Below are positions 1 through 64,000 of a stretch of DNA of 64,000 nt, in pieces. The notes below the pieces were generated by a model. That model saw only the letters and a program-made list of their open reading frames with translations. It had not been told where the DNA came from and ran no database searches. Position 1 is the stretch's first letter, and each line of letters begins with the position of its first letter. The DNA is from Ollibium composti (GTDB taxonomy: Bacteria > Pseudomonadota > Alphaproteobacteria > Rhizobiales > Rhizobiaceae): NCBI RefSeq assembly GCF_004801285.1, contig NZ_SSNY01000001.1:496001-560000 (forward strand), written 5' to 3'. The position numbers were made by a program, and so were the translations under genes.

Positions 1-113
1 ATGCTGCCACAGGCCTGCAAGGCCAGCAGCGCGGCGAGGCAGACGCTTGCGAAAACCGTTTTCGCGGCGGTTCGGGACGGCGTCGACGGATTGTGGGGCG
101 AAAGGGTGCTCAT
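1..113 (-). CDS. Truncated lipoprotein, N-terminus only
   Basis: The first 37 codons of a gene that runs off the left edge are visible. After a 17-residue polar stretch there is a hydrophobic segment ending in a lipobox-like LQAC, with the lipidated Cys at about residue 35, then Gly-Ser. This is the layout of a type II signal peptide, so the product is probably an envelope lipoprotein. It follows gph by 19 bp on the same strand and may share its transcript. No clear ribosome binding site precedes the ATG, so the start is uncertain. Too little is visible to name a family. Confidence 0.5.
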   Translation of the reverse strand, partial: MSTLSPHNPSTPSRTAAKTVFASVCLAALLALQACGS

Positions 114-132
114 ACTGCGTTGATAGCGGCGA

Positions 133-831
133 TCATGGCATTTGCCGGGCAGGGTGGGCGGCGGCGATCAGCCGCGCGGCGAGATCGGGCGTCAGTTCGT
201 CGAAATGCGAGATCACCCGCGACGGCTCGAACTCGCTGACATGACGGTCGGTGTAGCCGAAGTCGACGGCCACGACCGGAATGCCGGCGGCCTTGGCGGT
301 GTCGATGTCGGTCTGCGAATCACCCACCATGACGGCGCGGTCGGGATCGCCGCCGGCGCGCCTGATCGTCTCCAGAAGGTGGCGCGGGTCCGGCTTGCGG
401 AAGGCGAACGTGTCCTGGCCGGCGATGGCGGCGAAATGTTTCGTCATCCCCAGCGCCTCGATCAGCGCCAGTGAGTTCGCCTCATATTTGTTGGTGCAGA
501 TGGCGAGCAGATAGCCCGCTTCCTCGAAGCGGGCGATGGCCGGCAGGACGCCGGGATAAGGGCGCGACTTGCCTGGAATGTTGATCGTGTAGTGATCGAC
601 GAACAGCGAATGCAGACGGTCGTGTTCGGCGGCGGCGAGCGCCTTTTGCCGGGCGGCGAAGGCGCGCTCGATCATGACGCGGCCGCCATGGCCGACGAAG
701 CCCTTGAAGCCGATCTCGTCCACCGCGGGCAGGTCGCCGGCGGCAAGGCTGTGGTTCAGGCTCTCGAGCAGGTCGGGCGCGGTGTCGATCAGGGTGCCGT
801 CTAGGTCGAATACGATGATGGGGCGCTGCAT
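133..831 (-). CDS. gph: Phosphoglycolate phosphatase, HAD superfamily
   Basis: A 232-residue HAD hydrolase. It most likely dephosphorylates 2-phosphoglycolate in the cytoplasm, salvaging the product of Rubisco oxygenation or DNA repair. HAD motif I is DLDGTLID, with nucleophile Asp9 and acid/base Asp11. Motif II is the Thr in AICTNK, the motif III Lys lies in RKPDP, and motif IV is VGDSQTDID. The open frame extends about 58 codons further upstream, but the protein starting at 831 begins immediately before motif I as family members do, so I chose that ATG. It is divergent from rpiA with a 125-bp shared upstream region. Other small-molecule HAD phosphatases are possible. Confidence 0.85.
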   Translation of the reverse strand: MQRPIIVFDLDGTLIDTAPDLLESLNHSLAAGDLPAVDEIGFKGFVGHGGRVMIERAFAARQKALAAAEHDRLHSLFVDHYTINIPGKSRPYPGVLPAIARFEEAGYLLAICTNKYEANSLALIEALGMTKHFAAIAGQDTFAFRKPDPRHLLETIRRAGGDPDRAVMVGDSQTDIDTAKAAGIPVVAVDFGYTDRHVSEFEPSRVISHFDELTPDLAARLIAAAHPARQMP

Positions 832-901
832 GTCGGGTCCTTCGCCTGTTACCGCTGCCGGATAGTCCCTGCGGGCGTTACAGGCAAGGACAGACTGCCC
901 T

Positions 902-929
902 TTGACGCATTCCGCAAAAATGCTAGGAG
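902..929 (+). promoter_or_regulatory. Candidate sigma-70 promoter of rpiA
   Basis: TTGACG at 902-907 and TAGGAG at 924-929 are separated by 16 bp and lie 28 bp before the rpiA start codon, in the gph/rpiA divergent gap. The -35 is close to consensus and the -10 is only fair. Assigned by eye. Confidence 0.4.
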
Positions 930-956
930 CCCGGCAGGAAAAGCGGAACCGCCTGC

Positions 957-1652
957 ATGAATGCCAGCGAACTGAAGGTCGAAGCCGCCCGCGCGGCGCT
1001 TGCACATGTCGGCGACGGCATGCGGCTGGGCATCGGCACGGGTTCGACGGCCGAGGCGTTCGTGCGGCTTCTCGCCGAGAAGGTGGCCGGCGGGCTCACC
1101 GTCATCGGCGTGCCGACCTCCGAGCGCACGGCTGCGCTCTGCCTGGAAGTGGGCGTGCCGCTTTCGACGCTGGACGATACGCCCGAACTCGATCTCACCA
1201 TCGACGGCGCCGACGAGATCGATCCGGACTTGTCTCTCATCAAGGGCGGCGGCGGGGCGCTATTGCGCGAGAAGATCGTCGCGGCGGCCTCGCACCGCAT
1301 GATCGTCATCGCCGACGCTTCCAAGATCGTCGATACGCTCGGCCGTTTCCCGTTGCCGATCGAAGTCAACAAGTTCGGCCTCAGGGCCACCGAACTCGCG
1401 ATCGCCGCAGCTGCCGAGAATCTGGGTCTTTCGGGGCCGGTCGCCTTGCGCATGACGGGCGCGGCGCCTTTCGTGACCGACGGCGGCCATTTTATTCTCG
1501 ACGCATCTTTTGGCCGCATTCCGGATACAAGAGCACTTTCGAACGCTCTCCACGCCATTCCGGGCGTGGTCGAGCACGGCCTTTTCATCGGTCTGGCCTC
1601 GGCGGCGATCGTCGCCGGCAGCGATGGTATCAAGACCGTCCACGCCCGATAA
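957..1652 (+). CDS. rpiA: Ribose-5-phosphate isomerase A
   Basis: A 231-residue cytoplasmic enzyme that interconverts ribose-5-phosphate and ribulose-5-phosphate in the non-oxidative pentose phosphate pathway. The phosphate-binding loop [11 protein letters not shown] is at residues 25-35. DGADEID at 83-89 and [11 protein letters not shown] at 96-106 carry the active-site residues, including the Glu equivalent to E. coli Glu103. Length is typical of RpiA. It leads a short same-strand run with the DUF2059 gene 21 bp downstream, and is divergent from gph, another sugar-phosphate gene. Confidence 0.95.
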
Positions 1653-1673
1653 AACCAGGGAGTCCTGTCGATC

Positions 1674-2261
1674 ATGATGTTGAACAAGCGGGTCCGGTGC
1701 CTTGCAGCCGCGCTGGCGGCATCCGCCGTCATCGCCTTTTCCCTGCCGGCGCTGGCGCAGGACGTGTCCGAATCGCATCTCAAGGCGGCGCATGAGGCGA
1801 TTTCGGCGCTGCACGCGACCGACCCCTTCGACAACATCCTGCCTGCTGCGGCGGCAGGCTTGCAACAGCAGCTCATCCAGAAGAACCCGGATATGGAACA
1901 GCTCATCAGCACCACCATATCGGAAAAGGCGCTGGCGCTCGCCTCGCGCCGCGCCGACCTGGAGAACGAAGCGGCCACGGCCTACGCCAAGTCGTTTTCC
2001 GAGCAGGAACTGAAGGACATCGCCGCTTTTTATTCGTCGCCGTCGGGCAAGAAGCTGCTGGAAACCGGCCCCATCGCCACGCGCGAATTGGTCAAGGCCG
2101 CCGAAATCTGGCAGAACGGCATCGCACGCGACCTGGCGCAGCAAGTGGGCGAGGCGCTGGCCGCCGCCTCCAAGACCAAGGCGCCTGCCGCGCCCGCCGA
2201 CGGTACGGCCGCGCCTGCCGATGACGCGGCCAAGCCCGCCGACAGCGGCAACGGCGGCTGA
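1674..2261 (+). CDS. Exported DUF2059 domain protein
   Basis: A 195-residue protein with a Sec signal peptide ending at about residue 29 (LPALAQ). The DUF2059 region covers roughly residues 85-160, recognisable by the stretch around ELKDIAAFYSSPSGKKLLE, typical of this small periplasmic family. The last 25 residues are a low-complexity Ala/Pro/Asp tail. The biochemical role of the family is not established. The gene follows rpiA by 21 bp with AGGGAGT as ribosome binding site. A second ATG directly follows the first, so the start could be 1677. An intrinsic terminator follows. Confidence 0.8.
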   Translation: MMLNKRVRCLAAALAASAVIAFSLPALAQDVSESHLKAAHEAISALHATDPFDNILPAAAAGLQQQLIQKNPDMEQLISTTISEKALALASRRADLENEAATAYAKSFSEQELKDIAAFYSSPSGKKLLETGPIATRELVKAAEIWQNGIARDLAQQVGEALAAASKTKAPAAPADGTAAPADDAAKPADSGNGG

Positions 2262-2281
2262 GCCTCCAAAGCATCTGTTTC

Positions 2282-2313
2282 AAAGGCCCGGCGTCGTCCG
2301 GGCCTTTTCTTTT
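2282..2313 (+). terminator. Intrinsic terminator after rpiA-DUF2059
   Basis: Perfect 9-bp stem AAGGCCCGG / CCGGGCCTT with a 6-nt loop, followed by a T-rich run. It closes the rpiA-DUF2059 unit before gor. Confidence 0.85.
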
Positions 2314-2364
2314 GGCCGCCCGCCGCATACCTGTGGATCTGTTCATTCTCTTCGGGAGTTCGCC

Positions 2365-3756
2365 ATGACGACCTACGACTACGACCTTTTCGTCATCGGG
2401 GGCGGCTCCGGCGGCGTGCGGGCGGCGCGGGTGGCGGCCGCGCTCGGCAAGCGCGTGGGCATCGCCGAGGAGTATCGTTTCGGCGGCACCTGCGTCATTC
2501 GCGGTTGCGTGCCGAAGAAGCTGTTCGTCTACGCTTCGCAGTTCCCCGAACATTTCGAGGATGCGGCCGGCTACGGCTGGACGGTGCCTCAGGCGCGCTT
2601 CGACTGGGCGACGCTGATCGCCAACAAGGACAAGGAAATCGGCCGCCTGGAGGCGATCTACAAAAGGAACGTCGAAGGCGCCGGCGGCGAAACCTTCCAG
2701 ACGCGCGCCACGCTGATCGATCGCCATACGGTGCGGCTGGAAAGCCTGAACCGCACCGTCACCGCCGACCAGATCCTGATCGCCACCGGCGGGCGTCCGG
2801 CGGCGCATCCGGCGCTGCCGGGCAATGAATTCTGCATTGTCTCCAACGAGGCGTTCCATCTCGCGGAACTGCCGAAGGCGATCGCCATCGAGGGCGGCGG
2901 CTATATCGCCGTCGAGTTCGCCAACATCTTCCATGGTCTCGGCGTCGAGACCACGCTGATCTATCGCGGCACCGAAATCCTCAGCCGTTTCGACATGGAC
3001 CTGAGGACAATGCTGCACGAGACGATGGAGAAGAAGGGCATCCGCATCCTGTGCCGTTCGCTGTCGGAAAAAGTGGTCAAGCGTGCCGACGGGCGGCTCG
3101 ACGTGACGGTGACCGGCGGCGAGGTGCTGACGGTGGACCAGATGATGCTCGCCATCGGCCGCGTCCCGAACACCGAATCGCTCGGCCTGGACAAGGCCGG
3201 CGTCGAGCTCGACAAGAAGGGCGCCATCGTCGTGGACGCGTATTCGCGCACCAGCGTCGACAACATCTGGGCGGTCGGCGATGTCACCGACCGGGTGCAA
3301 TTGACGCCGGTGGCGATCCACGAGGCGATGTGCTTCATCGAAACCGCCTTCAAGGACAATCCGACGAAGCCCGACCACGAGACCATCGCCACCGCCGTCT
3401 TCTCGCAGCCGGAGATCGGCACCGTCGGCCTGTCGGAGGACGAGGCGGCCAAGCGGTTCGCCGAGCTGGAAATCTATCGCGCTTCGTTCCGGCCGATGCG
3501 GCACACGCTTTCCGGCCGCCAGGAAAAGATGCTGATGAAGCTTGTGGTCGACGGCAAGAGCCGAAAGGTGATCGGCGCGCACATCCTCGGTCCGGATGCC
3601 GGCGAGATGGCGCAATTGCTCGGCATTCCGATCAAGGCAGGCCTCACCAAGGACGATTTCGACCGCACCATGGCGGTGCATCCGACGGCGGCGGAAGAAC
3701 TGGTCACCATGTACAAGCCGAGCTACCGGGTGAAGGACGGCGCGCGCATCGACTGA
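2365..3756 (+). CDS. gor: Glutathione-disulfide reductase
   Basis: A 463-residue FAD-dependent oxidoreductase that reduces glutathione disulfide with NADPH in the cytosol. The N-terminal FAD-binding loop is GGGSGGVRAAR. The redox-active pair lies in GGTCVIRGCVPKK (Cys43 and Cys48), the spacing of the class I family. The second nucleotide-binding fold begins near residue 170 (IEGGGYIAVEFA). The C-terminal HPTAAEE supplies the catalytic His at about 439. The start at 2365 has GGGAG 6 nt upstream and puts the FAD loop near residue 10; the open frame upstream reads through a terminator. It is convergent with mgtE. Confidence 0.95.
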   Translation: MTTYDYDLFVIGGGSGGVRAARVAAALGKRVGIAEEYRFGGTCVIRGCVPKKLFVYASQFPEHFEDAAGYGWTVPQARFDWATLIANKDKEIGRLEAIYKRNVEGAGGETFQTRATLIDRHTVRLESLNRTVTADQILIATGGRPAAHPALPGNEFCIVSNEAFHLAELPKAIAIEGGGYIAVEFANIFHGLGVETTLIYRGTEILSRFDMDLRTMLHETMEKKGIRILCRSLSEKVVKRADGRLDVTVTGGEVLTVDQMMLAIGRVPNTESLGLDKAGVELDKKGAIVVDAYSRTSVDNIWAVGDVTDRVQLTPVAIHEAMCFIETAFKDNPTKPDHETIATAVFSQPEIGTVGLSEDEAAKRFAELEIYRASFRPMRHTLSGRQEKMLMKLVVDGKSRKVIGAHILGPDAGEMAQLLGIPIKAGLTKDDFDRTMAVHPTAAEELVTMYKPSYRVKDGARID

Positions 3757-3767
3757 CGCGCGCCGTC
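3736..3767. terminator. Hairpin at the gor/mgtE convergent junction
   Basis: Perfect 11-bp stem (GACGGCGCGCG and its complement) with a 10-nt loop that contains the gor stop codon. It ends 4 bp before the 3' end of mgtE. No T-run follows, so it may be an mRNA 3'-end stabiliser rather than a true terminator. Confidence 0.4.
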
Positions 3768-3771
3768 GGCG

Positions 3772-5136
3772 TTACAGAAGCGTGCCGCGCAGGATAACCA
3801 GCGCCACCGAGAAATATATGGCGAGGCCGGTGACGTCGACCAGCGTGGCGACGAACGGTGCCGACGCGCTTGCCGGATCGAAGCCGAGCCGCTTCAGGGC
3901 GAAGGGCAGCATGGAGCCGGTAAGCGATCCGAAGGTGACGATACCGATCAGCGCCACTCCGATCGTGGCGGCGATGAGATGCCAGTGCGGGCCGTAGTCG
4001 TAGAGGTCCAGATGCTGCCAAAGGGTGATGCGGGCGACGCCGACCAGGCCGAGCATGGTGCCGAGCATCAGGCCGCTCGGCAGTTCGCGCAGGGCCACCC
4101 GCCACCAGTCGGCCAGTGAAATTTCGCGTAGCGCCAGGGCGCGGATGACAAGCGACGTCGCCTGCGAGCCGGAGTTGCCGCCGGAGCTCATGATGAGCGG
4201 AATGAACAGCGTCAGCACGATGGCTTTTTCCAGCTCGACCTCATAGTGCTGCATGACGCTCGCCGTCAGCATTTCGCTGAGGAACAGGGCGCACAGCCAG
4301 CCACCACGCTTGCCGATCATCGGCAGGAAGCCCATCTTCATGTAGGGCTCGTCCAGCGCCTCCATGCCGCCGAAGCGATGCACGTCCTCGGTCGTCTCCT
4401 CGATCATGGCGTCCATGATGTCGTCGACGGTGACGATGCCCAGCATGCGGCCGTTCTCGACGACGGGGAGGGCCAGGAGGTCGTATTTCGACATCTGGCG
4501 CGCGACGTCCTCGCGGTCGGTGAGCGGGGTGGCGCTGACCGGCGTGCGGTCGGGCGCGACGTCGAGGATGCGATAGTCGGAGTTGCCGGTGATCAGCCGG
4601 CGCAGGCTCAGCGCACGCAGCAGCTCCTGCGTTCTTGGATCAACGATATAGATGGCGTAGATCGTCTCGCGGGTGCGCTCGACCTTGCGGATGTAGTCGA
4701 GCGTGCGGCCGACGGTCCAGTCCGGCGGCACGCTGACATATTCGGTCGTCATGATGGAGGCGGCGCTGTGCTCGGGATAGCCGAGGATGGACAGCAACGT
4801 GGCCCTGACGGCGGGGGAAAGCTCGCCAAGTACCTCGGAGCGCGCCGGTTCGGCCAGTTCGCGCAGCACATCGGCCGCGCGGTCCACCGACATCGCCGCC
4901 AGCAGCTTGCCGGCGCGCGCGCGCGGCAGCATGGCCACCAGTTCGGGCGCCGCCTCGAGTTCCGGCTTGTCGAAGATCTCGACCAGCCGCTCGAACGGCA
5001 CTTCGGCGAGCAGTTCGGCGGCGACGTCGTGCGGTTCCCCGTTCAGGGCCTCGACGATGTCGGCGATGTGGTCGTTTGCGAGGATACGGGCGAAGGCGAG
5101 GGCATCGCTGCCCGCGACGCGTGCGAATTCGTTCAT
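3772..5136 (-). CDS. mgtE: Magnesium transporter MgtE
   Basis: A 454-residue inner-membrane Mg2+ channel. The soluble N-terminal superhelical domain covers about 1-130 and is followed by a CBS pair at about 135-260, which in this family closes the pore at high Mg2+. The C-terminal domain has about five membrane helices. Signature stretches are PLIMSSGGNSGSQA in the first pore region and DPASASAPFVATLVDVTG near the end, whose last Asp matches the family's pore Asp. It is convergent with gor. The 255 bp upstream shows no structure I can recognise as a Mg2+-sensing leader. Confidence 0.93.
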   Translation of the reverse strand: MNEFARVAGSDALAFARILANDHIADIVEALNGEPHDVAAELLAEVPFERLVEIFDKPELEAAPELVAMLPRARAGKLLAAMSVDRAADVLRELAEPARSEVLGELSPAVRATLLSILGYPEHSAASIMTTEYVSVPPDWTVGRTLDYIRKVERTRETIYAIYIVDPRTQELLRALSLRRLITGNSDYRILDVAPDRTPVSATPLTDREDVARQMSKYDLLALPVVENGRMLGIVTVDDIMDAMIEETTEDVHRFGGMEALDEPYMKMGFLPMIGKRGGWLCALFLSEMLTASVMQHYEVELEKAIVLTLFIPLIMSSGGNSGSQATSLVIRALALREISLADWWRVALRELPSGLMLGTMLGLVGVARITLWQHLDLYDYGPHWHLIAATIGVALIGIVTFGSLTGSMLPFALKRLGFDPASASAPFVATLVDVTGLAIYFSVALVILRGTLL

Positions 5137-5391
5137 GGCTCACTCCTTGCCGCCCGGCTGGCGTGAGCCCTTCAGGTCACGTCAGACAGACGGCGATTGT
5201 GTTCGACTGTAACTGTCGCCAGGCATGGCGCGGTGACCTTTCTGTTCGCGGTTCTGGACAATGGTCCGGCGAACGGCCGCACCATAGGAGCAAGCGCCTG
5301 CAAGTCAATCGGAATTGCGCCCGCAAGACGGCCTTCGGACGGGGGTCGCGACACTGTGATGAGAGCGGCCGCGAAGCGCCGGAACGAGGGC

Positions 5392-7176
5392 TCAGCCACC
5401 GGTGGCCTTTCGGCGGGGCAGGGCGATGAAGCGGGCGCGGTCGCGGTCTTCCGCCTGCGCCTTGGTGCGCACCCGCATCAGGTCCTTCCAGCCGATGTAG
5501 CCGACAAGGGTGTTGTCCTCGCGCAACACGACGGGCAGGTGCGAGACGTTCGCGGTCTGCAGCTTTTCGGCCAGGCTTTCGAGATATTCGTCTGGATAAG
5601 CCAGCGTGATCTTGGCCCCTGTGAGCAATTCGCCAAGCGTTGCGTGGCGATGCACGCCGCGGCGGCGCCAGCGCATGATCTGAGGCGGGTCGATGACGCC
5701 GAGCACATGACCTTCCGCATCGACGACCGGGAAGCTGGGATGCTTCGTGTCGGGCGAGGTCAGGTGCGCAGCCGCGCCATGCAGCGTCATTGCCGAAGGC
5801 ACCGTCTCCACGCCGGTCGTCATCACCTCGCTGACCCTGGTCAGCGCAAAGGGGTCGACCCGGTATTCACGCACCAGGTGCAGGCCGCGCCGCGCGATCT
5901 TCTCGGTGAGGATGGAGCGCTTCATCATCAGCACGGTGGCGGCATGCGCGGTGGCGCAGGCGGCGATCAGCGGCACCAGCGCCTGCGTGTCGCCGGTCAG
6001 TTCGACGGCGAAGAAGGTGGCCGTCAGCGGCGCGCGCATGGTGCCGCCCATGGTCGCGGCCATGGCGAGCAGCGCCCAGAAGCCGGGATCGGCTGGCGGA
6101 AGCACGCCGGCCAGAACGGTGCCCATGGCGCCGCCGATGATGAGCAGCGGGGCGAGCACGCCGCCGGACGTGCCCGAACCCAGCGCCACCGACCAGATGA
6201 TCGCCTTGACCACCAGGAGCAGCAGCGCCGCTTTCAGCACGGTCTCGCCGGCCAGCATCTCGGCGATGTTGGAATAGCCGACGCCGAGCGCGTTCGGCTC
6301 GATCAGGCCGCCGAGGCCGACGATCAGGCCGCCGATGGCCGGCCACCACATCCAATGGATGGGCAGCTTCAGGAAGGCGTCTTCGCAGCGGTAGACGATC
6401 TGGGTGAGGAGGCCCGACAGCAGCCCGCCGCACAGGCCGATGAACATCCAGCCGGCAAGGCCGGTCAGCGTGATCGCCATTTCGGCGTGGGTGGCGAACA
6501 GCGGCGAGGGCAGGTGGAGCATCGTGCGCTCGACATCGGCCAGGATGGCGGCGGCGGCCACCGGCACGAAGCTGCGCGGCGTCCATTCGAACAGCAGCAG
6601 TTCGACCGCCAGCATGATGGCGGCGATCGGCGTGCCGAAGACGGTGGTCATGCCGGCGGCGGCACCCGCCACCAGCAGCGTCTTGCGCTCGGCGTCGGAG
6701 ACGGGCAGCGCCTGTGCGATCAGCGAGCCGATGGCGCCGCCGGTCATGATGATCGGCCCCTCGGCGCCGAACGGGCCGCCGGTGCCGATGGAGATCGCCG
6801 AGGAGAGCGGCTTGAGGATCGCAACCTTGAAGGAGAGCCGCGAGCGGCCGAGCAGGATGGCTTCCAGCGCTTCCGGAATGCCGTGGCCGCGAATCTTGTC
6901 CGAGCCGTAGCGCGCCATCAGCCCGACGATCAGCGCGCCGACGACCGGCACCAGCACGGCGAACAGGCCGAGCGGCGTGTCCTGCAATTTGAGGTCGGCC
7001 AGCGTCGCCCGGCCGAAATAGGACAGGTTGGTGGCGAGCTTTATCAGGTCCATCAGAAGCACGCCGGCACCGACGGCCACGGTCGCCACCACCGCCGCTA
7101 TGGCCGCGATCAGTAGCATGCGCGCATCCGTGGTGAAGTCGCTCATGGCGTGCTGGTCTGGCTGGCCGGTCTTCAT
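5392..7176 (-). CDS. CLC-family chloride channel with C-terminal CBS pair
   Basis: A 594-residue CLC protein that moves chloride across the inner membrane, by channel or Cl-/H+ exchange. The selectivity-filter loops are present: GHGIPEA in place of the usual GSGIP, GAEGP carrying the gating Glu, and GVLAP. Two CBS domains occupy about 440-580 and may bind nucleotides. A MarR gene is divergent 148 bp away and may control it. The open frame extends further upstream, but that part is low-complexity and covers the promoter region. I chose the ATG at 7176; the ATG at 7146 is also possible. Confidence 0.85.
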   Translation of the reverse strand: MKTGQPDQHAMSDFTTDARMLLIAAIAAVVATVAVGAGVLLMDLIKLATNLSYFGRATLADLKLQDTPLGLFAVLVPVVGALIVGLMARYGSDKIRGHGIPEALEAILLGRSRLSFKVAILKPLSSAISIGTGGPFGAEGPIIMTGGAIGSLIAQALPVSDAERKTLLVAGAAAGMTTVFGTPIAAIMLAVELLLFEWTPRSFVPVAAAAILADVERTMLHLPSPLFATHAEMAITLTGLAGWMFIGLCGGLLSGLLTQIVYRCEDAFLKLPIHWMWWPAIGGLIVGLGGLIEPNALGVGYSNIAEMLAGETVLKAALLLLVVKAIIWSVALGSGTSGGVLAPLLIIGGAMGTVLAGVLPPADPGFWALLAMAATMGGTMRAPLTATFFAVELTGDTQALVPLIAACATAHAATVLMMKRSILTEKIARRGLHLVREYRVDPFALTRVSEVMTTGVETVPSAMTLHGAAAHLTSPDTKHPSFPVVDAEGHVLGVIDPPQIMRWRRRGVHRHATLGELLTGAKITLAYPDEYLESLAEKLQTANVSHLPVVLREDNTLVGYIGWKDLMRVRTKAQAEDRDRARFIALPRRKATGG

Positions 7177-7289
7177 TGCAGTATGTCTTTCGAGAATCCA
7201 GGATCGGCGGCTATGCTGCCGGCCGTCTGCGCGCGGGGTCGACGGTGATCGCTCTCTATCGCAACACGATATAAATTCAAGTCGTATGT

Positions 7290-7305
7290 GGTCCGCGTGC
7301 GGACC
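7290..7305. promoter_or_regulatory. Candidate MarR operator
   Basis: Perfect 7-2-7 palindrome GGTCCGC-GT-GCGGACC, 19 bp before the marR ATG and about 14 bp after a TATAAA (7270-7275) that could be its -10. MarR proteins typically bind palindromes of this size near their own promoter, so autoregulation, possibly with the divergent CLC gene, is inferred. Confidence 0.45.
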
Positions 7306-7324
7306 GATCGGGGTGGAAACGGGC

Positions 7325-7762
7325 ATGAGTACGGAAAAATCGCAGCGACGGCGGGGTGCCGAGATCACGCAGGCCGACTATCACGCTCTGTCGCAGTTCC
7401 GTTACCTGATCCGCTGCTTCCTCGAATTCAGCCAGAACGCGGCCAAGGCGGTCGGCCTGCAGCCACGCCACCATCAGGCTCTATTGGCCATCAAGGGCTT
7501 TCCCGGCGGCGGGCCGGTGTCGGTGGGAGATCTGGCCGAGCGGCTTCGCATCCGCCACCACAGCGCCGTGGAACTGGTGGACCGGCTGAGCGAAGCGGGG
7601 CTCGTCGAGCGCCGCCACGCCGAGGACGACCAGCGCAAGGTCATGCTGATCCTGACCGAGCGGGCGGAAGCGCTGCTTGCCGAGCTTTCGGCTGCCCATC
7701 TCGACGAGTTGTCACGCGTCGAGCCGATGCTGACCAAGGTGCTGTCGCGGCGGGACGGCTGA
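7325..7762 (+). CDS. MarR family transcriptional regulator
   Basis: A 145-residue winged helix-turn-helix protein. The recognition region (SVGDLAERLRIRHHSAVELV) and the wing (RRHAEDDQRKVMLILTERA) match the MarR layout, including the conserved D-R-K wing residues. Such proteins usually bind DNA as dimers and release it on binding small aromatic or oxidised ligands; the ligand here is unknown. It is divergent from the CLC chloride channel. The ATG at 7325 was chosen over longer frames that run through the intergenic palindrome. Its stop codon abuts the MITE-like element. Confidence 0.85.
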   Translation: MSTEKSQRRRGAEITQADYHALSQFRYLIRCFLEFSQNAAKAVGLQPRHHQALLAIKGFPGGGPVSVGDLAERLRIRHHSAVELVDRLSEAGLVERRHAEDDQRKVMLILTERAEALLAELSAAHLDELSRVEPMLTKVLSRRDG

Positions 7763-7904
7763 GAGCCTGTTTAGAAATTCTACTCTGACGGCCATTTGAT
7801 GGCGGTTTCTGCGCTTCCGTTGCTCATGGACCAAATGTCCGCTGCGCTACGGTTCTCCAAACCACCACCATATGGCTCGCCAGAGCGAATTTCGAAACAG
7901 GCTC
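7763..7904. mobile_element. MITE-like 142-bp palindromic element
   Basis: The ends are 18-bp inverted repeats, GAGCCTGTTTAGAAATTC and GAATTTCGAAACAGGCTC reading outward, with one mismatch. The inner parts also pair imperfectly, for example the block around GGCCATTTGATGGCGG with the block around CCACCATATGGCTCGCC. The centre is GGAC-CAAAT-GTCC. The whole element could fold into one long hairpin. It contains no gene. It sits exactly after the marR stop codon and 27 bp from the 3' end of the ABC transporter gene. Terminal repeats without a transposase are typical of non-autonomous IS derivatives; the parent IS is not known to me and no target duplication is obvious. Confidence 0.65.
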
Positions 7905-7931
7905 CGGGAAACCGCCTGCGGCGTGTCGCGC

Positions 7932-9914
7932 CTACTTCTGCTTCAGCCGCAGGCGGGCGATGCGGCGCCAGCCTTCCTCCATCGCCGGCGAGCGGGTCGG
8001 CTGGCGCATCGCGGGGCGGTTGAGGATCTCGGTGATCTCGGCCGGCAGCGGCGGCTGGAGCGGCTTCTTTATGACGGTGCCGTCGGCGATCGTCACGACC
8101 GAATCGTAGAATTCCGTGCCGGAGGCCGAGCGCGGCGGGGTCGCCTCGTGCATGATGCTGACGACGGTGGCGTTGGGGCAGTTGTCCTTGATCGCCTGGT
8201 GGAAGGCGATCTTGCCCTCCGGATCGAGCGCGGCCGACGCCTCGTCGAGGAACAGCAGGCCCGGCTGCTGCAACAGGATGCGCGCCACCACCAGCTTCTG
8301 CTTCTGGCCGCCCGAAAGCTGCTGGTCCCAGCCCTTGCCCTGGCGGGTGACGTCGCCGAGGTGCTCGATGAACTCGCCGAGCCCGGCCTTGTGAAGGGCG
8401 GCCGCGACGCGCGCGTCCGAATGGTCCTTAGGTGCGTCGGGCAGGCAGACCTGTTCCTTCAGCGACACCTGCGGCAGGCGCACGTCCTGCGCGGCGTAGA
8501 AGCTCTTGACGCCCTCCGGCAGGACGATGGTGCCGCGCCCGTAGGGCCACAGGCCGTTGATGGCTTTCAGCAGCGATGTCTTGCCGCAACCGGACTCGCC
8601 ACGCAGGAAAATCCATTCGCCGCGCCGGAATCGCAACTGGTCGATGGCCAGGAACGGCGTGGTGTCGTGACCCTCGTGCGCCAGTTCCAGGTTCTGGATG
8701 GTCAGCCCGAAGACCGGGTTCTGGCTGGTGCGGCGGAACTCCGAGCGGCCCGTCCGGCGATAGAATTCGTCCGGCTTCTGCACGTTCTCGATGGCGACGG
8801 CCACTTCGATGACGCGCTTGGAATTGGCGCGCAACGTGGCGATGGCGGGCATGACGTGGATGAACCACGAGCACTGGCTGATCAGGGCGTTGACCAGCTC
8901 AGCGCCGGTTATGTAGCCCTTGAGATCGATGCGGTTGTGGACGAAGGGGATCAGCCCCGGGCCGTAGGCGACGATGCGGGCGCCGACGAAATTGTAGACC
9001 CGCTCGAAGGAAGCATAGCTGGCGCTCACGATGTTGTGGCGGCCCCAGGTCTGGTCGATGTCGACGTAAAGGCGCTCGTGCATGGCCTTCTGCACGTCCT
9101 CGCCGCGTGAGGCCGCGACATGGAAGGAACGGCGCAGCAGCGTCGTCAATTCGCCGCGATAGCTTCCCTCGGCCCGCTGCATGCGGATCGAAAGCTGTTC
9201 CAGCATGCCGCCGAGCTTGACGGCGATCCAGGTGTTGAGCGGCACGTAGACGGCCACGGCGACGAAGGCGAGTACGGCGCTGCCGTAGCTGCCGAGGAAT
9301 TCGAGCCCGGCGACTTCGGTGGAGGAGGAGATCAGCTTCTGGCCGACGAAGTACAGCGAGGTCGCCACCGCCATGACGCCCATGGCAAGGCCGATGGCGC
9401 CGCCCGTCATGTCCTTGATCGATTCCTGGACGCGCTGGTCGATGTTGTCGGGCGCCGGCGTGCCGGCGCCGTGCTGGGCATGGAAATGGCTGTGGTTGGC
9501 GTCCAGCAGCGCTTCGTTGAAACGGTTGTCCAGCCAGGCCCGCCAGCGGCGGTGCAGGGTGGCCGAAATATAGGTGCGGCTGCCGGTGATGCCGGCGTCC
9601 TTGATGACCACAAGTCCGACGAGGAAGGCCGCGTTCTCGAGCAGCGAGGTCAGCGGCGTGGTGTTGGCGGCATCGTGGAAGAAGGCGATCGAGTTGATCA
9701 GTTCGCCCGAAGCTTCCGCGAACCAGACACCCGCCTTCGACGACAGGGCGGTGAGCAGGGCGATCACCACCGTCAGCGTCCAGGCTTCCTTCCAACTGCT
9801 GGAGAACCAGTAGGCCCGCATCAGGCCCCAGAAATTGCGCATGGAAGAGACCGGGGTGGAGGCCGCCTTCCGGGAAGGCGCCGGCTGGGCGGCGTCACCT
9901 TTTTGTTCCGACAT
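7932..9914 (-). CDS. BclA/YddA-like peptide ABC transporter, fused permease-ATPase
   Basis: A 660-residue half transporter. After a short polar N-terminus, about six membrane helices form a permease of the SbmA/BacA type (ABC_membrane_2), covering roughly 45-350. The ATPase follows, with Walker A GESGCGKTSLL, signature LSGGQKQKL and Walker B LLFLDEASAALD. Family members import vitamin B12 or antimicrobial peptides; the rhizobial relative BclA takes up plant nodule peptides. Which substrate applies here is not visible. I chose the ATG at 9914 over a frame start 14 codons upstream because the mature-looking polar N-terminus starts there. It is convergent with marR. Confidence 0.82.
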   Translation of the reverse strand: MSEQKGDAAQPAPSRKAASTPVSSMRNFWGLMRAYWFSSSWKEAWTLTVVIALLTALSSKAGVWFAEASGELINSIAFFHDAANTTPLTSLLENAAFLVGLVVIKDAGITGSRTYISATLHRRWRAWLDNRFNEALLDANHSHFHAQHGAGTPAPDNIDQRVQESIKDMTGGAIGLAMGVMAVATSLYFVGQKLISSSTEVAGLEFLGSYGSAVLAFVAVAVYVPLNTWIAVKLGGMLEQLSIRMQRAEGSYRGELTTLLRRSFHVAASRGEDVQKAMHERLYVDIDQTWGRHNIVSASYASFERVYNFVGARIVAYGPGLIPFVHNRIDLKGYITGAELVNALISQCSWFIHVMPAIATLRANSKRVIEVAVAIENVQKPDEFYRRTGRSEFRRTSQNPVFGLTIQNLELAHEGHDTTPFLAIDQLRFRRGEWIFLRGESGCGKTSLLKAINGLWPYGRGTIVLPEGVKSFYAAQDVRLPQVSLKEQVCLPDAPKDHSDARVAAALHKAGLGEFIEHLGDVTRQGKGWDQQLSGGQKQKLVVARILLQQPGLLFLDEASAALDPEGKIAFHQAIKDNCPNATVVSIMHEATPPRSASGTEFYDSVVTIADGTVIKKPLQPPLPAEITEILNRPAMRQPTRSPAMEEGWRRIARLRLKQK

Positions 9915-10473
9915 TGAGCGCCGCAGTCTGCCGCTCCGAATCACTATCCCGCCCAAACCTTTTTTCGTATTGTTACGGATGGTAACACCAATTGATCATT
10001 TTCCATTAATTTTGTTTGGGCATGGCGGATTGACGGCGCAAACGTGGCGAGAGAGCAACAGATGCCGTCTGTGACAATTTTGCAGCAATCGCATTTTCGT
10101 CAATGAATTCAGTCTGTTGAATCGCTTTGCCGGCAACTGCCTTGCTTACGTGAGGGAAGGTCCGGCAAGAAAAATTCAGCGGTCGAATGCCCTCGGACGA
10201 CCCGCTTGAGGCGGCGTGATTGACCTTCGGATGCATTTCGACGGCTTTCGGCGTGACTTGATTCGAGGCTTTGGCGCTTCGTTTATCGTCAGCGGACGAA
10301 GCTTCCGTGACAGCGCCGCCGCAGGCCGGCGGCCCGTCGGTCGCATGCGGGGAAAATCCGCACTAGAATAGGAACCGGGCTTCCTGTAAGGAGCCGCCAT
10401 CCCATACGGGGATTGGTTTTGCGGGCAATCTTGCCTGCTTTGAAAGCGCGTTGAAGGCGCGTCGGGTGCTGAC
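9915..10473. other. 559-bp intergenic region between ABC transporter and DAHP synthase
   Basis: Divergent regulatory space. The left third is AT-rich for this genome and holds the palindrome at 9969-9992. Near the right end, GCGGGCAA/TTGCCTGC (10421-10438) can pair across a very short loop, about 36 bp before the aroG start. Short frames at 10006-10236 and 10176-10508 on the minus strand lack ribosome binding sites and domain character. No RNA gene is recognisable. Confidence 0.5.
9969..9992. promoter_or_regulatory. Operator-like palindrome upstream of the peptide transporter
   Basis: TGTTAC-GGATG-GTAACA is a perfect 6-5-6 inverted repeat inside the broader ATTG...CCAAT symmetry. It lies 55-78 bp upstream of the transporter ATG, where a repressor or activator could act. 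The binding protein is unknown. Confidence 0.4.
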
Positions 10474-11850
10474 ATGACGAAGTGGTCGCCGAATTCCTGG
10501 AGAGCCAAGCCGATTAGCCAAGTTCCCGCCTATCCGGATCTGGGCGCGCTGAAGGACACCGAGGCGCAGCTCGCCAGCTTTCCGCCGCTGGTTTTCGCCG
10601 GCGAGGCGCGCAAGCTGAAGAAACAGCTGGCGACTGTCGCCGCCGGTGACGCATTCCTCCTACAGGGCGGCGATTGCGCCGAGAGCTTCGCCGAGCACGG
10701 CGCGGACAACATCCGCGACTTCTTTCGCGTGTTCCTGCAGATGGCCGTGGTGATGACCTATGCCGGCGCGCAGCCGGTGGTGAAGGTCGGGCGCGTCGCC
10801 GGCCAGTTCGCCAAGCCGCGCTCGTCCGACAACGAGACGAAGGCGGACGTGACGCTGCCGAGCTACCGCGGCGACATCATCAACGGCATCGAGTTCGACG
10901 AGAAGTCGCGCGTGCCCGATCCGCAGCGGCAGGTGATGGCCTATCGCCAGTCGGCCGCGACTCTCAACCTTCTGCGCGCCTTTGCCCAGGGCGGCTATGC
11001 CAGCCTGGAGAACGTGCATCGCTGGATGCTGGGCTTCGTCTCCGACAGCCCGCAGGCGGAGAAGTACGGTGCGCTCGCCAACCGCATCACCGAGACGATG
11101 GACTTCATGCGTGCCGTCGGCATCACATCGGAGAGCAATTTCGCGTTGCGCGAGACGGACTTCTACACCAGCCATGAGGCGCTGCTGCTCGGCTACGAGG
11201 AAGCGCTGACGCGCGTCGATTCGACCAGCGGCGACTGGTACGCGACGTCGGGCCACATGATCTGGATCGGCGACCGCACGCGCCAGCCCGATCATGCGCA
11301 TATCGAATACTGCCGGGGCATCAGGAACCCACTCGGCCTGAAGTGCGGCCCTTCGCTGACGCCGGACGGGTTGATCGAACTGATCGACCTGCTCAACCCC
11401 GAGAACGAGCCGGGCCGGCTGACGCTGATTGCCCGCTTCGGCGCCGACAAGGCGGGTGAGCATCTGCCGAAGCTGGTGCGCGCCGTCGAGAAGGAAGGCC
11501 GCTCGGTCGTGTGGTCGTGCGATCCCATGCACGGCAACACCATCACGGCTGCAGGCTACAAGACGCGGCCTTTCGACCGCATCCTGAAGGAAGTGGAGAT
11601 CTTCTTCGAGGTGCATCGGGCCGAGGGCACCCATCCGGGCGGCATCCATGTCGAGATGACCGGCAAGAACGTCACTGAATGCACCGGCGGCGCGCGCGCC
11701 ATCACCGCCGAGGACCTGCATGACCGCTATCACACCCATTGCGACCCGCGCCTCAACGCGGACCAGGCGATCGAGCTGGCGTTCCTGGTGTCGGACCTCT
11801 TGAAGAAGAACGCGCCGGTGCGGCAGCGGCATACGGAAGCGGCGGAATAA
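10474..11850 (+). CDS. aroG: 3-deoxy-7-phosphoheptulonate synthase, class II
   Basis: A 458-residue class II (plant-like) DAHP synthase, condensing phosphoenolpyruvate with erythrose-4-phosphate as the first step of the shikimate pathway. Class II hallmarks are [14 protein letters not shown] near residues 65-80, [14 protein letters not shown] and [10 protein letters not shown]. Members are metal-dependent and often feedback-controlled by aromatic products. The length and the N-terminus W-S-P-N-S-W-R are typical. The ribosome binding site before 10474 is weak. An intrinsic terminator follows. The symbol follows common usage for this class; aroF is an alternative. Confidence 0.93.
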
Positions 11851-11879
11851 GTCCGGCGGCTATTGCCGGGTTGAAAGGA

Positions 11880-11907
11880 AAAGGCGCCTGAGAGGGCGCC
11901 TTTTTCT
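11880..11907. terminator. Bidirectional intrinsic terminator
   Basis: Stem AAGGCGCC / GGCGCCTT with a TGAGAG loop, followed by TTTTT. On the other strand it is followed by a T-rich stretch, so it can serve both aroG and the convergent diguanylate cyclase gene. Confidence 0.85.
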
Positions 11908-11930
11908 TTGCGTGAATTGGATGCTCTCGT

Positions 11931-13001
11931 TCAGTCCTTCTTGTAGAGCAGCCAGTTCTTGCCCGACGGGCCGGCCATGGTGGAGTGGCGGGTGACGCGG
12001 TTGCGGCCTGCCACCTTGGAGCGGTAGAGCGCGCGGTCCGCCTTTGTGTAGAGGTCCTCCGGACTGTCGCCTTCCGAGGCCATGCAGATGCCCATCGAGA
12101 CGGTGACGGTGCCGTAGTTCGTGCCGGTCTGGGGGCTGGCGAACGGCGTCTGCTCGACCAGCGCGCGGATGCGCTCGGCCATCTGGTAGGTCGTGTCCTC
12201 GCTGGCGCCTTCGACGATAAGGGCGAATTCCTCGCCGCCGGTGCGCGCCACGAACACGCCGGCATGGCTGTTCGACTGGAAGATGTCGGCGATGATCTGG
12301 ATGATCTTGTCGCCGACAGGATGGCCGAAACGGTCGTTGATGTCCTTGAAGCGGTCGATATCGGCCAGGATCAGGGCGTTGAACAGGATGCCCTTGCTCG
12401 AATTGTAGATGCGCGCGATCTCCTTGTCGAAGGCGCGCCGGTTCCAGATCTGCGTCAGCGGATCGGTGTCGGCCAGGCGCTTGTATTCCTCCAGCTTCGA
12501 CTTCACGCTTTCGAGTTCGGCCGACTTGTCGGACAGCGTCGAGAGAACCTGCCTGCCGTGATCGATCGTCGAGGTGGTGGCGACGGAGATCGCGCCGACG
12601 ATCTTCTGCAACAGCTCCCTGGAGATCGTGCTGCGGCTGTTGAGGCCGTTCGACGTCTCGTCGAGGATCCTGCCGTATTTCTCGATATGCGAACGTTCGC
12701 TGCGCAAAAGCGAGGCGACGTCCTCCAGCTCCCTGGCGAGGGTCTCGCGCGCCTGCTCGACGATGCCCTGGCCGTGGTTCTGGGAGAAGAACTTGCGGCC
12801 GATGGCGTCGAGTTCCTCCTGGGTCGGCCGGTTGTTCAAAGCCACGACGGCGAGGCTGAGCGCGGGGTTCGATCCGCTCAGCGCTTCGTAGAATATCTCG
12901 TAGTTGCGCGGCAGGCCCATGACGCCGAGCTGGCGCATGGTCGTGACGACAGCGGTTGCCAGGTCGGTGCTGCGTTCGAGCGTTGCGGCTGCCGGCTGCA
13001 T
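11931..13001 (-). CDS. Diguanylate cyclase (GGDEF protein)
   Basis: A 356-residue cytoplasmic protein predicted to make cyclic di-GMP. The N-terminal 180 residues are helical with no membrane segment and could form the dimerising part. A GGDEF domain follows from about residue 190 (DTDPLTQIWNRRAF) with the active-site motif RTGGEEF at about 254-260, so the catalytic residues look intact. The positions expected for the inhibitory RxxD site, just before the motif, read H-A-G-V, so product feedback through that site seems absent. The ATG at 13001 was preferred to a GTG at 13043. It faces aroG across a shared terminator. Confidence 0.85.
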   Translation of the reverse strand: MQPAAATLERSTDLATAVVTTMRQLGVMGLPRNYEIFYEALSGSNPALSLAVVALNNRPTQEELDAIGRKFFSQNHGQGIVEQARETLARELEDVASLLRSERSHIEKYGRILDETSNGLNSRSTISRELLQKIVGAISVATTSTIDHGRQVLSTLSDKSAELESVKSKLEEYKRLADTDPLTQIWNRRAFDKEIARIYNSSKGILFNALILADIDRFKDINDRFGHPVGDKIIQIIADIFQSNSHAGVFVARTGGEEFALIVEGASEDTTYQMAERIRALVEQTPFASPQTGTNYGTVTVSMGICMASEGDSPEDLYTKADRALYRSKVAGRNRVTRHSTMAGPSGKNWLLYKKD

Positions 13002-13318
13002 GCGCGTTTCATTCTCCCCTTGAGACTCTGTGCCGGGTCGCACGGATCGTCCTTGCCGATGGAGGGCGCGCGGAGTGTTCTTGAAACATGACGAAGAACG
13101 CGCCCCCAGCTGCGATCTTCGCGTGCATCACCATAGATACGGTATCGCTAAATCTTCCTTAATTCCGCGAATTTGAAGGCATCTATTTCTACTATAAAGT
13201 GTATACAATTCTCTATATTGCATTTCGCGCCCATGTTGCCGGCTGTCGTATTTGCCGATGCGGCCGTCCCGATCCTGTGGAATGCTGCGTCCATCGGCCA
13301 TGCAGGAAGGAGAGACGG
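13002..13318. other. 317-bp intergenic region before the GFA gene
   Basis: Divergent space between the diguanylate cyclase and GFA genes. The middle (about 13130-13230) is strikingly AT-rich compared with the flanks and holds a candidate promoter at 13173-13200 (TTGAAG, 16 bp, TAAAGT). The short frames here look non-coding. No RNA gene is recognised. Confidence 0.4.
13173..13200 (+). promoter_or_regulatory. Candidate promoter of the GFA gene
   Basis: TTGAAG at 13173-13178 and TAAAGT at 13195-13200 with 16 bp between, 119 bp before the GFA start codon. A match by eye only. Confidence 0.3.
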
Positions 13319-13738
13319 ATGGAGACGATTCACGAAGGCGGGTGCCTGTGCGGTGGCGTGCGCTTCAGGACGCGCGGCAGGCTACGTGGCGTGATCTACT
13401 GCCACTGCTCGCAATGCCGCCGTCAAAGCGGCCATTTCGTCGCCGCCACCAGCGCGTCGGACACCGGCCTCGCCGTCGAAGGTGGGCCGCATCTCGCCTG
13501 GTATGCCGCTTCCGCCGATGCCCGGCGCGGCTTTTGCCGTACCTGCGGTTCGCTGCTGTTCTGGAAGCAGGAGGGAACCGACACCACGTCGATCATGGCC
13601 GGAGCCTTCGACCGTCCTACCGGTCTTGCCGGCGACAGCCACATCTTCGTTGCCGATAAGGGCGATTACTACGAAATCTGCGATGGGCTGCCGCAATTTA
13701 CCGACTATGAGACGCCCGCTGCGGTTGCCCGCGACTGA
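13319..13738 (+). CDS. GFA family (CENP-V/DUF636) zinc protein
   Basis: A 139-residue protein with the cysteine pattern of the glutathione-dependent formaldehyde-activating (GFA) family: Cys9 and Cys11 in GGCLCGG, Cys28, Cys30 and Cys33 in YCHCSQCRRQSG, and Cys73 and Cys76 in FCRTCGS. These residues bind two zinc ions in characterised relatives. The founding member was proposed to join formaldehyde and glutathione, but most paralogues have no proven reaction, so function is open. The start is supported by AGGAAGGAGAG just upstream. dgkA follows 41 bp downstream on the same strand. Confidence 0.85.
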   Translation: METIHEGGCLCGGVRFRTRGRLRGVIYCHCSQCRRQSGHFVAATSASDTGLAVEGGPHLAWYAASADARRGFCRTCGSLLFWKQEGTDTTSIMAGAFDRPTGLAGDSHIFVADKGDYYEICDGLPQFTDYETPAAVARD

Positions 13739-13779
13739 AAGACGTCGGATAAGCGCGCTATGCGGAGAAGATCACGCCC

Positions 13780-14139
13780 ATGATGCGCCTCATCCATGCC
13801 TGGCAGAATTCACTGCGCGCCTTCCGCCGGTTGGCTTCCGGTGAGGCTGCGTTCAGGCAGGAACTCGCCCTGCTGGTGCTGGCGCTGCCGGTCGGCTGGT
13901 TCGTCTCGACCAGTTGGAGCGGCTATGCGCTGCTGGTCGGGGCCGTCCTGCTTCTGATGCTGGTTGAAGTTCTGAACACCGGCATCGAGGCCGCCTGCAA
14001 CGCGGTGAGCCGCGAGTTCAACGCCGACATCCAGCTTGCCAAGGATTGCGGCTCGCTGGCGGTGCTGATCGCCGTCGTTCTCGCCGCCGGCATCTGGATC
14101 GTCGCCATCGCCGGGCGCCTGGCCGGCGGGGCCGTATAG
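13780..14139 (+). CDS. dgkA: Diacylglycerol kinase
   Basis: A 119-residue membrane kinase of the small prokaryotic DgkA type. It has three predicted membrane helices and the family signature EVLNTGIEAACN at about residues 66-77, whose Glu and Asn residues bind ATP and metal. It phosphorylates diacylglycerol to phosphatidate, recycling the lipid left by periplasmic glucan or lipid A modification. A second ATG directly follows the first, so translation may start at 13783. It lies 41 bp after the GFA gene and 55 bp before nadE, all on the same strand. Confidence 0.9.
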   Translation: MMRLIHAWQNSLRAFRRLASGEAAFRQELALLVLALPVGWFVSTSWSGYALLVGAVLLLMLVEVLNTGIEAACNAVSREFNADIQLAKDCGSLAVLIAVVLAAGIWIVAIAGRLAGGAV

Positions 14140-14194
14140 CAGGACCAATCGAAGGGGCGTTGTCGGAGCGCTCAGGGCAGGCTAAATCCCGCTC

Positions 14195-15877
14195 ATGACC
14201 AAGAAAGCCGCTCCCGATATCCTGCGCATCGCCATCGCCCAGCTCAACCCGACCGTCGGCGACGTCACCGGCAACCTCGCCAAGGCGCGCGAGGCGAGGG
14301 CGGACGCCGCCCGGCAGGGCGCCGACCTCGTCCTGTTCACCGAGCTTTTCTTGGCCGGTTATCCGCCGGAAGACCTCGTGCTGAAGCCTGCCTTCCTGAA
14401 GGCCTGCGAGAAGGCGGCCGAGGATTTCGCCAAGGATACGGCGGATGGCGGGCCGGGCGTCATCATCGGCACGCCGCTGAAGCGCAAGAGCGGCACGCAC
14501 AACTCGGTCGTCGTCGCCGATGGCGGCAAGATCATCGGCGAGTGTTACAAGGTCGACCTGCCGAATTACGGCGAGTTCGACGAGAAGCGCGTCTTCCAGG
14601 CCGGGCCGGAGATTTCCGGGCCGGTGAATTTCCGCGGCATCCGCATCGGCATCCCGATCTGCGAGGATATCTGGGGCGATCTCGGCGTGTGCGAGACGCT
14701 GGCCGAGAGCGGCGCCGAGATGCTTCTGGTGCCCAACGGCTCGCCCTACTATCGCGGCAAGCAGGACGTGCGCCAGCAGGTGGTGCTGAAGCAGGTGATC
14801 GAGACGGGCCTGCCGCTGGTGTGGGCCAACCAGCTCGGCGGCCAGGACGAACTTGTGTTCGACGGCGCCTCCTTCGGCATCAACGCCGACAAGTCGCTCG
14901 CCTTCCAGATGAGCCAGTTCGAGGAGACGGTGGACGTCGTCACCTGGAAGCGGACGGCCGATGGGTGGGTCTGTTCGCAGGGGCCGAAGTCACGCATTCC
15001 GGAGAAGGAGGAGGCGGACTACCGTGCCTGCATGGTCGGCCTGCGTGACTATGTGAACAAGAACGGCTTCAAGAATGTAGTCCTCGGCCTTTCCGGCGGC
15101 ATCGATTCGGCGATCTGCGCGGCGCTTGCCGTCGATGCGCTGGGCGAGGAGCGCGTGCGCTGCGTGATGATGCCTTACCGCTATACGTCGAAGGATTCGC
15201 TGAAGGATGCCGAGGACTGCGCCCGCGCGCTCGGCACTCGCTACGACATCGTGCCGATTTTCGAGCCGGTGGAAGGGTTTTCGCACGCGCTGTCGCAGCT
15301 TTTCGAGGGCACGCGCGAGGGCATCACGGAAGAAAACCTGCAAAGCCGCGCGCGCGGCACCATCCTGATGGCGATCTCCAACAAGTTCGGCTCGATGGTG
15401 GTGACCACCGGCAACAAGAGCGAGATGTCGGTGGGTTACGCCACGCTCTACGGCGACATGAACGGCGGCTTCAACCCGATCAAGGACCTCTACAAGATGC
15501 AGGTCTATGCGATCTCGCGCTGGCGCAATGCCCATGTGCCGCCGACCGCGCTGGGGCCGAGCGGAGAGGTGATCCCGGTCAACATCATCGACAAGGCGCC
15601 GTCCGCCGAACTGCGCGAGAACCAGACGGACCAGGATTCGCTGCCGCCCTATCCGGCGCTGGACGACATCCTCGAATGCCTCGTCGAGCACGAGATGGGC
15701 GTGGACGAGATCGTCGCGCGCGGTCATGACCGGGCGACGGTGGCGCGGGTGGAAAACCTGCTCTACATCGCCGAATATAAGCGCCGGCAGGCCGCCCCCG
15801 GCGTCAAGATCACGCGCAAGAATTTCGGTCGCGACCGCCGCTACCCGATCACCAACCGGTTCCGCGACCGGGGATGA
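14195..15877 (+). CDS. nadE: Glutamine-dependent NAD+ synthetase
   Basis: A 560-residue two-domain enzyme making NAD+ from deamido-NAD, ATP and glutamine. The N-terminal glutaminase of the nitrilase fold carries the Glu in FTELFLAGYP, the Lys in CYKVDLPNYGEFDEKR and the nucleophile Cys in IPICEDIWG. The C-terminal synthetase carries the PP-loop GLSGGIDSA at about residue 300 and ends in a conserved KITRKNFGRDRRYPI-like tail. Length matches the two-domain bacterial form, so no separate amidotransferase is needed. A GNAT gene begins 4 bp after its stop. Confidence 0.96.
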   Translation: MTKKAAPDILRIAIAQLNPTVGDVTGNLAKAREARADAARQGADLVLFTELFLAGYPPEDLVLKPAFLKACEKAAEDFAKDTADGGPGVIIGTPLKRKSGTHNSVVVADGGKIIGECYKVDLPNYGEFDEKRVFQAGPEISGPVNFRGIRIGIPICEDIWGDLGVCETLAESGAEMLLVPNGSPYYRGKQDVRQQVVLKQVIETGLPLVWANQLGGQDELVFDGASFGINADKSLAFQMSQFEETVDVVTWKRTADGWVCSQGPKSRIPEKEEADYRACMVGLRDYVNKNGFKNVVLGLSGGIDSAICAALAVDALGEERVRCVMMPYRYTSKDSLKDAEDCARALGTRYDIVPIFEPVEGFSHALSQLFEGTREGITEENLQSRARGTILMAISNKFGSMVVTTGNKSEMSVGYATLYGDMNGGFNPIKDLYKMQVYAISRWRNAHVPPTALGPSGEVIPVNIIDKAPSAELRENQTDQDSLPPYPALDDILECLVEHEMGVDEIVARGHDRATVARVENLLYIAEYKRRQAAPGVKITRKNFGRDRRYPITNRFRDRG

Positions 15878-15881
15878 GCCG

Positions 15882-16280
15882 ATGAGCCTCGAGATTGTCC
15901 ATGATCTGACCCTGCTCGATTTCAGGGCGACGGCGGACCTCCTTGGGGCCAGCTATTGGGGGAAAGGCAGGAGCGACGCCATCAATCGTCGCGCCTTCGA
16001 GAACTCGGTTTGCGCGATTGCCCGGATCGATGGCAGGCAGGTGGGGTTTGCGCGCGCCTCGGGGGATCGTGCGGTGTTCGCGCGTATTTCCGACGTGATC
16101 GTGTGGCCCGACCAGCGCGGCAAGGGGATCGGCAAGGCCCTTGTCGCGGCACTTCTCGACCATGCCGATCTGAAAACGGTTTCCGCCTGGATGCTCAACA
16201 CCAGCGATGCGCATGGCCTGTACGAGCGTTTCGGATTTCGCCGCGTGACGAACGGCAACGAAATGCGCCTCGATCGATAG
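15882..16280 (+). CDS. GNAT family N-acetyltransferase
   Basis: A 132-residue acyltransferase. The acetyl-CoA-binding motif is WPDQRGKGIGKALV at about residues 68-81, followed by the helix and the C-terminal YERFGFRRV typical of GNAT enzymes. Substrate is not evident; small single-domain members modify amino groups of metabolites, antibiotics or proteins. It starts 4 bp after nadE with its own GATGAGCC context and is probably translated from the nadE transcript. Confidence 0.82.
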   Translation: MSLEIVHDLTLLDFRATADLLGASYWGKGRSDAINRRAFENSVCAIARIDGRQVGFARASGDRAVFARISDVIVWPDQRGKGIGKALVAALLDHADLKTVSAWMLNTSDAHGLYERFGFRRVTNGNEMRLDR

Positions 16281-16404
16281 ATCGGGACAAGAGAACGCCC
16301 TGTTTTCCCATCGATTCCGGCATCGCTGTTGCGCGCTTGGCGGGCGAGTGACGCGGCGGCGAGGCTTGACGCTTTTCCTCTTCCGCTCATTACGGGTGGT
16401 CATC

Positions 16405-16439
16405 ATCACGAACTGTGTTACTCTGTTGCGTATCGTGAT
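16405..16439. promoter_or_regulatory. Inverted repeat upstream of the small membrane protein gene
   Basis: ATCACGA (16405-16411) and TCGTGAT (16433-16439) are perfect inverted repeats 21 bp apart, 47 bp before the next start codon. They could be a regulator's paired half-sites or an RNA stem. No direct evidence favours either. Confidence 0.3.
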
Positions 16440-16485
16440 TGATCAGGTCGCGACAATTCCCGAAAAGAGACTGAGGAGGAAAACA

Positions 16486-16905
16486 ATGTCCATGGGAGAA
16501 AAATGGAGTGCCTATCGGCCGTCCAAGGCGGTCTGGCTCTGGTCCTGCGTCGGCGCTGCGGTGCTGACCATGATCGTCGGCTTCTCGTGGGGCGGCTGGG
16601 TGACCGGCGGCACGGCGACCAAGCAGGCGGAAACGGCAGGCGAACAGGCGGCGGCGCAACTCGCGGCCAACATCTGCGTTCACAGGTTCCTCGCGGCGCC
16701 CGACGCTTCGGCACAGCTGGCGGAACTGAAGAAGGAAGATACCTGGAAGCGCGACACCTTCGTCGAAAAGGGCGGCTGGGTCACCTTCGCCAAGATGGAA
16801 AAGCCGGTGGACGGGGCGGCCGAACTCTGCGCCCAGCAGCTTGCCAGCGCGGAACTTCCGGCAGCGACGACGGCGGACGCCGCCTCCGAAACGACAGTCA
16901 ACTAG
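16486..16905 (+). CDS. Small single-pass membrane protein, unknown function
   Basis: A 139-residue protein not assigned to a named family. A polar N-terminus is followed by one membrane helix at about 17-40 rich in Trp and Gly (VWLWSCVGAAVLTMIVGF), then a soluble, presumably periplasmic part of about 95 residues with two Cys (in ANICVHRF and ELCAQQL) and a Thr/Ala-rich tail. The start codon is well supported by CTGAGGAGG 8 nt upstream; the frame before it is non-coding in character. A hairpin terminator follows. Confidence 0.75.
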   Translation: MSMGEKWSAYRPSKAVWLWSCVGAAVLTMIVGFSWGGWVTGGTATKQAETAGEQAAAQLAANICVHRFLAAPDASAQLAELKKEDTWKRDTFVEKGGWVTFAKMEKPVDGAAELCAQQLASAELPAATTADAASETTVN

Positions 16906-16924
16906 GACGACCTTTTATGGAATG

Positions 16925-16959
16925 GCGAGCCGGAGTCCTTTCGGCTCGCAGCCTTTTCG
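16925..16959 (+). terminator. Candidate terminator
   Basis: Perfect 8-bp stem GCGAGCCG / CGGCTCGC with a 9-nt loop, followed by AGCCTTTTCG, 19 bp after the membrane protein stop codon. The T-run is short. Confidence 0.6.
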
Positions 16960-17127
16960 ATACCCTACTCATAGTGACGACGCGCCGCCGGCTGTCCGGC
17001 AACACGCGATCTCGAAGGATTTGCCGTCCTCGTCAGGTTGCCTTCCACATTGAGGGGAGCCACGACTAGCGCTGTTGCAGATATACCTCAACGATTCGGC
17101 CAGCCGTGATTTCTGCCCGGCAAGGGG

Positions 17128-17156
17128 TTGGCGCGGTTCAAAGCGCTGGCTATAAG
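17128..17156 (+). promoter_or_regulatory. Candidate promoter of the ABC exporter
   Basis: TTGGCG (17128-17133) and TATAAG (17151-17156) with an optimal 17-bp spacer. Transcription from here would give a leader of about 195 nt before the exporter start codon. Confidence 0.45.
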
Positions 17157-17192
17157 CCGATATTCCGCGATTCCCGTTGGGGGAGGTCACGT

Positions 17193-17234
17193 ATGCCACG
17201 ATTTGACATCGCTAAAGGGGGCCGCAAGGCCTAG
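17193..17234 (+). CDS. Possible 13-codon leader ORF
   Basis: ATG followed by 12 codons (M-P-R-F-D-I-A-K-G-G-R-K-A) and TAG, preceded by GGGGGAGGT with 5 nt spacing, the best ribosome binding site in this region. It lies 125 bp before the exporter ATG and downstream of the candidate promoter. It could be a leader peptide that couples translation to control of the exporter, or chance. The peptide resembles nothing I know. Confidence 0.3.
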   Translation: MPRFDIAKGGRKA

Positions 17235-17359
17235 GCATGATCGCCGCCGGTTTTCCGGCCGATTGTCGAATTCGCATCGACCAGCAGGCGAAGCGCCTGC
17301 GAGCGGTTCTTTCCATTTCTGATTTTTGAGGCCGGGCGAATTGCCGCCCGATTGACATC

Positions 17360-19162
17360 ATGACTCGTTTCAAAACCGACCTCGGCGGCGGCGCCTTCGC
17401 CAGCGTGCTTGGCTTCACCGTCCGCCATTGGCGGCGCCAGCCCTGGCGGCTGGCGCTGATCGTCGTCACCTTCATGGTCGCGACGCTGGCCGACGTGCTC
17501 ACCCCGCTCTATTCCGGACGGCTGGTCGATGCGGTGGCCTCCGGCGCCGCGGCCGATGCCGTGGCCTGGGATGCCGCGAAGGCGGCCTTCGTCACGCTGA
17601 TCGCCCTGGCGCTTGGCTCCGTCGTCATGCGCAACATCGCCTTCGTCGGCATCACCGACCTGACGCTGAAGATGATGGCCGACATCTCGGCCGACGCCTT
17701 CCATCGCGTCCAGCGCTTCTCGACGGACTGGCACGCGAACTCCTTCGCCGGCTCGACCGTGCGCAAGGTGACGCGCGGCATGTGGGCGCTCGACCTGCTC
17801 AACGACACCATCCTGATCGCGCTGTTCCCGTCGCTGGTCATGCTGGTCGGCTCGACCGTGCTTCTCGGCTGGTATTGGCCGATGATGGGGCTGGTCATCG
17901 CCATCGGCTCGCTGGTGTTCATCGCGGTCACCGCCGCGCTGTCGCTCGGCTATGTCGCGCCGGCGGCCCGGCTCGCCAACATCTGGGACACCAAGCTCGG
18001 CGGGTCGCTGGCCGACGCGGTGAGCTGCAACGCGGTGGTGAAGGGTTTCGGCGCCGAGGAGCGCGAGGAAGCGCGCTTCGCAGAGGTCGTTGCCAAGTGG
18101 CGCGGCCGCACCCGCCGCACCTGGATGCGCGGCACGGTGAACGGCACGACGCAGGGAATGATGCTGCTCGGCCTGAGGGCCGCCGTCATCGGCTTCGTGC
18201 TGGTGCTGTGGAGCTGGGGGCAGGCAAGCGCCGGCGACGTCGCCTTCGTGCTGACCTCCTTCTTCGTGCTGCAGGGCTACCTGCGCGACATCGGCATGCA
18301 CATCCGCAACATGCAGCGCTCCGTCAACGACATGGAGGAGCTGGTCGATTTCGAGGCGCAGCCGCTGGATGTCGACGACCGGCCGGGCGCCGGGCCGATC
18401 CGCATCGGGGAGGGCGGCATCACCTTCGACCATGTGACGTTCCATTACGGCAACCACCGCCTGCCGCTCTACCGGGATTTCTCCATCAGGATTAAGCCGG
18501 GCGAGCGGGTGGGGCTGGTCGGGCATTCCGGCTCCGGCAAGACGACTTTCGTCAAGCTGATCCAGCGGCTCTACGACGTCAGCGGCGGGCGTATCCTGAT
18601 CGACGGCCAGGATATCGCCGGGGTGCAGCAGGCGTCGCTGCGCTCGCAGATCGCCATCGTGCAGCAGGAGCCGATCCTGTTCCATCGCTCGCTGGCGGAG
18701 AACATCGCCTACGGCCGGCCCTCGGCGACGCAGGCCGAGATCGAGGAGGCGGCGCGGCAGGCCAGCGCCCACCACTTCATCACGGCGCTGCCCAAGGGCT
18801 ACGGCACGCTGGTCGGCGAGCGCGGCGTCAAGCTGTCCGGTGGCGAGCGCCAGCGCGTGGCGATCGCGCGCGCCTTCCTGGCGGATGCACCGATCCTGAT
18901 CTTCGACGAGGCGACGTCCAGCCTCGATTCGGAATCGGAGGTGCTGATCCAGCAGGCGATGGAACGGCTGATGGTGGGGCGCACGACGCTGGTCATCGCG
19001 CACCGACTCTCCACCGTGCGCTCGCTCGACCGACTGCTGGTCTTCGACCGGGGCAGGATCGCCGAGGAAGGCTCGCACGACGAGCTGATCCGTCTGCAGG
19101 GCGGCATCTACCGCCGGCTGTTCGAGCGTCAGGCGCTGGAGCTGACCAAGGGGCTGGCATGA
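17360..19162 (+). CDS. ABC exporter, fused permease-ATPase
   Basis: A 600-residue half-size exporter of the MsbA/LmrA type. A six-helix type I exporter membrane domain covers about 25-330. The ATPase follows with Walker A GHSGSGKTT near 391, Q-loop in IVQQEPILF, signature LSGGERQR near 492, Walker B LIFDEATSSLD and switch His in VIAHRL. It would work as a homodimer, or as a heterodimer if a partner exists elsewhere. Substrate is unknown; lipid, peptide or drug export are all possible for this fold. The N-terminus has no extra domain. The start lacks a good ribosome binding site (see the leader entry). Confidence 0.88.
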   Translation: MTRFKTDLGGGAFASVLGFTVRHWRRQPWRLALIVVTFMVATLADVLTPLYSGRLVDAVASGAAADAVAWDAAKAAFVTLIALALGSVVMRNIAFVGITDLTLKMMADISADAFHRVQRFSTDWHANSFAGSTVRKVTRGMWALDLLNDTILIALFPSLVMLVGSTVLLGWYWPMMGLVIAIGSLVFIAVTAALSLGYVAPAARLANIWDTKLGGSLADAVSCNAVVKGFGAEEREEARFAEVVAKWRGRTRRTWMRGTVNGTTQGMMLLGLRAAVIGFVLVLWSWGQASAGDVAFVLTSFFVLQGYLRDIGMHIRNMQRSVNDMEELVDFEAQPLDVDDRPGAGPIRIGEGGITFDHVTFHYGNHRLPLYRDFSIRIKPGERVGLVGHSGSGKTTFVKLIQRLYDVSGGRILIDGQDIAGVQQASLRSQIAIVQQEPILFHRSLAENIAYGRPSATQAEIEEAARQASAHHFITALPKGYGTLVGERGVKLSGGERQRVAIARAFLADAPILIFDEATSSLDSESEVLIQQAMERLMVGRTTLVIAHRLSTVRSLDRLLVFDRGRIAEEGSHDELIRLQGGIYRRLFERQALELTKGLA

Positions 19163-19469
19163 GGGGGCGGCTGGCTATCGCACAAGGCGATCCCCCTCTC
19201 CGTCTCGGCTTTGCCGAGCCACGTCTCCCCCACTTCGTGAGGGGAGAGGATGGGTGCCAAGCCTGTGGCCGGCGTATCCTCTCCCCCGGAACGGGGGAGA
19301 GGTGGCGCGCGAAGCGCGACGGAGAGGGGGGCAACACCCTGCGCCACTGTCCTGAGCCTGACAGAAGCCCACCCGCACCCGCGCTTTTCATCCTCGCTGC
19401 ATTGGCCTAAACAGGCGGGCGGGTAGGGCGGTTCTTGTCAACGCAAAGAGCATCCGCTACGCCCCCTTC
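19163..19469. other. 307-bp intergenic region before gltX
   Basis: Almost half is the palindromic repeat at 19192-19330. The remaining 139 bp up to gltX shows no distinct promoter. gltX may start from this region or depend on upstream transcription. Confidence 0.5.
19192..19330. repeat. Intergenic palindromic repeat of the CCCCTCTCC/GGGGAGAGG type
   Basis: The ends are CCCCCTCTCCGTC and its exact complement GACGGAGAGGGGG. Inside are nested hairpins: CTCGGC-tttGCCGAG, CTCCCCcacttcgtgaGGGGAG, CTCTCCCCCggaaCGGGGGAGAG and GCGCGCgaaGCGCG. The C-rich and G-rich arms also complement each other over a distance, so several folds are possible. Elements of this kind recur between genes in Mesorhizobium and other alphaproteobacteria. 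No gene is inside. Confidence 0.7.
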
Positions 19470-20843
19470 ATGACAGTCACCGTCCGCTTCGCCCCGTCGC
19501 CCACCGGCCGCATCCATATCGGCAACGCGCGCACCGCGCTGTTCAACTGGCTGTTCGCGCAAAAGCACCGAGGCCGATTCATCCAGCGCTTCGACGACAC
19601 CGACGTCGCCCGCTCGAAGCAGGAATATGCCGATTCCATCCTCTACGACCTGCATTGGCTGGGCATCTTCCAGGACGCCACGGAATACCAGTCGAAGCGC
19701 TTCGACCATTACGACGCGGCGGTGGAGCGGCTGAAGGCGGCCGGCGTGCTCTATCCGTGCTACGAGACGCCGGAGGAACTGGACCTGCGCCGCAAGGTGC
19801 GCCGCACGCGTGGCCTGCCGCCGGTCTACGGCCGCGAGGCGCTGGCGCTGACGTCAGCCCAGATCGCCGAATACGAAGGCGACGGGCGCCGCCCGCATTG
19901 GCGCTTCCTGCTGCCCAACTTCGTCTCCGACCCGCTGGAGCCGATGCGCACTGAAATCCGCTGGAACGACCTCGTGCGCGGCGAGGAGACGGTCGATCTC
20001 GCTTCCGTCTCCGATCCGGTGCTGGTGCGCGAGGACGGCACCTATCTCTACACGCTGCCTTCGGTGGTGGACGACATCGACATGGGCATCAGCCACGTCA
20101 TCCGCGGCGACGACCATGTCACCAACACCGGCGTGCAGATCGCGCTGTTCCAGGCGCTGGGCGCCGTGCCGCCGGGCTTCGGTCACCACAACCTGCTCAC
20201 CACGGTCTCGGGCGAGGGACTGTCGAAGCGCACCGGCGCGCTGTCGATCCAGGGCCTGCGCGAGGACGGCATCGAGGCGATGGCGGTGGCCTCGCTGGCG
20301 GTGCTGATCGGCACGTCGGAAAGCGTCCATGCGATGCCGACCATGGCCGAGCTCGCAGACCATTTCGATCCGGCGGCGACGTCGAAATCGGCGGCCAAGT
20401 TCGATCCCGACGAATTGCTGGTGCTGAACCGCGCGCTGCTGCACCACATGGCGTTTGCCGACGCGCGCGACCGGCTTGGGGCGCTGGGTATCGGCGGCGA
20501 GCGGGCGGAGCCGTTCTGGAACGCCGTGCGCGGCAATCTCGACCGGCTTTCCGATGCCGCCCAATGGTGGAAGATCGTCAACGAAGGGCCGCAGGAGACG
20601 TCGGAGCTCTCCGACGAGGACCGCGACTTCGTTCGGATCGCCTTCGACCTTTTGCCCGAAGACCCGTGGGACGCCGGCGTCTGGAAAGCCTGGACCGCCA
20701 AGGTGAGAAAGATGACCGAGCGCAAGGGCAAGGCGCTGTTCATGCCGCTCAGGCTGGCGCTTACGGGCCTTTCTTCGGGGCCGGAGCTCGCAGATCTATT
20801 GCCCCTGATGGGTCGGGAAGGAACCTTGGCCCGACGACCCTGA
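19470..20843 (+). CDS. gltX: Glutamate--tRNA ligase
   Basis: A 457-residue class I aminoacyl-tRNA synthetase that charges tRNA with glutamate. The HIGH-type motif is RIHIGNAR at about 14-21, and the KMSKS-type loop is GLSKRTG at about 250-256. Length matches full GluRS with anticodon-binding domain. Many alphaproteobacteria carry two gltX genes, one of them also charging tRNA-Gln; which this is cannot be read from sequence alone. The last 83 bp overlap the 3' end of the convergent DUF2865 gene. The downstream frame after the terminal ALARRP looks complete. Confidence 0.94.
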
Positions 20844-21885
20844 CCTTGCGGTCCCCGGACGAATTTTCCGCCGCCTTCTCGGCGGCCAGCCGCCTGATCG
20901 TCTCGATGTCGAGGCCGCCTTCGGCATTGGCCTGCGTTTCGGGATCGGCCGCCGGGTCCGGCCTTGCCGCCGGCATGATCGAAACGGAGGGCGACAGCGA
21001 CTGCATGGTCGGCGAAGATGTCGGCCCGGCACCGGAAACGCCGCTGGAGCCGCCGCCGAGAATGGAAAAATCCCTCGGCGCGTTGCAGCCGCAGCTTTGC
21101 GGCACCGAGGCGTTCGGCTTCTTGTAGAGATAGGCGGTCGAAAGATCGCCGTAGGGGCGGCCGGTGGCCACCGAGATCATGCGCGACGAATCCTCGTCCA
21201 TTCCGCGCGTGTAGAAAAGCTGGATGGCGGCGCCGGGGCAGCTCGATTCGCAATTCTTCTGGTCGCGTTCGAAATCGCCGGCGGAAGCCGCGTTGGACAT
21301 CGGGAAGAAATAGCCGTCGCAGGTGCGCACGCATAGGGTGCGGTATTCGCCGCCCGGAAGGGAAACCTCGTTCGGCCTATCGGCGCGCTCGATGGTTTCG
21401 CCGAGCAGGCGCTGGACGCTGCCGTCGCTGGAGCGGATCGTCACTGCCTTGTCTTCCGCCTTGCGGTCGCGGCAGCCGTTCTTGTCGAGCAGCGCCATCA
21501 GGCGGGCGCGGCTGCGGCGCTTGCCGCCGCCGGAGAGCTGGGCGCGCTTGCGCTCGAGCTTGTCCAGGTTGCCGTTCATGCGCGACAGGGCGGCATTGAG
21601 CGAGGCGCATTGGCTGACGTTGCCGGAAAACAGCGAGAAGCCGCAGCCGAGGGTGCGCGCCTGGCTGCGCGCCTTGGCGATCTCGCTTTGCTGCCGCGCG
21701 ATGGCGGCGTCGTATCTGTTGAGCTGCGCGGGGCCGGAACCGCCGCGCGGTGCGCCCGCGAGTTCCGCCTCCAACTGGCGGCAGATGTGGGCGGACGCCT
21801 GCGCCGCAGCCGGTGCGAATGCAACCAGCACCGCCGCGCCCATCAGTGCGGCAGCGAGCATTTGCGCCCTGCGATCGCCCTTCAT
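20761..21885 (-). CDS. Exported DUF2865 protein
   Basis: A 374-residue secreted or periplasmic protein. The signal peptide ends near residue 30 (AAAQASA). A predicted coiled section with [15 protein letters not shown] follows, then the cysteine-bearing core typical of DUF2865 around [14 protein letters not shown] and [16 protein letters not shown] at about 185-235. A low-complexity Ser/Pro/Ala region precedes a basic tail ending in Lys-Gly-Pro. The role of the family is unknown; Cys pairs suggest disulfides. The last 27 codons lie antisense to the gltX C-terminus. Confidence 0.82.
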
Positions 21886-21951
21886 CCGGTTCGGTTCCCG
21901 CCGCCAGAATCGTCCAGCGAAAGCTTAGCGCGCGGCGAGTTAACCCGTTCT

Positions 21952-24288
21952 TTACGCTGTCGGCGCGTCGAGCTTCAGCGTCGCCTGTGCCCGCTGCGAA
22001 GCCTCGACGACGGCAAGCGCGGTCATGTTAACGACGCCGCGCGAGGTGACCGACGGGGTCAAGATGTGCGCCGGCTTGTCGGTGCCGAGCAGGATCGGCC
22101 CGACATGCAGCGCGTCGAGCGTCGCTTGCAGCGCGGTCAGGGTGATGTTGGCGGCGTCGAGGTTAGGGAAGACCAGAAGGTTGGCTTCCCCTTTCAGGCG
22201 CGAGCCGGGGTTCACGCGCTGGCGCAGATGCGCCGACAGCGCGGTGTCGGCGTGCATCTCGCCGTCGCATTCGAGGTCGGGTGCGATGCGGTGCAGGATT
22301 TCGGCCGCCTTGCGCATCTTCATGGCGCTCGGCACGTCGCGCGAGCCGAAGTCCGACAGCGACAGAAGCGCCGCCTTCGGCTCGATGCCGAAGCGGCGGA
22401 TTTCTTCCGCCGCGAGCACGGTCATCTCGGCGATTTCCTCCGCACTCGGATCGACCGTCACATGGGTGTCGGTGAGGAACAGCACGCCGCGCTGCGAAAT
22501 CAGCATCGAGAGCGTCGACAGGTCGCGATCCTCGATGCCCGGCCGGCTGCCGATGATGAGGTTGACGTTGCGCAGGTGGCGGGCGAAGCGGCCTTCCAGC
22601 CCGCACAGCATGGCGTCCGCGTCGCCGCGCTTCACGGCAAGGGCTGCGATGACGGTGTTTTCGGTGCGCACCTTGGTGCGCGCGGCTTCCGGCGTGACGC
22701 CGCGGCGGCCGCCGAGTTCCATCAGCAGGTCGACATAATGCCGGTAGCGCGGATCATCTTCCGGGTTGATGAGGCCGAAATCGACGCCCGGCCGGATGCG
22801 CAGGCCGTGACGCTTGAGGCGGACTTCGATGACGTGCGGGCGGCCGATCAGGATCGGCTCGGCGATGCCTTCCTCCAGCACCACCTGGGCGGCGCGCAGC
22901 ACGCGCTCGTCCTCGCCGTCGGCATAGATGACGCGCTTCAGGCTCGCCGTCTTCGCCGCTGAGAAGACCGGCTTCATGACGAGGCCCGAGCGGAAGACGA
23001 AGCGGTTCAGCTTGTCGATATAGGCGGCGAAATCCTCGATGGGCCGTGTCGCCACGCCGGTCTCGCAGGCGGCCTTGGCGACTGCCGGGGCGATGCGCAG
23101 GATGAGGCGCGGATCGAACGGCGAGGGGATGAGGAAATCGGGGCCGAACATCGGCGTCTCGCCCGAATAGGCGCGCGCTGCGACGTCCGACGGCTCCTCG
23201 CGGGCGAGGCCGGCGATGGCGCGCACGGCGGCCATCTTCATCTCCTCGTTGATGGCGCTGGCGCCGCAGTCCAGCGCGCCACGGAAGATGTAAGGAAAGC
23301 ACAGGACGTTGTTGACCTGATTGGGGAAATCGGAACGGCCGGTGCAGATCATCGCGTCCGGGCGCGCGGCACGGGCCACCTCCGGCATGATCTCCGGCGT
23401 CGGGTTGGCGAGCGCCAGGATCAGCGGCTTTTCCGCCATGTCGGCGAGCAGTTCGGGCTTCAGCACGCCTGCGGCGGACAGGCCGAGGAAGATGTCGGCG
23501 CCGCCGATCACGTCGGCCAGCGTGCGGGCGTCGGTATCCTTGACGTAGGCGTCCTTCCAGCGGTCCATTTCCTCGACGCGGCCTTGATAGGCGACGCCGT
23601 GGCGGTCGGTGACCCAGATGTTGTCGATGCTGGCGCCGAGAGAAACCAGAAGGTTGAGGCAGGCAAGCGCGGCGGCACCGGCGCCGGAGGTGACGATCTT
23701 GACCTTGCCGATCTCCTTGCCGGCCAGTTCCAGCGCGTTCAGCACCGCCGACGCCACGATGATGGCGGTGCCGTGCTGGTCGTCATGGAACACCGGAATG
23801 CTCATGCGCGCCTTCAGCCGTTCCTCCACCTCGAAGCATTCGGGGGCCTTGATGTCCTCAAGGTTGATGCCGCCGAAGGTGGGTTCGAGCGCCGAAATGG
23901 TCTCGACCATGCGATCGATCCCGGGCGCGTCGATCTCGATGTCGAAGACGTCGATGCCGGCGAACTTCTTGAACAGTACGGCCTTGCCTTCCATTACCGG
24001 CTTGGAGGCGAGCGGACCGATGTTGCCGAGGCCGAGCACGGCCGTGCCGTTCGACACCACGCCCACGAGATTGGCGCGGCTGGTGTAGTCGGCCGCGAGC
24101 GCCGGGTCGTCCTGGATGGCGAGGCAGGGGGCGGCGACGCCGGGCGAATAGGCCAGCGCCAGGTCGCGCTGGTTGCCGAGCGGCTTGGTGGCCTGGATTT
24201 CCAGCTTTCCGGGGGTCGGGTGCTTGTGGAAGAAAAGCGCCGCCTCGTCGAGGTCGGAACGCGCCGGTTTCTTGTTTTCATCCTTCAT
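21952..24288 (-). CDS. maeB: NADP-dependent malic enzyme with phosphotransacetylase-like domain
   Basis: A 778-residue two-part protein. The N-terminal half is malic enzyme, with [15 protein letters not shown] near the catalytic Tyr/Lys region, the DDQHGTA metal site and the Rossmann loop [10 protein letters not shown]. It decarboxylates malate to pyruvate. The C-terminal 330 residues resemble phosphate acetyltransferase, which in this family is usually inactive and allosteric (acetyl-CoA sensing). Rhizobia have two such fused enzymes, DME and TME; cofactor preference cannot be fixed by eye. The start is unambiguous: M-K-D-E-N-K-K followed by the conserved [11 protein letters not shown]. Confidence 0.93.
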
Positions 24289-24432
24289 CTCGGTCCCCGC
24301 ACTATCAGCCTTTTGTTCCTTTTAGCACGCAGCTGGGCGTTTTCGAGGCGGCAAATGCGCGATCGGGGTCAAAGGCAAAGAAGTGAATGTGTTTCAATAT
24401 TTTCAGCCGGAAAGTTCGTGCGGATGCCTGTC

Positions 24433-25212
24433 TCAGAAGGCGCTGACATAGAGCCCGCCGTCGACGGGGATGTTCTGGCCGGTGAGGTAGCCGGCATGCA
24501 CCGAGCAGAGGAAGGCGCAGATCTGGCCGAATTCCTCCGGCGTTCCCAGCCGTTTTGCGGGAATGTCCGCCGAAATGCGCGCCTTGCGCGCGGCTGCCGC
24601 CGCCGGGTCCTCGACCGAGCCCGGTTCGTGGGGGCCGCGCAGCCGGTCGGTGTCCAGCTTGCCGGGCAGGAGGTTGTTGATGGTGACGTTCTTGTCGGCG
24701 ACGGTGCGGGCGACGCCGGCGAGGAACGAGGTCAGCCCGGCGCGCGCGCCCGACGACAGGTCGAGGCCGGCAAGCGGGGTGTAGACCGACAGCGAGGTGA
24801 TGTTGACGATGCGGCCGAAGCCGCGCGCCGCCATGCCGTCGATGACAGCCTGCACCAGTTCGATGGGCGTGACCATGTTGTTGGTGACGCCGGCGAGGAT
24901 CTTCTCGCGGTCGAGTTCGCGGAAATCGCGGAAGGGCGGGCCGCCATTGTTGTTGACGAGGATGTCGGGTTCGGGGCAGGCGGCGAGCAGCGCCTTCTGC
25001 ACCTTCGGGTCGGATACGTCGCCGGCCACCTCGGTGACAGTCACCTTGTAGCGCTCACGGATTTCGGCGGCCGTTTTCGCCAACAGCGCGGCGTCGCGCC
25101 CGTTGACGACGAGGTCGCAGCCCGCTTCCGCCAGCGCCGTCGCGCAGCCGCGGCCAAGCCCCTTGCTCGACGCGCAGACGATGGCCTTGCGGCCGCTTAT
25201 GCCGAGATCCAT
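24433..25212 (-). CDS. Divergent short-chain dehydrogenase/reductase
   Basis: A 259-residue Rossmann-fold protein of the SDR superfamily. The nucleotide loop is ASSKGLGRG at 14-22 rather than TGxxxGxG. NNNGG at 87-91 replaces NNAG, and the catalytic Ser region is NITS at 137-140. The usual Tyr-x-x-x-Lys pair appears replaced: the aligned positions are Ser153 and Arg157 in LSSGARAGL. This resembles the 'beta-ketoacyl reductase-like' divergent SDR subgroup whose tetrad is not conserved. Annotation as 3-oxoacyl-ACP reductase is therefore doubtful. The start was placed at 25212; the MFS gene is divergent 226 bp away. Confidence 0.8.
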   Translation of the reverse strand: MDLGISGRKAIVCASSKGLGRGCATALAEAGCDLVVNGRDAALLAKTAAEIRERYKVTVTEVAGDVSDPKVQKALLAACPEPDILVNNNGGPPFRDFRELDREKILAGVTNNMVTPIELVQAVIDGMAARGFGRIVNITSLSVYTPLAGLDLSSGARAGLTSFLAGVARTVADKNVTINNLLPGKLDTDRLRGPHEPGSVEDPAAAAARKARISADIPAKRLGTPEEFGQICAFLCSVHAGYLTGQNIPVDGGLYVSAF

Positions 25213-25438
25213 GGCAAACGTTCTCCTGTTGCGGTGCGAGGCTACCCTTGGTGCTGGACCAAGCGCAACTGCCGAGCGCTGTTGCATGAGCCGGTGTGAG
25301 CCAGAACGACGGCGAGGCAACAACAGGTCTGAATCGAATCAAAAACTGCCTGATCGCCCATTCCGTGGGATTTTCGGGCGTGATATGGGGGCGAACAGGC
25401 GCCGGCCATGCGGCTCGAGTCGCCGTGGAAATTCCCGG

Positions 25439-26653
25439 ATGTCGCTGCCACCGCTTTCGCCCGAACAGAAGGTCAAGCCTCGCTATTTCGAGCTGAGGCT
25501 GGCGGCGATGTTCTTCACGCTGCTCATTCCCGGCGGCATCTACGTTCCCTATTTTCCGCTCTGGCTTGAGCGTCACGGCTTCGGCCCGCAGGAGATCGCC
25601 GTTATCCTGTCGGCGCCGATGTTCCTGCGCGTGGCGACGACGCCGATCTTCACCGCGCTCGCCGACAGGGCGCGCGACAGGGCCAATGTCTATAACCTGC
25701 TGGTCGCGGCCTCGGTGGTCGTCTCTGCCGGCTATTTCCTGAAACCCACTTACGCCGTGGTTCTTGCCGTCTCGCTGCTTTTGGCGGCGGTGTGGACGCC
25801 GCATTCGCCGATCGCCGATTCGCTGGCGCTTTCGGGCGTGCGCCGTTTCGGCGCCAACTACACGGCGATGCGCATCTGGGGCTCGATCTCCTTCCTGCTG
25901 GCCAATCTCGTCGGCGGCTTCATCCTCGCCGCCACCGGCGCCGACGCGGTGCCTGTCCTGGTTTTCGGCGCGTTTTGCCTGACGCTCGTCGTCGGCCTTG
26001 CAGCACCCCGTCTCGGCCCGCCGCGCCTTGCCTCGCCATTGTCCGCAACCGGGATGCAGGAGGCGGCGCCGCGTTTGCTCAACGGCTACTTTCTCTATTT
26101 CGTGCTCGGCGCCGGCGTCGTCATCGCCAGCCATTCCTTCATCAACAGCTTCGCCTCGATCTACTGGCGCTCGATCGGCATCAGCGACTCCGTCATCGGC
26201 ATGCTGTGGGCCTTCGCGGTGGTCGCCGAGGTCGGCATGTTCTTCGGATTCAACCGCCTGTTCGGCAAGGTTCCGGTGGCCACGCTCATCCTGGCGGCCG
26301 CCGTGGGGGCGGCGCTGCGCTGGGCGCTGTTCCCGCTGATCTGGCCGTTCGGCCTCGGCGTGCCGGGCTTCTTCGCCGTGCAGGCGCTGCATGCGGTTTC
26401 CACCGCGCTGGTGCTGATCGGCCTGCAGAAGATGATCGGCGAGACGGTTGCCGACAGGCAGACGGGGGCGGCGCAAGGCATCGCCTATTTCTCGAACTAT
26501 TTCTTCACCGCAGTGGCGACGCTGGCCTCCGGACCGCTCTATGCGCGTTTCGGCTTCGACGGCGGCTACGCCATGGTGCCGGTGGCGCTGGCCGGTTTCG
26601 TGCTCATCCGCCTCGCCGCGCGCTCAGCCCCACAGGCCGCGCTCAGGCGATGA
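25439..26653 (+). CDS. MFS transporter, HcaT/MFS_1_like type
   Basis: A 404-residue, about 12-helix major facilitator. The N-terminus after PPLSPEQKVKPRYFELRL runs straight into the first helix (MFFTLLIPGGIYVPYFPLWL), as in the small MFS_1_like group that includes HcaT (phenylpropionate) and nucleoside symporters. Substrate is unknown. The conserved loop between helices 2 and 3 is ADRARDRANVY. The frame extends upstream, but the ATG at 25439 begins directly before the conserved part. Its 3' end overlaps that of the dipeptide epimerase gene by 30 bp. Confidence 0.82.
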   Translation: MSLPPLSPEQKVKPRYFELRLAAMFFTLLIPGGIYVPYFPLWLERHGFGPQEIAVILSAPMFLRVATTPIFTALADRARDRANVYNLLVAASVVVSAGYFLKPTYAVVLAVSLLLAAVWTPHSPIADSLALSGVRRFGANYTAMRIWGSISFLLANLVGGFILAATGADAVPVLVFGAFCLTLVVGLAAPRLGPPRLASPLSATGMQEAAPRLLNGYFLYFVLGAGVVIASHSFINSFASIYWRSIGISDSVIGMLWAFAVVAEVGMFFGFNRLFGKVPVATLILAAAVGAALRWALFPLIWPFGLGVPGFFAVQALHAVSTALVLIGLQKMIGETVADRQTGAAQGIAYFSNYFFTAVATLASGPLYARFGFDGGYAMVPVALAGFVLIRLAARSAPQAALRR

Positions 26654-27607
26654 AACCAGCGAGCCCTTGTAGGCAAGGCCGGGGACACGGTCACGCGCCA
26701 GGAGCAGCGGGCCGTCGAGATCGACGAAATCGGCGTCCTGCGCCAGCAGCACGGCCGGCGCCATGGCGAGCGAGGTGCCGACCATGCAGCCGACCATGAC
26801 GCCGAATCCCAGCCGGCGCGCCTCGTCGCGCAATTTTAGCGCTTCCGTCAGGCCACCGGCCTTGTCCAGCTTGATGTTGACGGCGTCGTAAAGGCCCTTC
26901 AGCGCCGGCAGGTCCTTCGCCGCGTGCACGCTTTCGTCGGCGCAGATCGGCACCGGATGGGCGATCGTGGCGAGAATGCCGTCACGGCCGGCGGGCAGGG
27001 GCTGTTCGACCAGCGCGACGCCGAGTTCGGCGGCAGCGGCGAGGTTGGCTGCGACGGTTTCGTCCGTCCAGCCTTCGTTGGCGTCGAGGATGAGGCGGCT
27101 TGCCGGGGCGGCCTGCCTGACCGCGCGGATGCGCTCTATGTCGCCGTCGCCGCCGCCGATCTTGACCTTGAGCAGCGGCCGCGCCGCGTTTTCGCGCGCC
27201 TGAGCCGCCATCGATTCGGCCGAACCGAGGGAGAGTGTATAGGCGGTTTCCAGTGCCCTCGGCGCAAGGCGCAGCCGTTCGAAGACGGCCACGCCGGTCG
27301 CCTTGGCCTCCAGGTCCCACAAGGCGCAGTCGATGGCGTTGCGGGCCGCACCCGCAGGCATCGCTGCCAGCAATTCGTCGCGGTCGATGCCGCCCTCGAC
27401 CGCGCTTCGCATCGCCTCGATTGCCGCGACCACGCCTTCCAGCGTCTCGCCGTAGCGGCGGTAGGGTACGCATTCGCCACGGCCGGCATGGCCGCCCTCG
27501 CTGATGGTACAGGTCACCACCTCGGCCTCGGTCTTGGAGCCGCGCGAGATGGTGAAGGTTCCGGCGATGGGGAAGCTTTCCTTGTCGACCGAAATGCCAC
27601 GCACCAT
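26624..27607 (-). CDS. Dipeptide epimerase, enolase superfamily
   Basis: A 327-residue enolase-superfamily enzyme most like L-Ala-D/L-Glu epimerase, which recycles murein peptides. The KVKIGG motif gives the catalytic Lys pair. Metal ligands lie in ILDANEGW, VEQPL and CADESVH, and the opposing Lys is in NIKLDKAGG near residue 250. The start at 27607 is supported by GGAGGAAG 8 nt upstream; the longer frame is dominated by low-complexity residues. It may act on other dipeptides, since close relatives differ. Divergent from the Mla operon with 77 bp between. Confidence 0.85.
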   Translation of the reverse strand: MVRGISVDKESFPIAGTFTISRGSKTEAEVVTCTISEGGHAGRGECVPYRRYGETLEGVVAAIEAMRSAVEGGIDRDELLAAMPAGAARNAIDCALWDLEAKATGVAVFERLRLAPRALETAYTLSLGSAESMAAQARENAARPLLKVKIGGGDGDIERIRAVRQAAPASRLILDANEGWTDETVAANLAAAAELGVALVEQPLPAGRDGILATIAHPVPICADESVHAAKDLPALKGLYDAVNIKLDKAGGLTEALKLRDEARRLGFGVMVGCMVGTSLAMAPAVLLAQDADFVDLDGPLLLARDRVPGLAYKGSLVSSPERGLWG

Positions 27608-27684
27608 GTTTTTCTTCCTCCGCTGCCCCCGCAGGGGCCGGGGCGCAAATCGACAGGCCGGGCCTGTCAGGCTAAACAGGTGCC

Positions 27685-28866
27685 ATGTTGACGATCGGCA
27701 AGTCGGATGCAAGCGGGGAGGCGCCAAACGGCCGGCGGGCGCGCCTCGCCGTCGGCGAGGAGGGCGACGTGCTCGGCTGCGCGCTGGCCGGCACCTGGAC
27801 GACGCGTACAGTCGCCGATGTCGACGCCGATATGCGTGCGATCGAAAAGCGAAGCGGATTCAAGACGCTGGCGCTCGACCTTTCGGGCATAGAGAAGATC
27901 GACACGGCCGGCGCCTGGCTGATCGACCGGTTGAAGGAAGCCAACCGCAAGCGCGGTGTCGAGGTCCAGGTGCAGGGCCAGAGCAAGATCACGTCGATCC
28001 TGCTCGACGCCGTCGGCGAGGCGGCGCGGCGCAACGACGACACACCGCCGGAGCGGCCGCCCAACATCGTCATCCGCGCGCTGGAGGCGATCGGACGCCG
28101 CGTCTACGAGATGCGGGACGATTTCATCGCCGCCATGAACATCCTCGGCGCCACCATCCGGGGCGCGCAGATGAAGCTCGGCCGCGGCCACGCGGTCAAC
28201 CCGGCGGCGATCTTCAACCAGATCGACCGCATGGGCGTCGGCGCCATTCCCGTCGTCGTGCTGATGTCGGCCATCGTCGGCGCCATCGTCGCCCAGCAGG
28301 GCGCCTATCAGCTGCGCTACTTCGGCGCCGACATCTTCGTGGTCGACCTTGTCGGCGTGCTGGTCCTGCGCGAGCTCGGCGTGCTGATGACGGCCATCAT
28401 GATCGCCGGCCGCTCGGGCAGCGCGATCACCGCCGAGATCGGCTCGATGAAGATGCGCGAGGAGGTCGACGCGCTGAAGGTCATCGGCCTCAATCCGATC
28501 GGTGTGCTGGTGTTTCCACGGCTGGTGGCGCTGGTCATCGGCGTGCCGTGCCTGACGATCCTGGCCAATTTCGCGGCGCTGGGCGGCGGCATGATGGCGG
28601 CCTGGCTCTATTCCGACATTCCGCCGGCCGCCTTCATAGATCGGCTGCGCGCCGCCATCGACCTCAGCACCATCTTCGCGGGCCTCATAAAAGCGCCGTT
28701 CATGGCCATGATCATCGGGACGATCGCTTCGGTGGAGGGCATGAAGGTGGGAGGCAGCGCCGAATCGCTCGGCCAGCATGTGACCGCTTCGGTGGTGAAG
28801 TCGATCTTCATCGTCATCATCCTCGATGGCCTGTTCGCCATCTTCTACGCGGCCATCGAGTTCTGA
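27685..28866 (+). CDS. Mla-type ABC permease with N-terminal STAS domain
   Basis: A 393-residue inner-membrane permease of the MlaE family. Residues 1-120 form a STAS-like domain (SGIEKIDTAGAWLIDRLKEA), and the rest is the MlaE fold of five to six helices with the conserved segment around REELGVL-type RELGVLMTAIMIAGRSGSA and EIGSMKMREEVDALKV. In E. coli the STAS subunit is the separate protein MlaB; here it is fused. The system moves phospholipid between outer and inner membrane. It starts a four-gene operon; the ATPase gene begins one base after its stop. Confidence 0.9.
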   Translation: MLTIGKSDASGEAPNGRRARLAVGEEGDVLGCALAGTWTTRTVADVDADMRAIEKRSGFKTLALDLSGIEKIDTAGAWLIDRLKEANRKRGVEVQVQGQSKITSILLDAVGEAARRNDDTPPERPPNIVIRALEAIGRRVYEMRDDFIAAMNILGATIRGAQMKLGRGHAVNPAAIFNQIDRMGVGAIPVVVLMSAIVGAIVAQQGAYQLRYFGADIFVVDLVGVLVLRELGVLMTAIMIAGRSGSAITAEIGSMKMREEVDALKVIGLNPIGVLVFPRLVALVIGVPCLTILANFAALGGGMMAAWLYSDIPPAAFIDRLRAAIDLSTIFAGLIKAPFMAMIIGTIASVEGMKVGGSAESLGQHVTASVVKSIFIVIILDGLFAIFYAAIEF

Positions 28867-28867
28867 C

Positions 28868-29680
28868 ATGGCCATTGCAGAAGAAAAGGCTGGCCTGAAC
28901 GGCGCCGAGGGCGACGGGATCGTCATCTCGGCACGCGACATCACCGTCGCCTTCGGTGACAAGGTCATCCTCGACAAGCTGTCGCTCGATATCCACCGTG
29001 GCGAGATCCTCGGCTTCGTCGGCGCCTCGGGCGCCGGCAAGTCGGTGCTCCTGCGCACCATTCTCGGCCTCAACAAGAAGCAGGCCGGCACGATCGAGCT
29101 GTTCGGCGTCGACGTCGACAAGGCAAGCGATGTCGAGCGGCTGCGCATCGATATGAGGATGGGCGTGCTGTTCCAGCACGGCGCGCTGTTTTCCGCGCTG
29201 ACGGTGCTGGAGAACGTGCAGGTGCCGATGCGCGAATATCTCGACCTGCCGAAGGCGCTGATGGACGAACTGGCGCTGCTCAAGATCGAACTGGTCGGCC
29301 TGCCGCCGGACGCGGCGCGGAAATTCCCGTCCGAGCTTTCCGGCGGCATGGTCAAGCGCGCGGCGCTGGCCCGCGCGCTGGCGCTCGACCCAGACGTCGT
29401 CTTCCTCGACGAGCCGACCTCCGGCCTCGACCCGATCGGCGCTTCCGAGTTCGACGAACTCGTCGTCAAGCTGCGCGACACGATGGACCTCACCGTCTAC
29501 ATGGTCACGCACGACCTCGATTCGCTGTTCACCGCCTGCGACCGCGTGGCGGTGCTCGGCAACAAGAAAATCCTGATCGAAGGCACGATCGAGGACATGC
29601 TGAAAAGCGAGGAGCCATGGGTGAAGTCGTATTTCCGCGGAAAACGGGCGCGGCAGCTTGATCTTGCGGCGCGGGCATAG
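28868..29680 (+). CDS. Mla-type ABC transporter ATPase
   Basis: A 270-residue ATPase of the MlaF family. Walker A is GASGAGKSVLL near residue 55, the signature LSGGMVKRAALARAL, and Walker B VVFLDEPTSGLD followed by the conserved H in MVTHDLDSLF. The MlaF-typical sequence LFQHGALFSALTVLENV is present. It powers lipid movement with the STAS-permease encoded one base upstream. The MCE gene follows after 13 bp, so the genes are translationally linked. Confidence 0.92.
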   Translation: MAIAEEKAGLNGAEGDGIVISARDITVAFGDKVILDKLSLDIHRGEILGFVGASGAGKSVLLRTILGLNKKQAGTIELFGVDVDKASDVERLRIDMRMGVLFQHGALFSALTVLENVQVPMREYLDLPKALMDELALLKIELVGLPPDAARKFPSELSGGMVKRAALARALALDPDVVFLDEPTSGLDPIGASEFDELVVKLRDTMDLTVYMVTHDLDSLFTACDRVAVLGNKKILIEGTIEDMLKSEEPWVKSYFRGKRARQLDLAARA

Positions 29681-29693
29681 AAGCTAGGGCGCG

Positions 29694-31067
29694 ATGGAAA
29701 CCAGGGCCAACTACGTCATCGTCGGTATCTTCACGCTGGTCGCGATCCTGGCGGCGTTTGGCTTCGTCTACTGGACGGCGGCGATCGGCGACAAGGGCGA
29801 GACGGTGCTTTTGCGCGTGCGCATACCGGGGTCCGCCTCCGGCCTCGGTCGCGGCAGCTTCGTCATGTTCAACGGCGTCAAGGTGGGCGACGTGCGCCGC
29901 GTCTACATCGACGTCAGCAACCCGACAGTCGCCATCGCCGATACCGAGGTCGACCGGATGACGCCGATCACCAAGTCGACGCAGGCCGATATCGGGCTGG
30001 CGGGGCTGACCGGGCAGGCCAATATCGAACTGAAGGGCGCCGATCCCAAGGAGCCCAAGCTCCTCGACGAGGCCGAAGAGGAAGGCAAGGTGGCCGAGAT
30101 CGTCGCCAATCCTTCCGCCGTCACCAATCTCCTGCAGACGGCGCAGGACATCTTCACGCGCGCCGACAAGGTGATCTCGGAACTTGAGGGCTTTGCGACC
30201 GACGTGCGTGGCCCGCTGACCCAGACCGTGCAGAACGCGCAGAAATTCTCCGACGCGCTGGCGCGCAATTCCGACGGCGTCGACAAGTTCCTCGCCAGCG
30301 TCTCCTCGCTCTCCGAAACGCTGCAAGGGGTTTCGGGCAAGCTCGACGGCACGCTGTCGGCGGCGCAGGACCTCTTGACCGCCGTGGACCGCGACAAGGT
30401 CAAGGAGATCGTCGCCAACATCGACGGCACGACGAAGAACCTGAAGGCGACCAGCGACCGCTTCGACGCTGTGCTCGGCAAGGTCGATACCGCCGTCGGC
30501 TCGATCAACGCTTTCGCCCAGAAGACGCAAGGCACGCTGGCCAAGGTGGACGGCGTGCTGGACAGCATCGACCCGAACGACGTGAAACAGGCGCTGGCCA
30601 ACATCAACAAGGCCAGCGACAATGCCAACCAGGCGGCCGCCGACATCGCCGAGGTCACGCATAAATTCGCCAACCGCGCCGACGATATCGACCAGACGAT
30701 CAGCGATGCCAAGCAGCTTGCCGAACGCCTCAACAACGCCTCCGTGCGGGTCGACGGCATCCTCGTCAAGGTGGACAACCTGCTGGGCTCGGGCGAGGCC
30801 AACGGGGTTATGGCCGATGCGCGCGAGACGCTGAAATCCTTCAAGCAGGTGGCCGATACGCTGAACGCGCGTCTCGGTACCATCACCGACAACCTGGCGC
30901 GCTTCTCGGGCGAGGGCCTGCGCAACGTCAACGCGCTGGTGCAGGACAGCCGCCGTTCGATCAACCGCATCGAGCAGGCGGTGACGGACTTGCAACGCAA
31001 CCCGCAGCGCATCCTTTCGGGTGGCGACGGCGAGGTGCGCCAGTACGACGGCAGGGCGCGGCGTTGA
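29694..31067 (+). CDS. MCE-domain (MlaD-like) lipid transport protein
   Basis: A 457-residue periplasm-facing protein anchored by one N-terminal helix (about 6-28, ANYVIVGIFTLVAILAAFGF). One MCE domain covers about 38-118 (RIPGSASGLGRGSFVMFNGV). The remaining 330 residues are predicted helical, with repeated hydrophobic heptads and many Asn/Asp/Lys, much longer than E. coli MlaD (183 residues). MCE proteins form hexameric rings with a lipid tunnel, and the long helical tail may extend it across the periplasm as in PqiB or Mce tubes (inference). It lies between the ATPase and a lipoprotein gene. Confidence 0.9.
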   Translation: METRANYVIVGIFTLVAILAAFGFVYWTAAIGDKGETVLLRVRIPGSASGLGRGSFVMFNGVKVGDVRRVYIDVSNPTVAIADTEVDRMTPITKSTQADIGLAGLTGQANIELKGADPKEPKLLDEAEEEGKVAEIVANPSAVTNLLQTAQDIFTRADKVISELEGFATDVRGPLTQTVQNAQKFSDALARNSDGVDKFLASVSSLSETLQGVSGKLDGTLSAAQDLLTAVDRDKVKEIVANIDGTTKNLKATSDRFDAVLGKVDTAVGSINAFAQKTQGTLAKVDGVLDSIDPNDVKQALANINKASDNANQAAADIAEVTHKFANRADDIDQTISDAKQLAERLNNASVRVDGILVKVDNLLGSGEANGVMADARETLKSFKQVADTLNARLGTITDNLARFSGEGLRNVNALVQDSRRSINRIEQAVTDLQRNPQRILSGGDGEVRQYDGRARR

Positions 31068-31143
31068 CTTTGCCGCGCGCCACGGCCAAGAACATGAGCC
31101 GCCGGGAGGGGCCGGCCGAGACTTGCGGCAACGGGGATCGCGC

Positions 31144-31740
31144 GTGAAGCCCAAGACCTTTCGAACGATCGCACTTGCGCTGGCCCTTGGGCTCGGCGGA
31201 TGCGCGGCCCTGCCGGGAGGCGGTCCCGCGCCGCTCGACACGTTCGAACTGTCGGCGCCGCAGGTCGCGGCGCAGCGCCACAGCCGCCGCCAGATCCTCA
31301 TCGCCGAGCCTGCGGCGCTGAAGGCGCTGGACGGCCAGAACATCGTCATCAAGACCGGCGCACGCGCGATCCAGTACCTGAAGGGCGCGCAATGGGCCGA
31401 CCGGCTGCCGCTGATCGTGCAGGCCCGCCTGGCGCAGACCTTCCAGAACGCCGGCAGCTTCGCCGGTGTCGGCAAGCCGGGCGAGGGACTGGCGATCGAC
31501 TACCACGTCATCAGCGAAATCCGCTCGTTCGAGATCCGTGCCGACCAGGGCGAGCGCGCCGAGGTGGAGATCTTCGTACGCCTGCTCAACGACCGCAACG
31601 GCGAAGTCCGCGCCGCCAGGAGCTTCAGCGCTAGTGCGGCGGTCTCCGGTGCCGGCAACAAGGCCTATGTCGATGCGCTGGATGCGGCCTTCGGCAAGGC
31701 GGCCGCCGATATCGTGCGCTGGACGGATTCGGTCATCTGA
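31144..31740 (+). CDS. ABC-type transport auxiliary lipoprotein
   Basis: A 198-residue outer-membrane or periplasmic lipoprotein. The signal ends in lipobox LGGC with Cys20 after a GTG start (V-K-P-K-T-F). The rest matches the ABC-transport auxiliary (PqiC-like) family, with RQILIAEPAALKALDGQNIVIK and the C-terminal SFSASAAVSGAGNKAYVDAL. In Mla-like and Pqi-like systems such a lipoprotein connects the MCE protein to the outer membrane. The GTG start was preferred to an upstream ATG because the signal peptide begins there. It closes the operon and a strong terminator follows. Confidence 0.87.
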   Translation: MKPKTFRTIALALALGLGGCAALPGGGPAPLDTFELSAPQVAAQRHSRRQILIAEPAALKALDGQNIVIKTGARAIQYLKGAQWADRLPLIVQARLAQTFQNAGSFAGVGKPGEGLAIDYHVISEIRSFEIRADQGERAEVEIFVRLLNDRNGEVRAARSFSASAAVSGAGNKAYVDALDAAFGKAAADIVRWTDSVI

Positions 31741-31767
31741 CGCACCTGCGCGACCTGTAGGGAAAAG

Positions 31768-31797
31768 AAAAAGGCGGGAATTTTTCCCGCCTTTTTC
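31768..31797. terminator. Bidirectional intrinsic terminator
   Basis: Stem AAGGCGGGAA / TTCCCGCCTT followed by TTTTT. The opposite strand also reads into a T-rich run. It sits between the convergent Mla operon and the giant GPR/RgsE gene. Confidence 0.85.
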
Positions 31798-31821
31798 GTC
31801 TCGGTCTTTCTGCCGATGCGT

Positions 31822-34800
31822 CTACCGCAACCGGCCGCCGGCATGCGCCAGCATGGTATAGACCTTGCCCGTATCAGAGGTGAGATAGGTCTGCGTCATC
31901 ATGTTGTCGCGGTCGTTGCGCGAGACGTCCTTCAACAGCTTCTCGAAGTCATCGCAGTACCGGTCGACGGCGGCACGGAATTCCGGCTCGCTCTGGTACT
32001 TGCGGCGAATCTCGTCGAACGTCTGCTGGCCCTTCAGCGTGTAGAGCCGGCGGGTGAAGACGTCGCGCTCACCCTTGCGGTAACGGTTCCACAGCTCGAT
32101 CGAGGCTTCATGGTCGATGGCGCGGGCGATGTCGACCGACAGCGAGTTCAGCGATTCGACCACATGCAGCGGCGAACGCTGGGCGGGAGCCGGACGCGGC
32201 GCTTCGGTGCGCGGCGTCGCCGCCGGCCTTGCGGCATCGTCCTGCGAGGCGCCGGCGAGCAGGTCCTGCACCCAGCCGCCCTGCTGCGGACGCGCCGTCT
32301 CGCGCTGCCGCTCGAGTTCGAGCGTACCGCGCATGCCGTCGCCGGCAGGCGCCTGCGGAGCCGGGCGCGCCGGCTGGGCGGACGGGGCCGCCGGTCGGCG
32401 CTGCTGTTCGGCGGCGCCGCGCAACGTCTGCGGGGCGGGGCGCTGGCCGCGCGGCGGCGAGACGTCGACGCTGCGGCCCGACTTGGCGACGATCTCCGAC
32501 AGTTCCTTCAAGGCGTTGATCTGCTCGGAAACGGCGCGGCGGATGGCCGTGGTGGATTCCTTGGCCTCTTCCGGCATCTCGATGACGCCCTTGCGCAGTT
32601 CGGCGCGGGTGAGATCGAGCTCGCTCTTGATGGACTTGGCGGTGTGGCGCATCTCCTCGGTGGCGCTGGCGAAGCGCTGCGTCGCGGACTCGATCGCCTC
32701 GCCGATGGCGGTGCGGATCTTGTCGGCGGACTCCAGCGTCTTGCCTTCGGCGTTTTCCAGCGTCTTGCCGACGAGGCCCTCGAAGGAGCGCATGACCTTT
32801 TCCAGGTCCTCCGACTTCTTGACCAGGCCGACGGCGAGGTCTTCCAGCGAGGACTGCCGCTCCAGCGTGTGCTCCAGATTGCTCTGGGCGGAGGAGAGCA
32901 GGTCGGAGGCGCTGGCCAGAAGCCGGCTGTGCTCGTCGAAGCGGGTGGCGATGGAGGCCACCTCGCGCAAGGTCGCAGACGACAGTTCGGTCAGCCTGGT
33001 CGTGTTGGAATCGACCAGACGCGCCGAGCTGGCGAACGTCTGCGCGGCCTTTTCGGTGGTCGCCGCGAAGCTCTGCGTCGAGCCGGTAAGCTGCGATTCG
33101 ACCTGGCCGAGATTGGTGGCGGCTTTCTCGATCAGCGCGCCCAGCTGGCTGGACGAGGCCGTCATGCGCCCGATCAGGTCGGTCACGTTGTCGGCCAGTG
33201 TCGAGCGCGCGCCGTCGACCGCCGAGAGCGTCTCGGCGGTGCGGGACGCGATGGCGTCGACCAGCGCCGCATTCTCGCGGCGCAGCTTCTCGGTCGCCTG
33301 TTCGGTCGCTTCCTCCATGGAGCGCTGCAGCTCGGAGCCGCCCGCCGCGAAGCGCTCGACCAGCGGCCGCGCCGTCTCGTCCAGGATCTTGGAGAGTTCG
33401 GCCGAACGCGAGGCCAGCATGGAATTCAGCTCGCGCGTGTTGGCACCGATGGTCTTTGCCGCGTCGTTGGTGCTCTGGCCGATATGCTGGCCGACCGCGG
33501 TGAAGGTTTCGGCGATCACGTTGGCGCGCGACACGAGCTGGCCTTCGGCCTCGGCGATCTGCTCGCCGAGCTTCTGGCCCATGGTCTCGGCCGAGCGGGC
33601 CAGCCGGCTCTCGGCATTGGAGACATGCTCCTCGACGCGGGCGGCCGTCGTCTCGGCGCTCGCGGCCAGCCGCTCGTCGGCACCGGTGAGCGCCTGCTCG
33701 ATGTCGCGGGCATGGCCGGCGAGCTGAGCGCCGGTCTGGCGCACATGCTCGGCGACGCGCTGCTCCGTCTCGGAGAAGGCGCCGACGATATGGTCGGCCT
33801 GCCGGCCGATGGTGGACGCCGTCTCGGCGATGCGCGAGGCGAGCCTGCCGTCGGCGTCGTCGAACACCTGGCCGATCTCGGCGACGCGCGCCGAAAGCGC
33901 CTGCGAGCCCTCGGCGATACGCTGTGACAGCTGCTCGTCGGCGCCGTCGAAGATGCGGCCGAGATCGGTCGCACGCGAGGCCAGCGCCTCGGCCGATTCG
34001 CCGATACGCCGGGCGAGCTTCTGGTCGGCGTCCTCGAAGTTGCGCAGGATGTCGCCGGCGCGGGCGGCCAGCGACTGCGCCGTCTCGACGGCACGCGCCA
34101 CCAGCCTCTGGTCGGCGCTGTCGAAGGTGGCGGCGATCGCCTCGGCCCGGGCGGCGAGTTCCGCCGCCGTTTCCTCGTTGCGGGCGATGAGCGCGCTCGA
34201 CGTGTCCTGCGCGCGCGCCGCCATGCGGCCGTCCGCCTCTTCGAAGGCGCGGGCGATGTCCTCGGCACGGGCGAGCAGCGCGGCCGAGGTCTGCTCGGCG
34301 CGTTCGGCTATCTTGCGGTCGGCATCGCTGAAGGCGATCCCTGCCTGCTCGTGCAGGGCGCTGGTCACTTCCATGACCTTTTCGCGCAGCGCACCCGCGA
34401 CGAACACCGCACTCTGCTCCAGCACGCCGCGGATGTTGTCCACGCCGGACGACAGCGCCCGCTGCATGGTGCCGGCGCGTTCCTCGATGATGCCGGTCTG
34501 GCGGTTGAAGGCGTCCTCCATCTTCTCGATGTCGGCGCCGATGGCATCGGAGATGCGGGCGCTGCGCGCCGCGATCTGGTCGATGTGGCCGGTGACGGCG
34601 CGGTCGATGTCGCCGCGCACCTCGGCAAGCTTGCCGAGGTCTTCGTCGAGCGCCCGAGTCAGGATATCACGGCCTTCGGCGATCTTGCCGACATGGCCGG
34701 CGATGATGTCGTCGATGCCGCCGCGGCTTTCCGCGATCTTGGCAAGGTCGGCCTCAAGCGCGCGCTTGAGGATATCGCGGCCTTCGGCCAGCTTCTCGAC

Positions 34801-37800
34801 CTGGCCTGCAACCAGCCCGTCGATGCCGGCGCGGCTTTCGGCCAGCTTGGCGAGGTCTTCTTCAAGCGCGCGCTTGAGGACGTCGCGGCCTTCGGCGAGC
34901 TTCTCGACCTGGCCGGCGACCAGCCCGTCGATGCCGGCGCGGCTTTCAGCCAGCTTGGCGAGATCTTCTTCAAGCGCACGCTTGAGGACGTCGCGGCCTT
35001 CGGCCAGCTTCTCGACCTGACCGGCGACCAGTCCGTCGATGCTTGCACGGCTCTCCGCCAGCTTGGCAAGATCGTCTTCCAGTGCGCGGGACAGGGTGGA
35101 GCGATCGGCGGCAAGGCGGTCCTGGTGGCTGTTCACCAGTTCGTTGACGGCCCGCAGATCGTCTTCCAGGCTGCTGGCGAACCTGGCGCGACCGTCGACG
35201 AGCTTCTGTGCCTGCTCCTCCATGGCGCCGCCGATGGTGTGGAGATCGTTCTCCAGCGCGCGCCTGAGGATGTCGCGGCCTTCGGCGAGCTTCTCGACCT
35301 GACCGGCGACCAGCCCGTCGATGCTCGAACGGCTCTCCGCCAGCTTGGCGAGGTCGTCTTCCATGGCCTTCGACAGCGCCGCGCGCCCGACGGTCAGCCT
35401 GTCCATATGCTCCTGCACGAGGCCGTCGACGTTCTTGAAGTCGGCTTCGAGCGCCTGCGAGAGGGTGGCGCGTTCGGCCGCGATGCGTGCCTTGTGTTCT
35501 TCGGCGCTGCGGTTGAGGGCGCCGAGGTCGTCTTCGAGCACCTTGGAGAACTGCGCGCGGTCCTCGACGAGCTTCTGCGACTGTTCGCCGATGACGCCAC
35601 GGATAGTGTTGAGATCGGAGTCCAGCGCGCGCTTGAGGATGTCGCGGCCCTCGGCCAGCTTCTCGACCTGGCCGGCGACCAGCCCATCGATGCTGGAGCG
35701 GCTTTCCGCCAGCTTGGCGAGGTCGGATTCCAGCGTCTGCGACAGGGCGGCGCGCTCGGCGGCGAGCCGTTCCATGTGGCCGTGGACGATTTCGTTGACC
35801 TTCTGGAGATCGCTTTCCAGCACCTGGGCGAACTGAGAGCGATCCTCGGAGAGTTTTTGCGACTGCTCGCCGATGACGCCGCGGATCGTGTTGAGATCGG
35901 ATTCCATGGCGCGCTTGAGGATGTCGCGGCCCTCGGCCAGCTTCTCGACCTGACCGGCGACCAGCCCGTCGATGCTGGAGCGGCTTTCCGCCAGCTTGGC
36001 GAGGTCGGATTCCAGCGTCTGCGACAGCAACGAGCGTTCCTGCGCCAGCTTGTCGGAATGGTCGGCGACCAGCGTCCTGATGTTGGAGAGGTCGTTTTCA
36101 AGCGACCGGCCCAGTTCGCCACGGTCTTCGGCCAGCTTGACGGAATGGCTTTCCATCAGGCTCTTCAGCCTCTCTGCGTCGGCTTCGAGCGCCCTGGCCA
36201 GCACAGCGCGGCCTTCGGCGATCTTCTCGACCTGACCGGCGACGAGGCTGTCGATGCCGGCGCGGCTTTCCGCCAGCTTGGCGAGGTCGGCTTCCATGGC
36301 GCGCGACAGGATGTTGCGGCCCTCGGCCAGCTTTCCGACATGCCCGGCGACCATTTCATCAATGATCGTACGCGCTTGCGTCAGTTTGTCAGCGTCCTGG
36401 TTCAAGGCAACGGAAAGCCTGCCGCGACCTTCTTCGAGGCGCTCCAGATGGCTGCCCAGCGAGGCGTCCATGGCGGCGCGCGCTTCGTTGACCTTGCGCA
36501 GGTCTTCTTCCAGCGCGCGGGCGATCAGGTTGCGGCCCTCGGCGAGCTTCTGCACCTGCGCGGTGACGGTGGCGTCGATCTCGGCGCGGCCCTCGGCGAA
36601 CTTGCCGAGGTCGGCATGCATGGCGGCGGCCATGCGTTCGCTGCTTTCGGCGAGGTTGCGGCTGTGGTTCTCGACAGCTTCCTCGATGCCGGCGCGGGCC
36701 TCGGCAAGCCGCGCGATGTCGGCGTCGAAGGTGCGCGAGACGGTGTGGCGCGCGGCCTCCATGCGGCCGGCGAAGTCGCTGGCGCGCGCCTCCAGCATGG
36801 CGGAGGTGGAGTTGACGATATCGGCCATGTCGGCGCCGATGCGCGTCTTGCCGTCGTCGATCATGGCCGACAGGGTCTGCTGGCCGGTGGTGAAGGCGTT
36901 GTTGATCTCCTTCGCGCGCTCGACCAGCGTCTCGTTGATCTGGCGAGCACGGGCTTCCAGCGCCGCGTTGAGCTTCTGCGTGCCGGTGTCGAGCGCCTCG
37001 GCGCGGGTCTGGAACTCGCCGATCAGCGCCTGGCCGCGCTCGGCGAGCGTACGTTCGATGCCGTTCAGGCTGGCCTCGAACTCGGCGCTGAGGTTGCGGG
37101 CGGCGCCGCCGAGCAGCGAGACCATGCCGGAGGTGCGGTCGTCGAGCAGGTCGGTCAGCGAGCGCGTCAGGCCGTCGGTGGTGTCGGTCAGCTTGGCGAT
37201 GCGGGTGTCGAGCAGGGAGGCGAAGGCCTCGCCGGAGGTCGACAGGCGCTCGGTGATCGTGTCCAGCCGGGTCTCGACCGAATCGAAGATCGACATCGAG
37301 CTTTCGTTGATGCGGTCGATCAGCGTGTCGCCGGAATTGGTGATCGTCATCGACAGGTTGGTCGAGGCGCCCATGATGGATTCGCGGATGCGGTCGGAGG
37401 CGGCGCCGATCTCGTCGCGCAGCGTCTCGTGCGCGCCGGCGATGGAGGCACGCACGCGCTCGGCGTGGTTGACCACCGCCTCGCGCTCGCTGCCCAGCCC
37501 GTCGACCAGCTGGCGGATGCGGGCCTCGTTCTCAGAGTAGGAGCGCTCGATCTGGCTGACCTCGCTGTGGACGAGCGTTTCCAATTCGACGGCGCGCGCG
37601 AGCGTGCGCTCGATGCCTTCGCCCATGGCGGCCACCTCGCGGCGCACGGCCTGGCCGATCATCATGACGCGGTCCTGGGCGAGGTTCTCCGGCTCGGCGA
37701 GGCGGAAGGCCACCTCGGTCATCGACTGCGCGGCAAGCCGCATGTCCTGCGCGCGCCGCACCATGGCGGCGAAGGCCCAGAACAGCACCACCGGCACGAT

Positions 37801-38337
37801 TGCTGCGACGGCGACGCCGATCAGCTCGGGACGGGCGAGCAGCTGGTCGAGAGTGCGGATGTTCCAGATGGACGGGCCGAACAGCAAGTGGGCAAGCGCA
37901 GCCGCGCCCGCGATCCAGACCACGGAGATCAGCGCGACGATCCAGTAGATGGTGTTGGAGGCGCGGCGGTTGAGGCCATGCAGCAGGGATTTGTAGTCCT
38001 TCTGCCGATCGTCGTTGGCAGGCGCGAAGGCCGCTGTCGGCTGGCTGCCGTTGGAGCGCGGCTCGACGGGGCGCAGGTCCGCAGGCCTGGATTGGTTGGC
38101 GGCAGGCCGGGCAGGTTCGGCTTCGGTGGGAGCCGGCTTGGCGGCCGCGGGTTTTTCCGCGCGGCCGGCGCGCGCTAGCTCCTCGGCGGCCTGCGAAATC
38201 TGGGCTTCCAGGTCCTCCATCGATGCGGCGATGTCCAGATCGCCGCTGTCGGAAGCGAGATCGATGTCCAGCGCAGCCTCGAGTTCCTTGGCCACTTCGT
38301 TGTCGAGGGATTTTGTTGTCGTTGTTTTCTTCGCCAT
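31822..38337 (-). CDS. Growth pole ring protein GPR/RgsE, giant membrane-anchored coiled protein
   Basis: A 2171-residue protein. The N-terminal cytosolic part is acidic and then Pro/Ala-rich (1-120). Two membrane helices follow at about 130-153 and 172-192. The rest, over 1,900 residues, is almost wholly predicted amphipathic helix or coiled coil. It contains a 36-residue repeat family (about 590-1225) and a 29-residue family (about 1356-1589), then a Pro-rich linker near 1960-2050. A compact conserved C-terminus begins at about 2060 (HVVESLNSLSVDIARAIDHE). Size and layout match the GPR protein of Agrobacterium and RgsE of Sinorhizobium, which form a ring at the growing pole and are needed for unipolar growth. 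Older databases call such proteins 'kinesin-like', which is misleading: no motor ATPase motif is present. No catalytic motif is visible. It is divergent from the Hpt gene. Confidence 0.85.
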   Translation of the reverse strand: MAKKTTTTKSLDNEVAKELEAALDIDLASDSGDLDIAASMEDLEAQISQAAEELARAGRAEKPAAAKPAPTEAEPARPAANQSRPADLRPVEPRSNGSQPTAAFAPANDDRQKDYKSLLHGLNRRASNTIYWIVALISVVWIAGAAALAHLLFGPSIWNIRTLDQLLARPELIGVAVAAIVPVVLFWAFAAMVRRAQDMRLAAQSMTEVAFRLAEPENLAQDRVMMIGQAVRREVAAMGEGIERTLARAVELETLVHSEVSQIERSYSENEARIRQLVDGLGSEREAVVNHAERVRASIAGAHETLRDEIGAASDRIRESIMGASTNLSMTITNSGDTLIDRINESSMSIFDSVETRLDTITERLSTSGEAFASLLDTRIAKLTDTTDGLTRSLTDLLDDRTSGMVSLLGGAARNLSAEFEASLNGIERTLAERGQALIGEFQTRAEALDTGTQKLNAALEARARQINETLVERAKEINNAFTTGQQTLSAMIDDGKTRIGADMADIVNSTSAMLEARASDFAGRMEAARHTVSRTFDADIARLAEARAGIEEAVENHSRNLAESSERMAAAMHADLGKFAEGRAEIDATVTAQVQKLAEGRNLIARALEEDLRKVNEARAAMDASLGSHLERLEEGRGRLSVALNQDADKLTQARTIIDEMVAGHVGKLAEGRNILSRAMEADLAKLAESRAGIDSLVAGQVEKIAEGRAVLARALEADAERLKSLMESHSVKLAEDRGELGRSLENDLSNIRTLVADHSDKLAQERSLLSQTLESDLAKLAESRSSIDGLVAGQVEKLAEGRDILKRAMESDLNTIRGVIGEQSQKLSEDRSQFAQVLESDLQKVNEIVHGHMERLAAERAALSQTLESDLAKLAESRSSIDGLVAGQVEKLAEGRDILKRALDSDLNTIRGVIGEQSQKLVEDRAQFSKVLEDDLGALNRSAEEHKARIAAERATLSQALEADFKNVDGLVQEHMDRLTVGRAALSKAMEDDLAKLAESRSSIDGLVAGQVEKLAEGRDILRRALENDLHTIGGAMEEQAQKLVDGRARFASSLEDDLRAVNELVNSHQDRLAADRSTLSRALEDDLAKLAESRASIDGLVAGQVEKLAEGRDVLKRALEEDLAKLAESRAGIDGLVAGQVEKLAEGRDVLKRALEEDLAKLAESRAGIDGLVAGQVEKLAEGRDILKRALEADLAKIAESRGGIDDIIAGHVGKIAEGRDILTRALDEDLGKLAEVRGDIDRAVTGHIDQIAARSARISDAIGADIEKMEDAFNRQTGIIEERAGTMQRALSSGVDNIRGVLEQSAVFVAGALREKVMEVTSALHEQAGIAFSDADRKIAERAEQTSAALLARAEDIARAFEEADGRMAARAQDTSSALIARNEETAAELAARAEAIAATFDSADQRLVARAVETAQSLAARAGDILRNFEDADQKLARRIGESAEALASRATDLGRIFDGADEQLSQRIAEGSQALSARVAEIGQVFDDADGRLASRIAETASTIGRQADHIVGAFSETEQRVAEHVRQTGAQLAGHARDIEQALTGADERLAASAETTAARVEEHVSNAESRLARSAETMGQKLGEQIAEAEGQLVSRANVIAETFTAVGQHIGQSTNDAAKTIGANTRELNSMLASRSAELSKILDETARPLVERFAAGGSELQRSMEEATEQATEKLRRENAALVDAIASRTAETLSAVDGARSTLADNVTDLIGRMTASSSQLGALIEKAATNLGQVESQLTGSTQSFAATTEKAAQTFASSARLVDSNTTRLTELSSATLREVASIATRFDEHSRLLASASDLLSSAQSNLEHTLERQSSLEDLAVGLVKKSEDLEKVMRSFEGLVGKTLENAEGKTLESADKIRTAIGEAIESATQRFASATEEMRHTAKSIKSELDLTRAELRKGVIEMPEEAKESTTAIRRAVSEQINALKELSEIVAKSGRSVDVSPPRGQRPAPQTLRGAAEQQRRPAAPSAQPARPAPQAPAGDGMRGTLELERQRETARPQQGGWVQDLLAGASQDDAARPAATPRTEAPRPAPAQRSPLHVVESLNSLSVDIARAIDHEASIELWNRYRKGERDVFTRRLYTLKGQQTFDEIRRKYQSEPEFRAAVDRYCDDFEKLLKDVSRNDRDNMMTQTYLTSDTGKVYTMLAHAGGRLR
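33570..34270 (-). repeat. 29-residue repeats in GPR/RgsE
   Basis: About eight copies of a 29-codon (87-bp) unit, recognised by R-A-x-D-I-x-x-x-F-x-x-A-D-x-x-L followed by A-x-R-x-x-E-x-A. Conservation is at protein level; copies differ markedly in DNA. They cover residues 1356-1589. Confidence 0.8.
34763..35100 (-). repeat. 108-bp tandem repeats in GPR/RgsE (36-residue unit)
   Basis: Three near-identical 108-bp copies begin at 34763, 34871 and 34979 (plus-strand coordinates). Each encodes a unit containing LAKLAESRAGIDGLVAGQVE then KLAEGRD and LKRALE. More diverged copies continue to about 36600, making around nine to ten units in total. The very similar neighbours point to recent duplication or gene conversion. 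Confidence 0.85.
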
Positions 38338-38478
38338 GCCTTCGCTACCCTGTACTAGCTGCTGCGGGACCTGTTATTGTCGTTTTTTGCCCCCGCGCAT
38401 GAGGCTGATATGGACCCTGCGTATCGTAGTGACACAGGTGGGTAAAGAAAACATGCATTCGGCGACATACGTAAAACT

Positions 38479-38495
38479 TTAAATATAAGGTTAAC
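38479..38495. promoter_or_regulatory. CtrA-like TTAA pair between GPR/RgsE and Hpt genes
   Basis: TTAA at 38479-38482 and TTAAC at 38491-38495, with an 8-bp gap, one more than the CtrA consensus spacing of 7; TAAA-N7-TTAAC fits at one mismatch. Another TTAACC lies at 38545-38550. This is the 276-bp divergent promoter region. CtrA control is a guess. Confidence 0.3.
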
Positions 38496-38613
38496 GGAAG
38501 CGTGAGCTGAAGGCCTGTCGCCCAACATTTTTCACGTTCTGCCGTTAACCCGCCGTCCACCGGATCGAACTAGCCTCAAGCCCTTGTTTTCGATGGTCCG
38601 GCAGGAGCAGACG

Positions 38614-38985
38614 ATGGTGCGTAAGCAAGCGGACGTGGCGTTCTCGATGCCTGGCGGGGAAGCCTGCGGCCAGTCGCCAGGCCGGCCCGTGGACCTCGTC
38701 CACCTTGCCCGCCAGACGATGGGCGACCGCGACCTCGAGCGCGAGGTGCTCGGCCTGTTCGTGCAGCAGGCGCTGTCGGTGCGCGATGAAATCGCGGCGG
38801 CGGACGCCAAGCGGCGTCTTTTTTTGGCACATGGGCTGAAGGGGGCCGCGCGCGGCATCGGCGCCTTCGCCGTCGCCGACTGCGCGGCCGAGATCGAGCG
38901 CGATCCGCAGGACGGCCGCGCGGTGAGGCGCCTCGGCGGGCTGATCGACAGCGTCCGCGATTTCGTCGCAGCCATCAGCCGCTAG
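38614..38985 (+). CDS. Hpt (histidine phosphotransfer) domain protein
   Basis: A 123-residue single-domain protein. The phosphorylatable His is His73 in AHGLKGAARGIGA, the standard HxLKGAA motif of Hpt domains, flanked by helices. Such proteins shuttle phosphate between receiver domains in a phosphorelay; its partners are not visible nearby. It is not the dimeric ChpT type. The ATG at 38614 has GGAG 8 nt upstream; an ATG at 38593 lacks one. It is divergent from GPR/RgsE, so shared regulation is possible. Confidence 0.85.
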   Translation: MVRKQADVAFSMPGGEACGQSPGRPVDLVHLARQTMGDRDLEREVLGLFVQQALSVRDEIAAADAKRRLFLAHGLKGAARGIGAFAVADCAAEIERDPQDGRAVRRLGGLIDSVRDFVAAISR

Positions 38986-39079
38986 CGCCCGATCCGGCAA
39001 GGCCAGCGCATCGCCGCTTCGTGGCCGATTGAACCGCTTTCCGAAAAATGCGTCATCACAGGGCGGTTTTGCGCCGCAG

Positions 39080-39107
39080 TTGACTTGTCGCGCAGAGCCA
39101 TTATCTC
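39080..39107 (+). promoter_or_regulatory. Candidate promoter of the ferredoxin gene
   Basis: TTGACT (39080-39085) and TATCTC (39102-39107) with a 16-bp spacer, 26 bp before the ferredoxin ATG. Confidence 0.4.
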
Positions 39108-39130
39108 GGCTGCAATTCCCCTTCAGGTGA

Positions 39131-39454
<324 letters not shown>

Positions 39455-39455
39455 A

Positions 39456-39500
39456 GCATCGGACCGAAAAGTGGAATCCGGTTTTCGGTGATTCCGATGC
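39456..39500. repeat. Small rhizobial palindromic repeat
   Basis: Stem GCATCGGA / TCCGATGC enclosing an inner stem CCGAAAA / TTTTCGG. The layout (GCAT-rich outer stem, A-run/T-run inner stem, GTGNGAA-like centre) is the same as the repeat at 57887-57930. It begins 1 bp after the ferredoxin stop codon and may act as its terminator. Confidence 0.75.
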
Positions 39501-39508
39501 CCAATAAT

Positions 39509-39552
39509 TTAGATCGTCCTTTGTGCGTCCGAATGAACGCACGGCGATCTAA
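39509..39552. repeat. Second palindromic repeat, GATCG type
   Basis: Outer stem TTAGATCG / CGATCTAA and inner stem TGCGT / ACGCA. It follows directly after the first palindrome and ends 4 bp before the 3' end of the DHA2 transporter gene. Such composite units are common in Mesorhizobium-type genomes. Confidence 0.65.
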
Positions 39553-39555
39553 GAC

Positions 39556-41037
39556 CTATTCCACCATCGGGGCTTCGACCGGGGCGCCGCCGCGCAACGG
39601 CTTTTCCGGCATCAGGCACAGGATCAGGAACGAGCCGGCCAGCATCGCCGCGGCAGACAGGAAGATCACGCCGAAGGCGTTTCCTTCCGTGACCTGAGCG
39701 GCGCCGGTGGCCATGCCTTCGCCGGCCAGCGGCAGGTGGCGACTGAGCGCGATGGTGCCGAGGGCGGCGACGCCGAGCGCGCCGCCCAGCGAACGCAGGA
39801 AGGTCAGCACGCCGGTGGCGACGCCCAGATGCGCGTGGTCGACGGCGTTCTGCACGGAGACGGTGGCGACCGGGAACGACGTGCCGATGCCGAAGCCGAT
39901 CAGCGTGGTCAACACCTCCACCACCGTCAGCGACGCGCTGCCGGCAAGATGGGCGAACAGGCCGAGGCAGACGACGCCGAAGGCGATGCCGATCAGGGCG
40001 ATGCGCTTGTAGTGGACGAACCGCGGGACCAGCTTGCCGCTGGTCGTCGCGCCGGCCACGGTGCCGAGCAGCAATCCCAGCATCGCCATGCCGGACTCGC
40101 CCGCCGTCAGGCCGAGGACCGCCTGCAGGTAGACGGGCAGGTAGACGGAAAGACCGATGCTGGCCGCCTGCAGCAGGAACATGGAAAGCGTGCCGGCGAG
40201 CACGATGCGGTTCGACAGCACCTCCAGCGAGATCAGCGGTTCGGCCGCGTGCAGCAGGCGGGCGGCGAAAAGCGCCCATGACAGCGCCGAGGCCGCCAGC
40301 AGGCCAAGAATCTGCGGCGACGACCACGAATAGGTGCTGCCGCCCCAGTTGAGGGCCAGCAGCAGCAACGAGGTCGCCACGACGAGCACGGTCGCCCCCA
40401 AACCGTCGATGCTGTGGTCCCTGGCCGCCACCGGCAGCTTCTTCAGCGGGTTGTTGATGATAAGCATGGCGAGCGCGCCCAGCGGCAGGTTGATCCAGAA
40501 GATCAGCGACCAGTGGAGGTGTTCGGCGAAGATGCCGCCGAGCAGGGGGCCGGCGATCGAGGCGACAGCCCAGGTGCCGGAGATCCAGGCCGCATAGCGC
40601 GCCCGCTCCTTCGGCGGCACGAGGTCGCCGATGACGGTCTGCGTCAGCGCGAACAGCCCGCCGCCGCCGATGCCTTGCACGGCGCGGCCGACGACGAGGA
40701 CCAGCATGTTGGTGGCGAGCGCGCTGATGAGCGAGCCGGCGAGGAAGATCAGGATCGCCGCATACATGGTCGGCCGGCGGCCGTAGACGTCGGAGATGCG
40801 GCCGTAGAGCGGCGCCATCGCCGTCGCGGTCAAGAGATAGCCGGTGACGATCCAAGGCAGGTAGCTGGCATGGCCGAGGGCTGCGCCGATGGTCGGCATG
40901 GCCGGCGCCACGATGGCCTGGTCGAGTGCGGCGAGCAGCATCGACAGGAGCACGCCGGCGATGATGGTGTTCTTTTCGCCCTCGCTCAGCGGCGTTCGGC
41001 CGGTGGCGGCATTCTGGTCCTGTACGATCCGGTCCAT
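39556..41037 (-). CDS. DHA2-family MFS drug efflux transporter
   Basis: A 493-residue, about 14-helix major facilitator of the EmrB/QacA (DHA2) type. The helix 1 motif LAALDQAIVAPAMPTIG, the loop motif YGRISDVYGRRP and the helix 5 motif GPLLGGIFAEHLHWSLIFWI (antiporter motif C) are present. Such proteins expel lipophilic drugs by proton antiport, alone or with a membrane fusion partner; no such partner is adjacent. I placed the start at 41037, with AGGAAAC 6 nt upstream; the ATG at 41052 is an alternative. Its 3' end lies next to palindromic repeats. Confidence 0.85.
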   Translation of the reverse strand: MDRIVQDQNAATGRTPLSEGEKNTIIAGVLLSMLLAALDQAIVAPAMPTIGAALGHASYLPWIVTGYLLTATAMAPLYGRISDVYGRRPTMYAAILIFLAGSLISALATNMLVLVVGRAVQGIGGGGLFALTQTVIGDLVPPKERARYAAWISGTWAVASIAGPLLGGIFAEHLHWSLIFWINLPLGALAMLIINNPLKKLPVAARDHSIDGLGATVLVVATSLLLLALNWGGSTYSWSSPQILGLLAASALSWALFAARLLHAAEPLISLEVLSNRIVLAGTLSMFLLQAASIGLSVYLPVYLQAVLGLTAGESGMAMLGLLLGTVAGATTSGKLVPRFVHYKRIALIGIAFGVVCLGLFAHLAGSASLTVVEVLTTLIGFGIGTSFPVATVSVQNAVDHAHLGVATGVLTFLRSLGGALGVAALGTIALSRHLPLAGEGMATGAAQVTEGNAFGVIFLSAAAMLAGSFLILCLMPEKPLRGGAPVEAPMVE

Positions 41038-41287
41038 GGCTGTTTCCTGCATGTTTCCATCTGGAACGACGTCGCGCGAACCGGCCGCGAATCGACAGGA
41101 CGCATTCGTTCCAACCCGGCTGTGGGCCGCGCACCGTGGCGGGCTTCGGATCCCGCAGGCGGGATTGCCGGACTACCAACCGGCGTGCGTTTCCTGAAAA
41201 CAGCGGGCGCGACCTAGCAGAAACGCGGGGCCGGTGTCGAGACACGACGGCGGGTACAGCCGAAATTGTTACCGTTCGCGGCCGGGA

Positions 41288-41905
41288 TCAACCCGGCAGC
41301 TTGCCGGCCTCGATGCGCTCCATGCGGTAGTGCAGCAGCCGCAGGATGCGGCTTTCGAAGTTGATGCCCTCGACCTTGTCGAACTGCACCTGCGCCCGGT
41401 CGTGGCTGGCGAGGATGCGGGCGGTGACGTCCTTCGCCTTGGCCGCCGCATCCTTGCAGTTGTCCTGCCGGTCGATGGTCAGAAGCGCCTGCTCCAACTG
41501 GCGCCCATGGTTCTTGGCGATCTCGACATGGCGCTCCTCGTGGCGCTTGATGTCGGCGGCCAGCGTGTCCCAGAAGATGCGGACGTCGCGGTCGGTGCGC
41601 CCGCGCTGGCGCCAGCGCGGCAGGATGACACGCGCCTTGACGGTCACCACGGCCGAGACGATGCGGCAGGAGCCGGGCTGGTCGGCGTAGCCGATGCGGG
41701 TGTTGAAGGCCATGCGCGTGGCGCCGGGATGGCGCAGGCCGGTGGTCTTCACCGTCGGGCCGCGTCGCGCCAGTTCATGCTGGATGTCGTCCAGCGTGCG
41801 GCCGTGAATGGTGTAATAGGCGTATGTCTTGACCAGATTCGCCGCGCCGGCCGGAACGGCCATGCAGGCGGATATCAGGGCGCAAACCAGGAAACGCATC
41901 ATCAT
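41288..41905 (-). CDS. Exported DUF922 putative metalloprotease
   Basis: A 205-residue secreted protein. The signal peptide ends near residue 21 (AVPAGA). The body has the DUF922 features: YYTIHGRTLDDIQHELARRGP near the start and the zinc-binding motif HEERH in IKRHEERHVEIAKNHG. Two Cys may form a disulfide. The family is predicted to be a zinc protease but no substrate is known. Three consecutive ATG codons begin the gene; any may be used. It is divergent from folP with a 99-bp gap. Confidence 0.8.
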   Translation of the reverse strand: MMMRFLVCALISACMAVPAGAANLVKTYAYYTIHGRTLDDIQHELARRGPTVKTTGLRHPGATRMAFNTRIGYADQPGSCRIVSAVVTVKARVILPRWRQRGRTDRDVRIFWDTLAADIKRHEERHVEIAKNHGRQLEQALLTIDRQDNCKDAAAKAKDVTARILASHDRAQVQFDKVEGINFESRILRLLHYRMERIEAGKLPG

Positions 41906-42004
41906 GTTGCCGCTAAATCGCCATTACGACCTGAACGCACCTTGCGTTACGGCCGTCGCCGGTGCAACGCAAATCGGTCACCACGAGACTGACCGGCAAT
42001 CACG

Positions 42005-42853
42005 ATGAGACGATGGCAACTGGCGCACGGGCGCCATCTCGACCTCGGCGCCAAGGCCGTCGTCATGGGCATCCTCAACGTCACGCCGGACAGCTTTTCC
42101 GACGGCGGCCTGTTCGACGCGCCGCAGAAGGCGTTCGAGCAGGCCCGGCGCATGATCGACGAGGGCGCGGCGATCATCGATGTCGGCGGCGAATCGACGA
42201 GACCCGGCGCCCAGCCGATCACCGCCGGCGAGGAGCAGCGGCGCGTGCTGCCGGTCATCGAGCAGCTGGCGGACGAGGGCAGGGCGCTGATTTCGGTCGA
42301 CACGTTCAGGGCCGAGACGGCGCGGCTGGCGGTGGCGGCCGGCGCCCATATCGTCAACGACGTCTGGGGCCTCCAGCGCGAGCCCGGCATCGCCGCGGTC
42401 GCCGCCGAAACCGGCGCCGGGCTGGTCATCATGCATACGGGGCGGGAGCGCGACGTGCTCGCCGACGTCATCGCCGACCAGACGATGTTTCTCGGCAAGT
42501 CGCTGGAAATCGCCCGGCAGGCCGGCGTGCCGGACGACTGCATCGTGCTCGACGCCGGATTCGGCTTCGCCAAGGAGACGGCCGAAATCAACCTCGAGCT
42601 AATGGCGCGCTTCGATGAGCTGCACGGGCTGGGCTTCCCGCTCATGGCCGGCACGTCGAGGAAGCGCTTCATCGGCACCGTCACCGGCCGCGAGGCGGCG
42701 GACCGCGCAGCGGGCACGGCCGCCACCAGCGTCATCCTGCGGCTCAAGGGGGCGCATCTGTTTCGCGTCCACGATGTCGCAATCAACGTGGACGCGCTGG
42801 CCGTCGCCGATGCTATGCTCGCCCTGGAGGCCGCCCGCCGGAACACACCATGA
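42005..42853 (+). CDS. folP: Dihydropteroate synthase
   Basis: A 282-residue TIM-barrel enzyme joining p-aminobenzoate to dihydropterin pyrophosphate, the sulfonamide-sensitive step of folate synthesis. GILNVTPDSFSDGG at about 22-35, GGESTRPGA and AGTSRKRFIG near 215-224 are the family motifs for pterin and substrate binding. It starts the folP-folB-folK-ltrA operon; folB begins 4 bp before its stop codon. Confidence 0.96.
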   Translation: MRRWQLAHGRHLDLGAKAVVMGILNVTPDSFSDGGLFDAPQKAFEQARRMIDEGAAIIDVGGESTRPGAQPITAGEEQRRVLPVIEQLADEGRALISVDTFRAETARLAVAAGAHIVNDVWGLQREPGIAAVAAETGAGLVIMHTGRERDVLADVIADQTMFLGKSLEIARQAGVPDDCIVLDAGFGFAKETAEINLELMARFDELHGLGFPLMAGTSRKRFIGTVTGREAADRAAGTAATSVILRLKGAHLFRVHDVAINVDALAVADAMLALEAARRNTP

Positions 42854-43215
42854 CCACCTACACGATCCGCATGAAGAACTGCGCCTTCTTTGCCCGGCAC
42901 GGCGTGCTGGACGAAGAGGAGGCGCTTGGCCAGCGTTTTTACGTCGATGCCGAACTGACGGTCGAGCCTGCTGCCTCGCTGGAAGCCGATTCCATCGACA
43001 GCACCGTCGACTACGGCGTCGCCTTCGGCGTCATCGAGGCGATCGTCACCGGCAAGCGCCGCTTCCTCATCGAGGCACTGGCGCTGGAAGTCGCCAAGGC
43101 GCTCGCGGCGCGCTTTCCAGAGATCAGGAAGGCCTCGATCACCGTCCGCAAGCCGAACGCGCCCGTGCGCGGCGTGCTCGACTACGTCGAGGTGAACGTT
43201 GTCTGGCCGCAATAG
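42850..43215 (+). CDS. folB: Dihydroneopterin aldolase
   Basis: A 121-residue enzyme that splits dihydroneopterin to hydroxymethyldihydropterin and glycolaldehyde. Family marks are FFARHGVLDEEEALGQRF at about 14-31 and VDYGVAF. It overlaps folP by 4 bp (ATGA) and folK by 17 bp, so translation of all three is coupled. Length is standard. Confidence 0.93.
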   Translation: MTTYTIRMKNCAFFARHGVLDEEEALGQRFYVDAELTVEPAASLEADSIDSTVDYGVAFGVIEAIVTGKRRFLIEALALEVAKALAARFPEIRKASITVRKPNAPVRGVLDYVEVNVVWPQ

Positions 43216-43738
43216 CACCGTCTATCTCAGCCTCGGCGGCAATCTGGGCGACCCGGCGGCTTCGATGGGAGCGGCGCTGCGCATGCTCGACGCCGACGCA
43301 ACCACAGAGGTGGTCGCGGTCTCCTCGCTCTACCGCACGCCGCCATGGGGCAAGACCGACCAGCCGGATTTCCTCAATGCGGCGGCCAGGCTTTCGACCG
43401 GTCGAGACCCGCGCGGGCTGCTGGACCTTTGCCTGGAGGCCGAACGCCGGCTCAAGCGCGTGCGCGCCGAGCGCTGGGGGCCGCGGCTGATCGACATCGA
43501 TATCCTGATGTTCGGCGACCGTGAAATTCACGAATCCGGGCTGGAAATCCCGCATCCGCGCATGGCAGAGCGTGCCTTCGTGCTGGCGCCGCTGGCCGAG
43601 ATCGCCCCTGGCCTGACGGTGAAGGGCGCCCCCGCCGCAGACCGCCTCGCCGCCCTCGACGCCGCCGGCATCGAGCGATTGCCTTCGGGGCGCGATTGGT
43701 GGCAGCTTGGAGCGGAAGGGGACGGGGCAAAGGCATGA
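43199..43738 (+). CDS. folK: HPPK, hydroxymethyldihydropterin pyrophosphokinase
   Basis: A 179-residue kinase that moves pyrophosphate from ATP to hydroxymethyldihydropterin. LSLGGNLGDPAA at the N-terminus and GPRLIDIDILMFG near residue 100 carry the nucleotide- and metal-binding residues; the closing HPRMAERAFVLAPLAEI is also typical. Translation starts with TTG inside the folB end, an overlap of 17 bp. The stop overlaps the ltrA start by 4 bp. Confidence 0.93.
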   Translation: MSGRNSTVYLSLGGNLGDPAASMGAALRMLDADATTEVVAVSSLYRTPPWGKTDQPDFLNAAARLSTGRDPRGLLDLCLEAERRLKRVRAERWGPRLIDIDILMFGDREIHESGLEIPHPRMAERAFVLAPLAEIAPGLTVKGAPAADRLAALDAAGIERLPSGRDWWQLGAEGDGAKA

Positions 43739-44928
43739 GCACCAAACTCGGCGCGCGTGAAGACCTGAGCCGCAAGCGCTTGCCCGGCGGCGAGGCGAAA
43801 GTCGAGTTCGTCGAACTGTTCTTCGACCTCGTCTTCGTCTTTGCCGTGACCCAGATCTCGCACGGGCTGCTCAACAACCTGACGCTGCTCGGCGCGTTCC
43901 AGGCGGCTTTCCTGCTGATGGCGGTGTGGTGGGTGTGGGTCTACACCGCCTGGGTCACCAACTGGATGGATCCGCAGCGCGGGCCGGTCAAGTTCATGCT
44001 GTTCGTGCTGATGCTGGCGGGCCTTGTGCTCTCCACCTCCATCCCCGAGGCATTCACCGAACGCGGCCTCATGTTCGCCGGCGCCTATGTGTTCATGCAG
44101 GTGGGCCGCACCGCCTTCACCGCATGGGCCTTCCGTCCGCATGATCGGCCGAACTACCACAATATGTGCCGCATCCTGGCCTGGCTGGTGCTTTCGGGCG
44201 TCTTCTGGATCGCCGGCGCGCTGGCCGAAGGCGAGGCGCGCTTCGCCTTGTGGATCGTTGCCCTCGTGCTGGAATACATTTCGCCGTCGCTGCGTTTCTG
44301 GACGCCCTGGCTCGGCGCCACGCCGACCACCGACTGGGACATCGACGGCGGTCACATGGCCGAACGCAGTGCCGCCTTCATCATCATCGCGCTCGGCGAA
44401 TCCGTGGTGGTGATGGGCGCGACGCTCGCCGAAGTCGAACTGAATACTGGCGTCGTGCTGGCATTCCTCGCCTCGTTCGGCGCCTCGGTCGCCATGTGGT
44501 GGCTCTATTTCAACGTCGGCGCCGAGACCGGCCGCCATCGCATCGAGGTCTCCGACGATCCCGGCCGTATCGCGCGCATCGCCTACACCTACCTGCCGGT
44601 GCTGCTGGTCGGCGGCATCATCGTCACCGCCGTCGCCGACGAACTGACGGTGGCGCATCCGGACGGCCACCATGCCGACCTTGCGACCATTCTCACCCTT
44701 GTCGGCGGCCCGGCGCTCTACGTCTTCGGCAACCTCATGTTCAAGAAGGTCACGTCGGGCATGGTGCCCCTGTCGCACCTCGTCGGACTGGCGCTGCTGC
44801 TGCTCGTCGGGCTGGTCGGCCCCTATGCCGAGCCCTTGCCGCTCAGCATCGCCACGACCGTCATCCTGTTCGGCATCGCCTATTGGGAACAGCGCCTGGG
44901 CGAAAGCCGCGCCGCGCACAAGGCCTGA
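43735..44928 (+). CDS. ltrA: LtrA-family membrane protein
   Basis: A 397-residue integral membrane protein of the 'low temperature requirement A' family, with about ten helices. The N-terminal signature is KVEFVELFFDLVFVFAVTQI, and the GESVVVMG-type region in IIIALGESVVVM is conserved. The name comes from Listeria; the molecular function is unknown. The ATG overlaps the folK stop codon (ATGA), so it is translated as part of the folate operon although no folate role is known. Confidence 0.85.
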   Translation: MSTKLGAREDLSRKRLPGGEAKVEFVELFFDLVFVFAVTQISHGLLNNLTLLGAFQAAFLLMAVWWVWVYTAWVTNWMDPQRGPVKFMLFVLMLAGLVLSTSIPEAFTERGLMFAGAYVFMQVGRTAFTAWAFRPHDRPNYHNMCRILAWLVLSGVFWIAGALAEGEARFALWIVALVLEYISPSLRFWTPWLGATPTTDWDIDGGHMAERSAAFIIIALGESVVVMGATLAEVELNTGVVLAFLASFGASVAMWWLYFNVGAETGRHRIEVSDDPGRIARIAYTYLPVLLVGGIIVTAVADELTVAHPDGHHADLATILTLVGGPALYVFGNLMFKKVTSGMVPLSHLVGLALLLLVGLVGPYAEPLPLSIATTVILFGIAYWEQRLGESRAAHKA

Positions 44929-44952
44929 GTTCGGCCGGTCCCGAACGCCGGA

Positions 44953-45507
44953 TCAACCGGCAAAGCCGCCGTCCTGGAGGAAGGCCCGCTCCTCTGCCGT
45001 CGTTTCGCGCCCGAGCGCCGCATTGCGGTGGGGGAAGCGGCCGAAACGGGCGATGATGTCGCGATGCTCGATGGCGTAGGGCATGTAGCTCTGCGGCGCC
45101 CGTTCCGAGAACAGGGCCACCGAGCGTTCCTGGTCAGCCATCGCTTCGGAATGCTCGAAGGGCAGGTAGATGAAGGCGCGCAGGGCGTCCTCCAGCGCCA
45201 TGTCGTGGCCGGCGCCGACCACCTTTTCGGCAAGGTGGCGGGCGAGCGGGTCGGTCGCGAACATGTGGCCGGTGCCGCGAAAGCAGTTGCGGGGGAACTG
45301 GTCGAGCAGGATCATCAGCGCCAGCGCGCCTTCGGGATGATCGGCCCAGTCATCCAGTTCGCGCCGTGCCGCCGCATAGTGCAGGTCGAGGAACCGGGTG
45401 CGGAAATCGGCGTCGAAGGCGTCGTCCTTGCGGAACCACGCGTCCGGCCCCGCCTCCCGCCAGAAGCGGGTGACGGCAAGGGCGCGGGCGTCGATGGTGG
45501 CTGTCAT
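44953..45507 (-). CDS. DUF924 family protein
   Basis: A 184-residue soluble helical protein of the DUF924 family (TPR-like fold). The signature LILDQFPRNCFRGTG appears as MILLDQFPRNCFRGTG at about 68-83, and FIYLPFEHSE follows. No enzymatic motif is known. The start codon overlaps the antiporter stop codon by 4 bp (ATGA), so it is probably translated together with the transporter upstream. Confidence 0.85.
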   Translation of the reverse strand: MTATIDARALAVTRFWREAGPDAWFRKDDAFDADFRTRFLDLHYAAARRELDDWADHPEGALALMILLDQFPRNCFRGTGHMFATDPLARHLAEKVVGAGHDMALEDALRAFIYLPFEHSEAMADQERSVALFSERAPQSYMPYAIEHRDIIARFGRFPHRNAALGRETTAEERAFLQDGGFAG

Positions 45508-47345
45508 GTTCCAGGCTCCGTCTGTTGTCTGCCGAGCACGCCGGCGGTTTCCTCGTTGAGCGCGCGGCCCGGCTGCCGGGGCGTCGTGACGGGCGCGGGC
45601 ACCGGCGTCGCGATGTTGCCTTTCAGGAAGTTGCGGCCGTCGCGGATATCGCCGGCCAACTGCACCTCGAAGCGGGCGGCGTCGCGGCGGCGGACGTCTT
45701 CTATGACGTCGACGATCTCGTCCGGGTCGACGCCGAGTGCCTCCAGTGTCGAGCCACCGAACACCAGCGCCGATTCAAACGTCTCGCGCAACTGGTAGTC
45801 GACGCCGGCATGGACCAGTTGCAGCGCGGTGCCGCGGTCGAAGGCGCGTGCCAGCACCGTCGCCAGCGGGAATTCCGACTTGACCAGTTCGGCGATGCGC
45901 ACGGCCGTCTCGGCCTTGTCGACGCAGATCAGCACGGCGCGTGTGCCGCCCGCGCCGGCGGCATGCAGGATGTCGAGGCGGGTGCCGTCGCCGTAGTAGA
46001 CCTTGAAGCCGAAATTGGCGGCGGCCTGGATCATCTCGACGTCGTTGTCGATGATGGAGACGTCGACGCCGCGCAGGATGAGCGGCTGGCTGGCGATCTG
46101 GCCGAAGCGGCCGAAGCCGATGATGAGCACCGATCCGGTCAGGCCGTCGGCGACATCGACGCCTTCCAGCGAAAGCTGGTCGCGCGGGGCGAACCAGCGC
46201 AAGCCGACGATGGCCAGCGGCGTCAGCACCATGGAGATGATGACGATGGCGGTGAGCTGGGCGTTGGCGGCGCCGTCGATGAGGCCGACGGCCATGGCCG
46301 AGGAATAGAGCACGAAGGCGAATTCGCCGCCCTGCGCCATGTAGACGGCGCGCTCCAGCGCCTCCCGGTGCTGCGCCTTCAAAAAACGCGCCACGGCATA
46401 GATGCCGACCGCCTTGGCGACCATGTAGGCGACGACGTAGACGGCGATCAGCCGCCAGTTGGCCGCGACGATGGAAAGGTCCAGCGACATGCCGACGGCG
46501 AGGAAGAACAGGCCGAGCAGGATGCCGCGGAAGGGCTCGATGTCGGCTTCCAGCTGGTGCCGGAAGGTCGATTCGGAAAGCAGCACGCCGGCGAGGAAGG
46601 CGCCCATGGCCATCGACAGGCCGGAAAGCTGCATGGCGAGCGCCGATCCCAGCACGACCAGCAGGGCGGCCGCGGTCATCACCTCGCGGGCCTGCGAATC
46701 GGCAAGCACGCGGAACAGCGGGTTCAGCAGATAGCGCCCGGCGAAGACGAGACCGACGATGGCGGCGATGCCGATGCCGACCTCCTGCAACCGTTCCGCA
46801 AGCATGGTTTCGCCGCCGCCGGGCGCCAGGAAGGCGACGAGCGCGAGCAGCGGCACGATCATCAGGTCCTCGAAGAGAAGGATCGAGACGATCTTCTGTC
46901 CCTTCGGCACGGCGATCTCTCCGCGCTCCTCCAGCAACTGCATGACGATGGCGGTCGAGGTGAGCACGAAACCGGCCCCGGCGACGAAGGCCTGGGCGAC
47001 GGGGAAGCCGCCGGCGAAGCCGGCGCCGGTGAGGAGCAGGGCGCAGATCGCCACCTGCAAGGTGCCGAGGCCGAAGATTTCGCGGCGCAGGCCCCACAGC
47101 CGCGACGGCTGCATTTCCAGCCCGATGATGAACAGGAACATGACGACGCCGAGTTCGGCGACGTGCAGGATCGCTTCCGGGTCGGAAAAGATGCGCAGCC
47201 CGAACGGGCCGATCACCAGTCCGGCGGCCAGATAGCCGAGGATCGAGCCGAGGCCTATGCGCTTGAAGATGGGGACGGCGACGACGCCGGCGGCCAGAAG
47301 CGCCACCACCTGGACGAGATCGCTGCTGGAAGCCTCTACGGCCAT
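45504..47345 (-). CDS. CPA2 monovalent cation/proton antiporter with RCK domain (Kef type)
   Basis: A 613-residue inner-membrane transporter. About 12-13 helices cover residues 10-385 and include QLSGLSMAMGAFLAGVLLSE, with the helix pattern of KefB/KefC. An RCK-N Rossmann domain follows from about residue 405 (VLIIGFGRFGQIA), which binds NAD(H) or glutathione adducts in Kef channels. It likely exports K+ in exchange for H+ during electrophile or pH stress. The glutathione-gating specificity is unproven and no KefF/KefG partner gene is adjacent. The start was placed at 47345, at the first hydrophobic segment. DUF924 overlaps its end. Confidence 0.85.
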   Translation of the reverse strand: MAVEASSSDLVQVVALLAAGVVAVPIFKRIGLGSILGYLAAGLVIGPFGLRIFSDPEAILHVAELGVVMFLFIIGLEMQPSRLWGLRREIFGLGTLQVAICALLLTGAGFAGGFPVAQAFVAGAGFVLTSTAIVMQLLEERGEIAVPKGQKIVSILLFEDLMIVPLLALVAFLAPGGGETMLAERLQEVGIGIAAIVGLVFAGRYLLNPLFRVLADSQAREVMTAAALLVVLGSALAMQLSGLSMAMGAFLAGVLLSESTFRHQLEADIEPFRGILLGLFFLAVGMSLDLSIVAANWRLIAVYVVAYMVAKAVGIYAVARFLKAQHREALERAVYMAQGGEFAFVLYSSAMAVGLIDGAANAQLTAIVIISMVLTPLAIVGLRWFAPRDQLSLEGVDVADGLTGSVLIIGFGRFGQIASQPLILRGVDVSIIDNDVEMIQAAANFGFKVYYGDGTRLDILHAAGAGGTRAVLICVDKAETAVRIAELVKSEFPLATVLARAFDRGTALQLVHAGVDYQLRETFESALVFGGSTLEALGVDPDEIVDVIEDVRRRDAARFEVQLAGDIRDGRNFLKGNIATPVPAPVTTPRQPGRALNEETAGVLGRQQTEPGT

Positions 47346-47577
47346 AGGTTGGTTCCGGGCTGGGAGGGTGGATCGCGCCTGAACATAGGGCCATCGCCCC
47401 CGCCATAACAAGGCGCGCGGCGAGCGAGCGGCCGATGTCATAAGGATGTAACGCGCGTAACCGTTAAATCTCGCGTGTGAGTTGCAGGCGGCCGGGGCTG
47501 CCGATAGAGGCTCGATCGTCGGTGGCGGGGGATTCCATCGCAATGTTGATCGCATTCCACCGTAAAGGATGATTTTG

Positions 47578-47844
47578 ATGAAGAAATTTCTGTTGATCGC
47601 CGTGGGGCTGGCCGCTCTTGCGGGCTCGGCCTGTTCCAAGGCCCCCGAATGCACGACGGAGGAATTGACCAAGAAGGCGCAGGAACTGACGACCGCATTG
47701 CAGGAGGCGGTGACCAAGGATCCGGCCAAGGCGGCGGAACTGACCGCGAAGGTGCAGGACGTCACGTCGAAGTATCAGGGCGCCACGACCGCGGCCGAGG
47801 CCTGCAAGGCCTATGACGAGGTGATCGCGGCGGTGAAGGGCTGA
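47578..47844 (+). CDS. Small lipoprotein, unknown function
   Basis: An 88-residue lipoprotein. The signal ends in GSAC with lipidated Cys19 followed by Ser-Lys. The mature part of about 70 residues is predicted helical, Ala/Lys/Thr-rich, with two further Cys near its ends (in PECTTEE and EACKAYDE) that could join as a disulfide. AAGGATG lies upstream; ATG 47569 is an alternative start. It forms a one-gene unit with its own terminator. No known family. Confidence 0.7.
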   Translation: MKKFLLIAVGLAALAGSACSKAPECTTEELTKKAQELTTALQEAVTKDPAKAAELTAKVQDVTSKYQGATTAAEACKAYDEVIAAVKG

Positions 47845-47870
47845 CACACTTGCTGTAGACCCGAAACGGC

Positions 47871-47903
47871 AAAGGCGACGGCCTCGCGGCGGTCGCCTTT
47901 TTC
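47871..47903. terminator. Intrinsic terminator
   Basis: Stem AAAGGCGAC / GTCGCCTTT with a 12-nt loop and TTTTT. It lies between convergent genes for the small lipoprotein and the exported protein. Confidence 0.8.
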
Positions 47904-47934
47904 ATGCGCGGAGGGCAGAGCCTTGCCGCTGCCG

Positions 47935-48483
47935 TCAGTTCTTGGCGATGGCGCCGACTTCCGAGGCGTCGACGCGCTTCAGGTTCATGCCGATCACCGG
48001 CACCATCTGCTTGTCGACACGGACCGAGACGGTGACGATCATCGAATTGCCGTCCGGCACGCGCGCCTGCATGACACCGTTGAGCTGCTTGCGGTTGATG
48101 GCGAAGACGACCTTGCGGCCGTCGACGACGTTGCCGGAAATGATGTCGAGGCCGGAGCCCTTCGAGCCGCCCATGAAGGAGCCGCGATAGCCGTTGCGGC
48201 CCTTGCGTTCGACGGTGGCCGACATCGGCTGGGTGAAGACGCCGACGCGGCAGCCGCCGTCCAGCGTCATGCCGATCTTGCCATCAGGCGTCGAGCCGGT
48301 GAAGTTGCAGGTGAATTTCGTGCCCTTGTACTTGCCGGCGACGATCTCGCCGGGGCCGACCCATTTGCCCTCGACGGACTGGAAGAAGGACTGATCCTTC
48401 TCGGCGGCGAACGCTGTCGTAGCAATGCCGGCCGAAGCGACGATCGCGGCAGGCAACAGGGCGGACAGAACCACTCTTTTCAT
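47935..48483 (-). CDS. Exported protein of unknown function
   Basis: A 182-residue protein with a signal peptide ending near residue 27 (TTAFAAE). The mature part contains a predicted beta-rich domain; segments such as EGKWVGPGEIVAGKYKG and SGNVVDGRKVVFAINR look like strands of a small barrel or lipocalin-like fold, but I cannot assign a family. Two Cys lie in FTCNF and GGCRVG. I chose ATG 48483; a GTG three codons upstream is an alternative. Single-gene unit, convergent with the lipoprotein gene. Confidence 0.7.
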   Translation of the reverse strand: MKRVVLSALLPAAIVASAGIATTAFAAEKDQSFFQSVEGKWVGPGEIVAGKYKGTKFTCNFTGSTPDGKIGMTLDGGCRVGVFTQPMSATVERKGRNGYRGSFMGGSKGSGLDIISGNVVDGRKVVFAINRKQLNGVMQARVPDGNSMIVTVSVRVDKQMVPVIGMNLKRVDASEVGAIAKN

Positions 48484-48592
48484 AAACGACACCCGGCAAT
48501 GGTAACGCTGGAGGAGACTGGCCCGACCATGAAGAATATTGGTTAATGCTTCGTCACCTCGGCCCCTGCAATGCCGGGAATTCGCGTTGCCG

Positions 48593-49663
48593 TCAATCGG
48601 CGGCGGCGCTTTTGCCGGACGCCCTGGCCGAGGCGAATTTGGTCAGCGCGGACAGGAAATCGCCCATGCCGGGCCGTCTCAGCGCGGTAAAGGGCAGGGG
48701 ACGCGCCGTCTCCATCGCCGCGATACCGATGCGCGCCGTCATCATGCCGTTGACGACGCCCTCGCCGAGCTTGGCTGAGAGCCTGGCGGCGAGACCGTGG
48801 CCGACGATCTGCTGGACGAAGCTGTCGCCGACGGCGATCGAGCCGGTAACGGCCAGATGCGCCAGCACGCTGCGCGCCAGCCGGAAGAAGCCGAGCGTGC
48901 CGGGGCGGCCGCCGTAGAGTTCCGACAGGCGGCGGATCAGCCGGCCGGCCTCGAACACCACATAGGCGACGTCGACCAGCGCGCGCGGGCTGACGGCGGT
49001 GACCAGCGACACGCGCTTGGCCGCGTCCAGCACCATCTGTTTGGCCTCGGTATCGAGAGGTCCGAGGATTTCCGTTTCGGCCAGCCGCACGAGGTCGCCG
49101 CCGTCGATGATCTCGCCGCGCAGGTCCGCCAGCGCGCGGCGTCCGGCGGCGGTCTGCGGCTTGGCCGAGACGAAGGCGGACAGTTCGTCGACCACGGCGC
49201 GCGCGGCCTTGGGATCGTCGCGGGCAATCGCATCCAGCGCCCTGCCTTGCAGCTTCTCAACCTCTGCCAGCCGCCCGATGGCGATGAATTCGCGCAACAG
49301 GATGACGATAAGCGCCAGCACGGCGATGCCGGCAACCGCGGCGGCGAACCAGCCGAGCCACGCCTCGCGCTCGAACAGGTCGCGGATAAGACGGTCCATC
49401 CACAGGCCGACGGCGAGGGATACCAGGATGCCGAGGGCACTGAAGAAGATCGAGCCCAGCCACGAACGCCGGCGTGGTGCTGCCGCCGGCGGCGGTTCGG
49501 CGGCGACAAGGTCCGGCTCGTCGAAGACGTCGATTTCGGCCGGCGTAACGACGGCCTTCGCAACGGAGCGGGGCCTGCGCGGTGCGGCCGGGGTCGTTCC
49601 CTTCGGCTCCCGCCGGTCGTCGGCTTCGGGCTCGATGCGGAAGGCGGCGGGCTTGCGGGTCAT
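48593..49663 (-). CDS. ycjF: YcjF/DUF697 inner-membrane protein
   Basis: A 356-residue membrane protein of the YcjF family (TIGR01620). After a basic Pro-rich N-terminus come two membrane helices at about 75-125 (FFSALGILVSLAVGLWMD, then WFAAAVAGIAVLALIVIL), followed by a helical DUF697 part. YcjF is always paired with the ATPase YcjX and both are stress-linked in other proteobacteria, with unknown mechanism. Here the genes overlap by 4 bp (ATGA), with ycjX first. Confidence 0.87.
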   Translation of the reverse strand: MTRKPAAFRIEPEADDRREPKGTTPAAPRRPRSVAKAVVTPAEIDVFDEPDLVAAEPPPAAAPRRRSWLGSIFFSALGILVSLAVGLWMDRLIRDLFEREAWLGWFAAAVAGIAVLALIVILLREFIAIGRLAEVEKLQGRALDAIARDDPKAARAVVDELSAFVSAKPQTAAGRRALADLRGEIIDGGDLVRLAETEILGPLDTEAKQMVLDAAKRVSLVTAVSPRALVDVAYVVFEAGRLIRRLSELYGGRPGTLGFFRLARSVLAHLAVTGSIAVGDSFVQQIVGHGLAARLSAKLGEGVVNGMMTARIGIAAMETARPLPFTALRRPGMGDFLSALTKFASARASGKSAAAD

Positions 49664-51141
49664 GCCAGGCGATCTCCGATCAGGAATTGCAGCGCCCGGT
49701 CGAGCCTGATGTGCGGCAGCGACAGCGTCACCCCCTCGGCGGTGCGCTCAAGCTTCGGCGGCCGGAAGCGCACGAAGCGCACCGGCGCATCCATCGCGGC
49801 AGGCTTCGAAGCCAGTTCCGGTTGTTCGAAAACCGCATTGATGTCCTCCGGCAAGTCACCGGGAAATATGGCCGTTTCCGTCTTGCCGTCGAAAGTTTCG
49901 CCGTCGATGGTCTCGCCCGCCAGCGGCGTGCCGATGATGACGGGCAGCGTCTCCTTGCCCTGCTTGACGGTGCCCTCGCGGGTCGCCCGCACCGCCGCCA
50001 TGGCTACCACGTCGACGGCCGCGCCGGAGAAATTGGCCCGCGCGATGGCGCGGTCGGCCAGCCGCCGCACGATGGCCTGCAGGCGGTCGTGGCTTTCGTG
50101 ATGAAGGTGATCGGCCTTGGTGGCGGCGACGAGAATGCGGTCGATGCGGCGCGAGAACAGGTCGGTCAGCACGTTGCCGCGACCGGGTCGGAAGCAGGCG
50201 AGGATTTCGGTGACGGAACGCTCCAGGTCTGCCATTGCCGCCGGCCCGGCGTTCAGCGCCTGCAAGGCGTCGATGAGCACGATCTGGCGGTCGAGCCGGG
50301 CGATGTGGTCGCGAAAGAAGGGTTTCACGACATGCGTCTTGTAGGCTTCGTAGCGGCGCTCCATCATCGCCGCCAGCGAACCGGCGCGGGGCCGCTCTCC
50401 CGTCAGGTTTTGCAGCGGCGCGAAGGTCAGCGCCGGCGAGCCGTCCAGATCGCCCGGCATCAGGAAGCGGCCGGGCGGCAGCGTCGACAGCGCCCGCTCG
50501 TCGGCCTTGCAGGCCTTGAGATAGGCGGAAAAGCTCTCGGCAAGGCGACGTGCGGTCATTTCGTCGGCGTCGGCGTCCGGCGCGGCTTCCGCCGCCAGCG
50601 CGCGCCACTCGCGCGACAGATCGGCGCGCACCGGCAGTTCGGCCATCTCGAAGGCCTCGCGCGAGAAGTCGGCGAAGGATTTGCCGAGCAGCGGCAGGTC
50701 GAGCAGCCATTCGCCGGGATAGTCGACGATGTCCACCGACAGTTTTCCCGCCGAGAACATGCGGTTCCAGGCCGATGCCGATTCGTATTCGATGGTGAGG
50801 CGCAGTTCCGAGATGGCGCGGGTGGAGTCCGGCCAGATACGGTCCTTGACCAGGGCGGCGATGTGGTCCTCGTACTGGAAGCGCGGCACGGCGTCGTCCG
50901 GCTGGTGCTCCAGCACGGCGCGCGCGATGCGTCCCGATTTCTGCGCCTCGAACAGCGGCAGGCGTCCGCCGTGGACGAGGTTGTGGACAAGGGCGGAGAT
51001 GAACACTGTCTTGCCGGCGCGCGACAGGCCGGTGACGCCGAGCCGCACCGAGGGGGCGGAAAACAGGCCGGCGGCGCGGCCCGACAGCGTGTCGAGGGCT
51101 ATGCGCGCCTCGTCGGTGATGGTGGTCAGCGATGATGCCAA
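49660..51141 (-). CDS. ycjX: YcjX-family P-loop NTPase (DUF463)
   Basis: A 493-residue cytoplasmic GTPase/ATPase-like protein. The P-loop is GLSRAGKTVFISAL at about residue 38-51. VDYPGEWLLDLPLL resembles the Walker B/switch region, and the long middle part is typical of DUF463. Cellular role is not established; it is assumed to act with the membrane protein YcjF, whose gene overlaps its end. sixA lies 75 bp upstream on the same strand, so the three may form one unit. Confidence 0.88.
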   Translation of the reverse strand: MASSLTTITDEARIALDTLSGRAAGLFSAPSVRLGVTGLSRAGKTVFISALVHNLVHGGRLPLFEAQKSGRIARAVLEHQPDDAVPRFQYEDHIAALVKDRIWPDSTRAISELRLTIEYESASAWNRMFSAGKLSVDIVDYPGEWLLDLPLLGKSFADFSREAFEMAELPVRADLSREWRALAAEAAPDADADEMTARRLAESFSAYLKACKADERALSTLPPGRFLMPGDLDGSPALTFAPLQNLTGERPRAGSLAAMMERRYEAYKTHVVKPFFRDHIARLDRQIVLIDALQALNAGPAAMADLERSVTEILACFRPGRGNVLTDLFSRRIDRILVAATKADHLHHESHDRLQAIVRRLADRAIARANFSGAAVDVVAMAAVRATREGTVKQGKETLPVIIGTPLAGETIDGETFDGKTETAIFPGDLPEDINAVFEQPELASKPAAMDAPVRFVRFRPPKLERTAEGVTLSLPHIRLDRALQFLIGDRLA

Positions 51142-51216
51142 GTCGGGGCCTTTCGCGCGGGACCTCCGGAATGAAGGCCTCCCGATATAGGGACTGCGCG
51201 GCGGCTTTGGAACAGT

Positions 51217-51720
51217 TCAGCCGGCGGCCGGGGTCAGGAAGGCTTCCAGATAGCCGGTGCCGGTCGTGGCTTCGTCGAGGCCGTCGTCGAAACGGACCAC
51301 GGCGAGGCCGGAGGTAGGAAAGCCGCTGGCCAGCGCGTCGCGCGCTTCCTGCTCGCCGTCGCCGGCGACGGCCATGGCAAGGTCCTCCATCATCGGGTTA
51401 TGGCCGATGACCAGCAGCGAGCCGAAGCTGCCGTGCTCGCGGATGAGTGCGAGATAGCCGGTCGCGTCCTCGGTGTAGAGTTGGTCGAAGAAAAGCACGC
51501 GGCCGATATCGGCGTTGCCGGCAATTCCCTCGAGCGTTTCGCGCGCCCTGAGAGCATTGGAACAGAGCGTCAGGTCGGGCACATAGCCGGCCGCGGCCAT
51601 CGCCATCCCGGTCGCTTCCGCATCGGCGCGCCCGACTTCGTCCAGCGGGCGGTCGAAGTCGCGTATGCCGGGCATCGCCCATCCGGCCTTGGCATGCCTG
51701 AGCAGATACAGCCTTTTCAC
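51217..51720 (-). CDS. sixA: SixA-type phosphohistidine phosphatase
   Basis: A 167-residue histidine phosphatase. The RHG motif is LLRHAKAGW at residues 6-14 with catalytic His8, and the second His lies in VIGHNPMMEDLA. In E. coli SixA removes phosphate from the His of an Hpt domain or of the nitrogen PTS protein. An Hpt protein and CckA are encoded in this window, but a link is only speculation. It is divergent from dksA with a 236-bp gap. Confidence 0.87.
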   Translation of the reverse strand: MKRLYLLRHAKAGWAMPGIRDFDRPLDEVGRADAEATGMAMAAAGYVPDLTLCSNALRARETLEGIAGNADIGRVLFFDQLYTEDATGYLALIREHGSFGSLLVIGHNPMMEDLAMAVAGDGEQEARDALASGFPTSGLAVVRFDDGLDEATTGTGYLEAFLTPAAG

Positions 51721-51956
51721 CCGGCCTCCTTCCGACAGTCGGGCGCTCGCCCCGCGCCGGCAGAATTAGCGGGCGGGGCGGCTTTGCGCAATGTCGGCCG
51801 TGCATGGCTGACCTGCTCGAAACGACCGCCGGCGAGGGCCGAAACGGCGCCTGCGGCGGTCCCGACAAATGCGTGGACCTGTTGCCGTTTGCGCTTGTGC
51901 CAACGATTGACGGCGAATATATAGGCGCCAAATTTTGGGGTTGTCGGGTGAGTCGA

Positions 51957-52373
51957 ATGAGCGAAATCATAGCTTCCGATTACGTACCCTCAGAAGACGA
52001 GCCGTTCATGAACGAGCGGCAGAAGTCCTACTTCAGGCAGAAGCTGGTCGTCTGGAAGACAGACATCCTGCGAGAGGCGCGCGAGACGCTCGAAATCCTC
52101 CAGCAGGAAAACGCGAACCATCCCGATCTTGCAGACAGGGCGTCGTCGGAAACCGACCGCGCCATCGAACTGCGGGCGCGCGATCGCCAGCGCAAGCTGA
52201 TCTCCAAGATCGATTCGGCACTGCAGAGGCTGGATGAGGGCACCTACGGTTATTGCGAAGAGACCGGCGAGCCGATCTCGCTGAAGCGGCTGGATGCGCG
52301 TCCGATCGCGACGCTGTCCATCGAGGCGCAGGAGCGCCACGAGCGCCGCGAAAAGGTCTATCGCGACGACTGA
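51957..52373 (+). CDS. dksA: DksA-type RNA polymerase-binding factor, zinc-less
   Basis: A 138-residue transcription factor that enters the RNA polymerase secondary channel and works with ppGpp. The coiled-coil tip keeps the D-x-x-D-x-A motif (Asp57, Asp60, Ala62). The expected four-Cys zinc finger is reduced: only Cys100 remains and the other positions are Thr103, Ser121 and Ala124. This is the alphaproteobacterial form, which folds without zinc in described relatives. I chose ATG 51957 because the conserved N-terminus (YVPSEDEPFMNERQ) begins there; the longer frame is promoter DNA. Confidence 0.9.
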   Translation: MSEIIASDYVPSEDEPFMNERQKSYFRQKLVVWKTDILREARETLEILQQENANHPDLADRASSETDRAIELRARDRQRKLISKIDSALQRLDEGTYGYCEETGEPISLKRLDARPIATLSIEAQERHERREKVYRDD

Positions 52374-52398
52374 GCACGCGAGCAGGCTATAGCGGGTA

Positions 52399-52422
52399 GC
52401 GCACAGGGGAATTCCCCTTGCG
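52399..52422. terminator. Hairpin between dksA and the FliO-like gene
   Basis: Perfect palindrome AGGGGAATTCCCCT flanked by GCGC on both sides, in the 86-bp convergent gap. It lacks a T-run, so it may act as a 3'-end stabiliser. Confidence 0.35.
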
Positions 52423-52459
52423 CGGTCGGCGTTTGGCCGCTCTCTCTTTAGCTACTGGC

Positions 52460-53173
52460 TCAGCGCTTGTGGCTGGCAAGTTCGCCGAGCAGCTTGGTCA
52501 TCTCGTCGTCAAGCGTGTCCTGCTTGCCGGCGGCGGGCTTGGCTGCGGCGGCGTGTGCCTCATCGAGAGACACTTCGAGTTCGCTCATCAACGCATCGTC
52601 GATATCGTCCTGGGGCGCCGCTTTCGGGTGCGCGGCAGCGCCGTGCGGCGGCGTATGGGCGGGCGGCGTGGGAACCGGGCGCAGCGGCGCGGGGCGCGGC
52701 ATCGCCTCGCGGATCGGCGTGACGGAAGCATGCGCAGGAGAGGCGTGCGGCGGGGAAGGCGGCTGCTGGCGCGGCGCCTGCCGGACAGGTTGCGGCGGCG
52801 GCGCCGGTTGCGGCCTTGGAGCGGGGGCGGGATGCTGCGCGTGAGCGTCGCCCGACAGCGATGGGCGGCGCGACGCAGACAGGCGGATATCGCGCTCGAC
52901 CACCACGTCCGTCGGCCCGCCGATCAAAAGAAGGTGCTCGATGTCGTCGCGCCGTATCAGAACCAGCCTGCGGTGGCTGTCGACCGCCGTGGCGTCCATC
53001 ACCGCCAGCCGCGTCTTGCGGTTGCGGCCGCCGGCGACGAAGGTGCCGAAGGTCAGGCCGCGAATCAGGCGGATGACGACGAGCACGCAGATCAGCAGAA
53101 GGAGGGCGGCGAAGGTCCACAGGATCGCCGGCGCGTAATTGGGGCCCGCCACGTCGTTCAACCAGTTCAGCAT
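52460..53173 (-). CDS. FliO-like single-pass membrane protein
   Basis: A 237-residue protein. One membrane helix (about 12-36) is followed by a short FliO-like beta domain at about 45-95 (RRLVLIRRDDIEHLLLIGG). FliO helps assemble the flagellar export gate, but the gene is far from flagellar genes here, next to cckA. The C-terminal 140 residues are a Pro/Ala/Gln-rich low-complexity linker and an acidic helical end. A strong ribosome binding site (GGGGGAAGGTG) supports ATG 53173. Homology to FliO is moderate and the role could have changed. Confidence 0.6.
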   Translation of the reverse strand: MLNWLNDVAGPNYAPAILWTFAALLLLICVLVVIRLIRGLTFGTFVAGGRNRKTRLAVMDATAVDSHRRLVLIRRDDIEHLLLIGGPTDVVVERDIRLSASRRPSLSGDAHAQHPAPAPRPQPAPPPQPVRQAPRQQPPSPPHASPAHASVTPIREAMPRPAPLRPVPTPPAHTPPHGAAAHPKAAPQDDIDDALMSELEVSLDEAHAAAAKPAAGKQDTLDDEMTKLLGELASHKR

Positions 53174-53378
53174 CACCTTCCCCCAACCCGCCATCGAACC
53201 CGCGGGCAGACTAGACCGCACAAAGCTGATATCGCAAGTTGCCTTTGCCCGGTGCGGGCATATGTCCACCGCTGGAGGCCGCTTTTCGGCGGACAAACGC
53301 CGGCTGGGCCTTTTCCCCGTCGGGAGAATATGATTCAACCGCTGCCGGCGGGACAGTGGAATCGTGAGCAGGGGGCAG

Positions 53379-55979
53379 ATGGCCAGGGAAACGCGCGGCG
53401 ATTTCTACCCGGTGCCGATCGTCGATCACAATACGCGGCCCGGCGCGGTGACCAGGCTGGTGATCTTCATCGTCGTCCTCACGGCTGCGGCGATCGTGTT
53501 CGGCATCTTCCGCGAGCGCTTCGGCGATCCGTTCCTGCTGGGCATGCTGGGCGTGCTGGCGATGATCGGCGTCGGCTTCCTGTTCGCCACGGCCATCGGC
53601 TTCCTGCAGTTCTCGCCGCGTTCGTCGGGTGACGACCTTTCCAAGGCGTTCGTCGATTCCATGGCGCAGGGATTGCTCGTCACCGACGCCAAGGGCCGGG
53701 TGGTCTATGCCAACCGCGCCTATGCCGAGATGACGGGCGCGGCTTCCGCCGCCGACCTGAGGACCGTCGAGGGCCTGCTGTCGGACGTGCCGGAAGCGGC
53801 GGCGACCATCGACAGGCTGGCGTCGGGCCTGCGCGACGGCCAACCCGGCGATGGCGAATTCCGCCTCGCGCATTCGATCCGCCCCGGCGCCGAGTCCGGT
53901 GCGCGCTGGTATCGGACGCGGGCGCGCACCTTCAAGGTACCCGGCCAGCGCCAGCCGCTGCTGGCATGGCAGCTCGCCGACATTTCCGACGAGCGGGCCG
54001 AGCAGGAGCGTTTCTTCCTCGACCTACAGAAGGCCATCGACCACCTCGACCACGCGCCGGCGGGGTTCTTCTCGGCCGACCAGGAAGGCCGCGTCACCTA
54101 TATCAACGCCACGCTGGCGGAATGGCTGGGCATCGACCTCGCCTCCTTCACGCCGGGCGCCATCACGCTTTCCGAAATCGTCGCCGGTGACGGCATGGCG
54201 CTGGTCCGTTCGGTGAAGGCCGATCCCGGCACGACGCGCAACGCCGTGATCGACCTCGATCTCACCACGACTTCCGGCAAGATGCTGCCGGTGCGCTTCA
54301 TGCACCGGCTGACGGCGAGCCGCGAGGGATCGAGCGGCCCGACGCGCACCATCGTGCTCAACCGCACGCAGGGCGAGGACGCCTCTGCCGACCTGCGCGC
54401 CTCTGAGGTGCGCTTCACGCGCTTCTTCAACTCGACGCCGATGGCGATCGCCGGCGTCGACCACGACGGCCGCATCCTGCGCACCAACGCGCCGTTCCTG
54501 TCGCTGTTCGGGCCGGTGGTGGACCGTGACGCGGTGGACCGCAAGGTCCGCTTCGACACCGTCATCCACGAGCGCGACCGCCCGGCTTTCGCGGCGGCGC
54601 TCGAAAAGGCCAGCCAACGGCAGGCCGACATCGCGCCCATCGATACCGTCCTGCCCGACAACGAGGAGCGGCATATCCGCTTCTACGTCAACGCCATCGC
54701 CGACGGCACCGGCGGGGAGGGGGCGGAGGAGGCGGCCATCGTCTACGCGGTGGACACGACCGAGCAGAAGGCGCTGGAAGGCCAGATGGCGCAGAGCCAG
54801 AAGATGCAGGCGGTGGGGCAACTCGCCGGCGGCATCGCGCACGACTTCAACAACGTGCTGACCGCCATCATCATGGCGTCCGACCTGCTCCTGACCAACC
54901 ACCGGCCGTCCGATCCGTCCTTCCCGGACATCATGAACATCAAGCAGAACGCCAATCGCGCGGCCTCGCTCGTGCGGCAGTTACTGGCCTTCTCGCGCAA
55001 GCAGACGCTGCGGCCGGAGGTGCTCACCCTGACCGACGTTCTGGCGGACCTGCGCATGCTCTTGGCGCGGCTCGTCGGCAGCGACATCAAGCTCAGGATC
55101 GACCACGGTCGCGACCTGTGGCCGGTCAAGGTCGATATCGGCCAGTTCGAGCAGGTGGTGGTGAACCTGGCGGTGAACGCGCGCGACGCCATGCCCTCGG
55201 GCGGCGACTTGACGGTGCGCACGCGCAACGTGCCCGGCGACGAGAGCGGCACGTTCGCGGCCTATCGCGAGCTGACGCCGGGAGACTATGTGCTGGTCGA
55301 GGTGGAAGACAGCGGCAGCGGCATCGCGCCGGACGTGCTGAAGAAGATCTTCGAGCCGTTCTTCACCACCAAGGAAGTGGGCAAGGGCACCGGCCTCGGC
55401 CTGTCGATGGTCTACGGCATCATCAAGCAGACGGGCGGCTTCATCTTCTGCGATTCCGAGGTCGGCAAGGGAACGACGTTCCGCATCTTCCTGCCGCGCC
55501 ACATCGCCGAAGCGAAGAAGGCGGCGGAGACGGGATCGACGGCGGTCGACGGCGAGCGGCCCGCCGAGGCGGCGCCCGCGCCCAAGCCGGCCGAGGCCCG
55601 GGACCTCTCCGGCTCGGCCACCGTGCTTCTGGTCGAGGACGAGGACGCGGTGCGCATGGGCGGCATGCGCGCGCTGACCTCGCGCGGCTACACCGTGCAC
55701 GAGGCGTCGTCCGGCGTCGAGGCGCTGGAGGTGTTCGATTCGCTCGACGGCAAGATCGACATCGTCGTTTCCGACGTCGTCATGCCCGAGATGGACGGAC
55801 CGACGCTGCTCGGCGAGCTGCGCAAGCGCCAGCCGCACATCAAGTTCGTCTTCGTCTCCGGCTATGCCGAGGATGCGTTCGCCAGGAACCTGCCGGAAGA
55901 CGCGCAGTTCGGATTCCTGCCGAAACCCTTCTCGCTCAAGCAACTCGCCACCGTCGTCAAGGAAGTGCTGGAGGCCTAA
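53379..55979 (+). CDS. cckA: Hybrid sensor histidine kinase CckA
   Basis: An 866-residue hybrid kinase matching CckA. Two membrane helices occupy about 28-48 and 58-78. PAS-like sensor regions cover about 85-465 and include [12 protein letters not shown] and [12 protein letters not shown]. HisKA follows with phospho-His in [11 protein letters not shown] near residue 487. The ATP lid is [11 protein letters not shown] near 670, and the receiver domain has phospho-Asp near 797 in [12 protein letters not shown]. In Caulobacter CckA phosphorylates ChpT and thereby CtrA and CpdR. Neither ChpT nor CtrA is in this window. Start ATG 53379 follows AGGGGGC; a GTG at 53364 is possible. Divergent from the FliO-like gene. 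Confidence 0.92.
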
Positions 55980-55996
55980 CGGCGCACGATACCCCG

Positions 55997-56022
55997 CGAA
56001 AGGTCCAAAAACGAGCCTTTCG
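55997..56022 (+). terminator. Weak hairpin after cckA
   Basis: CGAAAGG / CCTTTCG stem with a 12-nt loop 17 bp after the cckA stop. No T-run follows. Confidence 0.3.
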
Positions 56023-56081
56023 TCACGGTGTACGATTGTTGGCGCGCGCCGGTGGTGTCATGATGGCATCGTGGGGGTGCG

Positions 56082-56801
56082 ATGACGCCGCACAACGAGG
56101 CCGAGAGGGACGACTATGCAGGGACGGTGCTGCTGGCGGGAGACCCGCAGCGCGCCCGATGGATCGCGGAGACGTTTCTGGAGGCGCCGCGCTGCGTCAA
56201 CCGGCGGCGCGAGGCTCTCGGTTTCACCGGCACTTTCCGCGGCTCTTCGATCAGCGTGCAGACGACCGGCATCGGGGCGTCCTCTTTCCTGATCTACACG
56301 CACGAATTGCTGGACCACTTCGGCCCGCGAACGCTGATCCGCATCGGCACATGCGGCGGGCTGACCGGCGCGGCCGCGCTGCGCAGCCTGGTGATCTCGA
56401 GCGAGGTGCGGGGCGAGGATGCGGTGAGCGGTCAGGTCTTCGGCCTCTACGATGCGCGGGATTGCCGGCCCGACCCGGATCTTCTGCGCCGGGCGCTCGA
56501 AAAGGCCGGGGAACTCGGCATCGCCTGCCGGGCAGGCCTGACCGTTTGCAGCGACGTCTTCTATCATCCGCGCGGCTCCGGCATCAGCCGCTTCGCCGCG
56601 GCGCAGGCGGCCGGCGCCATCGCCGTCGACATGGAGACCAGCGCGCTCTACCGCATCGCCGGCCACTTCGGCGCGCGGGCGCTGTCGATCTGCACGGTGG
56701 TCGACAACATCGCCACCGGCGAGGAAACCGACTATGCCGAGCGGCAGGCGCTTTTCACGGACATGACGAGGCTCGCCCTCGAGGTCGCCTGCGCGTCCTG
56801 A
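56082..56801 (+). CDS. deoD: DeoD-type purine nucleoside phosphorylase
   Basis: A 239-residue phosphorylase that splits purine nucleosides with phosphate. Matching E. coli DeoD, the N-terminus has T-P-H (His4), phosphate-binding Arg in DPQRARW, Arg in NRRREALGFTG and LIRIGTCGG (Thr where E. coli has Ser90), and the catalytic Asp in VVDNI. AVDMETSALY carries the ribose-binding Met-Glu. The gene stands alone after cckA with a 102-bp gap; no other nucleoside catabolic genes are near. Substrate preference is open. Confidence 0.85.
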   Translation: MTPHNEAERDDYAGTVLLAGDPQRARWIAETFLEAPRCVNRRREALGFTGTFRGSSISVQTTGIGASSFLIYTHELLDHFGPRTLIRIGTCGGLTGAAALRSLVISSEVRGEDAVSGQVFGLYDARDCRPDPDLLRRALEKAGELGIACRAGLTVCSDVFYHPRGSGISRFAAAQAAGAIAVDMETSALYRIAGHFGARALSICTVVDNIATGEETDYAERQALFTDMTRLALEVACAS

Positions 56802-56845
56802 CTTGCGGCCGTTCTGCGCGGGCGGCGGTCAAGGGCGCGGGCGGG

Positions 56846-56874
56846 TTGCCTTTTGCACCGCAACAGACTATATG
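56846..56874 (+). promoter_or_regulatory. Strong candidate promoter of rpsB
   Basis: TTGCCT (56846-56851), 17-bp spacer, TATATG (56869-56874). This is among the best sigma-70-type matches in the window and would give an rpsB leader of about 150 nt. The leader contains possible stems such as GGACTTTGGTGTCTGTCC and may mediate ribosomal-protein feedback (inference). Confidence 0.6.
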
Positions 56875-57032
56875 CGCGCCCATTCCACACACGGACTTTG
56901 GTGTCTGTCCGGGAGAAATCCGGCGGAAACCTCCGGTGGCGGTGAGGTCAGGCCATCTGAACAGCTCTGCTTTCAGGCCGGTTTGCCGAAATCGTCAAGT
57001 GTCCGTGGAGGTCAACCGGAAAGGAAATGAGA

Positions 57033-57833
57033 ATGGCTCTGCCCGACTTCAGCATGCGCCAGCTTCTGGAAGCTGGCGTTCACTTCGGCCACCAGACGCA
57101 TCGCTGGAACCCGAAGATGGCGCCCTACATCTACGGCGCCCGCAACAACATCCACATCATCGACCTGTCGCAGACGGTGCCGCTGCTGCACCAGGCGCTC
57201 AAGCAGGTTTCCGACGTCGTCGCCCGCGGCGGCCGCGTGCTGTTCGTCGGCACGAAGCGCCAGGCTTCGGACATCGTGGCGGACGCCGCGCAGCGTTCGG
57301 CGCAGTACTACGTCAATTCGCGCTGGCTCGGCGGCATGCTGACCAACTGGAAGACGATCTCCAATTCGATCCAGCGCCTGCGCAAGCTCGACGAACTGCT
57401 TTCCGGCGGCGAAGCCCAGGGCTTCACCAAGAAGGAGCGCCTGAACCTCGACCGCGAGCGCGAGAAGCTCGACAAGGCGCTGGGCGGCATCAAGGACATG
57501 GGCTCGACGCCCGACCTGATGTTCGTCATCGACACCAACAAGGAGGCCATCGCCATCCTCGAGGCCAAGCGCCTTGGTATCCCGGTGGTGGCGATCGTCG
57601 ATTCGAACTGCGATCCGGACAAGGTCGATTTCCCGATCCCCGGCAACGATGACGCCGCGCGCGCCATCCAGCTCTACTGCGACCTGATCGCCAAGGCCGC
57701 CATCGACGGCATCGCCCGCCAGCAGGGTGCGCTGGGCGTCGACATCGGCGCTTCCGCCGAAGCCCCGGCCGAGCCGGCGCTGGAGGAAGCTCCGGTCGCC
57801 GAGACCCCGGCCGCCGAGGCGCCGGAAGCCTGA
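57033..57833 (+). CDS. rpsB: 30S ribosomal protein S2
   Basis: A 266-residue small-subunit ribosomal protein. The family signature appears as [19 protein letters not shown] near the start, and the core runs to about residue 235. A 30-residue acidic, Ala/Pro/Glu-rich C-terminal extension follows, common in alphaproteobacteria. The start at 57033 has AAGGA 7 nt upstream; an ATG two codons earlier is the alternative. tsf follows 209 bp downstream. Confidence 0.97.
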
Positions 57834-57886
57834 GAAGGCGAAGGCCGGCCCCGGCCTTCACATTCCTGAAATCACGGCGTGCCAGA

Positions 57887-57930
57887 GCATTTCCAGCAAA
57901 AGTGTGAAACGGTTTTGCGTCCGGAAATGC
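57887..57930. repeat. Small rhizobial palindromic repeat, rpsB-tsf gap
   Basis: Outer stem GCATTTCC / GGAAATGC and inner stem GCAAAA / TTTTGC with a GTGTGAAACGG centre. Same build as the copy at 39456-39500. It sits in the rpsB-tsf intergenic region and would be part of the transcript. Confidence 0.75.
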
Positions 57931-57957
57931 GTAGAGAACGGTCCGCCTGAATCAACG

Positions 57958-58020
57958 GCGCATCATCGAGCTTTCGATGGTGCGCCCGCGCATTGAAGCC
58001 CCTGCCGGGGAAAATGCGCG
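57958..58020 (+). promoter_or_regulatory. Paired hairpins in the tsf leader
   Basis: Hairpin 1: GCGCATCATCGA (57958-57969) pairs with TCGATGGTGCGC (57974-57985), 11 of 12 bases, GCTT loop. Hairpin 2: CGCGCATT (57987-57994) pairs with AATGCGCG (58013-58020), with an inner CCCC/GGGG pair. The second ends 22 nt before the tsf ATG. They could tune tsf relative to rpsB. Confidence 0.45.
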
Positions 58021-58042
58021 TTTCGAGACAAAGAGGCATTCA

Positions 58043-58963
58043 ATGAGCATTTCAGCAGCACAGGTCAAAGAACTGCGCGACCTGACGGGCGCCGGCATGA
58101 TGGACTGCAAGGCGGCGCTGGCCGAGACCAACGGCGACATGGAGGCGGCGGTCGACTGGCTGCGCGCCAAGGGCATCGCCAAGGCCGACAAGAAGGCCGG
58201 CCGCGTCGCGGCCGAGGGCCTGATCGGCGTCGAGGCGGGCGTGCGCGAGGCGGCCATCGTCGAGGTCAACTCCGAGACCGACTTCGTCGCCCGCAACGAC
58301 GCCTTCCAGGCGATCGTCGCCAACGTCGCCAAGGTGGCGCTCGCCTACGGTTCGACCGAGGCGGTGGCCAACGCCAAGTATCCCGGCTCCGACAAGACCG
58401 TCACCGAGACGATCAAGGACGCCGTCGGCACCATCGGCGAGAACCTCGGCTTCCGCCGTTCCGAGAAACTGACGGTCTCGCAGGGCGCGGTCGCGACCTA
58501 CATCCACAACGCGGTGGCCGACAATCTTGGCAAGCTCGGCGTGCTGGTCGCCATCGAGACGGCCGGCGACGCACACAAGGCCAGCGCCTTCGCGCGCCAG
58601 GTCGCCATGCATGTCGCGGCGACCAACCCGCTGTCGCTGGACGTCGATGCGCTGGACCCGGCCGCCGTCGAGCGCGAGAAGGCGATCTTCTCCGAGCAGG
58701 CCCGCCAGTCCGGCAAGCCCGAGAACATCATCGAAAAGATGGTCGAAGGCCGCCTGCGCAAGTTCTACGAGGAAGTCGTGCTTCTGAAGCAGGCCTTCGT
58801 GCTCAACCCCGACCTGACGGTCGAGAAGGCGCTGAAGGAAGCCGAGAAGGACATCGGCGCCCCGGCCAAGATCACCGCCTACCTGCGCTTCGCGCTGGGC
58901 GAGGGCATCGAGAAGGAAGAGACCGACTTCGCGGCCGAGGTCGCGGCGGCGGTCAAGAAGTAA
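58043..58963 (+). CDS. tsf: Elongation factor Ts
   Basis: A 306-residue nucleotide exchange factor for EF-Tu. The UBA-like N-terminus has [18 protein letters not shown], and the core motif TDFVARN at about 82-88 inserts into EF-Tu. Two dimerisation-type repeats follow. It belongs to the rpsB-tsf-pyrH-frr cluster order common in bacteria. The start at 58043 directly precedes the conserved S-I-S-A-A-Q-V-K. Confidence 0.97.
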
Positions 58964-58988
58964 GCCCTGCCGCAGGCAGTTTCACCAG

Positions 58989-59014
58989 GGGCGCCGCGTG
59001 ACATCGCGGCGCCC
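58989..59014 (+). terminator. Possible attenuating hairpin after tsf
   Basis: Perfect 10-bp stem GGGCGCCGCG / CGCGGCGCCC with a TGACAT loop, then TTCGTG. The T-run is too short for a classic terminator. It may reduce readthrough into pyrH. Confidence 0.45.
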
Positions 59015-59103
59015 TTCGTGTATCGGGTCGCATCATCATTGAGACGCGCCGTGCGGCGTCGGGCGATTTGTCCGGCCGCCTTCGCCACGATCCCGAGGAC
59101 CAG

Positions 59104-59826
59104 ATGACGGCCAAGCCCCTCTACCGACGCGTGCTTCTCAAGGCGTCGGGCGAAGCCCTGATGGGCGAACAGCATTTCGGCATCGACGTTTCCGTCGTCG
59201 ACCGCATCGCAGCCGACATCGCCGAGGCGAGGGCGCTCGGTGTCGAGGTCGGCGTCGTCATCGGCGGCGGCAACATCTTCCGCGGCGTGGCCGTCGCTTC
59301 CAAGGGCGGCGACCGGGTGACCGGCGACCATATGGGCATGCTCGCCACCGTCATCAATTCGCTGGCACTGCGCACTTCGCTCAACAAGATCGGCGTCGAG
59401 TCCGTCGTTCTCTCCGCCATCGCCATGCCCGAGATTTGCGAAAGCTTCTCGCAGCGCCAGGCCACCGCCTACATGGACCAGGGCAAGGTGGTGATTTTCG
59501 CCGGCGGCACCGGCAATCCCTTCTTCACCACCGATTCGGCGGCGGCGCTGCGCGCGGCCGAGATCGGCGCGGACGCCCTGTTCAAGGGCACGCAGGTGGA
59601 CGGCGTCTATTCCGCCGACCCCAAGAAGGACCCGAACGCGACGCGCTTCGAGCGCATCAGCCATGCCGAAGTCATCACCAGGGGCCTTTCCATCATGGAT
59701 ACGGCGGCGATTGCCCTTGCGCGCGAAAACAACATCCCGATAATCGTCTATTCGATCCACGAAAAAGGCGGTTTCGGCGAAATATTGAAAGGCGGCGGCC
59801 GCTGCACGGTGGTCGCGGACGATTGA
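59104..59826 (+). CDS. pyrH: UMP kinase
   Basis: A 240-residue amino-acid-kinase-fold enzyme that phosphorylates UMP to UDP, the entry to UTP and CTP. The N-terminus has RRVLLKASGEALMG, the glycine loop VIGGGNIFRG near 57-66 and the nucleotide loop FAGGTGNPFFTTD near 134-146. Bacterial UMP kinase is usually activated by GTP and inhibited by UTP. ATG 59104 was chosen over a start 12 codons upstream since the conserved core begins there. frr follows 57 bp later. Confidence 0.96.
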   Translation: MTAKPLYRRVLLKASGEALMGEQHFGIDVSVVDRIAADIAEARALGVEVGVVIGGGNIFRGVAVASKGGDRVTGDHMGMLATVINSLALRTSLNKIGVESVVLSAIAMPEICESFSQRQATAYMDQGKVVIFAGGTGNPFFTTDSAAALRAAEIGADALFKGTQVDGVYSADPKKDPNATRFERISHAEVITRGLSIMDTAAIALARENNIPIIVYSIHEKGGFGEILKGGGRCTVVADD

Positions 59827-59883
59827 TCCGAAGCGGATCCGGACAAAAGACAGCAAGGCCGACCGACAGGCCGGGAGACAGGA

Positions 59884-60438
59884 ATGACTGGCGACTACGA
59901 CGATCTCAAGCGGCGCATGGACGGGGCGATTGCCGCCTTCAAGCACGACCTGGCCTCGCTGCGCACCGGCCGCGCATCCTCCAACCTGCTCGATGCCGTC
60001 CAGGTGCAGGCTTACGGCTCGGCCATGCCGATCAACCAGGTGGCCAACGTCACCGTGCCGGAGCCACGCATGCTTTCGGTTTCGGTGTGGGACAAGTCGA
60101 TGGTCGGCGCCGTCGACCGCGCCATCCGCGAATCCAATCTCGGCTTCAATCCGATCGTCGACGGCACGACGCTGCGCATTCCGCTGCCGGAACTCAACGA
60201 GCAGCGGCGCAAGGAACTGGTGAAGATCTCGCACACCTATGCCGAGAACGCCCGCGTCGCCGCGCGCCATGTGCGCCGCGACGGCATGGATTTCCTGAAG
60301 AAGGCGGAGAAGGACGGCGACATCAGCGAGGACGATCACCGCAAGCAGGCGGACCGCGTCCAGAAGCTGACCGACGAGATCATCAGCACGATTGACAGCC
60401 TTCTGACCGAGAAGGAAGCGGAGATCATGCAGGTCTGA
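59884..60438 (+). CDS. frr: Ribosome recycling factor
   Basis: A 184-residue two-domain protein that splits post-termination ribosomes with EF-G. The N-terminal helix has [15 protein letters not shown], the tRNA-mimic region [11 protein letters not shown], and the end [20 protein letters not shown]. Length is normal. uppS starts 23 bp downstream, and the order pyrH-frr-uppS is conserved. Confidence 0.97.
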
Positions 60439-60461
60439 GCGGACCTGCCGAAAGCGGAACG

Positions 60462-61181
60462 ATGGCAACTCCCGCGCATGTCGCGATCATCATGGACGGA
60501 AACGGGCGCTGGGCGAAGGCCCGTGGCCTGCCGCGCCTCGCCGGCCATCGCGCCGGCGTCGAGGCGTTGCGCAAGACCGTCCGCGCCGCGCCCGGCCTCG
60601 GTATCTCGCACCTGACCGTCTACGCCTTCTCCTCCGAGAACTGGTCGCGGCCGAAGTCGGAAGTCAGCGATCTGATGGGCCTGCTCAAGCTGTTCATCCG
60701 CCGCGATCTCGCCGACCTGCACCAGAGCGGCGTCAGGGTGCGCGTCATCGGCGACCGCGACGGCCTGCAGCCCGACATCCGCGCGCTATTGGAAGAAGCC
60801 GAATCGCTGACCGCCCGCAACGGCGCGCTGAACCTCATCATCGCCTTCAACTACGGCGGCCGCGACGAGATCGTGCGCGCCGCGCGCAAGCTCGCCGAAG
60901 CTGCCGCCGCCGGCACCATCGCGGCCGATGCCATCACCGCCGACAGTTTCGCCGGCGCGCTCGACACCGCCGGCCTGCCGGACCCCGAACTCGTCATCCG
61001 CACCAGCGGCGAATTGCGCCTGTCCAATTTCCTGCTCTGGCAGGCGGCCTACAGCGAACTCGTTTTCCTGCCCTGCTACTGGCCGGATTTCGGCCCGGAG
61101 CAGCTTGCCGAGGCGCTGCATGCCTTCGGCCGCCGCGAACGCCGCTTCGGCGGGCTGGCCCCGCAGGACATCGCCCTGTGA
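60462..61181 (+). CDS. uppS: Isoprenyl transferase (undecaprenyl diphosphate synthase)
   Basis: A 239-residue cis-prenyltransferase that builds the C55 lipid carrier for peptidoglycan and O-antigen from farnesyl diphosphate. [17 protein letters not shown] carries the catalytic Asp, and the [15 protein letters not shown] segment binds the pyrophosphate of IPP. The gene follows frr and precedes cdsA by 10 bp. Confidence 0.95.
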
Positions 61182-61191
61182 GCGCATCATC

Positions 61192-62016
61192 ATGAGCAAC
61201 CTTCAGGTGAGGGTCATCTCGGCGGTCGTGCTGATCGCCCTGATCCTGGTGCCGACCTGGTACGGCGGGGTGCCGTTCCGCCTCGTCGCCGTCCTCATCG
61301 CCGGCGCGGTCTTCTACGAATGGGTGCGCATGGCGCGTTTCGGCGGCGAACTGAAGCCTCTCGATTTCCTGCCGGGCGTGCTGATGCTGGTCTTTCTCGC
61401 GGCCCTTGCCGCCGGCCTGCCGGCACTGGCGCTGCTCGTCCTGCTCGTGGCCCTGGTGGCCGTCGCCGCGATCGTGGCTGCGATGCGCCGGGACGGGGCA
61501 GGGCGCTGGGATGCGTCCGGCATAGCCTATGCCGGCCTGTCCGGTCTCTCGCTCGCCCTGCTGCGCGGCGACGACCATTCAGGCCTGCTGGCGATCCTGT
61601 TCCTGTTCGCGGTGGTGTGGGCGACCGACATCCTCGCCTATTTCGTCGGCCGGGCCGTCGGCGGGCCGAAACTGGCGCCGTCCATCTCGCCCGGCAAGAC
61701 GCGGAGCGGCGCGCTCGGCGGCGCCGTCGGCGGCGTGGTCGCCGGTGTCGTCCTGGCGGTGATCGCGGGGGCGGGCAATCTTGCCTGGCTGGGCATCGTC
61801 GCGCTCATCCTGTCTGTCGTCTCGCAGGCCGGCGACCTGTTCGAATCGTGGGTGAAGCGCCGCCACGGCCGCAAGGATTCCAGCCAGCTCATCCCCGGTC
61901 ACGGTGGCGTGATGGACCGGGTGGACGGGCTTGTCGCGGCCGCCTTCGCGCTGTACCTCATCGGCTGGGCGGCAGCTTCGGCGGATCATCCGGCGCACGG
62001 CCTGTTCGCGGGCTGA
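61192..62016 (+). CDS. cdsA: Phosphatidate cytidylyltransferase
   Basis: A 274-residue integral membrane enzyme making CDP-diacylglycerol from phosphatidate and CTP. About seven to eight helices are predicted. The family signature at the C-terminal end appears as the segment SQAGDLFESWVKRRHGRKDS followed by GHGGVMDRVD, whose acidic residues bind metal. It sits between uppS and rseP, as in most proteobacteria; the dxr gene often found before uppS is absent. Confidence 0.94.
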   Translation: MSNLQVRVISAVVLIALILVPTWYGGVPFRLVAVLIAGAVFYEWVRMARFGGELKPLDFLPGVLMLVFLAALAAGLPALALLVLLVALVAVAAIVAAMRRDGAGRWDASGIAYAGLSGLSLALLRGDDHSGLLAILFLFAVVWATDILAYFVGRAVGGPKLAPSISPGKTRSGALGGAVGGVVAGVVLAVIAGAGNLAWLGIVALILSVVSQAGDLFESWVKRRHGRKDSSQLIPGHGGVMDRVDGLVAAAFALYLIGWAAASADHPAHGLFAG

Positions 62017-62128
62017 CGCCAATGCAGCAGGCAGGCGACGTCACGGATTTGCCCGCAGTGGCGGCACATTCAGGCAAGCGGACGGCAGGCAGGCGGACGG
62101 CAGGCATCCGGACAATCGAGGGCGACAG

Positions 62129-63268
62129 GTGAACGAACTTTTGCATGCCCTCACGAGCACTGAGGGAATCCTGATCGGCACGCTGGTGCCGTTCCTGTTC
62201 GTGCTGACGGTCGTCGTGTTCGTCCACGAGATGGGCCACTATCTCGTCGGCCGGGCTTGCGGCATCGGCGTCAACGCCTTCTCCATCGGCTTCGGCCCCG
62301 AGTTGATCGGCTTCAACGATCGCCACGGCACGCGCTGGAAGCTGTGCGCCATCCCGCTCGGCGGTTACGTGAAGTTCGTCGGCGACATGAACGCCACGTC
62401 GAGCCCGACCGATCCGGAGACCGCCGGGCTCAGCGAAGCCGAGCGCAAGGTGGCTTTCCACACCCAGCCGGTCTGGAAGCGCGCGGCTACGGTCTTTGCC
62501 GGCCCGCTGTTCAACTTCCTGCTCACCATCGCCGTCTTCGCCGTCCTGTTCGCCGCCTATGGCCGCTACGTGGCGGAACCGATGGTGGCGTCGGTCACCG
62601 CCGGCAGCCCGGCCGCGGAGGCCGGCATCATGCCCGGCGACCGGTTCGTCAGCGTCGACGGCGAGAAGGTGGAAACCTTCGCCGACGTGCAGCGCCTAGT
62701 CTCGGGCCGTGCGGGCGACGCCATCACCTTCGTCATGCTGCGCGACGGCAAGGACGTCACCGTCGTCGCCACGCCAAGGCTGATGGAGCAGCAGGACGCG
62801 CTCGGCAACAAGGTGCAGGTGGCCATCATCGGCGTGGTCAACAACCAGGAAGTCGGCCAGCCGCGCCTCGTCACCTATACGCCCGTCCAGGCGCTCGGCG
62901 TCGCTGTGGAAGAAACCGGCCATATCATCGAGCGCACCGGGCAGTTCCTGAAGCGCTTCGCCGTCGGGCGAGAGGACAAGTGCCAGCTCGGCGGGCCGGT
63001 GAAGATCGCCGGCATGGCCGGGCAGGCCGCCAAGCTCGGTTTCGAGTGGCTGGTGCAGCTCGTCGCGCTGCTGTCGGTCGGCATCGGCATCCTCAATCTG
63101 CTGCCGATTCCACCGCTGGATGGGGGGCACCTGTTGTTCTACGCGGTGGAGGCCGTCATCCGGCGTCCGGTGTCGGAAAGGATGATGGAGGCGATGTATC
63201 GCACCGGTTTCCTGCTGGTGCTCGGCTTCATGGGGTTCGTTTTCTGGAACGATCTGTTTGGGTGCTGA
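62129..63268 (+). CDS. rseP: Site-2 metalloprotease RseP
   Basis: A 379-residue inner-membrane zinc protease that cuts anti-sigma factors and signal peptide remnants within the membrane. The zinc site HEMGH is His33-His37 in the first helix; a periplasmic PDZ domain with GSPAAEAGIMPGDRFVSV follows at about 150-240; the third ligand is Asp in PIPPLDGGH near the end. One PDZ domain is visible rather than two. Translation starts at GTG 62129; the frame before it is low-complexity. bamA lies 219 bp downstream. Confidence 0.93.
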   Translation: MNELLHALTSTEGILIGTLVPFLFVLTVVVFVHEMGHYLVGRACGIGVNAFSIGFGPELIGFNDRHGTRWKLCAIPLGGYVKFVGDMNATSSPTDPETAGLSEAERKVAFHTQPVWKRAATVFAGPLFNFLLTIAVFAVLFAAYGRYVAEPMVASVTAGSPAAEAGIMPGDRFVSVDGEKVETFADVQRLVSGRAGDAITFVMLRDGKDVTVVATPRLMEQQDALGNKVQVAIIGVVNNQEVGQPRLVTYTPVQALGVAVEETGHIIERTGQFLKRFAVGREDKCQLGGPVKIAGMAGQAAKLGFEWLVQLVALLSVGIGILNLLPIPPLDGGHLLFYAVEAVIRRPVSERMMEAMYRTGFLLVLGFMGFVFWNDLFGC

Positions 63269-63487
63269 AATCATGAAGAAATTCGACTTCAGACCGTCGG
63301 TCGTTCAGCGCCCGTTTACCATGCCGGGGGATAGGCGTGACGCGAAAGCCACGCCGAACGGTGAAGTAAATACAAATTAACCAGAAGCCTTGCGTGTAGG
63401 GAAAATCCGGTTATTACGGTACGGGAAATAGACCGCACGTCCGGTTTTCTCGCCGTGGGGACTACGAGAAAAAGGTTCTTAAGCCCG

Positions 63488-64000
63488 ATGAAGGCAGTAT
63501 CCAAGCTTCTGAGCGCCGCGTCCGCGGCGGCCTTGTCCGCCGCTTTGGTTGTGCCGGGCGCTGTGGTCGTTCAGTTCGCCGCCGTTTCGTCTGCCGAAGC
63601 CGCGGTGGTCAGCCGGGTCGAGGTGCGCGGCAACACGCGCGTCGAGGCCGAGACGATTCGCAACTACATCCAGATCAAGCCGGGCAAGTCCTTCTCCAGC
63701 GGCGACGTCGACCAGGCCGTGAAGGCGCTGTTCGGCACCGGCCTGTTCTCCGACGTGCAGATCAACCAGGTCGGTTCGGCGCTGGTGGTCACCGTTTCCG
63801 AATACAAGGTCGTCAATCAGGTCCTGTTCCAGGGCAACAAGAAGCTCAAGGACGCGCAGCTCGCCAACACGGTGCAGCTGAAGCCGCGCAGCTCCTTCTC
63901 GCAGGCGACGCTCGATGCCGACGTCGAGGCGGTGAAGGCGGCCTATGCCCATATCGGCCGCGACGACGCCAATGTGACGACGCAGATCATGGATCTGGGC
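63488..64000 (+). CDS. bamA: Outer membrane assembly factor BamA, N-terminal part
   Basis: The first 171 codons, open to the window edge. The signal peptide ends at about residue 38-39 (VSSAEA). The first POTRA domain starts with VVSRVEVRGNTRVEAETIRN, and the second with VNQVLFQGNKKLKDAQL at about 107. BamA inserts beta-barrel proteins into the outer membrane. The preceding 219 bp shows a possible promoter (TTGCGT, 16 bp, TATTAC at 63390-63417). The rseP-bamA order is conserved in proteobacteria. Confidence 0.95.
   Translation, partial: MKAVSKLLSAASAAALSAALVVPGAVVVQFAAVSSAEAAVVSRVEVRGNTRVEAETIRNYIQIKPGKSFSSGDVDQAVKALFGTGLFSDVQINQVGSALVVTVSEYKVVNQVLFQGNKKLKDAQLANTVQLKPRSSFSQATLDADVEAVKAAYAHIGRDDANVTTQIMDLG

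Follow-up and report, generated by a model that had tools for sequence, protein, structure and literature searches.

A giant membrane-anchored helix of GPR/RgsE type varies in length but keeps its helical phase, most likely as near-straight coiled-coil rods at the growth pole

Introduction

What does the very long, repeat-built helix of a GPR/RgsE protein do at a growing pole: does it bind lipid, measure a distance, or build a rod? In the rhizobia studied, the pole does not grow normally unless GPR/RgsE is present, and the experiments now being done on this protein are built on an apolipoprotein reading. Here we analysed a gene of this type (gpr below) in a window of 64,000 nucleotides from Ollibium composti (contig NZ_SSNY01000001.1, positions 496,001 to 560,000). 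In the open-licence literature searched, we found no earlier account of the grammar of 7 and 11 residues or of the phase-kept indels described below, no paper joining hendecads with Rhizobiales, and none joining coiled coils with apolipoproteins.

Results

Gene, parts of the protein and ortholog sample

The limits that an earlier sequence-only reading had given for the gene are correct, and the coding strand is the minus strand (Table 1). The open frame of 1275 residues lying antisense to gpr probably arises from the codon usage of the repeats.

Table 1. Parts of the gpr gene and protein, and neighbouring features, in coordinates of the window
Feature	Residues	Position	Strand	Basis or remark
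GPR/RgsE-type gene, 2171 aa		31822..38337	minus	one C-terminal-domain match in own genome
Two transmembrane stretches	within 125-200	37738..37965	minus	mean hydrophobicity 0.84
N stalk	231-540	36718..37647	minus	heptads (about 45 residues), then hendecads
Heptad lead of the N stalk	231-275	37513..37647	minus	about 45 residues, precedes the hendecads
First array, modules of 18 and 29	598-1236	34630..36546	minus	anchor spacings
Purest 36-residue stretch	1093-1240	34618..35061	minus	segment profiles, module reading
Non-repetitive junction between the arrays	1251-1350	34288..34587	minus	conservation, indel map, AF2
Second array, 29-residue units	1351-1600	33538..34287	minus	autocorrelation, composition
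C stalk	1601-1930	32548..33537	minus	spacing 3.61, indel map
Pro-rich linker	1931-2060	32158..32547	minus	many small indels between 1956 and 2051
Conserved C-terminal domain	2061-2171	31825..32157	minus	matched in 389/397 order genomes (own included)
Open frame of 1275 aa		34351..38178	plus	antisense to gpr
ABC-transporter ATPase and MlaD-domain protein (lipid transport type)		28826..31067	plus	convergent to gpr

The C-terminal 112 residues were matched in 99 of the 101 genomes drawn from the family and in 389 of the 397 drawn from the order; these draws overlap, and the source genome is counted in them. Two such matches were present in each of eight genomes, possibly reflecting a duplicated, split or contaminating gene. 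Among the best 80 of the matches listed, the nearest named relatives place the source genome close to Mesorhizobium. Five reduced genomes of 1.1-1.5 Mb still carry a copy, in frames of 1,345-1,980 residues, so the protein outlasts genome reduction.

The ortholog set consists of 200 distinct full-length proteins from the fetched loci, after removal of ten duplicates, of ten loci that gave no usable reading and of three frames with no upstream stop. One protein read in the wrong frame (L143) was excluded from the indel analysis onward. A protein of 1148 residues, apparently truncated and with no TM-like stretch, is in the indel pool, but size filters keep it outside the period and spacing counts. 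Two TM-like stretches lie within the first 400 residues of 194 of the 200 orthologs.

The first array is a mosaic of 18- and 29-residue modules

The repeats are real. In autocorrelation over residues 980-1330, the lag of 36 reached z=20.2 when compared with full shuffles and 9.7 when compared with shuffles preserving the polarity pattern; over residues 1330-1640, the corresponding values for the lag of 29 were 15.7 and 6.7. The 18-residue period, by comparison, is accounted for by the polarity pattern alone (class-shuffle z from -0.1 to 1.3 in the array segments). The sequence-only reading had proposed nine to ten 36-residue units for the middle of the protein, and this part of it must be corrected, as the first array is not made of pure 36-mers: they are ten pairs of 18, and nine interleaved 29-residue modules had been missed. 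Indeed, the anchor spacings over residues 598-1218 run 36, 18×4, 29, 29, 18, 18, 29, 29, 18, 18, 29, 29, 29, 18, 18, 29, 29, 18×8, that is, a mosaic in which 18-residue modules occur 20 times and 29-residue modules nine times, when the lone 36, in which the central anchor does not fit the search pattern, is taken as two 18s. An Arg stands in the middle of the hydrophobic face of the 18-mer; its constancy is partly by construction, as Arg belonged to the anchor pattern.

Larger units are also visible. Blocks of 94 residues (29+29+18+18) start at 706 and 800, with related copies later in the first array, and are 57% identical between 706 and 800, 55% between 800 and 894, and 31% between 706 and 894. 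The 36-mers at 1111 and 1147 are identical in protein and 94% identical in DNA, with 6 of 36 codons differing. The existence of a second, different 29-residue array in the later part was borne out (about 1327-1616); its 29-mers form another family than those of the first array. Two unrelated repeat families, as originally stated, are nevertheless rejected: the residues differ, but the units share a common grammar of 7 and 11. Outside the arrays, periods of 11 and 22 were found in residues 231-530 and weak periods of 25, 18, 11, 14 and 7 in residues 1640-1960.

The same anchor reading was applied to 15 named relatives, one of which was a dropped duplicate. Eleven, from the Mesorhizobium-Aminobacter-Pseudaminobacter-Aquamicrobium group, have only spacings of 18, 29 and their sums, and the 18/29 tiling was not seen in Nitratireductor, Aliihoeflea and Tianweitania.

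A heptad/hendecad grammar tuned near the untwisted helix

In length, the units add up from steps of 7 and 11 (18 = 7+11 and 29 = 7+11+11). Comparison across Rhizobiales, where units of 22, 29, 36, 40 and 44 occur, indicates that unit and length vary while phase is kept. In 6019 ortholog windows (L143 still counted) the commonest top lags were 22, 29, 11, 36, 44, 33, 25, 40 and 18, and 90% of the windows fell within a preset of 15 lags that excluded 44 and 55, with rare exceptions such as 48, 12 and 17. The top period beat the best of 20 shuffles in the middle region of all 197 orthologs.

Under a model of 3- and 4-residue steps in any order, the first array resolves for the most part into 34344 (18) and 34344344 (29), and a 3 hardly ever follows a 3 (0.005). 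The main core state of the model is 0.89 L/I/V/F/M. The second core-type state, at the start of the 3-residue steps, is non-hydrophobic and enriched in T, G and R, and the stripe therefore differs from a plain heptad core.

The idea that each unit makes whole helical turns and presents the same face is supported, and the phase is also kept in evolution, as the indels described below fit it. Array spacing is 3.60-3.63 residues per turn, close to an unsupercoiled helix. Along the protein we measured 3.46 in residues 231-275, 3.667 in 276-540, 3.59 in 541-705, 3.617 in 706-1092, 3.60 in 1093-1236, 3.65 in 1237-1330, 3.63 in 1347-1600 and 3.61 in 1601-1920. A hydrophobic stripe near 3.60-3.67 residues per turn thus spans hundreds of residues, as in the mixed heptad/hendecad class. 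Over the order, the N stalk averages 3.653, the middle 3.642 and the C stalk 3.606, the C stalk lying below the middle in 197 of 199 orthologs and the first 45 helix residues below the N stalk in 177 of 199. As described in the available text of PMC9858780, supercoil is the departure from the intrinsic helix and amounts to 0.12 for pentadecads (15/4), which implies an intrinsic helix of about 3.63 residues per turn. Since their spacings sit near this value, both arrays would be nearly untwisted, and slightly different from each other. The different curvature that had been proposed for them thus retains only this slight difference (about 3.61 versus 3.63), as both are near straight.

Indels keep phase and leave length free

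Does evolution respect this grammar? In 165 close pairs, the helical region yielded 184 different indel strings, 138 of them under 60 residues. All of these 138 array indels have lengths of the form 7a+11b, compared with 19 of 265 in the flanks; by chance, 29 of the 59 lengths from 1 to 59 fit, and lengths of 60 or more can always be so written and are therefore uninformative. At the strict setting, not one array indel of 1-6 residues was found in these pairs. When indels of 1-6 residues were simulated with 10% substitutions, all 60 were recovered at exact length at the middle gap setting. In sampled pairs, 126 of 126 indels fit under strict gap costs, and 138 of 140 and 141 of 154 under looser ones, where the extra misfits may be split long gaps. 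The strings should not be counted as separate events, and pairs that are related have history in common. At greater distance (14 pairs, 21 proteins), 22 of the 28 array indels under 60 residues fit, the commonest length being 22, and the six misfits come from four proteins.

A map against the 58 orthologs of at least 70% identity placed 203 array events, all starting at residues 720-1576. Of the 148 under 60 residues, 147 fit; the lone misfit, a 3 in a single protein, lies next to a 113, and together they make 116 = 4×29. Residues 154-719, 1235-1363, 1577-1955 and 2052-2171 are free of indels in this comparison, and the stalks are therein of fixed length. Counting the indels in bins along the protein gave the same picture. 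The junction is well conserved among near relatives, but not among far ones.

The 36-residue events have a median identity of 0.94 to the neighbouring stretch. Of the 19 eleven-residue events, on the other hand, the nine that lie in the first array show no more than 0.27 identity to the stretch beside them and so are not tandem copies; they can be read as exchanges of 18 for 29. Total length ranges from 1206 to 3016 residues in the 194 orthologs with two TM-like stretches (CV 0.167), and from 1899 to 2451 in 46 Mesorhizobium records. At least 14 changes of period class are needed on a tree of 161 proteins, for which the last 330 residues were used.

How much of the apolipoprotein match is polarity?

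The whole protein scores 91.9 bits with PF01442, against a cut-off of 90. Each of five segments falls below it: 42.3 bits for residues 231-540, 26.5 for 541-1092, 36.7 for 1346-1600 and 40.9 for 1601-1930, with no match even at E 10 for residues 1093-1240, the purest 36-mers. Permutation of the N stalk within polarity classes gave 45.3, 40.9 and 52.2 bits against the native 42.3, and that of the C stalk 25.6, 27.7 and 26.2 against 40.9, while one full shuffle of each stalk gave no PF01442 match. The N-stalk match therefore carries no more than the polarity pattern, and the C stalk keeps further signal. With ApoLp-III (PF07464), the N stalk scores 39.3 bits (cut-off 36.3) and three class permutations 18.9-21.1, although the whole-protein scan gives only 19.9 bits. 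The N stalk thus has some residue-specific likeness to ApoLp-III that periodicity alone does not explain. A Pfam cut-off pass is weak evidence here, because the unrelated families TBCA_PH (42.3 versus 27.8) and PSMbeta (29.3 versus 25) also pass it in the arrays.

Apolipoproteins are marked by 22-mers punctuated by Pro. These were not found in the gpr protein, which has no Pro and no Trp in residues 231-1600, and two Pro in residues 1601-1930. Net charge is negative in every segment. On the D scale for lipid-binding helices, with its marks at 1.34 and 0.68, none of the 18-residue windows exceeds the upper mark and 2-13% exceed the lower one. Much of the apolipoprotein match originates in polarity, and apolipoprotein homology of the arrays was rejected on segment scores and permutations. 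The suggestion that the arrays make apolipoprotein-like membrane contact thus found no support. Some likeness to lipid families is seen in the stalks, which may contact lipid.

Predicted structure

In the AF2 monomer model, residues 1093-1600 form three long helices (1094-1308, 1316-1456 and 1466-1599; mean pLDDT 72.1, pTM 0.23), and not unrelated folds. Its breaks at 1309-1315 and 1457-1465 are uncertain, with pLDDT near or under 50. The first break falls in the junction, which may be a hinge. A search of PDB sequences at E 0.001 returned a single match, a designed single-chain antiparallel coiled coil (E 4.4e-7), and Foldseek returned none for the array model. The C-terminal domain was poorly modelled (pLDDT 53.6; best Foldseek match E 1.5), and the NCBIfam scan gave no family for the protein. 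A single stable alpha-helix is unlikely given about one third charged residues and the strong hydrophobic stripe.

Discussion

We consider it most likely, with a probability of roughly 0.6, that the gpr protein is a membrane-anchored giant helix forming near-straight, phase-locked coiled-coil rods at the growth pole. A helix of about 1,700 residues would carry one hydrophobic stripe of mixed heptads and hendecads, for the most part tuned near the untwisted helix. At least two such chains would pack alongside one another with their registers matched, giving long coiled-coil rods that are almost straight and are suspended from the inner membrane at the inner face of the growing pole. These rods would work much as Scy of Streptomyces does, and the conserved C-terminal domain, on its flexible linker, would hold partners. 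The gain and loss of middle units would vary rod length almost only in phase-keeping steps. The repeat grammar, the phase-keeping indels, the fixed-length stalks and the polarity behind much of the apolipoprotein match are shown by the analysis; the coiled-coil state, the parallel register, the rods and the holding of partners are inferred.

Several findings count against the rods. The designed antiparallel match in the PDB leaves antiparallel packing possible, the second core state is non-hydrophobic and the face of the 18-mer holds an Arg, unit-sized indels are partly expected from recombination between DNA repeats, and 6 of the 28 array indels under 60 residues misfit in the far set. The uncertain breaks in the AF2 monomer model and the N-stalk score above the ApoLp-III cut-off weigh on the same side. 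Furthermore, with a rise of 0.15 nm per residue, 1,700 residues extend to 255 nm. The available text of PMC8262873 puts the extended helix at 600 nm, and reports foci of 50 nm, which against an extended helix of 255 nm also count against an extended rod.

The published deletions can be set beside these rods. In the available text of PMC8262873, a 20-residue deletion in domain A-IV-4 interfered most severely with the wild type, beyond removal of the whole 263-residue domain, and partly complemented on its own; its authors mention functional homomultimers and non-functional mixed ones. As a post-hoc fit, at 3.63 residues per turn a loss of 20 residues takes away 5.5 turns and shifts the phase by roughly half a turn, which in a mixed coiled coil would cause a clash downstream. 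In the abstract, however, the deleted regions are of 21 residues (5.8 turns), another 20-residue deletion interfered too but complemented well, and phase gives no clean classing of the published deletions of 263 and 346 residues.

Could the helix instead fold back, hinged at the junction, so that in a single chain the two arrays, or the stalks, form an antiparallel bundle with each other? The AF2 breaks, one of them inside the indel-free junction, the designed single-chain coiled coil as sole PDB match and the small size of the published foci (PMC8262873) point this way. But the breaks are of low confidence and indels hit either array, so that paired arms would often be unequal, and we regard this arrangement as unlikely. 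An apolipoprotein-like belt, as published for the Agrobacterium protein, whose amphipathic helices would bind or sort membrane lipid, seems to us improbable. It agrees with the whole-protein PF01442 score, with the drop of the N-stalk ApoLp-III and C-stalk PF01442 scores on class permutation, and with the disturbed growth reported in the available text of PMC8262873 for deletions of A-IV-like regions. It is opposed by the N-stalk PF01442 match, which class permutation does not lower, the lack of any match in residues 1093-1240, the equally passing unrelated families, and an acidic helix devoid of Pro and Trp in residues 231-1600 and of windows above the upper D mark.

That the repeats and unit-sized indels arise from recombination between DNA repeats alone, with phase unselected, is distinctly improbable. 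Such recombination must supply many of the indel events, as the near-identity of 36-residue events to their neighbours and of two 36-mers in DNA suggests. It does not predict the absence of small out-of-phase indels at the strict setting, when the aligner recovers simulated ones, nor the nine first-array 11-residue events that do not copy their neighbours, the stalks free of indels, or at least 14 changes of period class while the spacing held near 3.64. A molecular ruler, in which protein length would set a fixed distance at the pole, had been proposed by the sequence-only reading and is hardly credible now: the stalks are constant in length among the 58 near orthologs, but total length varies widely even within Mesorhizobium, whereas the coiled coils of the synaptonemal complex are depleted of indels and conserved in length (PMC8598163, available text).

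If the phase-locked rod is correct, deletions need to be designed by helical phase, the loss of 20 residues interfering more than that of a 263-residue domain becomes explicable, and species with different numbers of units provide rods of graded length that can be compared with ring size and pole shape. A broader proposal, which we hold only tentatively, is that the polar growth of Rhizobiales depends on a giant coiled coil, near-straight and phase-locked, that has been mistaken for an apolipoprotein. Evolution would freely add and remove its helical units but bar almost any step that turns the stripe, so that register between neighbouring chains, and not length or lipid binding, is selected, and Scy would have arrived at this untwisted design independently. 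If true, untwisted hendecad rods would be a general solution for a growth-pole scaffold.

Comparison with known systems

The closest known systems are GPR (Atu1348, A. tumefaciens) and RgsE (SMc00190, S. meliloti). With these, as published descriptions give them, the gpr protein shares a size near 2,100 residues, a helix of about 1,700 residues, two TM stretches at the N terminus and the Rhizobiales distribution. Those accounts describe apolipoprotein domains and short coiled coils, whereas here we find the grammar of 7 and 11 and phase-preserving indels. The word repeat does not occur in the main text of PMC8262873 as available, and PMC7327166 calls the protein repeat-containing.

Scy and FilP of Streptomyces are likewise coiled-coil proteins of polar growth, as the gpr protein would be. 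In Scy a short canonical coiled coil leads into a long one that is non-canonical, with 14 turns to every 51 residues, or 3.643 per turn (PMC3718342 and PMC9858780, available text), and the heptad lead of the gpr protein resembles its short canonical lead. The gpr protein differs in its units (18, 29, 36 and 22 against 51), in its membrane anchor and in phylum. The 51-residue repeat is not a unit in it, a single one of 197 orthologs had 51 as its top period, and the DivIVA family had no match in its Pfam scan at E 0.001. The likeness to Scy would thus be one of design, not of family membership. With apolipoproteins A1/A4/E (PF01442) it shares the amphipathic periodicity of 11 and 22 residues and a score just over the cut-off; unlike them, it has no Pro in residues 231-1600, a narrow hydrophobic face and an acidic character. 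The coiled coils of the synaptonemal complex offer a last parallel, as there too selection acts on indels over sequence (PMC8598163, in the text available). That complex keeps its length, whereas the gpr protein keeps its phase while its length varies.
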